DNA of 64,000 bases. Source: Flavobacteriaceae bacterium (lineage in GTDB: Bacteria; Bacteroidota; Bacteroidia; Flavobacteriales; Flavobacteriaceae). Positions 1 through 64,000 of this stretch are shown one piece after another. The translations under genes and the position numbers were made by a program. The notes beneath the pieces were generated by a model. It had not been told where the DNA came from, ran no database searches, and worked only from the letters and a program-made list of their open reading frames with translations. The stretch spans positions 1-64,000 of the forward strand of contig JABXHX010000013.1 in the NCBI GenBank assembly GCA_013373385.1. The letters run 5' to 3'. How positions within the stretch are numbered: position 1 is the first letter of the stretch; every line of letters starts with the position of its first letter.

Positions 1-19
1 GAATCCGCCGTAATTGCGG

Positions 20-561
20 TTATACATTGTTGGCAACTGACTGTTTTTTCTTTTCTAAAATTAAATCACTATATGAAACCGATATAAGATTGTTTTGATA
101 TATTCCGAATAATTCTAAATAAAATTCACACTGATTTAATAATTCATCTTCTCCAATAGTTCCATCCTCATCAATGGCTTCAATTTCTATAAAAGTGCCT
201 AAGTCCTTAACTGTGTCAATATGAAATTTCACGTTTTCAATGAAGTAGATTTCTCTCTTTTATCAACAACGGTTAGTATTCCTATAGAATTAGATAATAT
301 CTCTTTTAATGTTAAATCTGGTTTAGACTTAAAAAGAGCTATTTTGGACTGCTTTGGCCCTTTTTTATCTTCTCTGATATAATAAATTAAGTTGTTTTCA
401 ATATTCCCTTCTCTTAACTTTAATCGTCCTTGCTTAACATTGAAGTAGGTGTCAACTTGATGGTTAATTCCTTTATTTATCGCGTTTTTGGAATTTAGTA
501 GTTCTCGGATTTCAGATTGGTTATCTGATTTGGCTTTAATTTCAACGTTTAAAATGCTCAT
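20..561 (-). pseudogene. CYTH domain (class IV adenylate cyclase-like) protein, split by a frameshift
   Basis: ORF 229-609 carries the CYTH N-terminal half (MSILNVEIKAK...DTYFNVKQGRLKLREGNIENNLIYYIREDKKGPKQSK) and ORF 20-232 the C-terminal half (VKFHIDTVKDLGTFIEIEAID). Adding one A in the AAAA run near 249-252 joins them as VDKKREIYFIENVKFHIDTV. Confidence 0.8.
24..39. repeat. 16-bp direct repeat copy 1 (acattgttggcaactg)
   Basis: Identical to 597-612; the two copies bracket the CYTH gene. Confidence 0.75.
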
Positions 562-596
562 TACAATTATTTTCATCTGTTTTTGCTTGTTGCTAA

Positions 597-612
597 ACAT
601 TGTTGGCAACTG
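597..612. repeat. 16-bp direct repeat copy 2 (acattgttggcaactg)
   Basis: Identical to 24-39. Confidence 0.75.
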
Positions 613-921
613 GCTTTTTACTTATTTTTAAAATTCAAACTATAGTTAAGATTTAAACAGTTCTATAGTTCATTTCGCTTTGGTCCGATCATTAAGAATA
701 AATTATTGATCAATTTGTTATATTCTTTCCACTCGCCTAAGAAAGGGTATACAATTTGACTATGATCAGTGTTGCAAGTATTGCTTTTCGAAAGAACAAA
801 AGCAATAATAGACTGAAGCATTAAAACATAAAACAGGAATTATTCAAATAGATAGATAATAATTAAACTCTTTATTCAAAGGACAGCATAAATATTTAGT
901 GACATTAGTAATTGACTAGTG

Positions 922-1455
922 TTATTTTCTTGTAAGCTTCATCTCTAAAAATTTAGTCCAATTTATTCCATCCCTACTAAATTCTCCTATTTCCGTCCAC
1001 TTATCTTTTGCACTAAAATCTACAGTAAATCTTACTTTACTGCCATTCGTATTTTCCATACCCCATTGAATCACTTTGTTTGCAATAAATTTAATTTCTG
1101 ATAGTGTAGATTCTCCATTTTTGTAAGCATTCATAAGTAGTCTTTTTTTCTCAGAATCGTATGATATAATTCCAAAAGCATTATGAATGGTCGTAGTATT
1201 ATTTTTTATAGTATCGGTTTTAGTTCCTATGCCTTCAACCACTATTATACTTTTTCCAAGTTTATATTCTGCTTTCTCTTTTACTACGGAATTCTCTTTA
1301 CCTTTTCTTGTCATCATCCAGCTAGTTCCCTCCCATTCACCAATCATAAAATCCAATTGTTTCACAGAGGTATAGGGCTTAACAGAATCATTTTGTGCAA
1401 GGCAAAAATTAATTCCTAGTATTAAACTTAGGATTGTAATCGTTAGTCTTCTCAT
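922..1455 (-). CDS. Secreted DUF1579-like hypothetical protein
   Basis: Signal peptide MRRLTITILSLILGINFCLAQ, then LDFMIGEWEGTSWM; start moved to the internal Met. Confidence 0.6.
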   Translation of the reverse strand: MRRLTITILSLILGINFCLAQNDSVKPYTSVKQLDFMIGEWEGTSWMMTRKGKENSVVKEKAEYKLGKSIIVVEGIGTKTDTIKNNTTTIHNAFGIISYDSEKKRLLMNAYKNGESTLSEIKFIANKVIQWGMENTNGSKVRFTVDFSAKDKWTEIGEFSRDGINWTKFLEMKLTRK

Positions 1456-1527
1456 AAAATTGTCTTTAAATGTTTCAGGCAAAATTAGTATTCTGAATAG
1501 TCTTTGCTGTGTAAAAACGCGTTCATT

Positions 1528-2289
1528 TTATGTAAAAAGTTCAATGCTTTCTGTTTTCAAAAGAAATTCTTTGAAAGAAATTTTCATATACTTTTTAAAG
1601 GTATTGATAAAATGAGAATGGTCTGTATAGTTATTTTCAAATGCGGCCTCAACAATGCTATCCTTGTTCAGATACACCATTCTTGTAGTGTTTTGAAGAC
1701 GGTGAATGCTTCTGAAATTGGACATAGTCATTCCAGTAGTTGATTTGAATTTTTTTTGAACGGGTCTTATAGATAAAGGAATACTTTTTATCAACTGATT
1801 TATTTTAACATCTTGTGTCAATTGTAAACAGATATACTTTACCAGAGGATCGATTACAATTTTTTTATTTTCAATTAGTTTCAGTAAACCTTTCTCAATT
1901 AAGTGATAATCAGTGAAGTTTTGAGATAAGAAATTGATATTTATCTCTTTAAATAGATTGTTTATGAAATTAGGAGCAGGATTTGTCTTGTTTATTAGTT
2001 GTTCTTTATCAGGTATAATACTTTCAATTTTAACCCAAGGGTTTATTCGAACACCTAAATAGAAAGAGCCTGGATAAATAGTTTGCAGCAACCTTTCGGT
2101 TTGTGGTCCTAATAGTCTTATTCCTTTGTAAAATGGTTGGTTAATAAAAACAATTGACACCGTATTTTCGGGCATAATTTGATGAACAAATTCTTGGGCT
2201 TCATTAGTCGCCTCAGGTATTTCGAAGGTCCAATAATTTAAGACAAGGTTATTAAACTTATCTGAAGGTACTATTTCTGTGTATTTCAT
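1528..2289 (-). CDS. AraC family transcriptional regulator
   Basis: C-terminal AraC-type HTH (SIRPVQKKFKSTTGMTMSNFRSIHRLQ...AAFENNYTDHSHFINTFKKYMKISFKEF). Confidence 0.8.
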   Translation of the reverse strand: MKYTEIVPSDKFNNLVLNYWTFEIPEATNEAQEFVHQIMPENTVSIVFINQPFYKGIRLLGPQTERLLQTIYPGSFYLGVRINPWVKIESIIPDKEQLINKTNPAPNFINNLFKEININFLSQNFTDYHLIEKGLLKLIENKKIVIDPLVKYICLQLTQDVKINQLIKSIPLSIRPVQKKFKSTTGMTMSNFRSIHRLQNTTRMVYLNKDSIVEAAFENNYTDHSHFINTFKKYMKISFKEFLLKTESIELFT

Positions 2290-2379
2290 TTTCAGCTTGT
2301 TGCCAATACATTTTTATATAAATCCGTTTTCATGATTTATATCAGCAGTTAGCTAAGTTACCAAAAATTGGACTTAGAA

Positions 2380-3669
2380 TCAAGGCAAATTCAAGTGCGT
2401 TTTCAATTCATCATAAGAACTTATTTGCTTCGCCACTTTTTCTTTATGTAGTATAGCTTGAATTTGCTGAGGAATGTCAATAGTTACATTCAAAGTTTCT
2501 CCTACCACGTCTAAAAACTTTACCGGGTGTGCTGTTTCTAAGAATACACACAAAGTATTTGGATTGTTTTTTAAATATTCTTGAGCACCAAGGTACCCAA
2601 CAGCTCCATGTGGATCAGCTATATAACCTGAGCTTTCTTTGATTTCTTTCATAGCATCTTTGGTTTCGTCATCTGAAAAGGCATACGAAGAAAACTGCTC
2701 TTTTAATTTGTTGACGTCATTATCAAACAATTCTTGAATACGAATAAAATTACTTGGGTTTCCAACATCCATCGCATTAGAAATGGTTGCTTTAGATGGC
2801 TTCGGATAGTACAGTCCGTTTTTTAAATAATTTGGAACGGTATCATTCACATTTGTAGATGCTACAAAATGCTTTACTGGTAAACCAAGTTTTTGAGCCA
2901 TAATTCCTGCACAAATATTCCCAAAATTTCCACTAGGTACAGAAAACACTAAGTCTTTATGTTTATTTTTCAATTGCTTATACGCAAAGAAGAAATAAAA
3001 CATTTGCGGTAACCAACGCGCCACATTGATAGAATTTGCAGATGTTAATGTTCTAGAAATTTCATTGTCTAAAAAAGCGGTTTTTACCATTTCTTGACAA
3101 TCGTCAAAAACACCCTCAACCTCTAATGCTGTAATATTCTGACCTAATGTTGTGAGTTGTTTTTCTTGAATATCGCTTACTTTTCCACTTGGGTATAAGA
3201 TGACTACATCTACACCTTTAACACCTAAGAATCCGTTTGCTACAGCACCACCTGTATCTCCAGATGTAGCAACCAAAACTGTAACTTGATTGTCATTATC
3301 CTTATTGAATTCTCCTAGACAACGTGCCATAAATCGAGCGCCGACATCTTTAAAAGCCATGGTTGGTCCATGAAACAATTCTAATGAACTGATATTCTCA
3401 TTGATTGGAACTACTGGAAAATCAAAATCAATGGTTTCTTTAATGATTTGTTTTAATCTTTCAGTTGGAATATCATCCCCAACAAATTGTTGAATCACTT
3501 CATACGCGATTTCTTCATTTGAGAAATACTCAATATGATTGAAAAAGTATTCACTTAATGGTATAATATTTTCTGGAAAATACAAACCTCTATCTGGCGC
3601 AATTCCGTTTACCACAACATCTTTAAAAGATACTTTTGGTGATTTATGATGTAAACTATAGTAGTTCAT
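2380..3669 (-). CDS. thrC: Threonine synthase
   Basis: PLP enzyme motifs (LELFHGPTMAFKDVGARFMARCL, VATSGDTGGAVANGF); adjacent to thrB and thrA. Confidence 0.95.
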   Translation of the reverse strand: MNYYSLHHKSPKVSFKDVVVNGIAPDRGLYFPENIIPLSEYFFNHIEYFSNEEIAYEVIQQFVGDDIPTERLKQIIKETIDFDFPVVPINENISSLELFHGPTMAFKDVGARFMARCLGEFNKDNDNQVTVLVATSGDTGGAVANGFLGVKGVDVVILYPSGKVSDIQEKQLTTLGQNITALEVEGVFDDCQEMVKTAFLDNEISRTLTSANSINVARWLPQMFYFFFAYKQLKNKHKDLVFSVPSGNFGNICAGIMAQKLGLPVKHFVASTNVNDTVPNYLKNGLYYPKPSKATISNAMDVGNPSNFIRIQELFDNDVNKLKEQFSSYAFSDDETKDAMKEIKESSGYIADPHGAVGYLGAQEYLKNNPNTLCVFLETAHPVKFLDVVGETLNVTIDIPQQIQAILHKEKVAKQISSYDELKTHLNLP

Positions 3670-3705
3670 GATTCTTTATTTTTTTGTTGTTCAGAATGAC
3701 GATTC

Positions 3706-4626
3706 TTAGAGTGTTTTTATTCCGTTTGCATTAACTTTAGATACGTGAATATCAAAATCAATTTGTAAGTTTTTATATGTTTTAGCCATTGCTAGTCCTA
3801 CCTTTTCTGCGGTTAATTTTCCTTTGCTCAATGCAAATATTGATGGTCCAGATCCAGAAATACCACCACCTAAAGCTCCTGTTTTTTTTGCTGCTGCTAT
3901 AACATTGTCGAATTCTGGAATGAGTATGGAACGTGATGGCTCTACAATTTCATCGTGTAATGAGCGTCCAATTAAATTATAATCTTCTGTATATAACCCA
4001 CTGATGAGCCCACCAAGATTTCCTAATTGTACTACCGTTTCTTTTAAGGTAACTTTTTTCTTTAATACCGCTCTAGCATCGGCAGTTTTAACTTCAATTT
4101 GCGGATGGATGACCGTTGCAAACAATTCTTTTGGGTTATTAATTTTAATGATATCCAATGGGTTGTAACTTCTAATTAGAGTAAATCCACCTAAAAGGGC
4201 AGGGGCTACATTATCTGCATGTGCAGTACCACTCGCTAATTTTTCTCCTTCCATGGCAAACGGAATCAATTCTTGCAAAGAAAAAGGCTCGTCTAATAAT
4301 TTGTTTACGCCAAAAACTGCTCCAGCTGCACTAGCAGCAGAACTTCCAATACCACTACCAGGTTTGATGTTTTTATAGATTTCTATTTCAAAACCATATG
4401 GTGTATCCACTTTTTCTAACAAAGCCAAAACAGCAACTCCAGCAACATTTTGTTCTATTTCTAATGGTAAGTTTTGCCCAACAATTTTGGTGATTCGTAC
4501 ACCTTTTTTATTGGTTTTTCTTATAATCATTTCATCTCCGATAGTATCTAAACAGAGTCCAAGTACATCAAATCCGCAAGAAACATTAGCGATGGTTGCA
4601 GGTGTAAATAGTTTAATTTTTTCCAT
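3706..4626 (-). CDS. thrB: Homoserine kinase
   Basis: GHMP kinase motif PGSGIGSSAASAAGAVFGVN; operon context. Confidence 0.95.
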   Translation of the reverse strand: MEKIKLFTPATIANVSCGFDVLGLCLDTIGDEMIIRKTNKKGVRITKIVGQNLPLEIEQNVAGVAVLALLEKVDTPYGFEIEIYKNIKPGSGIGSSAASAAGAVFGVNKLLDEPFSLQELIPFAMEGEKLASGTAHADNVAPALLGGFTLIRSYNPLDIIKINNPKELFATVIHPQIEVKTADARAVLKKKVTLKETVVQLGNLGGLISGLYTEDYNLIGRSLHDEIVEPSRSILIPEFDNVIAAAKKTGALGGGISGSGPSIFALSKGKLTAEKVGLAMAKTYKNLQIDFDIHVSKVNANGIKTL

Positions 4627-4628
4627 AA

Positions 4629-7070
4629 TTATACATTTCCAATTCTAATTACATCTGCAAAAATTCCAGATGCTGTTACATCAGCTCCAGCTCCAGCTCC
4701 TTTTACTTGTAAAGATTGTACTGGGTATCTATCAGTAAAAAACAACACAATATTATCACTACCTTCTAGATTATAAAAAGGATGGTCTGACGGAATATGC
4801 TGTAATCCAACTTTTGCTTTTCCATCTGCAAATTCAGCTACATATTTTAACTTGCAATTCTTGTCAGCAGCTTTTTTATAGATGTTTTGAAAGTGTTGTT
4901 CAAACTCTGTTAAGCTTGCATAAAAATCATCATTGTTAGAAGTGTTTAAACTTTTTTCAGGTAAAAACGAATCATTATCAATATCAGATAATTCCAATTC
5001 AAATCCACTTTCTCTTGCTAAAATTAAAATCTTTCTAGCCACATCAATACCGCTTAAATCTATCTTAGGATCTGGCTCTGTATACCCTTCATTTTGTGCT
5101 GCTTGAACCACATCATGAAAAGATGTACTCTCATTAAAATTATTGAATACATAATTTAAACTACCAGATAACACTGCTTGAATTTTCTGAACTCTGTCTC
5201 CAGAAGTAATTAAATTTTTTAAGGTATCAATAATAGGTAAACCTGCACCAACATTGGTTTCGAATAGAAATGGAGCGTTGTATTTTCTTGAAACTCTTTT
5301 TAGTGTTTTATAGTTTTCTAAACTAGAAGCGCAAGCAATTTTATTACACGTAACTATACCAATATTTTTTCTTAAATATTGTTCATACATCATAGAAACT
5401 TGTTCATTAGCGGTATTGTCAACAAAAACGCTATTCCTTAAATTTAATGAAATTGCTTTATTAAAAAAGGCATCCAACGAAGTAGGTTCACCGTTCAATA
5501 ATGATTTTTTCCAATTTGATAAATCGACACAACTTTCATTAAAAAACATTTTTCTAGAGTTAGATATTCCTATAACTCTCATATTTAATTTTAAATGCTT
5601 TCTTAAATATTCTTGTTGTTGTTTTACTTGACTTAAAAAACGTTCTCCTACATTTCCTACACCAGTAACAAACAAATTCAGTTGCTTTAATTTTTCTTCA
5701 AAAAACTGTTCATGCAAGGTATTTAATGCTTTTTTAGCATCCCATTTATGTATAACAGCAGAAATATTTTTTTCTGAAGCTCCTTGAGCAATAGCTCTAA
5801 TATTTACATTGTTTTTACCTAAAGCACTAAACATTTTACCACTTAATCCTTGATGATTTTTCATATTATCTCCAACCAAGGCTAAAATTGCCAAATCAGA
5901 TTCTACCAAAACAGCATTTACTTTATGTTGGTTGATTTCTACCTCGAAAGTTTCGTTGATGCTTTGTTCAGCAATTGCTACATCATCAGTATAAATTCCG
6001 ATACAAATAGAATGTTCTGAAGAAGCTTGTGTAATTAAAACAACATTGATGTTTTTTAGCGATAAGGTTTCAAACAAACGTTTTGAAAACCCAGGTATTC
6101 CTACCATTCCACTTCCTTCAAGTGTTAATAAAGCAATATTTTCTATGAATGTAATTCCTTTTACAGGTTTATTTTCTTCTGTTTTTTGTGTGATTAATGT
6201 TCCTACATCAGTAGGAGAAAAGGTGTTTTTAATTACAATAGGAATTTCCTTTTCTAAGACAGGTTGTATGGTTGGTGGATAAATTACTTTAGCTCCAAAA
6301 TGTGACAATTCCATTGCTTCTTGATAAGAAATATGTGGAATTGGAAATGCTTGCTTTACAATATTAGGATTTGCAGTAAACATTCCGCTTACATCTGTCC
6401 AAATTTGCAATTCATCAACTTGTAAAGCAGCTGCATAAATGGCAGCAGAATAATCAGAACCACCACGACCTAAAGTAGTAGTTTTACCCTCTTTAGTAGC
6501 AGCAATAAACCCTGGTAGAATTGTAATTTGCTCTTTAGAATTAGAAAAATACTCTTGCGCATTTTTGTTAGTCAATTCAAAGTTTACAGTCGCACTTTGA
6601 TAACTGCCATTGGCAATAATTAATTCTCTACTGTCTTTGTAGTTAACAGATAAACCTATTTCTTTAGCTGCTTTAGCAATAATATATGAAGATAATAACT
6701 CTCCAAAGCCAGCAATTGTAGCTAAGGTTTTTGGTGTTAATTCTTGTAATAAATTACAGCCTTCAAATAAGGTTTCTAAATGATTGAATATTCTTTTTAC
6801 ATAACTAATAACTTCACTTTGTTGTGTAACAGGAATTAATTTTTTAATTACGGTTAAATGATACGATTCTGTTTCTTGTAATAGTATATGGTATTCAAGA
6901 TTCTGAACTGCTGCATTTGCAATTTTTAACAGATTGTCTGTTGTTTTTCCAAAAGCTGAAACTACAACTACTAATTTATCTTTTTTTGCTGTTTGGTTGA
7001 TTATTGCCAAAACTTTTTCAATGGTGCTACTGTTTGCTACTGATGAACCACCAAATTTTAAAACTTTCAT
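4629..7070 (-). CDS. thrA: Bifunctional aspartate kinase/homoserine dehydrogenase I
   Basis: N-terminal MKVLKFGGSSVANSSTIEKV, GRGGSDYSAAIYAAAL, ACT regions, C-terminal homoserine dehydrogenase (FVTGVGNVGERFL, VLSGSLNYVFN). Confidence 0.96.
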   Translation of the reverse strand: MKVLKFGGSSVANSSTIEKVLAIINQTAKKDKLVVVVSAFGKTTDNLLKIANAAVQNLEYHILLQETESYHLTVIKKLIPVTQQSEVISYVKRIFNHLETLFEGCNLLQELTPKTLATIAGFGELLSSYIIAKAAKEIGLSVNYKDSRELIIANGSYQSATVNFELTNKNAQEYFSNSKEQITILPGFIAATKEGKTTTLGRGGSDYSAAIYAAALQVDELQIWTDVSGMFTANPNIVKQAFPIPHISYQEAMELSHFGAKVIYPPTIQPVLEKEIPIVIKNTFSPTDVGTLITQKTEENKPVKGITFIENIALLTLEGSGMVGIPGFSKRLFETLSLKNINVVLITQASSEHSICIGIYTDDVAIAEQSINETFEVEINQHKVNAVLVESDLAILALVGDNMKNHQGLSGKMFSALGKNNVNIRAIAQGASEKNISAVIHKWDAKKALNTLHEQFFEEKLKQLNLFVTGVGNVGERFLSQVKQQQEYLRKHLKLNMRVIGISNSRKMFFNESCVDLSNWKKSLLNGEPTSLDAFFNKAISLNLRNSVFVDNTANEQVSMMYEQYLRKNIGIVTCNKIACASSLENYKTLKRVSRKYNAPFLFETNVGAGLPIIDTLKNLITSGDRVQKIQAVLSGSLNYVFNNFNESTSFHDVVQAAQNEGYTEPDPKIDLSGIDVARKILILARESGFELELSDIDNDSFLPEKSLNTSNNDDFYASLTEFEQHFQNIYKKAADKNCKLKYVAEFADGKAKVGLQHIPSDHPFYNLEGSDNIVLFFTDRYPVQSLQVKGAGAGADVTASGIFADVIRIGNV

Positions 7071-7163
7071 GAATAATTTTTCTAAAAATACTTTTGAGAT
7101 TTAAATGCTATTTATCTCGTTTTGTTCTTACAAAACAATAAATATGACCTGATGATTATATGT

Positions 7164-7188
7164 AAAAAAAGATACCCCTAAAGGGTAA
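7164..7188 (-). terminator. Rho-independent attenuator-type terminator upstream of thrA
   Basis: Minus strand TTACCC-TTTA-GGGGTATCTTTTTTT: short GC stem plus T7 tract, overlapping the leader ORF stop codon. Confidence 0.7.
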
Positions 7189-7276
7189 TAGTAATAATGG
7201 TAAGAATAATAAGCATAGCGAAAGCCTTTACAGAAGTAGAGCTAGTAGAAATTGCTATGGCTTTAGAATTATTCAT
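7178..7276 (-). CDS. thrL: Threonine/isoleucine-rich operon leader peptide (MNNSKAIAISTSSTSVKAFAMLIILTIITITL)
   Basis: Translated by hand: 32 codons plus TAG, 5 Thr and 7 Ile, dense LIILTIITITL tail immediately before the terminator. Not in the ORF track because of length. Confidence 0.85.
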   Translation of the reverse strand: MNNSKAIAISTSSTSVKAFAMLIILTIITITL

Positions 7277-7280
7277 GCTA

Positions 7281-7310
7281 CAAATGTATAGCATATTTTA
7301 AAACGACAAA
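7281..7310 (-). promoter_or_regulatory. Bacteroidota sigma-ABfr-type promoter for thr leader/operon
   Basis: Minus strand TTTG, 18 nt, TACATTTG (matches TTTG...TAnnTTTG). Confidence 0.65.
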
Positions 7311-7320
7311 ATTTTTATCG
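7304..7320 (-). terminator. Possible lysA terminator hairpin (CGATAAAAATTTTGTCG)
   Basis: Near-perfect inverted repeat followed by TTTT, downstream of the lysA stop; overlaps the thr promoter -33 element. Confidence 0.4.
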
Positions 7321-7357
7321 CTTTTTTTAGGATATCTTTTTTTACAGAGGTAAGCCT

Positions 7358-8566
7358 TTATGATATATCAATTGTTACTTGATTTTTTAAGATATCTTGA
7401 AACGTTTCTCGTTCTCTAATCAAATAATCTTGCCCATTATAGATCATTACTTCAGCTGGTTTATACCTAGAGTTATAATTAGAAGCCATAGAAAAACAAT
7501 AGGCGCCGGCATTATGAAAACATAATACATCACCTTCTGTAATTTCATTAATTCTCCTATTAGTTCCAAAGGTATCCGTTTCACAGATATAACCCACAAC
7601 AGAGTAGTAGCGCTCTCTACCAGTTAGGTTTGAAATGTTTGTTATATGATGATACGCATCGTACATCATTGGTCTAACTAAGTGATTAAAACCACTATCA
7701 ACACCTGCAAAAACAGTAGATGTTGTTTGTTTGATGACATTTACTTTAGCTAAAAAGTATCCAGATTCGCTGACTAAAAATTTTCCAGGCTCAAACATTA
7801 ATGTTAAATCTTTACCGTAATCTTTACAAAACTGATTAAATCGTTTAGATAATTGCTTTCCTAATTGTTCTATATCGGTAGAAATGTCTCCTTCTTTATA
7901 AGGGACTTTAAATCCGCTACCAAAATCTATAAAATCTAAATTTTCAAATTGAGTAGCTACATCAAACAAAATTTCGCTAGCTCTTATAAACGTATCAATA
8001 TCTAAAATATCTGAGCCCGTGTGCATGTGAATACCATTGATATGCATTCCTGTATTTTCTACTACACGTTTGATATGTGGTACTTGATAGATTGATATTC
8101 CAAATTTAGAATCGATATGACCCACAGAAATTTTACTGTTACCTCCAGCCATTACATGAGGATTAATACGAACACAAACTGGTATTTCTGGATGCTTTTG
8201 TCCAAATAATTCAAGTATTGATAAGTTATCAATATTAATTTGAACGCCTAATTTAGCAACTTCTTCAATCTCTTCTAAAGATACTCCATTTGGTGTAAAA
8301 ATAATGTTTTCTGGAGCAACTCCAGCCGCTAAGCCTAATTGAACTTCTTGGAAAGAAACAGTGTCTAAACCTGATTCAAACTGTTTAAATAGCTTTAGAA
8401 TATTAATATTAGACAATGCTTTTACAGCATAGTTTATCTTTACACTTTTTACTTTAGAAAAAGCATTAATAATTCGATTGTATTGAGAACTGATTTTTTC
8501 AGTATCGTATACATATAAAGGGCTACCATATTTGTTTGCTAATTCTACTAAAGTCTTGCTGTCCAT
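7358..8566 (-). CDS. lysA: Diaminopimelate decarboxylase
   Basis: PLP decarboxylase motifs (YGSPLYVYDTEKI, VKINYAVKALSN, HMHTGSDI, NAGAYCFSMASNYN). Confidence 0.93.
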   Translation of the reverse strand: MDSKTLVELANKYGSPLYVYDTEKISSQYNRIINAFSKVKSVKINYAVKALSNINILKLFKQFESGLDTVSFQEVQLGLAAGVAPENIIFTPNGVSLEEIEEVAKLGVQINIDNLSILELFGQKHPEIPVCVRINPHVMAGGNSKISVGHIDSKFGISIYQVPHIKRVVENTGMHINGIHMHTGSDILDIDTFIRASEILFDVATQFENLDFIDFGSGFKVPYKEGDISTDIEQLGKQLSKRFNQFCKDYGKDLTLMFEPGKFLVSESGYFLAKVNVIKQTTSTVFAGVDSGFNHLVRPMMYDAYHHITNISNLTGRERYYSVVGYICETDTFGTNRRINEITEGDVLCFHNAGAYCFSMASNYNSRYKPAEVMIYNGQDYLIRERETFQDILKNQVTIDIS

Positions 8567-8585
8567 TTCTGATGTAATTATTCAG

Positions 8586-8593
8586 CAAATGTA
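8586..8593 (-). promoter_or_regulatory. -7 promoter element (TACATTTG) upstream of lysA
   Basis: Exact TAnnTTTG match about 20 nt upstream of the lysA start. Confidence 0.45.
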
Positions 8594-8653
8594 TTTATTT
8601 GTTTAAATGAATTGTAAAAAATAAAAAATTATAACAAATTGTTTAAAATTGTG

Positions 8654-9907
8654 TTATTTGAATTGCAACGCAACTTTTTCTGTGATTTTTACAATAACTT
8701 CTGTAGCTTTTAGCATAGACTCAACAGGTAAGTATTCGTAACGGCCATGAAAATTATGTCCGCCAGCAAAAATGTTTGGACAAGGTAATCCTTTATAAGA
8801 TAATTGTGAGCCATCAGTTCCACCACGAATTGCTTTAATTATGGGTTCTATATCCAGGTCTTTCATTGCTTCTTCAGCAATATCGACGATATATTTAACG
8901 GGTTCAACCTTTTCTTTCATATTGTAATATTGGTCAGAAATTTCTACCTGAATCAACTCTTTTCCCAATTGCTGATTTAGCTGATTGGCCGTTTCTTGGA
9001 AGTGTTTTTTTCTATTTTGAAAAAGATTCATATCATGATCACGAATAATATATTCTAAAATGGTTTTTTCTACTTTTCCGTTCATGGTATGCAAATGATA
9101 AAAACCTTCATAACCAGTAGTATGTTCAGGAACTTCTTTATTTGGTAATGCATTGATAAATTGACTTGCAATGGTCATTGAATTAATCATTTTTCCCTTA
9201 GCGTATCCTGGATGCACAATTTTTCCTTCGATGGTAACTTTTGCACCGGCGGCATTGAAATTTTCATATTCTAACTCGCCAATCTGACTTCCATCCATAG
9301 TGTATGCCCATGCTGCACCAAACTTTTCAACATCAAATAAGTGAGCGCCTTTCCCAACTTCTTCATCAGGAGTAAAACAAATTCTAATAGTACCGTGTTT
9401 AATTTCTGGATGTTGAATTAGATATTCCATAGCAGATACAATTTCTGTAACACCTGCCTTGTCATCTGCACCTAGAAGTGTAGTACCGTCTGTAGTAATT
9501 AGTGTTTGTCCTTTGTACAACAATAAATCTTCAAAATAATCTGGAGACAATACAATGTTTTCTTTTGTGTTTAAAATAATGTCTTTTCCATCGTAATTTT
9601 CATGTATTTGTGGGGTGACATTTGTACCTGTAAAATCTGGACTCGTATCTATATGTGCCACAAAACCAATGGTAGGTACATGGTAATCTAAATTACTAGG
9701 TAAAGTAGCCATAAGATAGCAATTCTCGTCTAGTGTCACATCTGTTAAACCAATGTTTTGTAACTCTTTCACTAATTGTTTTGCTAAATTCCATTGTTTT
9801 TCTGTACTAGGAAATGCAGAGTTATTAGGATCTGATTGTGTATCTACAGTTATATAGCTAACAAATCTTTCAATAATTTTTTCTCTATTCAATTTGTAAT
9901 TCAACAT
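8654..9907 (-). CDS. pepT: Peptidase T (tripeptide aminopeptidase, M20B)
   Basis: [81 protein letters not shown]. Confidence 0.95.
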
Positions 9908-9908
9908 G

Positions 9909-10949
9909 CTATTGTAAAGTTAATTTTCCAATTTTTTTATTACCAGATAACCAAGCCGTATTTTTGTCTATAAATTCAATAGCATAATATCCATCGGTAC
10001 TAATATCTTTCCAAGTAATTCCGCCATCATTTGAAAAAGAAACCCCAGTTTTACCTACAGCTATAATCTCTTTTCCGTCTGTATCTGGAATGTATTTTAT
10101 ACAACTTTTATAATTCGGATTTTTACCATCGGCAACCAAGTTCCATGTTTTTCCCCCATCGGTTGTTATGGCTTTATTAGCCGTGTTTTCTTGTGGTTTA
10201 GAATAATTACCGCCGATGATAATTCCGTTATTTTCATCATAAAAATCAACGGAATAAATACCTTGTGGTCCATTGCCTTGTATGATAGGTGTATCGTAAA
10301 TAGTCCATGTTTTTCCTTTGTTATCAGACTTTAATACTCTAGCTTTTGTTCCACCAGTAACCACCCAAATAGTATTTTTATGCACTTTAATATTGGTATT
10401 GCTTGCAGCAAATGACGCTTCGCCATCTTTTACTTCGGGTAAATTTGAACAATCAATTTTTTTCCATGTTTGTCCTCGATCAAACGTCATAATAATAGAA
10501 GTACAATTGTCTACTGGGTCTCCAATTGCTATGCCCACTTTTTCATCGATAAATTTCATTGAATCATAAAATACCTTTGGTCCTTCTTCTTTGTATACCA
10601 ATGTAGGATTACCTCCTGTGATTTGATATAAAAGGGCGGGGGTACCTATACTAAGTGCAAACATTTCCTTACCGTTGCTGGCAATACTTCTAAAATGTGG
10701 AGCAATAGAATCGTTGTAGATAATCAATTGTTTATTCCAAGTTTTTCCGCCGTCTGTAGTTTTACCAATATCGCCTTTAGAGCCTACATAATATACGGTG
10801 TTTTTGTCTATGGCATGTATTGCACGAATACTTGTACTATCAATTGTAAACTTATCTATGCTAACAGACTCAATATTTCTTGCCTTTTTTTCTTGTTGAC
10901 AAGAAAGGCTTACAATGACTAAAAAAAATAAGGAAATAAATTGTTTCAT
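9909..10949 (-). CDS. YCF48/BNR-repeat lipoprotein
   Basis: Lipoprotein signal ([10 protein letters not shown]) and repeated DGGKTW / DRGQTW / NDGGITW motifs. Confidence 0.75.
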
Positions 10950-11030
10950 TTTTTATAAATTAGAGCGACTAATTTACAATATTGCTTTGTGAATTGATGA
11001 ATGATGTAATTAAAATTTTATTTTTGATTT

Positions 11031-11981
11031 ATGACTTATAAAAAAAGTGCGTTGGTAATTTCTGGGGGTGGGAGTAAGGGAGCCTTTGCAGGAGGTGTGG
11101 TTGAATACTTATTAAAAGAAAAAAAGAAACATTACGATAGCTTTATTGGCACATCTACGGGTAGTTTAATGGTGTCGCATTTGGCACTTGGGATGATAGA
11201 TGAGCTAAAAAGTTTATATACTAATGTGAACCAACATACCATTTTTAGCAATAATCCATTTCATATAAAAAAAGTTCATGGTGTAAAAGTGATTACAATC
11301 AATCATTTAAATACGCTGTGGAATTTTATAAACGGCAGAAAAACTTTTGGAGAAAGTAAAAACCTTCGTAAGCTAATTAAAAAGCACATTACCGAAGAGA
11401 TGTTTTTTAAAATTATTAAGAACGATACCGAGGTTGTAGTAACAGTTTCTAATTTAACAACCAATAAAATTGAGTATAAAACTTTACGAGAATTCAGTTA
11501 CAATGATTTTTGCGATTGGATTTGGGCTTCGTGCAATTATATTCCTTTTATGAGCTTGCTAGAAAAAAACGGTTGCCAGTATGCCGATGGTGGTTTTGGT
11601 TGTTTGGTGCCAATAAGAGAAGCTATTTTAAGAGGCGCAAAAGAAGTAGATGCCATTATTTTAGAAACAGAAGTAACACAGATTAACCGTGTAAAATCTA
11701 AAAATCCATTTTCTTTATTGTTTGATACATTTGATTTTATGTTAGAGCATGTAGAAAGACATAATATTACTATTGGTAAATTAACAGCCAAGCAACACAA
11801 TGTACAGTTGAATTTGTATTATACTCCGACTGTACTCACAACCAACTCACTCATATTTGATAAAAAATCAATGAGTAGGTGGTGGGAGTTTGGTTATAAA
11901 CATGCACAATTAAAGGATGAAAAAAAGATGAATGATTTTAGACCAAACGTATTAGAAAATTCAGCAGAAAAAAGCACTTAA
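11031..11981 (+). CDS. Patatin-like phospholipase
   Basis: SGGGSKGAFAGG oxyanion motif, GTSTGS nucleophile elbow, DGGFG. Confidence 0.9.
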   Translation: MTYKKSALVISGGGSKGAFAGGVVEYLLKEKKKHYDSFIGTSTGSLMVSHLALGMIDELKSLYTNVNQHTIFSNNPFHIKKVHGVKVITINHLNTLWNFINGRKTFGESKNLRKLIKKHITEEMFFKIIKNDTEVVVTVSNLTTNKIEYKTLREFSYNDFCDWIWASCNYIPFMSLLEKNGCQYADGGFGCLVPIREAILRGAKEVDAIILETEVTQINRVKSKNPFSLLFDTFDFMLEHVERHNITIGKLTAKQHNVQLNLYYTPTVLTTNSLIFDKKSMSRWWEFGYKHAQLKDEKKMNDFRPNVLENSAEKST

Positions 11982-13426
11982 TTTGTGTTGGGTAAATCTT
12001 GTTTGATAAAAATTCCTCTATCTGTTAATTTCTGATTTTCAACCGAGTTGAATAAAAACTCAAAATTTGTTGGATTACAATTTGGAGTAGTAATTGTTCC
12101 GTTTGAAACATAATTCAGCACTTTGTTTAAAATTGGATCTGTAGTTTCTCCAAGTTTTCCTAAGTTTAACAAATCTTCTTGTGTACAAATAGTTAAATTC
12201 GGTGCAAAACCATTGGTATAGGTTTCGTCTTTAGCATTGTAAAATTCTAAGACAATTGGTTGTACAGTAACAGTATGGTTTTTACTACGCCCCTCAAAGT
12301 CATAATCAATAGAATTGTATAAAGTAATAGCTCCTTTATTATTTCCACTAGTTGTTGTACTATTAATTAAATGCACATTGATATAGCCTTTTAACCCATT
12401 AATTAGCAACTCTAAACTAGAAGAGCTTCCGTTAGAAATGATATAAACATCGGTAAGCTGTAAACTATTAATTGGAGTAGTGCTGTTAATTTTATCGGTA
12501 AATCTTGTTAGTAAAGAATCTGGCTGATGCAATTCAAACCAAGGTTGCGCTTTACCATTCCATTTTTCTTTGAGAAACGTTTTGGTGTTGAATTGCCCAG
12601 TTATCATACTTCCAATTTGAGTAATATTTTTTGCAAAACTTCCGCCACCAATATTGTATCTAAGATCTAAAATAAACTCGTTAACTCCTTGGTTTTTAAA
12701 TTGAAGAAATGTATTGTTTAATTCTTTTAAGTAGTTTGTAGAAAAGTCATTATTATATAGAAGGTATCCAATATTTTTACTTCCGTTTGTGAATTTTTTC
12801 GCTAAAAATATAGGTTGATGCGAATAGTTGGTTTTGCTAAGTGATACAATTTTTCCGTTAGGGGTTAACGTGTTACCATCAAAATTTGCAAAGTGTAAAT
12901 CAAACGATTGAGTGTTGTCAAGTAAATTTCTGTAGTTTGTTCTTGTTAATTGTGTATTGTTTACCGCATAAAAAAACTCGCCACGTACAATTGATTTATT
13001 TGCGGCATTAGAAGAAGGTAATACGTAAAGTACATAACCTATAACATTGGTGGCACTACCAGGCTCTGCAATGATTCCGTATTCAATTCCTGTAGTGTTA
13101 GAGCTTCTTAAAGGTGGTTCGGTAATTTTATTGTAATCATCAACTAACCTAGATAAATTATCGGTAGTTGATCTGTCAAAAACTAAACTTGAAAATAAAT
13201 CATTAGGAGTGTTAAACCCACGTAAATAATTGTTCAGTTCTGGTTGAGAATTGAAACGTCTATCAGATAAATCTGGTATTTTATCTTGATACAAGTAATA
13301 GGCATTCATCGCTTTCCAAACAAAGTCATTGATTTCTACATCAGCTGGAACTTCATCTTCTTTTGTACAATTAGACAAACTACCAATTATACAGAGAAAG
13401 AAAACGAGTTTATAGAGGTTTTTCAT
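11978..13426 (-). CDS. S41 family peptidase, lipoprotein
   Basis: Lipobox IIGSLSNCTKED; DLRYNIGGGSFAKN and ISNGSSSSLELLINGLKGY. Confidence 0.85.
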   Translation of the reverse strand: MKNLYKLVFFLCIIGSLSNCTKEDEVPADVEINDFVWKAMNAYYLYQDKIPDLSDRRFNSQPELNNYLRGFNTPNDLFSSLVFDRSTTDNLSRLVDDYNKITEPPLRSSNTTGIEYGIIAEPGSATNVIGYVLYVLPSSNAANKSIVRGEFFYAVNNTQLTRTNYRNLLDNTQSFDLHFANFDGNTLTPNGKIVSLSKTNYSHQPIFLAKKFTNGSKNIGYLLYNNDFSTNYLKELNNTFLQFKNQGVNEFILDLRYNIGGGSFAKNITQIGSMITGQFNTKTFLKEKWNGKAQPWFELHQPDSLLTRFTDKINSTTPINSLQLTDVYIISNGSSSSLELLINGLKGYINVHLINSTTTSGNNKGAITLYNSIDYDFEGRSKNHTVTVQPIVLEFYNAKDETYTNGFAPNLTICTQEDLLNLGKLGETTDPILNKVLNYVSNGTITTPNCNPTNFEFLFNSVENQKLTDRGIFIKQDLPNTN

Positions 13427-13584
13427 AAATGTATTTTGTTAAAAACAATGTTTCTATTTATAACGCAATTTAAAGAATTATAGTACATTTAAAAAAACTC
13501 GTGTAACAAAATTAATTCTGTTTCGTCGTAGAGATGTAAAAGCAATTAAAAATATAGTTTTACAGTTGTAATTATTAAGAATCA

Positions 13585-14094
13585 ATGAATCAATCAGACT
13601 TTTTAAAATCTGTTTTACCATTTAAAGACAAAGTGTTTAGACTAGCTAAAAGACTTTTGGTCTCTACTGAAGAAGCTGAAGATGCTACACAAGAGTTGTA
13701 CTTTAAATTATGGAAAAACAGAGCAAAAATAGCTGAATATAAAAATATAGAAGCCTTTGCAATGACCATGACAAAAAATTATTGTTTTGATAGATTAAAA
13801 TCTAAACAAGCATCTAATTTAACATTGGTACATAGCAATTATAAAGAAAAAGAAACCGCTCTAGATAAAAAAGTAGAGCAAAGAGATAGTGTTAGCCAAG
13901 TACACAAGCTTATTGAAAAGTTACCAGAACAACAAAAATTGGTGATACAATTAAGAGACATTGAACAGTACGATTTTGAAGAGATCGGAAAAATGTTAGA
14001 CTTAAAGCCAACGGCAGTTAGAGTAGCCTTATCAAGAGCAAGAAAAACAATAAGAGAAGAACTAATAAAACAACACAATTATGGAATTATCTAG
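13585..14094 (+). CDS. ECF-type RNA polymerase sigma factor
   Basis: Sigma70 region 2 (EEAEDATQELYFKLWKNRAKI) and region 4 (LPEQQKLVIQLRDIEQYDFEEIGKMLDLKPTAVRVALSRARKTIREEL). Confidence 0.93.
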   Translation: MNQSDFLKSVLPFKDKVFRLAKRLLVSTEEAEDATQELYFKLWKNRAKIAEYKNIEAFAMTMTKNYCFDRLKSKQASNLTLVHSNYKEKETALDKKVEQRDSVSQVHKLIEKLPEQQKLVIQLRDIEQYDFEEIGKMLDLKPTAVRVALSRARKTIREELIKQHNYGII

Positions 14095-14503
14095 AATAGA
14101 ACAGTTGTTAGAAAAATACCTAGACGCAGCAACCACCTTACAAGAAGAAGTAACGTTAAAAAACTATTTTTTATCTGGTAACGTAGCACCTCACTTGCAA
14201 GAATACGAAGCCATGTTTAGTTATTTTACAATAAGCAAAGCAGAAACTTCTGCAAAACCTATACAATTAAAAAGTCAAAAGAAGAATTGGAAATGGGTAT
14301 CTGTTGCGGCCTCTGTTGTCTTGTTGTTTAGCGTATATATGGGTAGTAAGTATATACAAGAGCAAAAAGCAAAAGCACAATTTGCCAAGGTAAAAGATGC
14401 GCTTAAAATGTTGTCTACCAATCTTAATAAAGGTAACGAAGCAGTTGCAACATTATATGTGTATGAAGATACCGTAAACAAAATTTTTAAACCAAGTAAA
14501 TAA
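14081..14503 (+). CDS. Single-TM hypothetical protein, possible anti-sigma factor
   Basis: Overlaps the sigma gene; central TM WVSVAASVVLLFSVYMGS. Confidence 0.6.
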   Translation: MELSRIEQLLEKYLDAATTLQEEVTLKNYFLSGNVAPHLQEYEAMFSYFTISKAETSAKPIQLKSQKKNWKWVSVAASVVLLFSVYMGSKYIQEQKAKAQFAKVKDALKMLSTNLNKGNEAVATLYVYEDTVNKIFKPSK

Positions 14504-14535
14504 ATTATAAGTAAACAAAAGTAAAAAGAGAAATC

Positions 14536-15042
14536 ATGAAAAAAATAATCGTATTAATAGCACTAGTAGTAGCACCAGCAATCAGTTTTGGACAGTCTAT
14601 GTTTGACAAACTTGAAAACATGGATGAAGTATCTTCGTTTATTGTAAATAAAGATGCATTTCAATTATTGCAAAAGTTTGGTAGTGACAGTATGAAAGGA
14701 GATAACGAAGCTGTTGAAATCTTTAAAATGATTCAAAATTTAAATGAATTGAAAGTATTTAAAACAAATGATTTAAAGGTTTCTAAAATGATGGAAAGTA
14801 TGGTAGTAGAAGCAGTAAAAAAATCAAAACTTACACAGCTAATGCGTATCAAAGATAAAGGTTCTAGAGTTAGAATTTATGTAAAATCTGATGGCAACAA
14901 AGATTATGTAAGCGAAGTCTTGATGTTTGTTAACGGAGTAAGTAAAGTAACTAATGGGCAAGCTGAGTCTGCAATTGTTTCTTTAACAGGTACAATTGAC
15001 GTAAATAAATTATCTAAATTAGCAGACAAGTTTTCTAAATAA
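14536..15042 (+). CDS. DUF4252-like secreted protein (paralog 1)
   Basis: Signal peptide; LTQLMRIKDKGSRVRIYVKSDGNKDYVSEVLMFV; sigma-operon context. Confidence 0.7.
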   Translation: MKKIIVLIALVVAPAISFGQSMFDKLENMDEVSSFIVNKDAFQLLQKFGSDSMKGDNEAVEIFKMIQNLNELKVFKTNDLKVSKMMESMVVEAVKKSKLTQLMRIKDKGSRVRIYVKSDGNKDYVSEVLMFVNGVSKVTNGQAESAIVSLTGTIDVNKLSKLADKFSK

Positions 15043-15112
15043 GAAAAGTGTTCTAACTAATAAAAAATAGAGCGTAAAAATTGCTAGAAAATTTTCACTT
15101 AAAACAAAATCA

Positions 15113-15649
15113 ATGAAAAAAATAATAACCATAGTAACAAGTTTCATTTTAGTGTTTTTACTAACATCCTGTAATAATGAATCGTTGCAAAAGTACCTAG
15201 TTAAAAGTCAAGAAAAACAAGGATTTATAACCTTCGATGTTCCTTCTAGTATCTTGCAATTAAGGTCAGACAATGTTTCTCAAGAAACAAAAGAAACCTT
15301 AAACAGCATAAAGAAAATCAATTTTGTAGCATTGCCTTTTAAAGATAATGCAAAAGAAATTGAAGCAGAAAGAGTACAGCTTGAGAAAATTTTAAAGAAT
15401 GATGCATACAAAAGTCTTATCAAAATGAAAGATAAAGGAATTAAATTAAGTCTTTATTATTCTGGTCAAGAAGATGCCATTGATGAGGTAGTAGCATTTG
15501 GCTTTGGGAAAAAACACGGCGTAGGAGTTGCCAGAATTTTAGGAGATAATATGAATCCTGCAAAAATTCTTAAAATGCTTAATGAAGTAAAGTTAGATTC
15601 AGATAATGTAAGCTTAAAGCAATTCAACTTACTATTGTCAGGTAAATAA
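15113..15649 (+). CDS. DUF4252-like lipoprotein (paralog 2)
   Basis: Lipobox LLTSCNNES; YKSLIKMKDKGIKLSLYYSGQEDAIDEVVAFGFG aligns by eye with the upstream gene. Confidence 0.7.
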   Translation: MKKIITIVTSFILVFLLTSCNNESLQKYLVKSQEKQGFITFDVPSSILQLRSDNVSQETKETLNSIKKINFVALPFKDNAKEIEAERVQLEKILKNDAYKSLIKMKDKGIKLSLYYSGQEDAIDEVVAFGFGKKHGVGVARILGDNMNPAKILKMLNEVKLDSDNVSLKQFNLLLSGK

Positions 15650-15670
15650 AAAGAGTTTACAACCATATAA

Positions 15671-15712
15671 TAGCCCAATTTTTGATTAAAAATTGGGCTA
15701 TTTCTTTTTAAC
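15671..15712 (+). terminator. Intrinsic terminator after the sigma/DUF4252 operon
   Basis: TAGCCCAATTTTT-gatt-AAAAATTGGGCTA followed by TTTCTTTTT. Confidence 0.85.
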
Positions 15713-15775
15713 GAGCTGTTAACAGCGATACAGCTTAATTTTCTTACTTTTGAGACTCGTTAAGAACTATTTATT

Positions 15776-18229
15776 ATGAAGTTATTTAAAAGTATTTTTC
15801 TTATTACTTTACTGTTTGTACTTCCATTAAGAGCACAAATAAACAACCCATTATCATCATATAAAAAAACAAAAGAGAAAACCCATGCACTTGAACACAC
15901 CAAGCTTAAAGTTACATTAGATTTTAAAAATAAAGAATTAAATGGTGAGGCTTGGATAACAATGCGCCCTTATTTTTATGCAACAAATAAAGTCGTGCTC
16001 GATGCAAAAGCAATGTTAATTCATGCTGTATCATTGAATAATAAAAAGTTAGCCTATCATTACGATGCAGAAAAAATTTATATTGATTTACCAAAAAAAT
16101 ACACCAAAGAAGAGCAATTTACCATTTATATAAAATATACAGCAAGACCAGAAAAAGTAAAACAAAAGGGTAGTGCCGCTATTACACAAGCTAAAGGATT
16201 GTATTTTATCAATGCAGATGGGTTAGACAAAAGTAAACCAACACAAGTTTGGACACAAGGAGAAACTGAAGCGAGCAGCTGCTGGTTTCCAACAATTGAT
16301 AGTCCAAATCAAAAGACATCACAAGAAATTTTTATTACGGTTCCTGCTAAATACAAAACACTTTCTAACGGTTTGCTAGAAAAACAGACCAACAATTCTG
16401 ATGGTACTAGAACAGATTATTGGAATTTTAAGAAAAAACATGCACCGTATTTGTTCTTTTTAGGTGTTGGAGAATTTGAAGTTATTAAAGACAAGTATAA
16501 AAACATTCCAATTGAATATTATGTAGAAAAAGAATATGCTCCTTATGCGAAAGACATTTTTGGTTTAACTCCAGAAATGATGGCTTTTTTCTCTAAAATT
16601 ACGGGTGTTGAGTATCCGTGGAGCAAGTATAGTCAACTTGTAGGAAGAGATTATATAAGTGGCGCTATGGAGAACACAACGGCTGTAATTCATGGTGAAT
16701 CTGCATATCAAAAACCAGGACAATTAATTGATGGAAATGTGCAAGAAAATACCATTGCACACGAATTGTTTCACCATTGGTTTGGCAACTTGGTAACTGC
16801 TGAGAGTTGGAGTAACCTTGCGTTAAACGAATCGTTTGCTAACTATAGCGAGTATTTGTGGAGAGAGTACAAATACGGAAAAGCTGATGCTGATGCTTAT
16901 ATGGTTGAAAACATAGAAGGCTATAAGTTGGGAGCTAATTACAATAAAAATTTAGTCCGATTTTATTATAAAGATAAAGAAGAGTTATTTGATGCGGTGA
17001 GCTATAATAAAGGAGGAGCAATTTTACACATGTTAAGAAATTATATTGGCGATCAGGCATTTTTTGAAGGAATAAAATACTACTTAACTACTAATAAGTA
17101 TCAAGCTGCTGAAGTGCATCAGTTACGATTAGCCTTTGAAAAGATTTCTGGTAAGGATTTAAACCTATTTTTTAACCAATGGTTTTATTCGAATGGACAT
17201 CCAAAAATTCAAGTGAGTTATGATTACAATACGATAGAAAAGAAAGTTTCTGTAAATATTTTTCAAACCGATAAAGAGTTTCATTTTCCGCTTGCCATAG
17301 ATATAGTAGAAGGAGGGAAGACCTATCGTAAAAATGTATTTGTTAATAGAAAAGATGCATCGTTTGTCTTTGAATACACCAAAACACCAGAAATTATTTT
17401 AGTAAATGCTGACGGAGTTTTACTAGCAGAAGTTGTAGAGACAAAAACTTTACAACAATACATCAGTCAGTATAAATATGCTAAAAGCTATTATCATAAA
17501 AGAGCAGCCATACAGCAAATCATAAAATTTCAAGAAGATAAAGAAGCTTTTAATACGGTAGCTAATGCAATGAGTGATTCGCATTACAAAATTAGAGTAT
17601 TGGCTTTAGAGAATATCGATTTAATAAATAAGTTCTCTAAAAGGGCAGTGATAGCTAAAATTAAAACCATTGCAACAAGCGATACAAGTACTCTTGTTAG
17701 ATCTGCTGCTATTGAAACTTTAGGCAAATTGACTGAGCCAGAAAACTTACCAATATTTAAAGAAGCATTGAAGAGTAAATCGTACAGTGTTTTAGGAAAA
17801 GCTTTGGTTGCTGTTTATTATGTAGACAAAGCTTCGGCAATTAAACTATCAAAAGAATTACCAGATGATGTTCGTAAAATTTTAGCAACACCTCTAACAA
17901 CAATTTTTATTGAAGAAAATGATGATGCAGAGTTTGAATTTATTGCAAAAAATGTGCTATCAGGTATGTTTTTAACCAATGATAAAAAAACACAAGCCAT
18001 CTATAATAAAGCTTTTGAAAAAATTGCTGCTAGTAATAATACACTGGCAATTCAGAATTTAATTGATGATATTGTGGCTAAAGGAAAGCAGTATAAGCAA
18101 TACAACTTTGATAAAACAGCTATCAATTTAATGCGACAGATGATACAGTTGCAAAAGAAAAGTGCTGTTGCTAAAAAAGAGAATCACATTCAAATGATTC
18201 GTTTGGGGATGACGAAGTTGTTAAACTAG
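15776..18229 (+). CDS. M1 family aminopeptidase with C-terminal HEAT-like repeats
   Basis: GAMEN motif (SGAMENTTAVIH), HELFHHWFGN zinc site, signal peptide. Confidence 0.95.
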   Translation: MKLFKSIFLITLLFVLPLRAQINNPLSSYKKTKEKTHALEHTKLKVTLDFKNKELNGEAWITMRPYFYATNKVVLDAKAMLIHAVSLNNKKLAYHYDAEKIYIDLPKKYTKEEQFTIYIKYTARPEKVKQKGSAAITQAKGLYFINADGLDKSKPTQVWTQGETEASSCWFPTIDSPNQKTSQEIFITVPAKYKTLSNGLLEKQTNNSDGTRTDYWNFKKKHAPYLFFLGVGEFEVIKDKYKNIPIEYYVEKEYAPYAKDIFGLTPEMMAFFSKITGVEYPWSKYSQLVGRDYISGAMENTTAVIHGESAYQKPGQLIDGNVQENTIAHELFHHWFGNLVTAESWSNLALNESFANYSEYLWREYKYGKADADAYMVENIEGYKLGANYNKNLVRFYYKDKEELFDAVSYNKGGAILHMLRNYIGDQAFFEGIKYYLTTNKYQAAEVHQLRLAFEKISGKDLNLFFNQWFYSNGHPKIQVSYDYNTIEKKVSVNIFQTDKEFHFPLAIDIVEGGKTYRKNVFVNRKDASFVFEYTKTPEIILVNADGVLLAEVVETKTLQQYISQYKYAKSYYHKRAAIQQIIKFQEDKEAFNTVANAMSDSHYKIRVLALENIDLINKFSKRAVIAKIKTIATSDTSTLVRSAAIETLGKLTEPENLPIFKEALKSKSYSVLGKALVAVYYVDKASAIKLSKELPDDVRKILATPLTTIFIEENDDAEFEFIAKNVLSGMFLTNDKKTQAIYNKAFEKIAASNNTLAIQNLIDDIVAKGKQYKQYNFDKTAINLMRQMIQLQKKSAVAKKENHIQMIRLGMTKLLN

Positions 18230-18472
18230 CCAATTCTAAATAAAATTTCAAACATTTTAAATAGGATAATTGCTATAGTTTTAAATCATTTATTTTATTA
18301 AAGAATGCTTTTTTGTAGGTTTTACCCATAGATAAATCATTATTAGATATAATAAAAAAATAGAGTTGGGTTTAGTAATTATTTTTTCTTTTGAATTAAA
18401 ATAATTTAGTGAAATAAATAGTTGAAGGAATTTTATATTTTTGGTCGAAGGAAAAATTGATAAACTATAAAA

Positions 18473-19528
18473 TTGAATTTATTTTTACTCACTTTATCAT
18501 TGCTAACACTTTTTATTGCAGGAGGTCTATACTTTAAAGAACAAAAGTTAAAGAATCTTTCTATTTCTATATTCACATTGTTATTTGGTTTAGAAATTTT
18601 GTATTTCATTTCCGGAACAACAGAAATGGCGTTAGCCTTTCCATATATTCGCGGGCGTTTTTATTTTAGTATTGGTTTTCTTTATGGTCCAATATTACTT
18701 TTTCATTTTCAATCGATTATCTTAGGTAAAACAAAAATAGAGCGTAAAGACTTTTTGCATTTTTTACCCTTAATAGTATTAAATGTATCTATGTTAGATA
18801 TCATTATGATGAGTACAGTAGAAAGAAACAGTTATTTTGAGAATGTAGATAATTTTTTTAATCGAATAATCTATCTTAACTATGCAAGAAGTGCACACCA
18901 AATTCTTTATGCAGTTTTATTAATCAGGTTATTTTTTAAATATAAACCTGCTATTGATGTTAATAAGAAATTTTATTTAGGTGCTTTTTCTATTATTTAT
19001 ATTATTACAACCGTTGTTATTTCGTTGCTAACTGTTTTTGCTAGTGGTTGGCAAGATTTTAAAATGTATTATACATTGTGTACATTATTAGTACTTATTA
19101 TTGGTTATATATTATATACAGAGCCTAATTTTTTTAAAGCAATAAAAATCAAATATCAAAATTCAGGTATTTCTGAAGTTGATTTAGAAAAAATAAGACT
19201 TAAAATACAACATCTTTTTGCCGAAAAACATACCTATTTAGATAATAATTTAACAATTGATTCATTAGCAACTTTATTGGATGTTAAAAAGCATCATGTT
19301 TCGCAAATGTTTACTAACATTCAAAAAGAAAATTTCAATGATTTTGTAAATAGACATCGAGTAGAATATGCCAAAAGCCTTCTTAAAGACAAAAACTTTA
19401 AACAATATAAAATAGAAGCCATAGCACAAGAAGCAGGTTTTAATAATAAAGTTACTTTTTACAAAGCATTTTCAAAATTCACCAATACTACACCTTCTTT
19501 ATATAGAAAAGAATTAAGTAAAGAATAA
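18473..19528 (+). CDS. AraC family regulator with N-terminal multi-TM domain (TTG start)
   Basis: Several hydrophobic helices then AraC HTH (SLATLLDVKKHHVSQMFTN...AGFNNKVTFYKAFSKFTNTTPSLYRKE). Confidence 0.85.
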   Translation: MNLFLLTLSLLTLFIAGGLYFKEQKLKNLSISIFTLLFGLEILYFISGTTEMALAFPYIRGRFYFSIGFLYGPILLFHFQSIILGKTKIERKDFLHFLPLIVLNVSMLDIIMMSTVERNSYFENVDNFFNRIIYLNYARSAHQILYAVLLIRLFFKYKPAIDVNKKFYLGAFSIIYIITTVVISLLTVFASGWQDFKMYYTLCTLLVLIIGYILYTEPNFFKAIKIKYQNSGISEVDLEKIRLKIQHLFAEKHTYLDNNLTIDSLATLLDVKKHHVSQMFTNIQKENFNDFVNRHRVEYAKSLLKDKNFKQYKIEAIAQEAGFNNKVTFYKAFSKFTNTTPSLYRKELSKE

Positions 19529-19610
19529 TTTTTTTTAACAGAATTGCATAATTTATTGTAAGACAAGTTGAAAATAATTTCAAGATTTACTTTTTTAAAT
19601 TATATATTAT

Positions 19611-21128
19611 ATGAAGCTATCAACAAAAAATCTAATTAGTTACTACTGTGTATTTTTATTTACTTCACTCTCGTATGGGCAAACAGAAGTAAATGATTTT
19701 GATGACAAAGGAAAAACTCCTTTAATAAATGCCATTTCTAATAAAGATATCCCAAAAGTTAAACAATTAATTCGTCAAGGAGCAGATGTGAACTTAAAAG
19801 AACAAAAAAGTTTACAAGGAACACCTTTAATGTATGCTGCCTCAACAGGAGATAAAGTTTTGTGTCAGTTATTAATAGACAATGGTGCAAATGTAAACCA
19901 ATTAGATATTAATAAAGATCCAGCATTAAATTGGGCTACGTATTATGGGCAAATAAAAGTTATGAAATACCTTATTGAGCAAGGAGCTGACTATAAAATA
20001 GTTAGTAAGCATGGTAATGCTACCGATGTAGCTTTACGGTTATGGCATCACGATTCGGTAGCTAATGTATTTAGACCTTACTATAAAAATAAGAGTATTA
20101 CAAAGCATGAGTATAAGTTTATAAAAGCTGTAAAAAAAGAGGATTACAATGTCATTAATAGGCTATTAAAAAAAGGAGTGTCTCCCAACCTAAATGATGA
20201 AATAGGTATTCCTGTTTTACAACTAGCATCCCAAAAAGGAGATGAAAAGATGGTTGCGTTTTTGATTAAGAATGGTGCAGATGTAAACTGCTTAAATAGA
20301 GTTGGGCAAACTCCTTTAGCTTGGGCAGTAAGGTTTGGACATTTAGAAACCGCAAAATTATTATTAGATGCTGGTGCTAACCCTAATAAAACTGACACAA
20401 AATACCAACTAACACCACTTATCGCAGCAGCTGTAAATGGCGATGTTAAAATAGGAGAGTTGCTTTTAAAAAACGGAGCTGATATATCACATAGAGAAAT
20501 TGTAAACAATGTCACTGCGCTACATTGGGCAATTTTTCAAAACAAGACTGAATTTGCAAAGTTTTTAGTGAACAATGGAGCTAACTATCATAAAAAAGCA
20601 TTGCAAGACAATCAATATTCTGCTTACGACTTGGTAGGCTTTTATAAAAATGAAGAATTACAAACTTTTTTTGATACAAAAGACAAGGAACAAAAACAGA
20701 AGAAACTCATAGGGTCATGGAAAATAAAGGAAATCCACTATTTATATCCAGATACTACGTATGTTTTTAAGGCTTTCGATTATGGTCGATTAATTCTTTC
20801 TAACAGCCACTATGCTATACAATATAACCCTTATATGAAGAAGCGTACACCATTTAGAAATTTATCAAAAGGTGAAGATGCAGAAATAAAAAGAGCATTT
20901 CAATCTATTGTATTTAATAGTGGACGTTATACCCTAGAAGATGACGTTATTCATACCATTGCAGATGTTGCCAAAGTACCAGGATTTGAAGAAGGGCATC
21001 AATATTACAGAACAAAACTAGTAGGCGATAAGCTTTCTCTGACGATGTATGATGAAACTTATCCTAATGGTCAAAAGCCTGAATGGTTTGGGAAATTAAA
21101 AATAAAATTTATCCTCAAAAAAGAGTAG
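19611..21128 (+). CDS. Secreted ankyrin-repeat protein with C-terminal lipocalin-like region
   Basis: Signal peptide, many ankyrin units (GKTPLINAISNKDIPKVKQLIRQGADVN), C-terminal LIGSWKIKEIHYLYPDTTY. Confidence 0.85.
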   Translation: MKLSTKNLISYYCVFLFTSLSYGQTEVNDFDDKGKTPLINAISNKDIPKVKQLIRQGADVNLKEQKSLQGTPLMYAASTGDKVLCQLLIDNGANVNQLDINKDPALNWATYYGQIKVMKYLIEQGADYKIVSKHGNATDVALRLWHHDSVANVFRPYYKNKSITKHEYKFIKAVKKEDYNVINRLLKKGVSPNLNDEIGIPVLQLASQKGDEKMVAFLIKNGADVNCLNRVGQTPLAWAVRFGHLETAKLLLDAGANPNKTDTKYQLTPLIAAAVNGDVKIGELLLKNGADISHREIVNNVTALHWAIFQNKTEFAKFLVNNGANYHKKALQDNQYSAYDLVGFYKNEELQTFFDTKDKEQKQKKLIGSWKIKEIHYLYPDTTYVFKAFDYGRLILSNSHYAIQYNPYMKKRTPFRNLSKGEDAEIKRAFQSIVFNSGRYTLEDDVIHTIADVAKVPGFEEGHQYYRTKLVGDKLSLTMYDETYPNGQKPEWFGKLKIKFILKKE

Positions 21129-21245
21129 AATACAACTTCGTGTCTACAACAATCTTTCTGGTATTTCTTTACTTCTATAATAAATCCAGGAATTGTAATT
21201 GAAAAGGCAGAAGTTGTAGAATGGTAATTTTAAAAATAAACAGAA

Positions 21246-21730
21246 ATGAAAACTTTATTTAAATATTTTCTATTGCTTTTAGGTGTTGTAATAATTGCAA
21301 TAAGCTGTTCTAAATCAAGTAAAATACCTTATGGTGAAATAAATATATTAGATAATGAATGGAAAAATAGTAGTTCTATAAAAATTACCGACTCAATTAG
21401 TCTAGAATTAATTCAAAACAAAGAAAACCTTTTTTTTACATGTTATATCTAAAAATAATGCCTGTTTTTTACTAAAACAAATGATTAATATATCAGAAGT
21501 AACCATTGTATGTGGATTCTGTAAACCTAAAAATTGGAAACAAAGCTTTCTTTTAACGCTAGATCAAAGATTTTCTGGGCATTATTCAAAGTTTAAAATG
21601 TAGAAGGAAAATAATTATATGAAAGGACTATTAGAATTATTGAATAATATTAGATATGAGTGTTATCCAACTTTTGATCCCGTTATCAGAATTTATGAAA
21701 TAACTAAGAAAATAGATAATTATGAATAAA
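21246..21730 (+). pseudogene. Degraded small lipoprotein gene
   Basis: Lipoprotein N-terminus (VVIIAISCSKSS) stops after a T8 run. Removing one T opens the frame to 21603, and a further short ORF (MKGLLELLNNIRYECYPTFDPVIRIYEITKK) follows. Confidence 0.55.
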
Positions 21731-22642
21731 GCAATATTAATACTACTCTTCTTAGTATCAGTATTAACAATTGGATGTAATCAAAAAATAACACGAGACT
21801 CATCAACACTAGCTTCAAAAGAAACATTGATTCTTGGAGTTTATCATTTTGATAACCCTAGAATGGATACTTACAATCTAGAAATCGATGATTACTCTAC
21901 AAAAAAAAGACAATCTGAAATACAAGAAGTTGTTGATTTACTAGCAAGGTATAATCCGAATAAAATATTTGTAGAATTCTTACCAAGCCAACAGATTAAA
22001 CTAGATAGTTTGTTTACCCTATATGCAGATAATCATTTGTCATTAAAAGATATTAAAGGAGGACAAAATGAGGTTTATCAATTAGGGTTTCGGTTAGCAA
22101 AACAATTAGGGCTTAAAGAAGTTTTGGCAGTTGATCATCATGGGGCATTTTTAGCGCCTTATGCTGATTTTATTGCAGACACACTTTCGATAAAACCCTA
22201 TCAAGATTATAGTGTAGATTACAAACAGCAAATGAAAAAAAGGCAAAAAAACTTTTCTAAAAACACTATAAAAGAAAATTTCATTTACCTAAATGATTGG
22301 CAGCAAATTTTAAATAATCATAACTATTACAACAGCGTAGCAATAACTGTAAAAGATACTTTAAATGTGATGTATAGTTATAAAGAGGTGGAACAGGAAA
22401 TTGATGGAAAGGCTTACCAAATGCGTTCTTTTGATTTCAATAATATTGGTGTAGAGCTAGTAACTGAATGGTATAAGAGAAATCTATTCATATATCGTAA
22501 CATACTTGAAAAAACAGAAGATAATGATAGAATTTTAATCATTTTTGGCAGTGGACATGTACGGTATTTAAAACAATTATTTGACGATAATCCCGAGTTC
22601 AATATTATAGATACGAACAGTTTTTTAAATACTAAAAAATAA
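21722..22642 (+). CDS. DUF5694-like lipoprotein
   Basis: Lipobox SVLTIGCNQ; ETLILGVYHFDNPRMD...NPNKIFVEFLPSQQ. Confidence 0.7.
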   Translation: MNKAILILLFLVSVLTIGCNQKITRDSSTLASKETLILGVYHFDNPRMDTYNLEIDDYSTKKRQSEIQEVVDLLARYNPNKIFVEFLPSQQIKLDSLFTLYADNHLSLKDIKGGQNEVYQLGFRLAKQLGLKEVLAVDHHGAFLAPYADFIADTLSIKPYQDYSVDYKQQMKKRQKNFSKNTIKENFIYLNDWQQILNNHNYYNSVAITVKDTLNVMYSYKEVEQEIDGKAYQMRSFDFNNIGVELVTEWYKRNLFIYRNILEKTEDNDRILIIFGSGHVRYLKQLFDDNPEFNIIDTNSFLNTKK

Positions 22643-22646
22643 ACTC

Positions 22647-23078
22647 ATGAGACAAAGAATATTAAAGTTGGTGTTTAGTAAAAATAATTTAGGTGTTTTG
22701 TTTATAAGAATTGCTTTTGGTTTTCATTTATTGCATTATTCTTGGAATGATGTAATAAACTTTTCAGCAGGTGATAATGCCGAATGGCTAGGATCATTAG
22801 GTGTGCCGTTTCCTTTTATAATGTCTTGGGCATATATTTTAACACAATTTATTGGTGGTATTTTACTAATTATAGGTTTTAAAACTAGATTAATCGCTAT
22901 ACCATTAATTATTACATTTTTAGTAGCATACTTTCTAGTTCATGCCTCTGACCCGTATAAAGATTCTTTTCAAGCCATTCAAATGTTAGCAGTCTCTTTC
23001 TTCTTTTTGTTTAACGGTTCTGGAAAATTATCGTTAGATGATTACTTAAAAAGCAAAATAAATGGAAAGGAAGTATAA
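22647..23078 (+). CDS. DoxX family membrane protein
   Basis: Four-TM pattern, LIRIAFGFHLLHYSW...GGILLIIGFKTRLIAIPL. Confidence 0.8.
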   Translation: MRQRILKLVFSKNNLGVLFIRIAFGFHLLHYSWNDVINFSAGDNAEWLGSLGVPFPFIMSWAYILTQFIGGILLIIGFKTRLIAIPLIITFLVAYFLVHASDPYKDSFQAIQMLAVSFFFLFNGSGKLSLDDYLKSKINGKEV

Positions 23079-23736
23079 GTATATATATATCTTTTTCATC
23101 GTTATATTGGTATTAGTTCCGGTAGGTTTTAAAAGATATTTTATAAAATTATTTAATGAAGAAAGTATAAACAATATCCTTCACGTTCATACTTTAATAA
23201 TGACTATATGGTGTTTGCTATTAATTATTCAGCCTGTACTTATAAAAAACAGAAAAAACAAAGTTCATAAATTAATTGGTAAACTATCTTACTTATTTTT
23301 CCCTTTAGTTATTTTTTCAATTTGTATAGTTATTATGTACTCATTTGAAAGAATGAAGGGGTATTTATCTCTTGATGAAAATTTAAGTCAGCTCTTTTTA
23401 CCAATATCACAACTATTATTATTTGTTCTATTTTACCTATTAGCAATGTTGAATGTAAAAAAAACAAGAATTCATATGCGTTATATAATAGTGTCTTCTG
23501 TTGCTCTTTTTGGACCAACCATTGGACGAATAGATTTTGGGCTGGGTGATTTTAATACAGACTTATGGTTTATGGATTTATGCCTTTTAGCATTTCTTTT
23601 ATATGATATACATTATAAGAAAAGCTATAAACCATTTTTAATAGGGTGCATTTTATTTTTTTTAATACATATAGGTAATCTATGGCTTCCAGATACTTAT
23701 ATATGGAGAGAAGGAGCTAAAATTATTTTTATGTAA
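23062..23736 (+). CDS. Multi-TM hypothetical membrane protein
   Basis: Long hydrophobic ORF overlapping the upstream gene by 17 nt. Confidence 0.6.
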   Translation: MERKYKYIYIFFIVILVLVPVGFKRYFIKLFNEESINNILHVHTLIMTIWCLLLIIQPVLIKNRKNKVHKLIGKLSYLFFPLVIFSICIVIMYSFERMKGYLSLDENLSQLFLPISQLLLFVLFYLLAMLNVKKTRIHMRYIIVSSVALFGPTIGRIDFGLGDFNTDLWFMDLCLLAFLLYDIHYKKSYKPFLIGCILFFLIHIGNLWLPDTYIWREGAKIIFM

Positions 23737-23762
23737 TGGGAAACCTGTTCCGTCGACTTTCT

Positions 23763-23781
23763 TAAAACTACTGTAGTTTTA
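23763..23781. repeat. Perfect 9-1-9 inverted repeat TAAAACTAC-T-GTAGTTTTA
   Basis: Direct inspection. Confidence 0.7.
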
Positions 23782-24116
23782 CGTCTAAATTACCCACATA
23801 TACAATCAATAATTTTAATTAAATGAGAGCTCTTTACTTTTCATATTTTTAAGTATACAAATAACGGCTTGTACTCGAAAGAACCCCATATCAGAAGAGC
23901 AAACAAAACTAGTAGATAAGATATTATGAGACGAGGTATGAGGGAAGCATAATATGTGTGAAATGTCATTTATGTTACTTCTACTATTTTTAAACAATTG
24001 TATAATCATCATTACACAACAATTGATAGACAGAAACACCTTAAACTTCTATAATAACCTAAAGATTATCCATAAAATTATAACACTCGTATTCTTTATA
24101 GTATTTTAGTCTTTTT

Positions 24117-25139
24117 ATGTTAAAAATGAAAGTTACGTATTTGAAAATTTTCTTGCATTTCTTTTTATGGTTGTTATTGTTTCTATACCCAATAGCATCT
24201 TTAACAGATCAATATCTTATTAATAGAAATTGGTTATCATTAGCCACTATTTTTATTGCTTTTTATGTTAACTATTTTGTGTTAGTAGATAGTTTTTTTC
24301 TAAAAAATAAAAAGTTATTATTTTATATTTTAAACGTACTTCTTGTTGGAGTTCTATATGCTTTAATAGGCTATACTGTTGGAAATGCTATATTTCATCC
24401 ATCATTCAATGGAGAACCATTACGTGAAATTAGAAGTGGTGCTATGACTACTGTTCAAGTCATTTTACCCATCATTTTAAGTATAGGTATGTGCGTGGGC
24501 TTAAAAGTAAATACACGCTTGAATAAAAATAAGTTATTGTTACAACAAGTAAAACAAACCCAATTAAATACAGAAATAAAATATTTAAAGTATCAAGTAC
24601 AACCACACTTTCTGTTTAATACTTTAAATAACATTTATGCATTGATTGATGTTTCGCCTACTAAAGCAAAACAATCCATACATACTATGGGTAAAATGAT
24701 GCGTTACTTACTGCACGATGCATCAAATAATAAAATTCCTTTAGTTAAAGAAATTGAATTTTTAGAACGTTATATAGATTTAATGCAATTACGAGTGTCC
24801 TCAAATTTAACAATAGAAAAAAACTTTCCAATCATTAACCAACCCATAAAATTAGCACCATTGTTATTTATCACTTTTGTTGAAAACGCCTTTAAACACG
24901 GTATTGATGCTATTAAAGATAGCTTTATTAACATAGATTTAGAAATTGAAAAAGAGCACATAAAATATTCAGTAATCAATTCATCATTTCCTGAAAAAGA
25001 AAACATTACCGATTCTGGAATTGGATTAGAAAATCTAAAAAAGCGATTAGATATATTATATCCTAATGACTTTAATTTGATAACCAAAGAAGAGAACAAT
25101 ACCTTTATTGCACAACTAACGCTTAAATACAAAGACTAA
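24117..25139 (+). CDS. LytS-type sensor histidine kinase (His_kinase family)
   Basis: TM N-terminus; LKYQVQPHFLFNTLNNIYALI H-box, ENAFKHGI N-box, GIGLENLKKRL. Confidence 0.93.
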   Translation: MLKMKVTYLKIFLHFFLWLLLFLYPIASLTDQYLINRNWLSLATIFIAFYVNYFVLVDSFFLKNKKLLFYILNVLLVGVLYALIGYTVGNAIFHPSFNGEPLREIRSGAMTTVQVILPIILSIGMCVGLKVNTRLNKNKLLLQQVKQTQLNTEIKYLKYQVQPHFLFNTLNNIYALIDVSPTKAKQSIHTMGKMMRYLLHDASNNKIPLVKEIEFLERYIDLMQLRVSSNLTIEKNFPIINQPIKLAPLLFITFVENAFKHGIDAIKDSFINIDLEIEKEHIKYSVINSSFPEKENITDSGIGLENLKKRLDILYPNDFNLITKEENNTFIAQLTLKYKD

Positions 25140-25840
25140 TGCTTACCTGTATTCTAATTGACGACGAACCTTTAGCGCTTAACCTCTTGGAAGACTATGT
25201 TAATACGACACCTTTTTTAAAGCTGATAGCAACATGTAATAGTGCAATTGCTGCTATGGAAGTATTAGAAAAAGAAGCTGTCGATTTAATTTTTACCGAT
25301 ATTCAAATGCCAAATTTATCGGGAATGGAGTTTTCAAAACTAATTAAAGATAACAAAGCTAAAATTATTTTCACCACTGCTTTTGAAGAATTTGCAGTAG
25401 AAAGTTATAAAGTAAATACGATTGATTACTTAGTAAAACCCATAAGTTATCCTGAGTTTCTTACAGCTGCCAATAAAGCCAAACAACAAATATTACAAGG
25501 GGTTAATCAAGTGGGAATTGATGATTATATTTTTGTGAAATCAGATTACAAACTAATCAAGATTGATTTAAAAGATTTGATTTATGTGGAAGGGCTTAAG
25601 GATTATTTAAAATTTTATACGGTGACTTCCGAAAAACCTATTCTTACCCTAAAAAGTATGAAATCGTTAGAAGAAGAGTTACCTAAAAATCAGTTTATGC
25701 GTGTACATCGTTCGTTTATAGTAAATTTAAAAAAGATAACGACTATTGAGCGTAATCGTATTGTTTTTGGAGATAAATACATTCCTGTTTCAGAAAAATA
25801 TAAGGATGATTTTTTGAAATTTATCAAATCGGATTTTTAA
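25139..25840 (+). CDS. LytTR family response regulator
   Basis: Receiver domain (IDDEPLAL, DLIFTDIQMPNLSG) plus LytTR domain (DLIYVEGLKDYLKFYT, FMRVHRSFIVNL). Confidence 0.95.
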   Translation: MLTCILIDDEPLALNLLEDYVNTTPFLKLIATCNSAIAAMEVLEKEAVDLIFTDIQMPNLSGMEFSKLIKDNKAKIIFTTAFEEFAVESYKVNTIDYLVKPISYPEFLTAANKAKQQILQGVNQVGIDDYIFVKSDYKLIKIDLKDLIYVEGLKDYLKFYTVTSEKPILTLKSMKSLEEELPKNQFMRVHRSFIVNLKKITTIERNRIVFGDKYIPVSEKYKDDFLKFIKSDF

Positions 25841-25923
25841 TAATAGACAAAATCTGCTCAAACGTCTATAATTCTTCTATAGCTGTCTATTTCATTTTAA
25901 AAACTAGGTGAGTTTATTCAATT

Positions 25924-27261
25924 TTGATGTGTAAAAAATATACATCAATGATTAGAATACTTATTTTAATATCTATTAGTTTCACTACATTAACTACTTA
26001 TTCGCAAAACAATTCAAAAAAACTTTCTAAAGGCGAACTCAAAGAAACCATAAGCCAGATCACTAATTTATTAAAAGAAAAATATGTTTTTCCAGATAAA
26101 GCTACTCAAATGACTAAGCTTTTAAACAAACATTTAAAGAAGGGCACTTATAATTCGTTTAAAAATCCGAAACAACTTGCAGAAAAACTTACAAAAGATT
26201 TGCAATCCATAACTAACGATAAACATCTACGAGTTTTCTTTAGCCCCAAAAGTCAACGAGGAGTAAGAGAAATAACTGCAGAACAACGAAAGAAGTTTGA
26301 ACAACAGATGGTAGCCATGGAAAAGCGAGATAATTTCTTGTTCAAAGAAGTTAAAATCTTAGATGGAAATATAGGCTATATAGATTTTAGAGGTTTTCGA
26401 GATCCTAAATATGCTGGTGAAACCGTTATTGCCGCATTAAGTTTTTTACAAAATACAGATGCCATTATACTTGATTTGAGAAACAGTGGAGGTGGATATC
26501 CACAAATGGTTCAGTTGATTGCTAGTTATTTTGTTGATGAAGAGCCTGTACATTTAAATACATTTTATAATAGAGTAGAAGATAAATATAGTCAGTATTG
26601 GACCTTACCTTATGTTCCTGGGAAAAGATTACCAAACGTACAGTTATACATACTAACAAGTAGCAGTACGTTTTCTGCTGCTGAAGAATTTTCTTATGAC
26701 TTGAAACATTTAAAACGTGCTATACTGGTTGGTGAAACTACTGGCGGAGGAGCACATCCAGGAGAATCATTTCAGATAAACGATACATTTAAAGTTTGGA
26801 CTCCAACAGGTAGAGCCATCAATCCCATTACGAAAACAAATTGGGAAGGCGTAGGCGTTATTCCACATATAAAAACTACTGAAAAAGCAGCTTTAGTTGA
26901 GGCACAATTAAAAGCATTAGACTCTTTAAATACTCTTAATAAAGATCCTTTTAAAAAAGGATATTATAAATGGCATATAGAAACGTTGAATGCCGCTAAA
27001 ACACCTGTACAAGTTCCTCTAGCAACCCTAAAAAAGTATGTAGGAACTTATGGTAGAATAAACATTTTATTAGAAGACGACACGCTGTATTATCAAAGTG
27101 GAAATGATGAAAAATTAAAACTAACTCCGATTAATCAATTTACGTTTCAATACGGCGAGCTTACCGATGTTAGAATGATTTTTTCAATCATAAATAACAA
27201 TGTAGAATTAACAACAAAAAATGTGTACGGTAGATCGGACACGTATAAGAAAAACAAATAA
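25924..27261 (+). CDS. S41 family peptidase
   Basis: DAIILDLRNSGGGYPQMVQLIASYF, TSSSTFSAAEEFSYDLK. Confidence 0.9.
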   Translation: MMCKKYTSMIRILILISISFTTLTTYSQNNSKKLSKGELKETISQITNLLKEKYVFPDKATQMTKLLNKHLKKGTYNSFKNPKQLAEKLTKDLQSITNDKHLRVFFSPKSQRGVREITAEQRKKFEQQMVAMEKRDNFLFKEVKILDGNIGYIDFRGFRDPKYAGETVIAALSFLQNTDAIILDLRNSGGGYPQMVQLIASYFVDEEPVHLNTFYNRVEDKYSQYWTLPYVPGKRLPNVQLYILTSSSTFSAAEEFSYDLKHLKRAILVGETTGGGAHPGESFQINDTFKVWTPTGRAINPITKTNWEGVGVIPHIKTTEKAALVEAQLKALDSLNTLNKDPFKKGYYKWHIETLNAAKTPVQVPLATLKKYVGTYGRINILLEDDTLYYQSGNDEKLKLTPINQFTFQYGELTDVRMIFSIINNNVELTTKNVYGRSDTYKKNK

Positions 27262-27262
27262 A

Positions 27263-27943
27263 ATGGAGAATACAATTCAAACATCAAATTGGAAAGGGTA
27301 CACATTAGACCTCATTATTTACATAGCCATTATGTTTTTAATTAGAGAAACCTCTATACCTAATTCACATTATTTGGTAACAGGTTTTTTATATTCTGGG
27401 ACTACCTTGTTGGTAGCTACTTGGATGATGAAAAGGCGAGGTGTAACTTGGAAAACACTAGGTTTAGTTAAACCAAAAAGCATTAAAAAAACACTTTTAA
27501 GTTCTGTAGTTATCTTTATCACTATCATAGCCACATTGCTCATTTTTAATGTGATACAAGATTCGTTATCTATTGTTAAAGAGAGTAGTGAATCTGCACA
27601 AGGAACAAATACAGGGTATTCGTTACGTAATGGAGATTATGGATATTTCTTTTCGGTAATTCTTTTTGTTTGGCTACAATCAGCTCTTGAAGAATTACTA
27701 GAAAGAGGTTTTTTAATCACTTGGGTTGAAGGTTTGTTTTCTAATGTAAAGTTTAGAACAGCTATTGCTATTATATTTCAAGCGTGTATTTGGGGTTTTC
27801 GACATTCGTATGATATTTCAGAGCGTTCAATTTCTGTGGCTCTAATCGGAATAATTATGGGCATTGCCTATATAAAACTCGATAGAAATTTATGGCCAGT
27901 AATTATTGCACATTGTGCTATGAATACGATGTCTATGATATGA
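27263..27943 (+). CDS. CPBP family intramembrane metalloprotease
   Basis: EELLERGFLITWVE motif and FRHSYDIS; start re-assigned to MENTIQTSNW at 27263. Confidence 0.85.
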   Translation: MENTIQTSNWKGYTLDLIIYIAIMFLIRETSIPNSHYLVTGFLYSGTTLLVATWMMKRRGVTWKTLGLVKPKSIKKTLLSSVVIFITIIATLLIFNVIQDSLSIVKESSESAQGTNTGYSLRNGDYGYFFSVILFVWLQSALEELLERGFLITWVEGLFSNVKFRTAIAIIFQACIWGFRHSYDISERSISVALIGIIMGIAYIKLDRNLWPVIIAHCAMNTMSMI

Positions 27944-28068
27944 AAAATAGAATAATAAGATATTTAAAACATATTAGTGCTACTTTCTTTTTTTTAATTA
28001 TCGCAGCAGTAATTTTCGGACTAAATATCGGAGTCTTTTTTAGTGTTCATCTACTTTATCAAATTTAA
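27940..28068 (+). CDS. 42-aa single-TM small protein coupled to the CPBP gene
   Basis: ATGA overlap with the CPBP stop; MKNRIIRYLKHISATFFFLIIAAVIFGLNIGVFFSVHLLYQI; below the ORF track size limit. Confidence 0.55.
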   Translation: MKNRIIRYLKHISATFFFLIIAAVIFGLNIGVFFSVHLLYQI

Positions 28069-28266
28069 GGATATTATCTTTTTATATTTCTATCAAAAAT
28101 CACGCTAAGATCTAGATCTATAAATAATAAAATTATAAACTATGAATAGTATTAGAACTATAAATAACATTTTTTATGTTGTTACTTATATGTTTTACAA
28201 AGCAATATTTTTTGAGAAGTAGACAAATTAATCAGTGAGTTCAAAGAAATAATTTAATTTTTAATT

Positions 28267-28485
28267 ATGATTATTAATTTAGAAGAGGAATTTTATTTAT
28301 TGAAAACTTTTGCTGCTTACATATTTGGAATTATAATGTTTGTTGTAATGTTAGCTTTTAAAAATTTTAAAAGTCAACCTAGAGAAACTGTAGATAAGAG
28401 CAGTTTTCATGTTATAGAAATAGACAATAAATTAAATGAACAGAAATTTAACAAACAAATTCTTAACTTTACAATTGAAAAGTAA
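28267..28485 (+). CDS. Small single-TM hypothetical protein
   Basis: 72-aa ORF with TM segment FAAYIFGIIMFVVMLAF. Confidence 0.4.
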   Translation: MIINLEEEFYLLKTFAAYIFGIIMFVVMLAFKNFKSQPRETVDKSSFHVIEIDNKLNEQKFNKQILNFTIEK

Positions 28486-28715
28486 AAAGCTAACAAACTT
28501 TTTATTAAAAATGATTTTAATACATTGTATTATAATGTACTTGCGTTATGTAACTTGAGCTTTGGTAAAATCAATAGTTTTATTTGCTGATTTTTCTTCC
28601 AAAAGTTTTCTTTTAAAAAGCTTCTTTTATAAAGTTAATGGAACACTCTTTACACGAAGCGACGATAGGAGAGGAGTGGAATGTGTGTGGAATGACAAAA
28701 TTATTAAATACTTTA

Positions 28716-29765
28716 TTAGAACATTAACCTATAGGTTTTTGGTGTCATTCCAGTCTCTTTCTTAAAAGCAGTATAAAAAACAGATTTTGAATTAAAGCCA
28801 GATTCATACATTATAGTTTCAATTGTTTTTTCATTTGTACTATACTTTTTTAGAAGATATTGCGACTCTTTTATTCTATACTCAATAATTAATTTACTAA
28901 AATTTTTATTCAAAATAGAGTTTGTAAAATTTGTAATTTCATTAGGTGTAACACTAATTTCTTTGGCAAATCTCTTTAAGTTAAGATCTGGATTTTTAAA
29001 TAGTTTATCTGTATTTAAAGCATGATTAATTTTATTACCTATTAGCTCAATTTTATTTTCAGGCAAAAGGTTTCGCTTCTTTATCTTTAATGGTAATAGT
29101 TTAGAATTGGTAATAACGGAATAAAAAAAGTAAACTAAAGAAAACAAGAATATAAACTCGCTAATTAGATAAATAATCCATGCAAAACTTTTATCAAACA
29201 AGTTAAAAACTTGCCAACCATAAAACTCTAAAGACCAAAACAGATTCCATAATAGAAACCCAATAAACATATATAATAAGTTTTTATATACTTTATTTTC
29301 ATCTTTAACCTTCAAATAATATATAGATAAAGTAACATAAAATAAAAAATAAAGTCTGACGAACATAAAAACAAAAATGAGTTGAGACTCAATAAAGTCA
29401 GCATTAATAACAAACCAAAAAAGAAAAATAATTGCTGTTGAAAATTGCAAATAATGTTTAAGTTTTAAAACAAAACCTTCTTTTAATATAGATAATGTTA
29501 TGAAAAAGAGTAGAGGAGAATAAATTAGTTCAATAAAAGGAATAGCTAATCTATACTCTTGAAAGAAAGAATACTTCTCTATAATCCAATCGGTATAACC
29601 AAAAAAACAATAGACTTCGACAAGTAATTTAAGAGTCAGGAATGACAGGAATAATCTAATAGTAATATGCTTGTTGTTATATTTTATTATAAGATGAACA
29701 ACAAAGAGAATAATTAGAATGATTTCTGTGTAATCAACTACACTTTTTAACCAATAAAAATTCAT
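28716..29765 (-). CDS. AraC family regulator with N-terminal multi-TM domain
   Basis: TM helices plus C-terminal HTH (LNKNFSKLIIEYRIKESQYLLKKYS...SGFNSKSVFYTAFKKETGMTPKTYR). Confidence 0.88.
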   Translation of the reverse strand: MNFYWLKSVVDYTEIILIILFVVHLIIKYNNKHITIRLFLSFLTLKLLVEVYCFFGYTDWIIEKYSFFQEYRLAIPFIELIYSPLLFFITLSILKEGFVLKLKHYLQFSTAIIFLFWFVINADFIESQLIFVFMFVRLYFLFYVTLSIYYLKVKDENKVYKNLLYMFIGFLLWNLFWSLEFYGWQVFNLFDKSFAWIIYLISEFIFLFSLVYFFYSVITNSKLLPLKIKKRNLLPENKIELIGNKINHALNTDKLFKNPDLNLKRFAKEISVTPNEITNFTNSILNKNFSKLIIEYRIKESQYLLKKYSTNEKTIETIMYESGFNSKSVFYTAFKKETGMTPKTYRLMF

Positions 29766-29916
29766 GCATTAAATACTTTTTTAATTCGATTTTTACAAGT
29801 TTAAAAAAATTAACTCTTAAATTACTGTTAAAAATTTATTTTTTTAGTTCGAATTTGTCAATTAGAACTTATTAAAAATAATAATTCTATAAAATTGTCG
29901 TGTTAAAATAAATGCA

Positions 29917-31056
29917 ATGCAAAATGATATAAATTTCAGAGCAAAATGTTCTTCAATCTTTAATAGACTGATACTCTTAATTATAGTATTTTTTATAATT
30001 GAAAACGTAAATAGTCAATCAAGATTATTAGACCATCAATTTGATTCCAAGTTTTTAAGAGAAAATAGAATTGTAAATGTTTACTTACCAAAAGACTATT
30101 TCAGTAATAAAGATAACTATCCTGTACTGTATTTACTTGACGGAGAATATATTTTTGATTTTGCTAAAGGGTCAGTAGATTTTTTGTCTAATGAATTTGG
30201 CTTTATGCCTAAATTGATAATTGTCAGTATTCCAAATACAGACCGAATAAGGGATTTGAATGTAACTTTTAATTCAACTGATGGATATATCAACTTCCTA
30301 TCATTTTTAGAGTTAGAATTATTACCCTTTATAAATTCAAAATATCGTACAAATAATTTTAATACTTTATACGGTTGGTCTACAGCTTCAAGTATATGCA
30401 CTTATTTATTAGCTACAAATTCTAAAATGTTTAAGGCTTATATAGAAACAGGTTCTGGTATTGGGAAAAAAACAGCCGAATTCATAAAAAATGAAATCCA
30501 GAACCAAGATTATCTAAACACCTTTTTATACGCTAATACTGAAGATAATTCTGGAAGAGAGAAACATTTATGGGTATATAAGTCGGTTTTGGATAGTATT
30601 AAACCCCATGGCATTAACTATATGTTTAGCATTGAAAATGATTCTCATGTTGGTGCAATGTCTAAAGGTTTATATGAAGGATTGAAATTTATTTTTAACG
30701 GATATTACATTCCAGAAATAGAAATAAAAAAAGGAAAAGAATCAATAATAGCATATTATAAATCATTAGAAAATATATATGGCTTTAAAGTAAAAATACC
30801 TTTAGGAGCTTTTATTGAATGCTCTTCAATTTTATATCAAGATAAACCACTTGAAGCAATTTCATTATTAGAATATGGGCTAACTATTTATCCAGTTTCT
30901 TCAGAATTATATGGAACTCTAGCTGAAATATATGAATATAGGAACCAATACGACAAGGCAAAAATACAATACAATAATGCTTTTTTATATGCAGAATCTA
31001 ATTCAATAGCAAAGAGAAAGTATAGTGTATTGATGAACAAATTTAAGGAAAATTAA
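29917..31056 (+). CDS. Esterase-D-like alpha/beta hydrolase with C-terminal TPR
   Basis: RIVNVYLPKDYFSNKDNYPVLYLLDGEYIF, GWSTAS nucleophile elbow, SHVGAMSKGLYEGLKFIF. Confidence 0.8.
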   Translation: MQNDINFRAKCSSIFNRLILLIIVFFIIENVNSQSRLLDHQFDSKFLRENRIVNVYLPKDYFSNKDNYPVLYLLDGEYIFDFAKGSVDFLSNEFGFMPKLIIVSIPNTDRIRDLNVTFNSTDGYINFLSFLELELLPFINSKYRTNNFNTLYGWSTASSICTYLLATNSKMFKAYIETGSGIGKKTAEFIKNEIQNQDYLNTFLYANTEDNSGREKHLWVYKSVLDSIKPHGINYMFSIENDSHVGAMSKGLYEGLKFIFNGYYIPEIEIKKGKESIIAYYKSLENIYGFKVKIPLGAFIECSSILYQDKPLEAISLLEYGLTIYPVSSELYGTLAEIYEYRNQYDKAKIQYNNAFLYAESNSIAKRKYSVLMNKFKEN

Positions 31057-31071
31057 TTAAGTTTTTTAGAG

Positions 31072-32490
31072 TTGAAAATGATTAAAATAAAAAGATATAG
31101 TTTAGTTTTTAGACTACTCTTATTTAAAAGTAGCTTATTATTTATAACTTCTTGTTCTAAAGTGGTAATTAATAAAGAAAATTTTATTCAAGAGCTTAAA
31201 AAAGAATACAATTTGTTTGAGCCCAATAATGTGATAGATATTAATTATACACGAGTAAATTATAATGCTTACCAAAGCTATAATTACAAAAATCCAGATA
31301 GTTTATTTATTAAAAGTCATGTTATTATTAATGTGAATGATAGCGTGTATTTTGCTAGTAGAATTGCAAAATTTCCAGGAGTCCATAAATTTTCTCAACA
31401 AGAATTTCAAAAAAACAACATTGGATTTATATATGACAGTTTAGGTGTTGTATTAGGAAAAAGAGTATTAAGGCAAAATAAGGCAAGCTATAATCAAGTT
31501 AAAAACGAAGTTTATTCAATATTAAACTTTTATTATATTCAAGATTTAGTTACAGATAAAAGTGTAGAAGTTTTGGGTTTTAAGAGTACTTATAATGGTT
31601 TTTCAGTTAGCATTAAAAACAAGATAAATGATACCTTGATATACTCTTTTATAGAAAATCCAATAGAGTTAGTTTCCGTTGAAAATGAAACTTCCAAAGA
31701 GCTATGGAATTTTCTTGATTTCAATAAAAATTACGCTTCTAAAATTCAATATTTTAAAAATGGGCAATTAAAATATGATTATAAAATTAACAGTCTCTAT
31801 ACAAAAGATAAAATAGCTGATAGTTATTTATCTCTTCCACAGGGTTATGAGGATACCAATATAATTGAAAATAAAGAATTAGAGTTAACTAAAATTGGAG
31901 AGAATATTTATCTAATAACAAACGTAGCAAATGATAGAAACATAGTATATCAGTTAAATCGAAATAAGATAACTGTATTTGGAGCACCAATTTCTGATAA
32001 ATTTTCAGAAGAAGTATTTAACTTAATTAAAAAAAAACACCTTAATGCGGAAATTAATAAAGTGTACATTACTCATCCTCATAGTGATCATATTGGAGGC
32101 TTAAAATTTTATGCAAATAAAGGAGTTAAAATTATAACTGACAAGTATTCAGCAGATGCTATTAAAAATTATCCAAAATTTATTGAGCATGCTCATTCAT
32201 TTCAATTTGATTATATAAAAGATGAATCTGTAATTGACGACGTAAAATATTACTTCCCTAAAAACAATCATAGTAAATCGCAAAGCTTTGCGTATTTCAT
32301 TAATGAGAATTTAATATATCAAGGCGATTTTATTCAAATTCCAGCAGATAACTCAATACCTAAACATGTATCAGAGACTACCATAAGTTTTGTTGATTTC
32401 GTAAGGTCAAAGAATTTACAAATAGACAGAATTATATGCCATCACCGAAACAATAATTTAGATTTAGACATTTTAAATACTATAAAATAG
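31072..32490 (+). CDS. MBL-fold metallo-hydrolase, lipoprotein
   Basis: HPHSDHIGGLKFY metal site, lipobox LFITSCSKV. Confidence 0.8.
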   Translation: MKMIKIKRYSLVFRLLLFKSSLLFITSCSKVVINKENFIQELKKEYNLFEPNNVIDINYTRVNYNAYQSYNYKNPDSLFIKSHVIINVNDSVYFASRIAKFPGVHKFSQQEFQKNNIGFIYDSLGVVLGKRVLRQNKASYNQVKNEVYSILNFYYIQDLVTDKSVEVLGFKSTYNGFSVSIKNKINDTLIYSFIENPIELVSVENETSKELWNFLDFNKNYASKIQYFKNGQLKYDYKINSLYTKDKIADSYLSLPQGYEDTNIIENKELELTKIGENIYLITNVANDRNIVYQLNRNKITVFGAPISDKFSEEVFNLIKKKHLNAEINKVYITHPHSDHIGGLKFYANKGVKIITDKYSADAIKNYPKFIEHAHSFQFDYIKDESVIDDVKYYFPKNNHSKSQSFAYFINENLIYQGDFIQIPADNSIPKHVSETTISFVDFVRSKNLQIDRIICHHRNNNLDLDILNTIK

Positions 32491-32497
32491 AACACCT

Positions 32498-33184
32498 ATG
32501 ATACTAAAACTCACATCAAAATATATACTTACATTTTTAGCATTAACTTTTGTAATGCACGAATTGCATGAAATTGTACATACAACTGTTGGCAGAATTA
32601 TTTGCGGATGTTGGGGTAAAAGAGATTTTAATTTTTGGAGTATTTGTGAAAGCTGTACAACAGAAAAATCATATTCCTTATTAGCAACATTTGCAGGTCC
32701 TGTTTTTACATTTGCCATGATTTGGATAGGTGCATTTTTACTTTCCAGCAAAAATTCAATTCAAAAAAAAGCGCTAGGGTTTTCTTTAGTTTTTGCTAAT
32801 TTACCATTCGGACGTATTTTAACAGCATCGTTAGGTGGAGGAGATGAAGTTTACGCATTAAATAAATTATTAGATAATCATACTCTAGCCTGGTTTTTAG
32901 GTTTAATGTTTATTATTTTAATTTTGATTGTACCATTATATAAATGTTTTAAAATAATTGAGAATAAGAAAAAAGTATTATGGTTCTTAATGTTCTTTAT
33001 ATTACCGACGGTTATAGATCTTTTTGTTATTCTTGGGCCATTAAACTTTCTGCTAAAAAAAGGTGTATTAAGTAACTATTGGATTTTAGGCTCACCAACA
33101 TTAGTAACTCTTTGGACTATACTTGTGACTCTGGTTTATTTATTTACCTATAAAAATATTTATCGGATTTATAAACAAATATAG
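32498..33184 (+). CDS. Multi-TM putative membrane metalloprotease (HEIVH)
   Basis: HExxH in a TM segment (LTFVMHELHEIVHTTVG), then CGC...CESC loop and further TM helices. Confidence 0.55.
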   Translation: MILKLTSKYILTFLALTFVMHELHEIVHTTVGRIICGCWGKRDFNFWSICESCTTEKSYSLLATFAGPVFTFAMIWIGAFLLSSKNSIQKKALGFSLVFANLPFGRILTASLGGGDEVYALNKLLDNHTLAWFLGLMFIILILIVPLYKCFKIIENKKKVLWFLMFFILPTVIDLFVILGPLNFLLKKGVLSNYWILGSPTLVTLWTILVTLVYLFTYKNIYRIYKQI

Positions 33185-34052
33185 TATTCTCATTTTATCG
33201 AAAATAAAATTTTTAAAGTATTTTACTAGTAAGTTTATATATCTAATTTGATGTTATAGTTACAAGGCTTTTTTTTCTACAATATTATATATTCGACCTC
33301 ATAAAACTTTGGTTAAAACAATAGGTGAGTGGAGCGATCATATTTTAGGGGTTTAGTTACTCATTTTGTTAGTTTTTATATACTTTAAAGCATTTACTTT
33401 AATAATCTTGGTTAGTTACAATGTTTTCTAAAATATAGCGATTGAGCCGTACATTGTTTCCAAAGGTTTGTGCAGCCTTGATTTTTTTGTTTCTTTTTTT
33501 ATCAAGAAAAAAAGATATGCAGACACTTAAAAGCTTTAAACAAATGCACAATGTGAACAAGTGTATAGAAATTTTAGAGCGTGGATTTGAGCTAGGGAAA
33601 ATTTTATACTCTTGTGACTAGCTTACGAGAATGTCGTAGAAAAAAATCTTGAAGGATTTTCCTCGAATACGAGAATTATAATTAAGAGCAAAAGGTTTAG
33701 CTTTTTTTGATGTGGCCAAGCGATGGCAAATTGTGTTTAAAAATAAATGCCATAAAGCATTTAAATTTTTAAAAAGCAATCTAGCGGTTGGGCGCGGCAA
33801 TTTTACATAGCGACTAATTATAGTACAAACAGCAGAATGTTTCTTATTTAGTACTAAACCAAAAAATCTAATGTTTAATGACCCAAGTTCTACAATTTAT
33901 TTTGCGTAAAAGACTTTCTGGGATATTTTACATGATATAACATTATAGCTATCAAATGGCATAACAACTGGATATAATCGAAATATTACATTTGTACTAT
34001 AATTTATATTATGTTAAATAATAATTTTGATTATATTGAAAATAATATTGTT

Positions 34053-34580
34053 TTATATAACCATACCTCTATATTGAATCGGACTTCTATGAGAACTTTG
34101 TAATTGAATATCAGTACGTAAATTTGAATAAATATAAATCCTAAAAGTTAAACTCTCTGATTTGTGTTTTAGGTTAAAAGAAACTACATACCTATTTTTT
34201 CTTAGATCCTTTTTTACAGTATAGCCTTTACATATTCCTTTGTAAACAATAGATCCTGAGGCATAATAACTTGCGACGGTTTGTGTTCCATAATATGGCA
34301 TACTAATGTCAACCTGAGTATTATTAATTTTTATATAATTAGGATTGTCAGCCAAATTAATATTTCCAATTGAGTTTCCTGTACCTAACAACCCTACATT
34401 AGAAACTGCAGATAAGCCCGAACTATTTGTAGGTATTGCTATGGTAGAATTTATAGAAAAATTTTCTGAAGAGATAATATTGTCTAGCCTTTGCATGGCT
34501 TGATCATCAGATAATTTTTGCTTATTAGTAGCACATCCTACACTTAATAGCAGACAAAATAAAATAATTATAGGCCTCAT
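34053..34580 (-). CDS. DUF4251-like lipoprotein
   Basis: Lipobox LLLSVGCATNK; YKGICKGYTVKKDLRKNRYVVSFNLKHKSESLTFRIYIYSN. Confidence 0.65.
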   Translation of the reverse strand: MRPIIILFCLLLSVGCATNKQKLSDDQAMQRLDNIISSENFSINSTIAIPTNSSGLSAVSNVGLLGTGNSIGNINLADNPNYIKINNTQVDISMPYYGTQTVASYYASGSIVYKGICKGYTVKKDLRKNRYVVSFNLKHKSESLTFRIYIYSNLRTDIQLQSSHRSPIQYRGMVI

Positions 34581-34617
34581 AATTAATAGTTTAACTCACT
34601 AAAGATACTAAATTAAA

Positions 34618-35160
34618 TTAAGAAAAGAGTATTAAAAATAATATTGGAAATATCATTCCAGCCAATGCTAGCTTCCATCCTCTTTTCTTGAACCCTTTTT
34701 TACCAGCTGGAATTAATATTCCGGTAATAGCAATTAATAGCATTGCAGCACCAAAAATATCAGAATACCAAATCCAAAAAGAATTCGTTGTTTTGTGTAA
34801 ATACATGGTATGTCCTAGGATTGGGACTTTACGTTTAAATTCTAGCACACCTTTATTATCTGTCAACTTCATGTCTAAAATACCATTTTCCTTAAAATAG
34901 ATACGTAATTCACCGTTTCTTATTCTGTGAGTTTCATAATTTACATTAAAATTTTTTGTAGCAGCTATTAAAAATTCTTTTGTTATTTCTTTCTTTTCTG
35001 TTGGTAATACTAGCTTTACTTCTTTGGTTTCGTAAGTGTAATTCATTGGATACCAATCTTGTCTATGGTTTAAAATGATACCCGAAAAAGAAAATGCGAT
35101 AATCAACCCTACATAGAAATATGCAATATCCCTATGTAAACTTCTGTTTGTAACTTTCAT
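34618..35160 (-). CDS. PepSY-associated TM protein
   Basis: LHRDIAYFYVGLIIAFSFSGIILNHR; YLHKTTNSFWIWYSDIFGAAMLLIAITG. Confidence 0.85.
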   Translation of the reverse strand: MKVTNRSLHRDIAYFYVGLIIAFSFSGIILNHRQDWYPMNYTYETKEVKLVLPTEKKEITKEFLIAATKNFNVNYETHRIRNGELRIYFKENGILDMKLTDNKGVLEFKRKVPILGHTMYLHKTTNSFWIWYSDIFGAAMLLIAITGILIPAGKKGFKKRGWKLALAGMIFPILFLILFS

Positions 35161-35179
35161 GTTTATTCTTTTGAAAGTA

Positions 35180-35187
35180 CAAATTTA
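35180..35187 (-). promoter_or_regulatory. -7 promoter element (TAAATTTG) upstream of the PepSY-TM gene
   Basis: TAnnTTTG match 20-27 nt upstream of the start codon, overlapping the palindrome. Confidence 0.45.
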
Positions 35188-35208
35188 TTTAGAATTATTC
35201 TAAATAAA
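35184..35208. promoter_or_regulatory. Perfect 12-1-12 palindromic operator candidate (TTTATTTAGAAT-T-ATTCTAAATAAA)
   Basis: Direct inspection; in the intergenic gap immediately upstream of the PepSY-TM gene. Confidence 0.7.
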
Positions 35209-35211
35209 AAA

Positions 35212-37200
35212 TTAATATGCGATTAATTCTAGTAAATCAGAACAAAAACGATTTTTTGCTAAAAACTGATTTTCTAGACCTTTGTCAAAAGGCACAGGTG
35301 TTTCAAGGCTACCTACTCTTTTAACTGGTGCATCTAAAAATTCAAAGCAGTTTTCTGTAATCAATGCAGAAATATCACTTGCAACTCCACCAAACAACGT
35401 ATCTTCTTGCAAAATAATAGCCTTACCAGTTTGCTTTACAGATTCGTAAATAGTTGCAGTATCAAGAGGTTGTAACGTTCTTAAATCAATTAAATCAGCA
35501 GAAATCGTAGGGTTCATTTCAAGAGTTTCTAATGCCCAATGTACTCCTGCACCAAAAGTAATAATGGTAACGGTATTTCCTTCTTTAATTTTTGCTGCTT
35601 TACCCAATGGTAAGGTGTAATAATTTGTTGCTACTTCTTGATAAACAGAACGGTACAACGCCTTATGCTCAAAAAACAACACAGGATTTGGATCATTAAT
35701 AGCACTTGTTAACAAGCCTTTAGCATCGACAGGAAAAGCAGGATACACTACCTTTAATCCTGGTGTTTTGGTAAACCAAGCTTCATTGGTTTGTGAGTGA
35801 AATGGTCCAGCACCTACTCCTGCTCCGCAAGGCATTCTTACAACTACATCAGCTTGTTGATTCCATCTGTAATGTGATTTTGCTAATAAATTTACTATAG
35901 GGTTGAATCCAGTTGATACAAAATCAGAAAACTGCATTTCCATGACGGCTTTCATGCCATTGACAGACAAACCATAGGCTGCAGAGACAATGGCAGATTC
36001 GCAGATAGGTGTATTTCTTACACGTTCTTTCCCGAATTTTTTCACAAAACTATCGGTAATTTTAAAAACACCTCCGTATTCTGCAACATCTTGTCCCATA
36101 ATCACTAAATCCTTGTGTTGTTCCATCGATAATTTTAATCCATCAGAAATGGCATCAATCAATCGGACTTTCTTTTTATCATCAGAAGGCACTATGATTG
36201 TTGGCGTATAGCTTTTATAGACATCGTTTAGCTCAGTTTCTAAGTCAATCTCTATAGGCTTCTCATCAAAAGCGATTTGTAAGTGTTCATTAATTTCGTG
36301 TACAATTTCTTCTTTAATCTTTACCTCTTCTTTTTCAATTAAAATATTTTCTGCACGTAAATAGGCCTGAAAATTTTCAATAGGATCTTTAGCTGCCCAT
36401 TTTTCCATCAACTCATGCGGAACGTATTTGGTACCACTAGCCTCTTCATGTCCGCGCATTCTAAAAGTTTTAAACTCAAGCAATACAGGTCTTGGTTTTT
36501 GTCGAATACTTTCTGCCAATTCAGATACTTTGGTATAAACTTCCACAATGTTATTTCCGTCAATTATATGACTCTCCATACCATAACCTATTCCTTTATC
36601 AGCAATATGTTTACATTTAAATTGTTCAGCAACCGGAGTTGACAAACCATAGCCGTTATTTTCTACACAAAATAACACTGGTAAATCCCACACTGACGCA
36701 ACATTTAAAGCTTCATGAAAATCTCCTTCACTTGTACCGCCTTCTCCTGTAAATACAGCACAGACTTTTTGTTGTTTTTTTAGTTTATTCGCAAGGGCAA
36801 TACCATCTGCAATCCCTAACTGTGGTCCTAAATGAGAAATCATTCCAACAATATTGAATTCTTGTGTCCCGAAATGAAAACTTCTATCACGTCCTTTCGT
36901 AAATCCGCTTGCTTTACCTTGCCATTGAGAAAATAATCTATACAAAGGTATATTTCTAGTAGTAAACACGCCCAAGTTTCTATGCATTGGTAAAATATAC
37001 TCATCATCTTGTAATGAAGAAGTAACACCAACAGCTATGGCTTCTTGACCGATACCAGAAAACCATTTAGAAATTTTTCCTTGACGTAATAAAATAAGCA
37101 TCTTCTCCTCAATTAACCGAGGCTTTAACATTGCTTTGTACAATTTTAATAATTGTTTATTGCTCAGTTTGTGTTTTGTGAAGTTCATTTGATTAACCAT
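35212..37200 (-). CDS. Fused alpha/beta E1 component of 2-oxoacid (branched-chain type) dehydrogenase
   Basis: N-terminal E1 alpha (GEGGTSEGDFHEALNVASVWDLPVLFCVENNGYG) and C-terminal E1 beta (GQDVAEYGGVFKITDSF, PCGAGVGAGPFHSQTNEAWF). Confidence 0.92.
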   Translation of the reverse strand: MVNQMNFTKHKLSNKQLLKLYKAMLKPRLIEEKMLILLRQGKISKWFSGIGQEAIAVGVTSSLQDDEYILPMHRNLGVFTTRNIPLYRLFSQWQGKASGFTKGRDRSFHFGTQEFNIVGMISHLGPQLGIADGIALANKLKKQQKVCAVFTGEGGTSEGDFHEALNVASVWDLPVLFCVENNGYGLSTPVAEQFKCKHIADKGIGYGMESHIIDGNNIVEVYTKVSELAESIRQKPRPVLLEFKTFRMRGHEEASGTKYVPHELMEKWAAKDPIENFQAYLRAENILIEKEEVKIKEEIVHEINEHLQIAFDEKPIEIDLETELNDVYKSYTPTIIVPSDDKKKVRLIDAISDGLKLSMEQHKDLVIMGQDVAEYGGVFKITDSFVKKFGKERVRNTPICESAIVSAAYGLSVNGMKAVMEMQFSDFVSTGFNPIVNLLAKSHYRWNQQADVVVRMPCGAGVGAGPFHSQTNEAWFTKTPGLKVVYPAFPVDAKGLLTSAINDPNPVLFFEHKALYRSVYQEVATNYYTLPLGKAAKIKEGNTVTIITFGAGVHWALETLEMNPTISADLIDLRTLQPLDTATIYESVKQTGKAIILQEDTLFGGVASDISALITENCFEFLDAPVKRVGSLETPVPFDKGLENQFLAKNRFCSDLLELIAY

Positions 37201-37407
37201 ACTGTATCTGCCTATTTTTTAGCGGAGCCAATGTACAATTTTTTAACTAAATTTTATTTAAAACTGTAGCTGCTTTTAGTAAGGTTTTTCAGTTTTTGTA
37301 AAACAAATTAGAGTTGTTTTTTTGTCGAACTCATTTTTACAAAAACAGTTAATGATATAGTGGTAAGATCTAATTCTCTTGCGCTACATTAAATAGTTGT
37401 TATAATT

Positions 37408-37453
37408 AAAAAAGGCTATCTAAATTAATAACCGTATTTAGATAGCCTTTTTA
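37408..37453. terminator. Bidirectional-looking intrinsic terminator
   Basis: AAAAAAGGCTATCTAAAT ... ATTTAGATAGCCTTTTTATTTT. Confidence 0.8.
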
Positions 37454-37471
37454 TTTTATAGATAAATTCAC

Positions 37472-37951
37472 TTACATTTCTTTAAAAATGGCATGCATCA
37501 TTCTTTTTTTATCATTGATACTTTCTTCTAAAGAAATCATGGTTTCAGTTCTGCTTACCCCTTCAATGTCATCTATCATATAAATAACATCTTTAGCGTT
37601 GCTTGTGTCTTTTGCTCTTACCTTACAAAAGATATTATATTTACCTGCAGTAACATACGCTACTGTAACATTAGGAATTTTTCTTAGCTCTTCAATTACT
37701 TTTTGTGTCATAAAAGTTTTTTCTAAAAAAATACCTACATGCGCTATAAATGAGTAGCCCATTTTTTCGTAATTTAATGTAAGTGTAGAACCTTCAATAA
37801 TTCCCTCATCTTCCATTTTTTTTACCCTAACGTGAATTGTTCCAGCAGAAACAAGCAATTTTTTGGCGATATCTGTAAAAGGTGTTCTTGCGTTTTCAAT
37901 CAATACATCTAAAATCTGATGATCAATTTCATCTAAAACAAATTTTTTCAT
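37472..37951 (-). CDS. Lrp/AsnC family transcriptional regulator
   Basis: LDEIDHQILDVLIENARTPFTDIAKKLLVSAGTIHVRVKKMEDEGII; start moved to MKKFVLDEID. Confidence 0.93.
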   Translation of the reverse strand: MKKFVLDEIDHQILDVLIENARTPFTDIAKKLLVSAGTIHVRVKKMEDEGIIEGSTLTLNYEKMGYSFIAHVGIFLEKTFMTQKVIEELRKIPNVTVAYVTAGKYNIFCKVRAKDTSNAKDVIYMIDDIEGVSRTETMISLEESINDKKRMMHAIFKEM

Positions 37952-38030
37952 TTTTTGTGTTTTATTCAAATAATACAACAAAAATATGAATTATATTTAA
38001 AAATAAAATAAAATTAGTAAAAAATATGTA

Positions 38031-39086
38031 TTATTTTGTGAATTTTGTTGAATGACCTATAAAGCCTGACAAATCTCCTTTTCTTTCTAAAACCTTTTGT
38101 GTAATAAATGTGTTGTTAACTACCTTATCTACGTATAGATAAGCTTTTCCTTTATTACTTGATGCACTTATCTCAATAACATCAAAAAAGTTCTGTTGAT
38201 TATTTGGAATGGTAAAATAAGGCTTGTATAAAGTGTAGTCGTTTGTCGTAGCTATGTGAAATACTCCTTGTAACAAAGCGAAAAAGTTAAACTTTCTGGT
38301 AACTTCTCTTTCATAATCATTTGGATAATGTCCTGCTTCTATCAAGATAGTGTTGTAGCCTAGTTTTTGGAAATTGTCTCCAGTGGCCGTTGGATAAAAT
38401 TCGTCTGTATACCTTCCAATATGATTTGGTATAATTTGCTGCAGCAAGGCATTCATGGCTACAATCACATTCATAGTTTGCTTTCTACCACTCGTTATTT
38501 TTCTTGTTTCTTCCTCAGATGGAGCTAAAAAAGAAATGGTTGCAGGGTTTTCGGTACCTTCCACTCCAAAAATTGTACGTTGGTCGTGTAGATTAAAGCA
38601 AAATTGTGGCTTAAATATTTCTAAAACACTTCTTAATAACTGACTTTCTACTGCTTTTTTATCAACAGCATCTCTGTTTAAGTCAACTCCGTTTGCATTT
38701 ACTCTTGTATATTTTAAAGCGCCGTCTGGATTTAGCATCGGTATGCATAAAATTGTTACTTGCTCTAATATATTATTTACTGTACTGTGATTGGAGTCTG
38801 TTAAAAAATTAAACAAATCAAACAGTGCTTTCGTGCCTGTACTTTCATTGCCATGCATTTGCGACCAAATCAGTATTTTTTTTATGCCTTTGCCAATTTT
38901 TACTGAATAAATTGGAATGTTCTCTTCAGATTTTCCAATTTCAGTTACTTCAAATTTATCAGAAAGTTTATGTAATAATGGAGAAATATGCTCAAAATAA
39001 ATCCATTTGCCATAAAGCTTATCTTCTTTACATGTGTTGTATATTTCTTTAACTTCTTTGACGTTTAGTATTTCCATTAGCATCAA
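38031..39086 (-). CDS. M14 family zinc carboxypeptidase
   Basis: ILIWSQMHGNESTGTKALFDL (HxxE), LNPDGALKYTRVNANGVDLNRD, FNLHDQRT. Confidence 0.88.
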   Translation of the reverse strand: MMLMEILNVKEVKEIYNTCKEDKLYGKWIYFEHISPLLHKLSDKFEVTEIGKSEENIPIYSVKIGKGIKKILIWSQMHGNESTGTKALFDLFNFLTDSNHSTVNNILEQVTILCIPMLNPDGALKYTRVNANGVDLNRDAVDKKAVESQLLRSVLEIFKPQFCFNLHDQRTIFGVEGTENPATISFLAPSEEETRKITSGRKQTMNVIVAMNALLQQIIPNHIGRYTDEFYPTATGDNFQKLGYNTILIEAGHYPNDYEREVTRKFNFFALLQGVFHIATTNDYTLYKPYFTIPNNQQNFFDVIEISASSNKGKAYLYVDKVVNNTFITQKVLERKGDLSGFIGHSTKFTK

Positions 39087-39379
39087 TTGACATCACAAAA
39101 GTACAAATACTAATTTTCTGCACCTATACTTTTCTAACAAACATTTACTAAGAGAAATTTACAAATGTATCAACATTATATTGGTTTTTGTAATTAGTTT
39201 TTCATAAGATATATTACATTTTTGAATAGTTTACAATTCTCAATTTCATTCGATGAATTGAAATAGATTATTTCTATATATAAAAATTAAAATACTGTCA
39301 TTTAGGTGTTTAAATTATCTTATATAAAGTGTTAATTTATTAAACTGTTAAAATTTATTATTTATCATTAAGAATATGG

Positions 39380-39409
39380 TTGTTAAGTGAAATTATCGGT
39401 TTACATTTG
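39380..39409 (+). promoter_or_regulatory. Promoter of XRE regulator gene
   Basis: TTG, 19 nt, TACATTTG, 22 nt before the ATG at 39431. Confidence 0.5.
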
Positions 39410-39430
39410 TAATATTAAATGTAATTTACA

Positions 39431-39799
39431 ATGGTAAGCAATATTGATTTTACAAATAGGCTTAAAAAAATAATGAAGTATTACAATTTAACTGCTTCTC
39501 TATTTGCTGATAAGATAGATGTGCAGCGGTCGAGTATTTCACACATTTTATCAGGAAGGAATAAACCTAGTCTAGATTTTGTTTTAAAAATTACAAACAC
39601 TTTTGAAGACATCGATATTTATTGGCTACTAAATGGCAAAGGAACTTTTCCTAAAGTAGTAAAAGTAAATCAACCTACTACTGATGCTACTACCCTTTTC
39701 TCTGAAGAAGTTGTAAGTAGCTCATTAAAATCTGAAAAATCAATTCAACGAATTGTAGTATTCTATTCAGATGGAACTTTTGAAGAATATAAAAAATAG
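39431..39799 (+). CDS. XRE family helix-turn-helix regulator
   Basis: FTNRLKKIMKYYNLTASLFADKIDVQRSSISHILSGRNKPSLDFVLKI. Confidence 0.9.
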   Translation: MVSNIDFTNRLKKIMKYYNLTASLFADKIDVQRSSISHILSGRNKPSLDFVLKITNTFEDIDIYWLLNGKGTFPKVVKVNQPTTDATTLFSEEVVSSSLKSEKSIQRIVVFYSDGTFEEYKK

Positions 39800-39823
39800 A
39801 AAATCAGCTATATAAGCTAGTAA

Positions 39824-40978
39824 TTATTGTTTGATTAATTTAATGGTTTTTATTACTCTATTGATTGTTATAAGCTTAGAAAAATAAAATCCTTTTGGGT
39901 AGTTTTCTGTATTTAAGGTAAATGTATCTTCATCAAACCTTATATCAACCATCTTTCTACCAAATGCATCATAGATTATAAGCCATTTTTCTCCTTCTAT
40001 TCCTTTAAAAGAAAATGTAGTTTGTTTGTTGAATGGATTGGGATAATTTGCAAACTGTAAATTACTTTGTGTAGCTTCATCAATTTTTAAAGTAGTGCTT
40101 GGAATGAATTTTAAGGCAACTGGTCTGTGATCTGAGATATTTGATTTGTAGGTATTCCAGCCACCAACATACTCTTCTAGCTTAATAGTAGTTGTTACAG
40201 TAGTGTTTTGTTGAAATTCATCAAACAACTCATTGGTAATTAATATATGGTCTAAATGTGATGGCCAACTTGGGTACGACCAATTAGTAGTATTCCCAGT
40301 GGCGATACTCATGTCTGCAAAGGTGTAGTTTTGAGTGTCATTAATAAATTCTTGAAATACATTATTGCTACTATTATCGGTAAGAATATCGTTTAAGTCT
40401 CCTGTTAATATTACATTTTTAGATGTTAAATACGCATCAATATACTCTTTTAATAATCTAACAGCATTGAGTCTTCTATTTTCTTCATCACTCGTGTTTG
40501 AGGTGTTTAAAATACCATCTCCACAACATTTTAAATGATTGTTAATCAAGATAAATTGTTCATTTTTAAAATTAAAATCTAAGACCATTGGATATCTTGG
40601 AAATGGAGACCAGAATGTAGTTGAGTTATAAATTTCGTAGGCATTATTAATCTGTATGGTACTCTTTTTATAAATAAAAGCCAAACCTCTAAATTTATCA
40701 GAAGTAATGTAGCCATCATAATTTGGTAGCGCATTTATTAGTTGATTAAAACTGTTACTATCGCTTACTTCTTGTATTGCGTACACATCTGCATCTAATG
40801 CGATAATAATTCTTTTTACATAATCTATAGTAGTTTGATTGTTTTTCGGGAAATTTTCAATATTCCAAGTAACAATTTCTAAAGCAACGTCGGTACCAAA
40901 AGAAATATCTTCTATAGTTTGACTTATAGAAGATATACTTATTAATAAAAATAATATTAAAGACTTAGTTTTGCACAT
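39824..40978 (-). CDS. Secreted endonuclease/exonuclease/phosphatase family protein with T9SS C-terminal sorting domain
   Basis: EIVTWNIENFP, YAIQEVSDSNSF, LTGDLNDI, SDHRPVALKF; C-terminal YPNPFNKQTTF...GFYFSKLI. Confidence 0.88.
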   Translation of the reverse strand: MCKTKSLILFLLISISSISQTIEDISFGTDVALEIVTWNIENFPKNNQTTIDYVKRIIIALDADVYAIQEVSDSNSFNQLINALPNYDGYITSDKFRGLAFIYKKSTIQINNAYEIYNSTTFWSPFPRYPMVLDFNFKNEQFILINNHLKCCGDGILNTSNTSDEENRRLNAVRLLKEYIDAYLTSKNVILTGDLNDILTDNSSNNVFQEFINDTQNYTFADMSIATGNTTNWSYPSWPSHLDHILITNELFDEFQQNTTVTTTIKLEEYVGGWNTYKSNISDHRPVALKFIPSTTLKIDEATQSNLQFANYPNPFNKQTTFSFKGIEGEKWLIIYDAFGRKMVDIRFDEDTFTLNTENYPKGFYFSKLITINRVIKTIKLIKQ

Positions 40979-41041
40979 ACTTAAAAGTAATATGCAAATT
41001 TAAGAGAAGTGTTTAATAACGCTTAACATTTATATAATTAT

Positions 41042-43510
41042 TTATTCTTTAATTATTTTCTTTGTAACTATTCCTCCTTCAATATTAAGTCTAACAAAAT
41101 AGGTTCCATTTGATAATTTAGATATATCAATACTCTTATTATTAATTTCATTCGCTTTTTCATACTGAACTAGCTGTCCTTGTAAATTAAAAACTCTAAA
41201 CTCTCCTTTAGAGCTGCTTTTTAAATTTATAGTTATCTTATTTGAAGTTGGATTTGGGTAAACCATTACTGATTTTTCTAATTCATCCTTGTCGATAGAT
41301 AGAGATTTGTTATATAAATCTGAGCTCCAAACACCTCTACCATAAGTTCCTGCATAAATCTTATTTTCTGCAGTGTTAATTTCTAATTCATTGACTTTTA
41401 CATTCGGTAATAAATTAGAAAAATTTTGCCATGTAGTTAAAGTATTGTCTATGTAGTAAATTCCATAATTCATCCCTACATATAAACCATCATTTCCGTT
41501 ATCATCCCAAGCTAAAGTTAACGCAGCAAAATTTGGCAATCCAGAATTTTTGGTTGTCCAATTTACACCTCCATCTGTAGATACTTGTACTTTAGCAGAA
41601 TTAGCTGTGGCTATTGCAATTTTATTTGGATTAGAAGGGTGAATAGCAATAAAGTTAATGTGTCCTCCAGAATATCCGGTTAATAACGTCCAAGAACCTG
41701 TACCTGTAGTTGTTTTATAAAGGTTTGAATTTTCTGATGCGTATATGGTGTTAGCATCTGTTTTTGCAATTTTTAGATTATCTAAAGAATTTGTAAAATC
41801 TTGTGAGATTGCTGTCCAAGTTGTTCCTCCATCTGTAGACTTATACACAATATTATATCCAACGTAAATAGTGTTTGCAGCAGTTGGATCTTGTTCAAAT
41901 GGTGTTACCCAATTTCCTTTCCCAGTGGGTGTTGTTAAATCAAACCTTGTTGCTCCAGAATCAGTAGATTTAGACATTGATCCATTTTGCGTTGTACCAT
42001 AAAGTATTTTGCTATCATTTTTATCAATAAAAGTTTCCATTCCGTCAGCACCTAACCAATGTTTCCATACGCCTCCAATTAAAACATTGGCACCATTATC
42101 TTGTGACCCACCAGTAATAATTGCTGGAGACGTTTGTGAAATCCCTATTTTATAAAATTGATGTATTCCCATTCCTTGAGTTTTGCTAACATAAAAATTG
42201 GTATCAATGGTACCTGCAGGATCGTCAGCGATATAAATTCCGCCATCACTAATTACAAATAATTCCGTACCATAATAAATCATATCATCTATATCTGCAT
42301 GGCAATACCCTAGGGTTGAGCTTGAGTACCATTCAGATGTTGGAGTAAAAGTAGTTCCTCCATCTAGAGATCTAAATGAAATAATACCAGCAATATGAAC
42401 TTCATTAATATTTGTAGGAGAAACTGCAATTGCCATGTCTCTAGGCGCTTGACCTCTATCATCATCTGCTAGAGTTGAATAACCAAAATAGTTTTTCCCT
42501 GTATGAGTTTTTTTAGTAAAAGTTGCTCCATCATTTGTAGAGACATAAAAACCACCAAACTTACCGTTGTTTTCTTCTAGTACATATACGGCGTTTGCAT
42601 TTGCAGGCGATACAGCTATTAATTTCTCTCCAGTTCCAAATCCTGTAGTTACGGTAGTCCAACTTACACCGTTGTCGGTAGATTTGTGAAATTGAGTCCC
42701 TGTTGCATAAATTGTATTGTAATCTCCAGGTTTAAAATCAACATCTAAACCAGAGCTGTCGCCTGTTACTTTCGTCCAGTTAACACCACCGTTAGTAGAT
42801 TTGTAAATACCTGACCAATTATCTGTAGCAAACATAATTGAAGTATTGTTAGGGTTGACAATAATTTTAGTTACTGGTCCAAATCCTAACTTACCTAAGG
42901 CAGACCAAGTATTACCACTGTTGGTAGATACATAAATATTACCAGAAGTAGATCCCCAATAATATTTAGTTGCATCAGTTGGGTCTATAGCTAATGAGTA
43001 TACTGCCATACTTGTAAAATTATCACTTAGTGATGTCCATGTAGTTCCTTTATTGGTAGACTTCCAAACTCCGCCAGTTGGAGAACCAACAATTAAATGA
43101 TTTACATTTCCTTCTTCAATTGCTAAACTTGTGATTCTGCCAATACCGTGATTCCAACCACTACCTAACGTAACGGCATTTGGCCCTAATTGTTTCCAGT
43201 TAGCTGTAGTAGTGATGGCTTTTCTAGATGTGTTGTTTAATAATCTATTATACTTTTCTAATTCTTTCAAATAAAATGAACTAGAATTCACATACCCATA
43301 ATCATTCACCATCCTTTGCGCATTGTATTCCCATCGTTTATATTGTTTGTAACCTGTTCCCTTCCCTTTTCCTGTGATAGAAAAGTATTGATTGGCAGAG
43401 TTCTGAATTGACTTTAGTGTATAGTTTCCTTTATCAATCATTTTTTTATATTCTTGTGAATATACTATTGATGCTAAGAAAAATAGGCTGACTACTAGTG
43501 CTTTTCTCAT
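41042..43510 (-). CDS. Secreted BNR/sortilin-like beta-propeller protein with T9SS type A sorting domain
   Basis: Many STNGGVNW/STDGGTTW motifs; C-terminal VYPNPTSNKITINLKSSSKGEFRVFNLQGQLV. Confidence 0.88.
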   Translation of the reverse strand: MRKALVVSLFFLASIVYSQEYKKMIDKGNYTLKSIQNSANQYFSITGKGKGTGYKQYKRWEYNAQRMVNDYGYVNSSSFYLKELEKYNRLLNNTSRKAITTTANWKQLGPNAVTLGSGWNHGIGRITSLAIEEGNVNHLIVGSPTGGVWKSTNKGTTWTSLSDNFTSMAVYSLAIDPTDATKYYWGSTSGNIYVSTNSGNTWSALGKLGFGPVTKIIVNPNNTSIMFATDNWSGIYKSTNGGVNWTKVTGDSSGLDVDFKPGDYNTIYATGTQFHKSTDNGVSWTTVTTGFGTGEKLIAVSPANANAVYVLEENNGKFGGFYVSTNDGATFTKKTHTGKNYFGYSTLADDDRGQAPRDMAIAVSPTNINEVHIAGIISFRSLDGGTTFTPTSEWYSSSTLGYCHADIDDMIYYGTELFVISDGGIYIADDPAGTIDTNFYVSKTQGMGIHQFYKIGISQTSPAIITGGSQDNGANVLIGGVWKHWLGADGMETFIDKNDSKILYGTTQNGSMSKSTDSGATRFDLTTPTGKGNWVTPFEQDPTAANTIYVGYNIVYKSTDGGTTWTAISQDFTNSLDNLKIAKTDANTIYASENSNLYKTTTGTGSWTLLTGYSGGHINFIAIHPSNPNKIAIATANSAKVQVSTDGGVNWTTKNSGLPNFAALTLAWDDNGNDGLYVGMNYGIYYIDNTLTTWQNFSNLLPNVKVNELEINTAENKIYAGTYGRGVWSSDLYNKSLSIDKDELEKSVMVYPNPTSNKITINLKSSSKGEFRVFNLQGQLVQYEKANEINNKSIDISKLSNGTYFVRLNIEGGIVTKKIIKE

Positions 43511-43782
43511 AAGATGTAAGTTTGTTATTTTGGTTAGTTTCTTGATTTACAAGTACTCAAATATACATATTAATAGGGAAGGTTTGTTTTATTGGGTTGT
43601 TTAATTTTTTACCATCGTATATCCAAAGGCTAACCTTATTTGATGTTATGTAAAGTTAAGCTTTCTTTAAAGTGTTAAAAACTGTTAAATTATTGTCGTA
43701 TAGGCTAAGCTTTTATTGAACTTACTTGTTGTGTTGTAGATTTGATTTAACTTTACTAATTATATATTTTAAATAAACTCAA

Positions 43783-45888
43783 ATGAAATTTAGTACACTA
43801 AAAACGGTATCAATAGTAGTATTGCTTTTTTTTCTTGGCGTAAATGTATCTGCACAAGATAAATTAAAAAGAATGCCAGGTTATAAGCAATTTGCTAAAA
43901 TGTCTCCTAAGTTATACAGCTCAATAAAAAGAGCTCCAACTTCTGTTACTTGGGCAAAAGATGGTAAATCGTTTACCTATGTAAAAGATGGTTTAGAACA
44001 TACTTTTGATGTGCGTAAGAAAAAAGTTGTTAGCACAAAGAAAGCTGAGAAAAGACAAAGAAGATTTAGAAGAGGAAATAGACCTGCACGTGGTAGGCAA
44101 TATGCTTTTGCAATTTCCCCTGATAGAAAATTAAAAGCATTTACAAAAAACAGAAACTTTTATATTAGTAAACCAGACGGTTCTAATGTACAAGCCATAA
44201 CTACGCAAGGAAATGATAAAAACCAAATAAAATTTGGAATTGCTACTTGGGTTTACGGTGAAGAACTGGGGCAAAACACCGCAATGTGGTGGTCGCCAGA
44301 TTCTAAAAAAGTTGCTTTCTATCGTTTTGAAGAAAAAGATGCTAAAAAATATTATGTTATTTACAATCAAACTAAAATTCAAGATTCTTTAGAGATTGAA
44401 GCGTATCCAAAAGTTGGTGCAAAAAATTTACCTGTTGATTTATTAGTGTATGATTTAGAAACCAAAAAAACCATTACGTTAGATACAAGAGACGGTAAGC
44501 CTTATAATGATGGAGCCATAGGAACATATTTATATGACATCAAGTGGTCTCCAGACGGAAAAGAGTTGTTATTTCATAGTACAAATAGAAAGCAAGATAT
44601 TATGGAGTACAAAGCTGCAGATCCTGTAACTGGAAAAACAAGAGTTATTGTCAGAGAAAAATGGCTGCCTAGTTTTACTAAAAATTCTCCAGAAATCTAC
44701 GAATTAAAAGATAAGAAAAGGTTTATTTGGGCATCAGAAAGAAATGGCTTTAATAACTATTACTTGTACAATTATGACGGAACGTTACTTAATGCAATTA
44801 CGCAACATCAGTTTGAAGTTGCAAGAATTGTTAAAGTTGACGAGAAAAAAAATCTATTATACTATTTAGCTCGTAGCGGAGACAACCATATGAAAATGCA
44901 ACTACACAGAGTTCGTCTTGATGGGAGAAGAGATACGAGGTTGACAGATCCGGCATTTAATCATACTGTAAATATTGCTCCAACAGGAAAACACTTTATT
45001 GATGTGGCTCAAACTCACAATACCCCTCCTTTTGTAAACTTAATTGATGCTAAAGGAAAAAAGGTTGCTGAAGTTGCTAAAAGCGACATGACTAAATTTA
45101 ATGAAGCTGGATTTAAAACAGTTGAAGTTTTTACGTTTACATCTGCTGATGGAGAAACGGAATTACACGGTATGATACATTTTCCTTCAAATTTTAACCC
45201 TAAGAAAAAATATCCAGTAATTTTAAGTAATTATGGAGGGCCAGCAACAAATGCATTCAGAGAAACTTTTGTCTATCCAAGTGCTATTACAGAATTTGGT
45301 TTTATTGTATTAAATATTGATGGAAGAAATGTTAGAGGAAGAGGAAAACGCTTGTTAGATAAACTCTATGGTAATCTAGGAATTGTTGAAATGGATGACT
45401 TTGCAGAAGGTGTTAAATCGTTATATAATCGCCATTATATAGATAAAAATAGAGTTGGTGTTTTTGGAACATCATACGGAGGTACTACTGCTGCAATGAG
45501 CTTATTAAGGTTTCCAGATGTGTATCATGCAGCTGTAGCAAACTCTGCTGTAACTGATTGGAGAAACTATGACAATGTATATACAGAAAGGTACATGAAC
45601 TTGATAGAGAATAATAAAAAAGGATATGATGCCTCAAATTTAATGAAATATGCAAAAAACTTAAAAGGAGAATTGATGATTTTTTATGGTACAAATGATA
45701 ATAATGTGCATCCAGCAAACTCATTACAATTAATTCAAGCTTTACAAAAAGCAGGAAAAAGTTTTGAAGTACAGGTGGGGCCTGATAAAGGACATACAGC
45801 TGTTAACTTTTATAGAATGATGGAGTTTTTTATTCAGCATTTGGTATTGAATCAAAATGGATATATTAATATAAGGTCAATGGATTAG
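43783..45888 (+). CDS. S9 family prolyl oligopeptidase (DPP IV-like)
   Basis: N-terminal propeller; GVFGTSYGGTTAAMSLLRFP nucleophile, GTNDNNVHPANSLQL, DKGHTAVNF. Confidence 0.94.
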   Translation: MKFSTLKTVSIVVLLFFLGVNVSAQDKLKRMPGYKQFAKMSPKLYSSIKRAPTSVTWAKDGKSFTYVKDGLEHTFDVRKKKVVSTKKAEKRQRRFRRGNRPARGRQYAFAISPDRKLKAFTKNRNFYISKPDGSNVQAITTQGNDKNQIKFGIATWVYGEELGQNTAMWWSPDSKKVAFYRFEEKDAKKYYVIYNQTKIQDSLEIEAYPKVGAKNLPVDLLVYDLETKKTITLDTRDGKPYNDGAIGTYLYDIKWSPDGKELLFHSTNRKQDIMEYKAADPVTGKTRVIVREKWLPSFTKNSPEIYELKDKKRFIWASERNGFNNYYLYNYDGTLLNAITQHQFEVARIVKVDEKKNLLYYLARSGDNHMKMQLHRVRLDGRRDTRLTDPAFNHTVNIAPTGKHFIDVAQTHNTPPFVNLIDAKGKKVAEVAKSDMTKFNEAGFKTVEVFTFTSADGETELHGMIHFPSNFNPKKKYPVILSNYGGPATNAFRETFVYPSAITEFGFIVLNIDGRNVRGRGKRLLDKLYGNLGIVEMDDFAEGVKSLYNRHYIDKNRVGVFGTSYGGTTAAMSLLRFPDVYHAAVANSAVTDWRNYDNVYTERYMNLIENNKKGYDASNLMKYAKNLKGELMIFYGTNDNNVHPANSLQLIQALQKAGKSFEVQVGPDKGHTAVNFYRMMEFFIQHLVLNQNGYINIRSMD

Positions 45889-45910
45889 TTACAATCATTT
45901 TGAACAAAAT

Positions 45911-45945
45911 AAAAAGCTTCTAAATTAAATTTAGAAGCTTTTTAT
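45911..45945. terminator. Intrinsic terminator between convergent genes
   Basis: AAAAAGCTTCTAAATT-AAATTTAGAAGCTTTTT. Confidence 0.85.
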
Positions 45946-45962
45946 TTCAATCAGTTTTAAAA

Positions 45963-46847
45963 TTATAACCTTCTTTTAAATCCATATATCAACTGACCAA
46001 AAAAACCTTTAGGAAATTTTTTTTCATCAGCAAAACCTAATTCAATAGTACCACTTTCTTCTGGTATATAATTTGTTTTAAATAGATAATCCCAAATGCT
46101 TAAACTAATTCCAAAATTAACTCCATATGGTAAATGTTGAGGTAATTCTTTGGCATGATGGTATAAATGCATTACAGAATTGTTAAAAACATATTTAAAA
46201 ATACCCCAAGTAATTTTAATATTTGCATGATTTAAATGCCCAATAGTAATAGCCGTAAAATGAACAATATAGGCTTGTTCTGGCTCAAAACCACCAAGTA
46301 GCATCACTCCTATTGTTTTTAAAGGTTTGTACAAAATATTTTCCATCCAATGATAACGCAAATGTGCTGCAAACCCCATTTCTTTAACAGAATGATGCAC
46401 TTTATGAAATTGCCATAAAAATTCAAACCTGTGTAATAAAACATGGGTAAACCATTGTACAAAGTCTAATAAGATAAAGAAAATTATAAGCTGAATCCAT
46501 TGTGGATAGTTTTGTAAGTTTATCATAGAAAAACTACCCATTTCTAGTCCAAGTGAAAAAAAAGTAAGCTCTAAAACCGAATAAAACCCTGAAATAACGA
46601 TAGTGAAAAGAAAGAAATTAAAGAACATATAAAAAGTATCTAACCAAAAATCCTTTCTGATTACTGCTTGGTTTTTTCGCCAAGGAAATAGTACCTCAAA
46701 TCCCCAAACAATCAAAGATATTATAATTAATCCCCAAAAATAATTGGTATACCAAGGTACTTCAAACAATATAGATTTTTGTGTCCAATCTAAGGTTCCT
46801 AAAAAAGCTTCTTTAAAAACGGCATAATATTTGTTAAAATTTAACAT
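45963..46847 (-). CDS. Sterol desaturase/fatty acid hydroxylase family protein
   Basis: Histidine motifs HVLLHR, HKVHH, HLYHH in a multi-TM protein. Confidence 0.88.
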   Translation of the reverse strand: MLNFNKYYAVFKEAFLGTLDWTQKSILFEVPWYTNYFWGLIIISLIVWGFEVLFPWRKNQAVIRKDFWLDTFYMFFNFFLFTIVISGFYSVLELTFFSLGLEMGSFSMINLQNYPQWIQLIIFFILLDFVQWFTHVLLHRFEFLWQFHKVHHSVKEMGFAAHLRYHWMENILYKPLKTIGVMLLGGFEPEQAYIVHFTAITIGHLNHANIKITWGIFKYVFNNSVMHLYHHAKELPQHLPYGVNFGISLSIWDYLFKTNYIPEESGTIELGFADEKKFPKGFFGQLIYGFKRRL

Positions 46848-46968
46848 TAAATTAAGAAATTATAGAAAGCTAAATGTATTAAAATTTAATGCATAATTGC
46901 TTTTTTTTCTTTTTTTTAAATCAATTTAAAATATATCTTTACACACAAAAATTACACTTTTTAAGACT

Positions 46969-49719
46969 ATGAGGTTCAAACTAACCCTAATTGCACTACT
47001 CTTTTTTCAAATTGCTATTGCTCAAAAGAATGAAGAAACAAAATTAACAATTGAGTTTACCAACATTAACAAGTTAGACTTTATAAGTAAAATAGAGTCT
47101 AAAACAAGTTACAAATTTTTCTATTTAAAAAAATGGATTGATTCTATTCCTGTGAGTGGTAAATACAATAACGAGAGGATATCAACAATACTTGATGATG
47201 TTTTTGAAAAGACAACAATTAATTACCATATAACAGAAGATAAGAGAATTGTTCTCACCAATAATGTTCTAATACATACAACACTTCCTATAGAACTATT
47301 ATCAGTTAAAAAAGAAGATATTGTTACTAAAACAGCAGAAATTAAAAAACCTATTTTATATGTTGAGCCACAAAATGTTTTACAGCAAAAGACAATAAGA
47401 ATAGGTAAAGAAGTTAAGAATGCTAAAAGAAAAAGATACACCATTTCAGGTTATGTGTATAACAAACAAAACAATAAACCTATAGTAGGTTTGGTGTTAT
47501 CGACCAAAAATAAAAACACGATTACAGATAGTTTAGGTTATTACTCTCTTCGATTAACACCAGGTTATTATGAAATAAAAACGAAAGCCATTGGAATTAA
47601 AGACCATAGCCAAAAAGTTGTAATTTACAATAACGGAAAGTTAAACTTTAATCTAGAAGATAGTTCAGAAATACTTGACGAAGTAGTAATTAACGCAGAA
47701 GCAGATAAAAATATAAGAGAAGTCGCAACAAGTATAACTGAGTTTAAGGTAGAAGAAGTAAAAACCATCCCATTAGTTTTAGGTGAAAGAGATATTTTAA
47801 AAGTTGCGGCAACTTTACCAGGTATTAAAACTGCAGGTGAAGGTTCTTCTGGTTATAGCGTACGTGGAGGAAAAACAGATCAAAATTTAATTCTTTTAGA
47901 TGATGGGGTTGTATACAATCCAACCCATTTTTTTGGAATCTTTTCTGCTGTAAATCCTTTTACAACTGGTAAAGTAAAAATATTTAAAGGTAGTGCACCG
48001 TCAGAATATGGAGGTAGGCTATCTTCTGTATTTGATATTAAAACTAAAGATGGGGATTTAAACAAATTTAAAGGAGAAGCATCCATTGGTCCTGTAACTA
48101 GTAATATTACATTAGAAACGCCGATTAAAAAGGAAGTGTCTTCATTAATTTTTGGAGCAAGAGGTACTTATTCTAATTGGATTCTAAAATCTTTAGACGA
48201 CACATCTCTAGATAATAGTTCAGCTTCTTTTTATGATGTTATCGCCAAGTATAAACACAAAGTAAATGATAAAAACAACATAGAAGCAACTGGTTATTAT
48301 AGTTATGATGATTATAAAATAACCTCAGATTCTTTACACAGTTACAGCAATAGACTGTTTTCTCTTAAATGGAATAAAACCATTAACGAGAAACATAATG
48401 GTAGCTTACTTTTAGCAAATAGTCAATATAAGTTTGATATAGAATACCGTGGCGGAGCCGATTCTGATTTTGATTTAGGGTATAAACTAAATGAAACACA
48501 TCTAAAATTAAAAATGCAGTATAGATATAATCCTATGCATCATTTTGATTATGGAGTTTCTAGTAAGTTATATATCATAAATCCAGGGAGTAAAAAACCA
48601 AACGGATCTACTTCAATTGTTAAACTGATAGAAGTAGAACAAGAAAAATCATTAGAATCTGCCTTATTCATTACCGATAATGTAAAATTAAATGATAATT
48701 TTTCTTTTGATGCAGGCTTACGATACTCATTATACGCATCCTTAGGAAAAGGCACAAAAAATATTTATCAAGCTAATAAACCTAAAAATGAATCTACCAT
48801 AGTAGAAGTAAAAACCTATGCTAATAATGAAGTCATTAAAACTTATAGTGGACTAGAGATTAGGACATCTGCTAGATATAAATTTAATCCTACTTTTTCA
48901 ATAAAAGGGAGTTATAACAATACTTTTCAATACATACAAAGTTTGTCTAACAATACAACAGCATCACCTACAGATACTTGGAGACTTTCTGGCTTAAATA
49001 TAAAGCCACAAGAGTCCAAACAAGTTACACTAGGCTTATATAAAAACTATAAAGAGAATGTATATGAGTTTAGTGTAGAAGGATATTATAAACTATCTAA
49101 TAATATTTTAGATTATAAAGTTGGCGCAGATTTATTGATAAATCCAAATGTAGAAACCGAGGTATTGCAAGGAAAAGGCAAGGCTTATGGAGTTGAGTTT
49201 TTAATAAAAAAGAATGAAGGGAAGCTAAACGGTTGGTTAGGATACACCTACTCTAGATCTTTTTCTAAGTTTGATGGGGTTTTTAGCGAAGAAAGAATTA
49301 ATGGCGGAGAATTTTTTCCATCAAATATAGATAAGCCACATGATGTAAGTTTGGTAGCTAATTATAAAATGACAAAGCGCTTTAGCTGGTCATTTAATTT
49401 GGCATATCAAACTGGTAGACCTGTAACCTACCCAGTTGGAAAGTATACATATAATGGAAATCAATATGTATATTATAGTGAGCATAATAAGTATAGAATA
49501 CCTGACTACTTTAGGCTAGATTTAGGATTGAACATTGAAGGAAACCATAGAATTAAAAAGTTTGCGCATAGTTTTTGGAACATCTCTGTTTATAATATTC
49601 TTGGAAGAAACAACCCTTACTCTGTATTTTTTGTAACTAAAGACGGACAAATTAATGCCTATAAGAGTACTATTTTTTCTGTTCCTGTTCCAACAATTAC
49701 CTATAATTTTAAATTTTAA
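46969..49719 (+). CDS. TonB-dependent receptor with N-terminal STN-like and carboxypeptidase-regulatory-like domains
   Basis: ISGYVYNKQNNKPIVG CarboxypepD-like segment, plug (VRGGKTDQNLILLDDGVVYNPTHFFGIFSAVNP), barrel to the C-terminus. Confidence 0.92.
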   Translation: MRFKLTLIALLFFQIAIAQKNEETKLTIEFTNINKLDFISKIESKTSYKFFYLKKWIDSIPVSGKYNNERISTILDDVFEKTTINYHITEDKRIVLTNNVLIHTTLPIELLSVKKEDIVTKTAEIKKPILYVEPQNVLQQKTIRIGKEVKNAKRKRYTISGYVYNKQNNKPIVGLVLSTKNKNTITDSLGYYSLRLTPGYYEIKTKAIGIKDHSQKVVIYNNGKLNFNLEDSSEILDEVVINAEADKNIREVATSITEFKVEEVKTIPLVLGERDILKVAATLPGIKTAGEGSSGYSVRGGKTDQNLILLDDGVVYNPTHFFGIFSAVNPFTTGKVKIFKGSAPSEYGGRLSSVFDIKTKDGDLNKFKGEASIGPVTSNITLETPIKKEVSSLIFGARGTYSNWILKSLDDTSLDNSSASFYDVIAKYKHKVNDKNNIEATGYYSYDDYKITSDSLHSYSNRLFSLKWNKTINEKHNGSLLLANSQYKFDIEYRGGADSDFDLGYKLNETHLKLKMQYRYNPMHHFDYGVSSKLYIINPGSKKPNGSTSIVKLIEVEQEKSLESALFITDNVKLNDNFSFDAGLRYSLYASLGKGTKNIYQANKPKNESTIVEVKTYANNEVIKTYSGLEIRTSARYKFNPTFSIKGSYNNTFQYIQSLSNNTTASPTDTWRLSGLNIKPQESKQVTLGLYKNYKENVYEFSVEGYYKLSNNILDYKVGADLLINPNVETEVLQGKGKAYGVEFLIKKNEGKLNGWLGYTYSRSFSKFDGVFSEERINGGEFFPSNIDKPHDVSLVANYKMTKRFSWSFNLAYQTGRPVTYPVGKYTYNGNQYVYYSEHNKYRIPDYFRLDLGLNIEGNHRIKKFAHSFWNISVYNILGRNNPYSVFFVTKDGQINAYKSTIFSVPVPTITYNFKF

Positions 49720-49725
49720 GACAGA

Positions 49726-50925
49726 ATGAAAAAGTTTTTTTATTATACAATAACAACTATTGCCATCGTACTATTAATTAGTGCTTGTACAGAATCATTT
49801 CAGATAGAAGCTAGAGATTTTGATAAAGCTTTGGTTGTTGAAGCTTCGATTACTGATGAAGATAAATATCAAGAAATAAAATTGACAGAAGCTTTTAGGT
49901 TAGATGAAACCTCGCCAAAACCAATAACAAATGCAATTGTTAAAGTGCAAGGCGAAAATAATAACACAGTAGATTTTAAGGAAACTACTCCAGGAGTATA
50001 TCTATCTACAGTTAAATTTGCTGCCAAAGTAAATGTAAACTATCAATTATCAATTACTACTTCTAAAGGTGTGGTGTATGAATCAAAGCCAACAAAAATT
50101 ACGAGTGCTTCTAAAATAGATGATGTATATGTAACTTTAGGTAAGAACATTGCTAATGAAGATGAATTTAGCATAAATGTAGATTCTTATGACCCAAATA
50201 ACAAATCAAAATACTATCGCTACGAGTATGAAGAAACGTATAAGATAGAGGCTCCTTTTTGGTCTCCTTTAGAAGCAGTAGTAATAAATTCAAATCCAAA
50301 AAGGGTAGAAATAATTAATAAGAAAGACAAGACAAAAAAAGTTTGTTATCAAACTAATTATTCTAAAGGAATAATACAAACAGAAACTTCAGATTTGTCA
50401 GAAGATAGAGTAACCAAGTTTCCTGTAAGAAAGATCAATGCTAAAGATTTCATTATATCTCACCGTTATAGTATTTTAGTAAAACAATATGTTCAGTCAT
50501 TTGAAGCTTATACCTATTATAAAATTTTAAATAAATTTTCAAACGCATCTAATATTTTATCACAAAGCCAGCCTGGTTTTTTTAGTAGTAATATATCTTC
50601 CACAACAGATAAAGATGAAAAGGTTCTCGGCTTTTTTGAAGTGAGTGCTGTCTCTGAAAAGAGAATCTTTTTTAACTACAGAGATTTTTACGATACAGGT
50701 AGACCACAATATCCTGAAGTGTGTAACACAACAGCTCCAGAAAATAGAAATGGACCAGGAGGAAATGATTTAGTGATTCATATAGAATCTAAGCAATGGC
50801 TATATTTTGCAGACAATAAGAATGCAGATGATGCTTACCCAGGCCCTTATCTTTTAAAACCTGTTGGTTGTGGAGATTGTACTAAATATGGAACCAATGT
50901 TAAACCAAGTTTTTGGGTTGATTAA
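49726..50925 (+). CDS. DUF4249 family lipoprotein (paralog 1)
   Basis: Lipobox LLISACTESF; adjacent TonB receptor; ends CGDCTKYGTNVKPSFWVD. Confidence 0.85.
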   Translation: MKKFFYYTITTIAIVLLISACTESFQIEARDFDKALVVEASITDEDKYQEIKLTEAFRLDETSPKPITNAIVKVQGENNNTVDFKETTPGVYLSTVKFAAKVNVNYQLSITTSKGVVYESKPTKITSASKIDDVYVTLGKNIANEDEFSINVDSYDPNNKSKYYRYEYEETYKIEAPFWSPLEAVVINSNPKRVEIINKKDKTKKVCYQTNYSKGIIQTETSDLSEDRVTKFPVRKINAKDFIISHRYSILVKQYVQSFEAYTYYKILNKFSNASNILSQSQPGFFSSNISSTTDKDEKVLGFFEVSAVSEKRIFFNYRDFYDTGRPQYPEVCNTTAPENRNGPGGNDLVIHIESKQWLYFADNKNADDAYPGPYLLKPVGCGDCTKYGTNVKPSFWVD

Positions 50926-50927
50926 TA

Positions 50928-52124
50928 ATGAAAAAATTTGATAGAGCATATTATTTCCTAATCATTGTACTACTAATAGTTTCTTGTACAGAGCCATTTA
51001 CAATACAAAATATAGAAGAAACTGAAGCTTTAGTCGTCGAAGCTTCAATTACTAATGAAGTTTCTTACCAAAGCATATACTTATCTAAAGCTATAAACTT
51101 AACTGAAGACAAGTTAAAACCAGAAGTTAATGCAATTGTTTACATAAAAGGTGACAACAATACTGTATACAATTTCAAAGAAACTACCTCTGGAGTTTAT
51201 GTTTCTACCAATACATTTTCTGCACAAAAAAATGTAAATTATCAATTGTTTATTGAGCTTGCTAATGGAAAAAAATATGAGTCTTTAAAAGAAAAAACAA
51301 CAAGTAATTCTCAATTCAATGATATTAAAGTTAAGTTACATGAGAACCTTGACGGAGACCAAGAGTTTAGGTTATTCGTAGACAGTTCAGATCTTACTGG
51401 GAATTCAAAATATTATAGATATACGTATGAAGAAACGTATAAGATTGTTGCTCCATTTTGGTCGCCATATGAACTTCAATCTGATAAAAATAGCAGCACT
51501 GGGTATAAAATTGTTCGTAAGACAGATTTGACTAAAGGTGTGTGTTATAGCACTAATGTATCTAACACAATTATACAAACAGAGACAACAAGTTTAGAAA
51601 AAGACAATGTACTTTTTCCAATAAGAAGAATTTCTGTTGATGATTTTATTATATCTCATAGATATAGTATATTAGTAAAACAATATGTTCAATCATTTGA
51701 AGCATATACTTATTATAAAGTTTTGAGTAAATTCTCAAACGCTTCTAATTTATTATCGCAAAGTCAACCAGGATTTTTTAACGGTAATATATTCTCTACA
51801 ACAGATAAAGAAGAAAGAATTATTGGTTTTTTTGAAGTGGTTTCTGTAAATAGTAAAAGAATATTTTTTAATTATAGAGATTTTTTTAAAACAGGTAGAC
51901 CAGATTATATTGAAAAATGTGGATTATATTCTCCTTCCGCCAAAAAAGATCCAAATTTTGGACTAATTTCTCCTTTGGAAGATGCATTAGAAAACGGCTG
52001 GGTTTATTTTAGTGAAACAGGTTTTGATACCAAAGAAATAGGTCCGTATAATTTAGTAGCTAAAGAATGTGGAGACTGTACCAAATCAGGAACCAATATT
52101 AAACCAAGTTTTTGGATAGATTAA
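50928..52124 (+). CDS. DUF4249 family lipoprotein (paralog 2)
   Basis: Lipobox LIVSCTEPF; near-identical core FIISHRYSILVKQYVQSFEAYTYYK. Confidence 0.85.
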   Translation: MKKFDRAYYFLIIVLLIVSCTEPFTIQNIEETEALVVEASITNEVSYQSIYLSKAINLTEDKLKPEVNAIVYIKGDNNTVYNFKETTSGVYVSTNTFSAQKNVNYQLFIELANGKKYESLKEKTTSNSQFNDIKVKLHENLDGDQEFRLFVDSSDLTGNSKYYRYTYEETYKIVAPFWSPYELQSDKNSSTGYKIVRKTDLTKGVCYSTNVSNTIIQTETTSLEKDNVLFPIRRISVDDFIISHRYSILVKQYVQSFEAYTYYKVLSKFSNASNLLSQSQPGFFNGNIFSTTDKEERIIGFFEVVSVNSKRIFFNYRDFFKTGRPDYIEKCGLYSPSAKKDPNFGLISPLEDALENGWVYFSETGFDTKEIGPYNLVAKECGDCTKSGTNIKPSFWID

Positions 52125-52143
52125 AAAATAAATTAGTAAAAAA

Positions 52144-53877
52144 ATGAAAAGAATTTTAATAGTATTAACCGTAGCTATTGCAAGTGTTTTATCACTTAAC
52201 GCTCAGGTAACAATAAGTAAAAAATCTATTGATACTTATAAAAAAATTAAACCAGAAACTATTTTTATACAGCAAAACAAAACACTTATATTTTCAGGAG
52301 AACAACTGTTGTACAAAGTATATTGTTTAAATAAAGACAATACAGTTGGAATTAGTAAAATAGCCTATATAGAACTTATTGATGAAAATAAGGAGAAAAT
52401 TTTTCAGCATAAAATTGCACTTAATTTAGCAACTGGCTACGGAGATTTTACCATTCCTTTTACAGTACCATCAGGAAATTATAAACTTATTGGATATACA
52501 CAATGGATGCGCAATGCAGGATCTACCAATTATTTTGTAAAAGATATTTATATTATAAATCCATTTGCTGAAAATCAAGCTGGTATTGTATTGAATAATC
52601 AAAAAGAAGCTAAGCAGCAAACTGCTAGAGTTCAATCTTCTGTAATTAAATTACAACTTGATAAAAAAATATATCAACCTAGAAAGAAAGTAAGTTTAGA
52701 GATAAAAACATCGCCTAACAAACAATCATTTGGTAATTACACGCTATCTGTTAAAAAGCTAAATAATATTTCGGTTGATACTGCTAAAGTGACTATCAAT
52801 AATTACTTACAAACACAATTCAATACTCTTAAAAATAATTTTCAAATGAATGGAAAGAGTTTTTTAATCTATCCGCCAGAACATAAAGGGCAGTTAATTA
52901 CAGGTAAGGTATTAGATATTAAAAGTAAGCTACCAGCAGTAAATAAAAGAGTTGCCTTGTCTATTCCAGGTAAAAAGTTTGTTATAAAAATAGCCGAAAC
53001 CAATCAATTTGGTGAATTTTATTTTGATTTAGACAAAGAGTTTGAAGGTGATAAAGCAATAATACAAGTATCAGATAGTAAAAGAGATAATTATAAAATT
53101 ACTTTAAGTACTAAAGCTATTTTCGATTATTCTAAATTACAATTTAAGAAGATAGAATTGTCTGAAAATGATTTAAAAGCAATTAAAAAGAAAAGCGAAT
53201 ACATACAAATTGAGAATGCTTATAATGAAGTAAAGAAGGATAGTTTTATCAAAAACGAGCCTAAAGTTACATTTTATAAGCCAGATTACACTTATAAATT
53301 AGATGATTACAAAAGGTTTCCTACGGTACATGAAACCATGATAGAAGTGATAGATCATACTTGGGTTACTACAAAAAGAGGAAAGCATACATTTTTTGTT
53401 AGAGATTACAAGTCTACTAGAAAAGAAGACGTTTTACCATTACTTTTAATTGATGGTGTAATGATTCAGAACCATGAAGATTTATATAATTTTAATATCA
53501 AAGATATAGAAACCATCAACATCATTACAGATAAGTTTCTCTTTGAAAAGAAAGTCTATGGAGGTGTAATTTCTGTTCTTACTAAAAAAACAGACTTCAC
53601 TCCTATTTCAAAAGGTTCTTATTTGCTCGAACTACATCTAACAAAACCATTATTAAGTAAAAAATATTTCAATCAAAACAGCAGTAATAAAGCATATCAA
53701 AGAGTACCAGATTATAGAACTCAATTACTATGGAATCCTGTTGTGAATCTTAATACAAACTCCTTACCTATTTCGTTTTACACTCCAGATAGTAAAGGTA
53801 TATTTGAGGTAAAGCTTGAAGGATTTACATTCGATGGCGCACCAATTACGGTTGTAGAAACAATTAAAGTTGAGTAA
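52144..53877 (+). CDS. Secreted MG2-like protein with C-terminal TonB plug-like segment
   Basis: Signal peptide; MG2-like N-terminus; LLLIDGVMIQNHEDLYNFNIKDIETINIITDKFLFEKKVYGGVISVLTKK without a barrel. Confidence 0.6.
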   Translation: MKRILIVLTVAIASVLSLNAQVTISKKSIDTYKKIKPETIFIQQNKTLIFSGEQLLYKVYCLNKDNTVGISKIAYIELIDENKEKIFQHKIALNLATGYGDFTIPFTVPSGNYKLIGYTQWMRNAGSTNYFVKDIYIINPFAENQAGIVLNNQKEAKQQTARVQSSVIKLQLDKKIYQPRKKVSLEIKTSPNKQSFGNYTLSVKKLNNISVDTAKVTINNYLQTQFNTLKNNFQMNGKSFLIYPPEHKGQLITGKVLDIKSKLPAVNKRVALSIPGKKFVIKIAETNQFGEFYFDLDKEFEGDKAIIQVSDSKRDNYKITLSTKAIFDYSKLQFKKIELSENDLKAIKKKSEYIQIENAYNEVKKDSFIKNEPKVTFYKPDYTYKLDDYKRFPTVHETMIEVIDHTWVTTKRGKHTFFVRDYKSTRKEDVLPLLLIDGVMIQNHEDLYNFNIKDIETINIITDKFLFEKKVYGGVISVLTKKTDFTPISKGSYLLELHLTKPLLSKKYFNQNSSNKAYQRVPDYRTQLLWNPVVNLNTNSLPISFYTPDSKGIFEVKLEGFTFDGAPITVVETIKVE

Positions 53878-53887
53878 TTTATGATTG

Positions 53888-54784
53888 CTATGTTGTTGTT
53901 TTACTCGTATTGATAAAATACACCCCTAAAAGTAAGATACTTGCAGCAATAATAGATTGTAGTGTAATTTGTTCGTCTAAAATAAACCAGCCTAAAAACA
54001 ACGCTATAATGGGATTTACATAAGCAGATGTCGATACTTTTTCTGGAGATACTTTACGCAATAAAAAATTGAACGCAGTAAATGCTACGATGCTTCCAAA
54101 GATTACTAACAAGGTCATAGAATTGATAGTAGCACTACTCCAATGTATAGGCATCTTCCATTTTTCACCAAATAACAGGCTAAATACAGATAGAATTAAT
54201 CCGCCTGTTAGCATTTGATATCCAGAATTTACAAAATAGCTTTTGTGCATATCGGCTTTCGAAACTAAAATACTCGCAAAAGACCAACTGAGTATGCATG
54301 TAAAAATCATTAGTATACCAATAATGCTGTTATTACTGTTAAAAACTTCTTGCTGATTTACAAGTAGATATATGCCTAAAATACCTAAAAAGACACCTAC
54401 TATTGCTAATTTTTGAATCTTTTGTTTATAGATGATTCTCAAAAGTAACAAAACAAATAAAGGCATTGAAGAAGCTTCTAAAGCAGCAAAACCAGAATCT
54501 ACGTATTTTAATGCCCAAACAAAAACTCCATTGCCATAGCTTAAAAATAAAAATCCAGCTACTATATTATTTATAAGCTGCTTTTTGGTTATTGATAAAG
54601 GAATTTTTAAAAAGTAAGCAATTGCAAAAATTAACATTCCTGCAAAAACAAAGCGCAGTGAAGATAAAAACAGCGGAGCTATTTCTTGAACAGCAATTTT
54701 ATTTAGCATATAGGTAGAGCCCCATATCACATAAATAGCAAAAAAAGCTAAAATAATTAGAACAATTTCTTTTGTAAACTTCAC
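53888..54784 (-). CDS. EamA/DMT family transporter
   Basis: Ten hydrophobic segments; IWGSTYMLNKIAVQEIAPLFLSSLRF; VNPIIALFLGWFILDEQIT. Confidence 0.9.
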   Translation of the reverse strand: MKFTKEIVLIILAFFAIYVIWGSTYMLNKIAVQEIAPLFLSSLRFVFAGMLIFAIAYFLKIPLSITKKQLINNIVAGFLFLSYGNGVFVWALKYVDSGFAALEASSMPLFVLLLLRIIYKQKIQKLAIVGVFLGILGIYLLVNQQEVFNSNNSIIGILMIFTCILSWSFASILVSKADMHKSYFVNSGYQMLTGGLILSVFSLLFGEKWKMPIHWSSATINSMTLLVIFGSIVAFTAFNFLLRKVSPEKVSTSAYVNPIIALFLGWFILDEQITLQSIIAASILLLGVYFINTSKTTT

Positions 54785-54802
54785 GTAAAATTATATAAAC
54801 TA

Positions 54803-56359
54803 CTATTCTGCTGGTCTTCCATGAATTTTTTCAAACAACTCATCAAAATTAGCACGTAAAAATAATCTTAATTTTGTTCTGTAATCATTTTTTAGCCAGT
54901 CCATAAAGTTATTAGTACTTTTACTAATACATTTAGAGTATCTGTGAAGTCTAAAATCTATATCGTCTCCTAATTTTTTTGCTAAATCTAAGGCATCATA
55001 AACATCTTCACTATTCTCTATACACATTTTAGCATGATGCTCTATAGATTTTTCTAACACTACTTTAGTAGATTCTCTGTTTTTAATTGCATCTAAATAC
55101 ACCTTTTTTATATCAAAGCTAATATCCTCTGAATTTGCAAATTCTTTTCTGAGCGCTTCTGGCATTTCATACATAAAGTTATCTTCAATATCTTCATCAC
55201 TCATCAATTTCTCCAAATAAAAATTTGGAGCTCTAAAAATTTGTTGCCAATCTAAATCTGCACCCCACGGGCCAAACCTATGAAAGTTATTTCCTAAATC
55301 TACGATGTTAAATGTAGTTTTATCGTTTAGTATCCTTGAGCCTCGACCAATCATTTGGTAATAAAGGGTTAACGATTTTGTTGCTCTGTTAAGAATAATA
55401 GTGTCTACAGTAGGCTCATCAAAACCTGTTGTTAAAATACTTACAGAAGTTAAAATTGCATCTGGAGTATTTTTAAACCATTCTAAAATTCTTTGTCGTT
55501 CTTTTTTGGTGGCTGTATTATCTAAATGTGCAATAGGATATCCAGCTGCTCTAAAAGTTTCATATACATAAATAGAAGTGTTAATTCCGTTGTTAAAAAT
55601 TAATGTCTTTTTTCCTTTAGAACGCTCTTCGTAAGCCTGTAATAATTTCCCTAGCATTTGTGTATTAGTATACAAATCTTCAGAAGACTTTACTGTATAA
55701 TCTCCATTAGATCCAACAACTAAAGATGTTAATCCTACATTGTAGTAGTATGTTTTTGGCTTCGCTAAAAAATTGTGATTAATTAACGATTCAATTGTTT
55801 CTCCAACAATTAACTCATTATAATTGTCTTTCATTGGCAACTTAACATTTGAGCTAAGTGGTGTGGCAGTAACCCCTAAAATAAATGATTGCTCAAAAAA
55901 TTTAAAAAGCTTTGTAAAAGAGTTGTAATGTGCTTCGTCAATAATTACCAAACCAATATCAGAAATGTCAAGTTTGTTATCGTTTAAACGATTATTTAGC
56001 GTTTCTACCATAGCAACAAAACAACTATATTCTGATTGGTCATCAAGGTTGGCTGTACTATCTACTACTTTATTTGTCACTCCAAATTCAGAAAGCATGG
56101 TAGAAGTTTGCTTACACAACTCAATTCTATGAGTCATTACCAAGACTTTTTTCTGATGATGCTTTAAATATTGCCTAACAATTTCAGAAAAAATAACAGT
56201 TTTACCTCCCCCTGTTGGTAATTGATACAGTAAGTGATAGTCATCTGGAGCTTCTTCAAAACGTTTAAAGATTTTATTTATAGCTCCTTTTTGGTAACTG
56301 TATAAATCTTTTCCTGTTTTACGTTCTTCTAATTCTGGAGAAGTAATTGTTTCTGACAT
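54803..56359 (-). CDS. DEAD/DEAH superfamily 2 helicase
   Basis: YQLPTGGGKTVIFSEI, VIIDEAHYNSF, GVTATPL, QMIGRGSRI; start moved to MSETITS. Confidence 0.9.
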   Translation of the reverse strand: MSETITSPELEERKTGKDLYSYQKGAINKIFKRFEEAPDDYHLLYQLPTGGGKTVIFSEIVRQYLKHHQKKVLVMTHRIELCKQTSTMLSEFGVTNKVVDSTANLDDQSEYSCFVAMVETLNNRLNDNKLDISDIGLVIIDEAHYNSFTKLFKFFEQSFILGVTATPLSSNVKLPMKDNYNELIVGETIESLINHNFLAKPKTYYYNVGLTSLVVGSNGDYTVKSSEDLYTNTQMLGKLLQAYEERSKGKKTLIFNNGINTSIYVYETFRAAGYPIAHLDNTATKKERQRILEWFKNTPDAILTSVSILTTGFDEPTVDTIILNRATKSLTLYYQMIGRGSRILNDKTTFNIVDLGNNFHRFGPWGADLDWQQIFRAPNFYLEKLMSDEDIEDNFMYEMPEALRKEFANSEDISFDIKKVYLDAIKNRESTKVVLEKSIEHHAKMCIENSEDVYDALDLAKKLGDDIDFRLHRYSKCISKSTNNFMDWLKNDYRTKLRLFLRANFDELFEKIHGRPAE

Positions 56360-56381
56360 AAATCTCTTTTTATTAAAAATG

Positions 56382-56389
56382 CAAAAATA
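56382..56389 (-). promoter_or_regulatory. -7 element (TATTTTTG) of the helicase gene
   Basis: TAnnTTTG match just upstream of the revised start. Confidence 0.4.
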
Positions 56390-56517
56390 CACAGTTAAAA
56401 GGGTTATAACGAATCATTTCTATATTTTTTTAGTTATTTTTTACGTTGATGAAGTATAATTTGTTAATAATTAATATTTTAGCTAACTTGTACTTATCTA
56501 ACTCTAATAAATTAATT

Positions 56518-56937
56518 ATGACAAACTCAACTAACAAACCTAACCCTCTGTTTTGGATTATTGGTATTGTGGCCTTAATTTGGAACGCTATGGGTGTATT
56601 TGCCTACCTTGTAAGAGCATTTATTACCGAAGAAATGATTGCTGCTTTACCTAAAGAACAACAGGCAGAATTTTTAGTAGAATACCCAGCATGGTATACG
56701 GCAGCTTTTGCTTTAGCAGTTTTCTGTGGAGCGCTAGGTTCGTTGCTACTTTTATTAAGGAAAAAACTAGCATATCCAATGTTTATCATTTCTGCAATTG
56801 CAGCTATTGCACAGCACATATATCTATTTATGAATGTAAAAGAAATGGATATGAAAATGCCTATTCTAATTATTGTTTTTTGTCTTTTTTTAGTTTGGTA
56901 TTCTAAAGATGTAATAAGCAAAGGGTATGTAAAATAA
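56518..56937 (+). CDS. Four-TM hypothetical membrane protein
   Basis: MTNSTNKPNPLFWIIGIVALIWNAMGVFAYL; internal start preferred to 56446. Confidence 0.7.
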   Translation: MTNSTNKPNPLFWIIGIVALIWNAMGVFAYLVRAFITEEMIAALPKEQQAEFLVEYPAWYTAAFALAVFCGALGSLLLLLRKKLAYPMFIISAIAAIAQHIYLFMNVKEMDMKMPILIIVFCLFLVWYSKDVISKGYVK

Positions 56938-56965
56938 TTTTATTTCCCCCAAATGTTTTGATGCG

Positions 56966-56997
56966 GAGCCACTTAAGAAATTAAGTGGCTTTTTTAT
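56966..56997 (+). terminator. Intrinsic terminator
   Basis: GCCACTTAA-gaaa-TTAAGTGGC-TTTTTT. Confidence 0.88.
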
Positions 56998-57070
56998 TAA
57001 CTAAATATTATACCTTTTAATAATAAATGATTTTGATAAATTACTTAGTTTAGTCAAAAAATTTAACATC

Positions 57071-60000
57071 ATGAAACAACTAACTTTCTTATTACTGTGT
57101 GTTGTATTTGGTTTGAACGCACAAGAAAATCCAAAATGGATGCGTTACTCAGCCATATCACCAGATGGTACACAAATTGTTTTTACCTATAAAGGAGATT
57201 TATATAAAGTATCTTCTAGTGGTGGACAAGCGACACAATTAACCTATCATACCGCACATGATTATATGCCTGTGTGGAGTAAAGATAGTAAGCAAATCGC
57301 TTTTGCTTCTAATCGCTATGGAAACTTTGATGTATATGTTATGAATGCTAGCGGAGGTAATGCTTCACGACTTACTTTCCATTCTACTAATGAGTACCCA
57401 TATTCGTATACATCAAATAACAAAGCAGTTCTATTTGGTGCAACTCGTCAAGATGACGTAAAGCACAGACAATATCCAACAGGTTCACAACCAGAACTCT
57501 ATAGTGTTCCGATTAAAGGTGGTAAAGTATCACAAGTTTTTACCATACCGGCAGAGTATGTGCAAGTTTCTAAAAATGGAAAAATCCTGGTTTATCACGA
57601 TAAAAAAGGTGGAGAAAATGAATTTAGAAAGCATCACCGTTCGTCTATAACAAGAGATATTTGGATGTACGATACCAACACAAAAACACACACAATGATT
57701 ACTTCTTTTGATGGTGAAGACAGACACCCTGTTTTTAGTCCAGACGAAAAAAGTATTTATTATTTAAGCGAACAAAACGGTACGTTTAATGTGTATAAAA
57801 AAGCATTGAACAATTCAGGTCAAACACAGCAACTTACCAATTTTAAACTTCACCCAGTGCGTTTTTTAAGTATTGGAAACGGAATTCTTTCTTTTGGATA
57901 TGATGGCGAAATTTATACCATGAAAGAAGGTCAAAAACCAAAAAAAGTAAATATACGTGTTGTTACACAGAATAAAGACAACAGTGATAAATACATTTCA
58001 ATAAACGGAGGAATAAGAGAAATGGCAGTATCACCAAATGGTAAAGAAATTGCATTTATTGCTCGTGGTGAAGTGTTTGTTACTTCTGTAGATAAATCAT
58101 TTACTAAAAGGTTAACCAATACACCAGAGAATGAACGTTTTGTTACTTGGGGACCAGAAGGTAAATCGGTGGTTTACAGTAGTGAGCGTAATGGAAAATG
58201 GAGTATTTATAAAACAGAAAAAGTAAGAAAAGAAGAGCCTTTCTTTTATGCTGCTACACTTATAGAAGAATCGCCAGTCATTGAAAATAAAAAAGACAAT
58301 TACTTGGCTCAATACTCTCCAGATGGTAAAAAACTTGCTTTTATAGAAGGTAGAAGAACCTTAAAAGTAAAAGATGTAAAATCAGGAAAAGAAACAATCT
58401 TGTTAACACCAAAAGATTTATTTCACATGAGAGATGGCGACAAGTATTTTACTTGGAGTCCAGATAGTAAATGGTTACTGGTAGATTGGAGCAAGACTTT
58501 AAGTAATAGCGAAGTGTTACTAATGGCTGCAGATGGATCTAAGAGAGTAAACCTTAACGAAAGTGGGTATTATGACAGTAGTCCTAAATGGGTAAATGGT
58601 GGTAAGCAAATGATTTGGTTTAGCAATAGAAATGGATTGAAATCGTACGCAACCAGTGGACAATCTCAAAGTGATGTATACACTATGTTCTTTACACAAG
58701 ATGCTTGGGATGAGTTTAATTTAAGTGATGAAGATTATAAACTGCTACAAGCACTTAAAGAAGAAGAGAAAAAGGCAAAAGCAAAAGCTAAAAAGGATAA
58801 GAAAGATGATAAAAAATCAACAAATAAAAAGAAGGATACAAAGAAAAAGCCTACACTATTAAAATTTGATTGGGATGCTATGAAAGATAGAACCAAAAGA
58901 TTAACCATCCACTCTTCTAGTCTTGGAGATGCCGTGCTGTCTAAAAAAGGAGATGAATTGTATTACCTAACTAGGTTTGAGGGCAGAGCTAATTTATGGA
59001 GTACAAACTTAAGAACCAGAGCTACAAAAATGTTGATGAAATTAAATGTTGGTGGTGGTAGTTTACAGTGGGATAAAGACATGAAAAATTTATACCTTCT
59101 CAGCGGAGGCAGAATATCTAAATTAAACCCGAAAGCAAAAAGTAGAAAGGCAGTTAATATTAGAGGTGAAATGAAGTTCGATGAAGTAGCTGAAAGAACT
59201 GCCATGTTTAATCATGTTTGGATTCGTACCAATGCAATTTTCTATGAGCCAACATTCCATGGAGTTAATTGGAAAAAAATGAAAAAAGAATACCAAAAAT
59301 ATTTGCCACATATTGGTAACGGATTTGAGTTTTCAGAAATGCTATCAGAAATGTTAGGAGAACTAAACGTTTCTCATGCAGGAGCAGGTTATAGAGGTGT
59401 TAGCATATCTAATGCTGATGCAACGGCATCACTCGGAATTTTTATGAATCATAAGCATACAGGTAATGGAATCTTAATCGATGAAATTATCAAAGGTGGT
59501 CCATTAGACAAAGCTAAATTCAATGTAAAAGCAGGGATGTTAATACAAAAGATTAACGGTGAAACAATTGATAAAGACCAAGATGTGGCTAAGTATTTAA
59601 ACAGGCAAGCTGGCAAGTTTATGTTGTTAGATATTTTAGATCCTAGAACTAAAAAAACACAGACCATTACAGTAAAGCCAATTTCTATTGGAGCAGAAAA
59701 TGGCTTGTTATACAAAAGATGGGTTAAAATGAACGAAGAAGAAGTAAGAAGGAAAAGTAAAGGTCAGTTAGGTTATGTGCATATTCCTGGTATGAGTGAC
59801 GGTCCTTATAGAAATATTTACCAAGATATGATGGGGAAATATGCCGATACTAAAGGGGTAATTATTGATACTCGTTTTAATAGCGGTGGAGATTTAGTTG
59901 CAGATTTAGCAATGTTCTTTACAGGTACACCATTTATTACTTATGCTACTGAAGCCAAGGTTGTAGGCGGTGAACCTACTTCTCGTTGGACAAAACCAAC

Positions 60001-60313
60001 ATTAACCATGTTTAATGAAAGTAATTATTCTGACGGACATTGTTATGCTCAAGGTTATACAGATTTAAAGATTGGAAAAACAGTAGGAATGCCTGTGCCT
60101 GGTACGTGTAGTTTTGCCGGATGGGAAGGTTTACCAAATGGTGGTTATTGGGGAGTTGTACCAATAAGTGCTAAAAACAAAGCAGGTGAATGGATGGAAA
60201 ACAATCAGACAAATCCTTTGATTCAAGTTAAAAATATGCCTGGACTTATTGATAAAGGAAGAGATCAACAATTAGAACGTTCTATTAGAGAATTACTAAA
60301 AGATGTAAATTAA
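57071..60313 (+). CDS. Tricorn-protease-like S41 peptidase with PDZ domain
   Basis: N-terminal WD40/PD40 repeats (YSAISPDGTQIVFTYKGDLY), Lys-rich linker, PDZ (GILIDEIIKGGPLDKAKFNVKAGMLIQKING), S41 core (VIIDTRFNSGGDLVADLAMFF). Confidence 0.92.
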   Translation: MKQLTFLLLCVVFGLNAQENPKWMRYSAISPDGTQIVFTYKGDLYKVSSSGGQATQLTYHTAHDYMPVWSKDSKQIAFASNRYGNFDVYVMNASGGNASRLTFHSTNEYPYSYTSNNKAVLFGATRQDDVKHRQYPTGSQPELYSVPIKGGKVSQVFTIPAEYVQVSKNGKILVYHDKKGGENEFRKHHRSSITRDIWMYDTNTKTHTMITSFDGEDRHPVFSPDEKSIYYLSEQNGTFNVYKKALNNSGQTQQLTNFKLHPVRFLSIGNGILSFGYDGEIYTMKEGQKPKKVNIRVVTQNKDNSDKYISINGGIREMAVSPNGKEIAFIARGEVFVTSVDKSFTKRLTNTPENERFVTWGPEGKSVVYSSERNGKWSIYKTEKVRKEEPFFYAATLIEESPVIENKKDNYLAQYSPDGKKLAFIEGRRTLKVKDVKSGKETILLTPKDLFHMRDGDKYFTWSPDSKWLLVDWSKTLSNSEVLLMAADGSKRVNLNESGYYDSSPKWVNGGKQMIWFSNRNGLKSYATSGQSQSDVYTMFFTQDAWDEFNLSDEDYKLLQALKEEEKKAKAKAKKDKKDDKKSTNKKKDTKKKPTLLKFDWDAMKDRTKRLTIHSSSLGDAVLSKKGDELYYLTRFEGRANLWSTNLRTRATKMLMKLNVGGGSLQWDKDMKNLYLLSGGRISKLNPKAKSRKAVNIRGEMKFDEVAERTAMFNHVWIRTNAIFYEPTFHGVNWKKMKKEYQKYLPHIGNGFEFSEMLSEMLGELNVSHAGAGYRGVSISNADATASLGIFMNHKHTGNGILIDEIIKGGPLDKAKFNVKAGMLIQKINGETIDKDQDVAKYLNRQAGKFMLLDILDPRTKKTQTITVKPISIGAENGLLYKRWVKMNEEEVRRKSKGQLGYVHIPGMSDGPYRNIYQDMMGKYADTKGVIIDTRFNSGGDLVADLAMFFTGTPFITYATEAKVVGGEPTSRWTKPTLTMFNESNYSDGHCYAQGYTDLKIGKTVGMPVPGTCSFAGWEGLPNGGYWGVVPISAKNKAGEWMENNQTNPLIQVKNMPGLIDKGRDQQLERSIRELLKDVN

Positions 60314-60330
60314 AAAAGAATATAACAACT

Positions 60331-60362
60331 AAAAAGCGAAGCATTTAGCTTCGCTTTTTTTT
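60331..60362. terminator. Intrinsic terminator between convergent genes
   Basis: AAAAAGCGAAGC-attta-GCTTCGCTTTTTTT. Confidence 0.88.
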
Positions 60363-60987
60363 ATGATATTTTTCCAAATAAATCATCCTTGATTTTGGGT
60401 AATTGCAAGTGAAAACGAACCGCTAATAATCGTATACTAATAACAGTAAAGATGGTAGCTAAAAACTGTATAGTGTTAGAAAATTCTAAGTAATAGGTTA
60501 ATAAATATACGCCTCCTCCAGCTAAGCAAGCTGAAGCATAAATTTCTTTCTTAAAAATTAACGGAACTTCATTGGTTAACACATCTCGTATCACTCCACC
60601 AATTACCGAAGAAACCATTCCCATTACTACAGCTATAAAAGGATGCAATTCATAAGACAACCCTTTTTGCACCCCTAAAAGTGTAAACACACCAATACCA
60701 ATAGTATCAAATAAAAAGAAAGTTTTACGCAATGGTGCAATTTTACTTTTAAATAAAAAAGTAAACACAACAGCAGCTAAAATGGTCCAAATATAATTTA
60801 AGTCGCCAATCCAATTTATAGGGTGTGCATTAATTAATACATCACGTGTCATCCCTCCACCTACTGCCGTAACAAAAGCAATGATAATCACACCAAATAA
60901 ATCAAAATCTTTTTTAGAAGCTACCAATGCACCAGATATAGCAAAAGCAAAAGTTCCAATAATATCTAAAACGTAAATTAAATCCAT
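60361..60987 (-). CDS. Trimeric intracellular cation (TRIC)/UPF0126 family membrane protein
   Basis: Duplicated GGGMTRDVLIN / GGVIRDVLTNEVP motifs. Confidence 0.92.
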   Translation of the reverse strand: MDLIYVLDIIGTFAFAISGALVASKKDFDLFGVIIIAFVTAVGGGMTRDVLINAHPINWIGDLNYIWTILAAVVFTFLFKSKIAPLRKTFFLFDTIGIGVFTLLGVQKGLSYELHPFIAVVMGMVSSVIGGVIRDVLTNEVPLIFKKEIYASACLAGGGVYLLTYYLEFSNTIQFLATIFTVISIRLLAVRFHLQLPKIKDDLFGKIS

Positions 60988-60990
60988 TGT

Positions 60991-62109
60991 TTAAAATGAA
61001 ATTTCTGTAAACTGTATTTCTAATTCTTTTTGAATTTTGTGAATCTGCTCTAATTCATTCGGTAAAATCAGCGCCAAAGAAAAACCTGTTTTACCAGCTC
61101 TGGCAGTTCTACCACTTCTATGCGTGTAATATTCTAATTGCTCTGGTAATTGATGATGTAAAACAAAAGCTAAGTTAGTAACATCAATACCACGAGCAGA
61201 AACATCTGTAGAAATTAAGCATTGAATTGTTCCATTTTTAAAAGCACGCATAGCTTTATCGCGTTCTTTTTGTTGCATATTTCCTTCTAAAGCTTCAACA
61301 GAAAAACCTTCTTCTTTTAATTGTTTTGTTAAATTTTGAGTACCTGCTTTAGTTCTACAAAAAATAATTCCTCTATCATTGGGTCTTTTCTCTAAAAAAG
61401 AAACAATTAAGTTTGTTTTTTCTTTAATTGACGTTTTTATGAATTGATGCGTAATATTTTCATTGACCAAACTGTTTTTGTTTACTTCTACCCTAACAGC
61501 ACTTGGATTCATATACTTTTTGATGATTTTTTTGATTTCTTCTGGCATAGTTGCCGAGAATAGCCACACATTTCTACTACCATCTGTATATTTTAAGATT
61601 CTATTCAAATCATGTTTAAAACCCATGCTAAGCATTTCATCAGCTTCATCTAATACCAATGTTTTTACACTTTTAATGTTTACTTCACCTCTTTCAATTA
61701 AATCAATTAAACGTCCAGGAGTAGCTATAACTACATGTGTAGTTCTTTGTAAATTCTTTATTTGTTTATCAATTTTTTCTCCACCATACACTCCTTCACA
61801 AAATATTCTATCATCAGTATGCTTAGTGAATTTAAAAAATTGTTTTTTAATTTGCTGCACTAATTCTCTTGTAGGTGATAAAACTAGAGCTTGTACTTCA
61901 TTTTTAGAAGTATCAATCTTATGCAAAATTGGTAATCCAAAAGCAGCTGTTTTTCCAGTACCAGTTTGAGCTAAACCAATAAAATCTGTTTGCTTTTGTA
62001 ATAAAACAGGAATGGTTTTTTCTTGAATATCAGTTGGTATTTTAATATTCAATTCTTTTAATGAAGCAATAAAATCTTTACGAACTCCTAAATTTCTAAA
62101 TGTTGACAT
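60991..62109 (-). CDS. DEAD-box ATP-dependent RNA helicase
   Basis: AQTGTGKTAAFGLPIL, SPTRELVQQI, VLDEADEMLSMGF, SATMP, HRSGRTARAGKTG; start moved to MSTFRNLG. Confidence 0.93.
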   Translation of the reverse strand: MSTFRNLGVRKDFIASLKELNIKIPTDIQEKTIPVLLQKQTDFIGLAQTGTGKTAAFGLPILHKIDTSKNEVQALVLSPTRELVQQIKKQFFKFTKHTDDRIFCEGVYGGEKIDKQIKNLQRTTHVVIATPGRLIDLIERGEVNIKSVKTLVLDEADEMLSMGFKHDLNRILKYTDGSRNVWLFSATMPEEIKKIIKKYMNPSAVRVEVNKNSLVNENITHQFIKTSIKEKTNLIVSFLEKRPNDRGIIFCRTKAGTQNLTKQLKEEGFSVEALEGNMQQKERDKAMRAFKNGTIQCLISTDVSARGIDVTNLAFVLHHQLPEQLEYYTHRSGRTARAGKTGFSLALILPNELEQIHKIQKELEIQFTEISF

Positions 62110-62127
62110 ATGCATAGTTTGAAAGTG

Positions 62128-62135
62128 CAAATGTA
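62128..62135 (-). promoter_or_regulatory. -7 element (TACATTTG) of the DEAD-box gene
   Basis: Exact TAnnTTTG; overlaps the longest-ORF start codon at 62130. Confidence 0.5.
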
Positions 62136-62196
62136 CGCTTATTTACCAGCTTCTAATTATATCATCCATCCATTTTACATATACAGTATTATTTAC

Positions 62197-62210
62197 ATGA
62201 TTTAAATCAT
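62197..62210. promoter_or_regulatory. Perfect 14-bp palindrome ATGATTTAAATCAT, Crp/Fnr-type operator candidate
   Basis: 5-4-5 geometry resembling TTGATnnnnATCAA; in a divergent intergenic region. Confidence 0.5.
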
Positions 62211-62398
62211 CAATATCACTTGAAGTAATATACGTTCTAAACTAAAAATTTGATTGGTATTAGACTAGAGCAAACATACAATAAAACTGAGCTTACTTAA
62301 AGAAATCATAAAATTTTGTAAAAGCAATATTCTTTAACATTTCTTTCTGAATATGACTCCAAGAAACACTGCATCTTTGGCATAAGCAATAGCCCCAC

Positions 62399-63745
62399 AT
62401 GAATAAAATAGTCAACGAATTAGGTACAGAAAAAATTAGCAAACTTTTAATTAAACAAGCTGTACCCGCTTCTATCGGAATTCTAGTAATGTCTTTAAAC
62501 ATGATTGTTGACACTATTTTTGTAGGTCAATGGATTGGTATTATGGCTATTGCTGCTATAACGGTGGTATTACCTATTGCTTTTTTAATTTCTTCTATTG
62601 GAATGGGAATTGGTATTGGTGGAAGTTCCATTATCTCTCGTTCTTTGGGTTCAAAAAATTATAGCAAAGCTTTTAAAACTTTTGGAAATCAAATTAGCTT
62701 AACACTTACCTTGTCTGTACTTTTTGTGCTTTTGGGAACTTATTTCTGCTTTCCTATTTTACAACTATTCGGTGCAAACGGGGAGATTGTAACTCCTGCA
62801 ACAGAATATTTTCATGTAATTATTTACGGAGTTCCGTTTTTGGCTTTTGCCATGATGGGGAATCCTGTTATTAGAGCGTTGGGAAAACCGAAGTTTGCCA
62901 TGTATGCAATGATTTTACCCGCCATTTTTAATATTCTATTAGACATCGTTTTTATTAAAATATTTGGTTGGGGAATGTTTGGTGCTGGTTTGGCAACGGC
63001 TATTTCTTATGCTGTTTGTGGGCTATTTGTTTTAGGATTCTTTTTATCCTCAAAAAGCTCGTTAAAAATCATTTCGAAGAACTTTTTATTAGAGTTGGCT
63101 ATCGTAAAAGAAATTATAGCTCTGGGTGGTGTTACTATTGTTAGACAAGGAACTATTAGTATTCTTGTGGTGGTATTAAATTATACACTGTTTAAATATG
63201 GCGGAGAAATTTCAATTGCCATTTACGGAATTATAAATCGCGTAATGATGTTTGCCTTGTTTCCTGTATTGGGTGTAACACAAGGGTTCTTACCGATTGC
63301 TGGTTTTAATTATGGAGCAAAAGATACTAAGCGGGTAAAAGAAACTATAAAAACTGCAATTCTTTATGGAACTGGAGTTGCATTACTCATTTTTTTCTGT
63401 ATTGTATTATTTACAGATGATGTTGTACGTGTATTTACAGAAAATTGTGAGTTACTACTTAAAACTCCAAATGCCTTACTTATAGCTTTTTTAGCAACTC
63501 CAGTTATTACTGCTCAATTAATAGGTTCTGCCTATTTTCAGGCAGTGGGTAAAGCTTGGCCTGCTTTATGGTTAACACTTTTAAAGCAAGGTGTTTTCTT
63601 AATACCCTTAGTGTATATTTTACCTCAATTTTATGGAGTTACTGGAGTTTGGGTTTCTTTCCCTATTGCTGATATACTTGCTACAAGTATTACAGTACTG
63701 TATTTACGTAGAGAACTAAATAAAAATCTGATAGCAATTGATTAG
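62399..63745 (+). CDS. MATE family efflux transporter
   Basis: 12-TM MATE pattern; MSLNMIVDTIFVGQWIG, GIGIGGSSIISRSLGSKNY. Confidence 0.93.
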   Translation: MNKIVNELGTEKISKLLIKQAVPASIGILVMSLNMIVDTIFVGQWIGIMAIAAITVVLPIAFLISSIGMGIGIGGSSIISRSLGSKNYSKAFKTFGNQISLTLTLSVLFVLLGTYFCFPILQLFGANGEIVTPATEYFHVIIYGVPFLAFAMMGNPVIRALGKPKFAMYAMILPAIFNILLDIVFIKIFGWGMFGAGLATAISYAVCGLFVLGFFLSSKSSLKIISKNFLLELAIVKEIIALGGVTIVRQGTISILVVVLNYTLFKYGGEISIAIYGIINRVMMFALFPVLGVTQGFLPIAGFNYGAKDTKRVKETIKTAILYGTGVALLIFFCIVLFTDDVVRVFTENCELLLKTPNALLIAFLATPVITAQLIGSAYFQAVGKAWPALWLTLLKQGVFLIPLVYILPQFYGVTGVWVSFPIADILATSITVLYLRRELNKNLIAID

Positions 63746-63783
63746 AATGATTTTAATTATTAATACTTTATTTTAGACTTCCT

Positions 63784-64000
63784 TTATATTAAAGATTCCC
63801 CATTTAAATTTGTAGTCAGTATATCTGAAAACAAATTAAAGAAAGGACGTAATGCTTTAAAAGAACTATCTATTTCATTTAAAAAATTTGGAGATAACAC
63901 TTCTTTATCTGTAAACCTCCTTACAGCAATAAATCCTTTTTTACGCAATAAATCTACATCTGGGTGCTCTTTATCAAAACCTCTTGGTGCAGACTTTAGC
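63784..64000 (-). CDS. DUF2461-like protein, C-terminal part (truncated by the window edge)
   Basis: Minus-strand translation LKSAPRGFDKEHPDVDLLRKKGFIAVRRFTDKEVLSPNFLNEIDSSFKALRPFFNLF; not in the ORF track. Confidence 0.75.
   Translation of the reverse strand, partial: LKSAPRGFDKEHPDVDLLRKKGFIAVRRFTDKEVLSPNFLNEIDSSFKALRPFFNLFSDILTTNLNGESLI

Follow-up and report, generated by a model that had tools for sequence, protein, structure and literature searches.

The thrABC operon in the 64,000-nt stretch of Flavobacteriaceae DNA analyzed here (the window) is probably preceded by a ribosome-mediated attenuator that senses charged tRNA-Thr and tRNA-Ile, in which a ribosome stalled on a leader ORF directly occludes a hairpin, HP2 (probability about 0.68); the step so controlled would be termination of transcription. 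The parts of this reading differ in strength. Attenuation by a leader peptide is highly probable and occlusion of HP2 as the switch is likely, while the idea that HP2 and the box downstream of it act without Rho has slightly less than an even chance.

The operon has the order thrA-thrB-thrC, with lysA (7358-8566) located upstream, and the leader ORF sits between lysA and thrA on the minus strand (Table 1). From the stop codon of the leader to the thrA ATG at 7070 there are 107 nt. A second aspartokinase/homoserine dehydrogenase homologue was observed at G000:C58:1553-3958, with 37% identity and an open frame of 1139 aa.

Table 1. The thr operon and the elements of its leader, in positions of the window.
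Feature	Position	Strand	Description
thrC	2380..3669	minus	threonine synthase
thrB	3706..4626	minus	homoserine kinase
thrA	4629..7070	minus	bifunctional aspartate kinase / homoserine dehydrogenase, heads the operon; NF006959, 1035 bits
HP3	7109..7144	minus	long hairpin, AU-rich, downstream of the box and before thrA; from folding and covariation
TNYATAT box	7155..7164	minus	UACAUAUAAU; unpaired, ~10 nt past HP2; from motif search
T7 run	7164..7170	minus	after HP2, with TC between; not conserved in relatives
HP2	7173..7187	minus	UACCCU-UUA-GGGGUA; last Thr codon ACC at the 5' base, leader stop codon inside
P1	7204..7274	minus	two-part stem within the ORF: outer stem, one-sided bulge, inner hairpin; from folds and covariation
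Leader ORF	7276..7178	minus	32 codons, MNNSKAIAISTSSTSVKAFAMLIILTIITITL*; Thr/Ile-rich towards the end; conserved in frame
Predicted sigma-A promoter	7281..7310	minus	TTTG at 7310-7307; -7 box TACATTTG at 7288-7281, with 4 nt separating the box from the leader ATG

A preliminary description of this DNA had proposed a Thr/Ile leader ORF of 32 codons upstream of thrA, and this ORF was confirmed, with its ATG at 7276 and its TAG stop at 7180-7178. The program-made ORF list gave 38 aa from an ATG at 7294, which falls within the promoter. The Thr/Ile richness of the ORF is not due to chance, because it was the only one among 984 small ORFs in the window with at least eight Thr or Ile residues in its last 12, and no small ORF of this kind was present in 20 shuffled windows.

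To see how far the element extends among relatives, thrA upstream regions were drawn from the genus of the window, its family, its phylum and a named genome collection. The 217 regions make up two overlapping samples, and some genomes are in both. Leader and hairpin were found in 177 of them, in support of attenuation. With a strict pattern, a Thr/Ile leader ending in an HP2-type hairpin was present in 115 of the 137 genus and family regions and in 62 of the 80 regions of the named sample. The closest named relatives of the window were Polaribacter and Tenacibaculum, which places it in this group of the Flavobacteriaceae. Outside the family, the same layout occurred in Chitinophaga (L256) and in a family belonging to a different class of the phylum, with ThrA identities of 51-53% (L156-L158, L160, L162 and L164). 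Some relatives possessed thrA without an HP2-type leader, and these were counted against the attenuator reading. At L242, L249, L257, L261, L269 and L166-L169, thrA came directly after what looks like the end of a different coding sequence, which by eye resembled threonine dehydratase, and no leader was present.

The reading frame of the leader is tied to the hairpin. Among 52 distinct leaders of the Polaribacter/Tenacibaculum clade with a promoter-defined start, the first ATG or GTG after the -7 box was open and in frame with the ACC codon of the hairpin in every case (52/52). Gaps within the ORF part were all multiples of three (88/88, two alignments), and those downstream mostly were not. 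In the 177 leaders, Thr and Ile codons together accounted for 24% at codon -15 before the hairpin, 56% at -6, 70% at -4 and 90% at -1. The frame was defined here by the ACC codon of the hairpin base, which makes position 0 100% Thr by construction. The frame, gap and codon-gradient tests indicate that this is in all likelihood a translated leader ORF with control codons for the product of the pathway. The control codons run up to the hairpin base, which supports the earlier proposal of a thr-operon leader peptide.

Conservation of an ORF upstream of thrA would also be expected if it encoded a functional small protein, its composition being incidental. This explanation is extremely unlikely: the peptide sequence was not conserved except for the late Thr/Ile residues, it had no match in Pfam or NCBIfam, and its frame follows the hairpin.

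Transcription is predicted to start at or next to position 7276, giving a leaderless leader mRNA in the window and its clade. The prediction was made because the -7 box, TAnnTTTG, and the start codon were separated by 4 nt in 38 and by 5 nt in 17 clade members, which are all 55 with the box, and this spacing matches the published distance from the box to the transcription start site. In F. johnsoniae, mapped start sites lie 4-5 nt past the -7 box (PMC6847099), and a survey of F. psychrophilum places the box at -12 to -5 and gives the leaderless arrangement for only 5.5% of mRNAs (PMC9723704). In most other Flavobacteriaceae of our comparison, the spacing from box to start codon was about 10-23 nt, which corresponds to a very short 5' UTR.

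P1, HP2, the unpaired TNYATAT box and HP3 together make the leader a single structured RNA that is conserved, and an AU-rich stretch joins HP3 to thrA. Automatic consensus folding of MAFFT alignments missed much of P1 through misalignment of the hairpins; the structures were taken from single folds and then tested by pair counting. In two alignments, 91.5% and 80.7% of the cells of P1, HP2 and HP3 were paired, and the covariation score was reached by none of 500 shuffles in either. In the second alignment, covariation was 0.236 compared with at most 0.106 for slid controls. P1 and HP3 covaried in both alignments. Across 54 leaders, the ORF was more stably folded than its shuffled versions, whether dinucleotides or codons were shuffled (mean z of -2.1 and -2.0), and HP3 had a mean z of -2.5, while the signals were weaker in the clade labelled 'TDI' (mean z of -0.65, -0.73 and -0.48). 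An internal hairpin formed by AAGC(C)AUAGC and GCUAUGCUU, previously mentioned as a possibility, turned out to be a real part of P1. A candidate direct repeat of ACATATCA, with one copy in the linker and one in the bulge of P1, was discarded, its identity being no higher than in shuffled or cross-genome controls.

HP2 has the general form ACCC(C)-UUU-GGGGU, and the last Thr codon forms part of its base; this core was near-invariant in the 177 leaders. The TNYATAT box begins about 10-12 nt after HP2 in the window and in relatives. Its mean motif score was 6.9 vs 3.0 in shuffles (179 distinct sequences), and a search for a complementary partner of the box found none. A covariance model of the leader gave at most one match per genome. 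When compared with thrA coordinates, matches lay directly upstream of thrA in 13 of 15 genus genomes; all 13 within-genus matches were upstream of thrA, and a 14th match was in another family. The leader RNA matched no Rfam family, and a search of a plasmid collection with the leader gave no match.

The position of the control codons relative to HP2 points to occlusion. As described before, the leader stop codon lies within the hairpin, in its loop and 3' part (TACCCT-TTA-GGGGTA), and a run of seven T follows. Among the leaders, the stop codon was placed anywhere from 5 to 26 nt past the hairpin start, a shift of up to 21 nt, and the register of the Thr codon was fixed. In one outgroup family (f8; L170, L172, L175 and L177) the arms of HP2 were reversed, for example ACGGG-GUAA-CCCGU, and the Thr codon was still at the base, with the stop codon in the loop where it was read. 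The preliminary description had suggested direct occlusion rather than a 2:3 antiterminator, and we also favor it, because the control codons extend as far as the hairpin, the register of Thr does not vary, the family with reversed arms keeps the Thr codon, and HP2 has no conserved alternative partner. A ribosome that stalls at this point has to cover the 5' arm.

The alternative is a classical three-segment attenuator, in which ribosome stalling would release part of the leader to pair, as antiterminator, with the 5' arm of HP2. In the window alone, a 6-bp match of UAAAGG with CCUUUA could serve this purpose, as had been suggested earlier. The match does exist, but it is species-specific, since UAAAGG was found in only one of 54 clade leaders. 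The ORFs were as complementary to HP2 as their codon-shuffled counterparts (4.11 vs 4.19), leader pairing to the region after HP2 showed no own-genome excess, and no conserved pairing of the leader with an HP2 arm or the post-HP2 region was found. The control codons are, moreover, at HP2 and not in a separate upstream segment. Although other thr leaders of Bacteroidota (L171 and L184) look classical and weakly match the Rfam model Thr_leader, we consider a classical attenuator very unlikely for this element. A long-range pairing of CGGAC with GTCCG, from leader to downstream region, was suspected by eye in the 'TDI' clade and was rejected for lack of an own-genome excess.

The leaders that look classical belong to family f3 and L180 (family f4), with apparent textbook attenuators and strong U-tract terminators; because of these leaders, the phylum appears to have at least two designs of thr attenuator. 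A GGAGGAA-type leader segment complementary to the U-tract terminator was observed in L171, L176, L182 and L184 (family f3) and in L180. In Ulvibacter (L266), a different thr leader (MQNNFTTSTNTTVPI) was followed by a strong U-tract terminator, apparently as a replacement of the HP2 type.

HP2 had been described as a terminator, but an ordinary intrinsic terminator was not supported. HP2 is conserved, and in the window its d'Aubenton-Carafa score was D = 0.1, borderline and just at the threshold; the terminator-like site of the leader was the sole one in 6900-7700, where 0.2 were expected. In most relatives HP2 failed the terminator scoring. It was above the threshold in 9% of the clade of the window, in 0/39 and 0/22 members of two other large clades (0/61 together) and in 6-9% elsewhere, whereas the terminator of the trp attenuator in the same genome reached D = 24. 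A run of seven T after HP2 was present in two of 54 clade members, and such a tail is nearly unique to this species. What is conserved is the hairpin and the box, and the terminator is a local feature. U-richness after the hairpin was 5.0 of 8 in the clade of the window vs 2.3-3.9 in others, suggesting that this clade may be drifting towards an ordinary terminator.

The same failure of terminator scoring would be expected if Rho were responsible for termination. The sensor would be identical, but HP2 and the TNYATAT box would form a polymerase pause, and Rho would terminate in the ~60-110 nt untranslated stretch before thrA after the leader ribosome leaves; the stalled ribosome would prevent the pause. 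A distance of about 10-12 nt from hairpin to box is typical of hairpin-stabilized pauses, and the spacing found here is taken in favor of this explanation. Rho is active in Bacteroidota according to a published report (PMC13269538), and a Rho-dependent reading was offered for the terminator-less cys leaders of mycobacteria (PMC1262725). Rho, however, needs neither a conserved 8-base box nor a covarying HP3, and we regard Rho-dependent termination as rather unlikely. A more specific form of the occlusion attenuator can be put forward tentatively: HP2 and TNYATAT may constitute a U-tract-free, hairpin-dependent stop or pause for the Bacteroidota polymerase, kept upstream of thrA across classes and controlled by antiterminator-free ribosome occlusion.

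Conservation of HP3 near thrA, together with the lack of a strong terminator family-wide, could also mean that the output is thrA translation or RNA stability, with leader translation remodeling HP2-HP3 and altering initiation or decay instead of termination. This is unlikely, because the phylum has no Shine-Dalgarno sites to sequester (PMC6847099), the control codons are overlapped by HP2 and not by HP3, and, after segment overlap was discounted, the thrA start showed no conserved pairing partner. Two candidate pairings with the thrA start were rejected. One with the start of the leader, 11 bp in the window, gave a weak clade signal (z of -2.7) that was inconsistent by eye, and a signal between HP3 and the thrA start in the 'TDI' clade was judged an artefact of overlapping segments.

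Under the occlusion attenuator, events would proceed as follows. Transcription would begin on the leader start codon or beside it, and a ribosome could therefore load once the 5' end emerges. P1 would fold behind RNA polymerase and probably slow it until the ribosome arrives. When Thr and Ile are plentiful, the ribosome would cross the late Thr/Ile codons and depart at the stop codon; HP2 would then fold, and transcription would halt at or just past HP2 and the TNYATAT box, possibly with Rho as a helper of termination or pausing near the box. Under a shortage of Thr or Ile, the ribosome would stall within HP2 or on the codons immediately ahead of it, and its footprint would hold the HP2 5' arm open, allowing transcription to continue into thrABC. 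It counts against this reading that HP2 has no U-tract in most relatives, and that HP2 would likewise be masked by a ribosome waiting on the stop codon; therefore release must be fast or the polymerase must pause.

The element resembles the gamma-proteobacterial thrL leader (RF00506, Thr_leader) in having a short Thr/Ile leader ORF directly upstream of thrA of thrABC and an RNA hairpin after the control codons. Unlike thrL, it has neither an antiterminator nor a conserved U-tract terminator, its control codons abut the hairpin, and it possesses a predicted leaderless start, the TNYATAT box and HP3. RF00506 had no match in the window or in the Flavobacteriaceae leaders scanned.

Mycobacterial cys leaders are leaderless polycysteine attenuators, and they resemble the thr leader described here in its predicted leaderless start. 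Their ORFs are also similar in that runs of control codons lie near the stop codon with no obvious intrinsic terminator (PMC1262725), but they have no conserved hairpins, whereas HP2, P1 and HP3 are conserved here. In actinobacterial ilvB leader ORFs (PMC1262725; ilvB-II motif, PMC10272879), control codons likewise overlap or abut a regulatory hairpin. Those hairpins, however, carry poly-U runs and belong to a different operon and phylum, and an antiterminator has been proposed for ilvB-II (PMC10272879).

Bacteroid-trp (RF01692), found in the same genome, is another leader-peptide attenuator of a Bacteroidota amino-acid operon with a very short 5' UTR, but it differs in its strong U-tract terminator and complementary leader segment. 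The thr leader did not match the Bacteroid-trp model, and the best RF01692 match of the genome was elsewhere, at a locus that has a Trp leader ORF. The trp leader at G000:C58:35011-35127 (L280; MMKQQNIWWWNSLS) scored 46.9 bits, just under the Rfam cut-off of 49. Of 19 genus genomes with a match, 13 scored below this cut-off, so the Rfam model under-calls this clade. The F. psychrophilum survey reports clues of leader-peptide attenuation upstream of amino-acid operons generally (PMC9723704); this is the same general idea in the same bacterial family, though neither a thr element nor a mechanism is named in its main text. We found no description of this thr element in the open-access literature.

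Leader-peptide attenuation has long been known, mostly in Proteobacteria, Firmicutes and Actinobacteria, where the leaders have Shine-Dalgarno sites and the terminators have U-tracts. What is new here is that one element combines a predicted leaderless start and probable occlusion with covarying P1 and HP3, and lacks both an antiterminator and a U-tract. The element shows how a phylum free of Shine-Dalgarno sites probably attenuates, using a leaderless leader ORF and a hairpin covered by the stalled ribosome. It offers a widespread test case for whether attenuation needs any antiterminator, and for stopping of the Bacteroidota polymerase at a U-tract-free hairpin. It is also a candidate new RNA family, and its leader gene is an overlooked one to annotate in many genomes.
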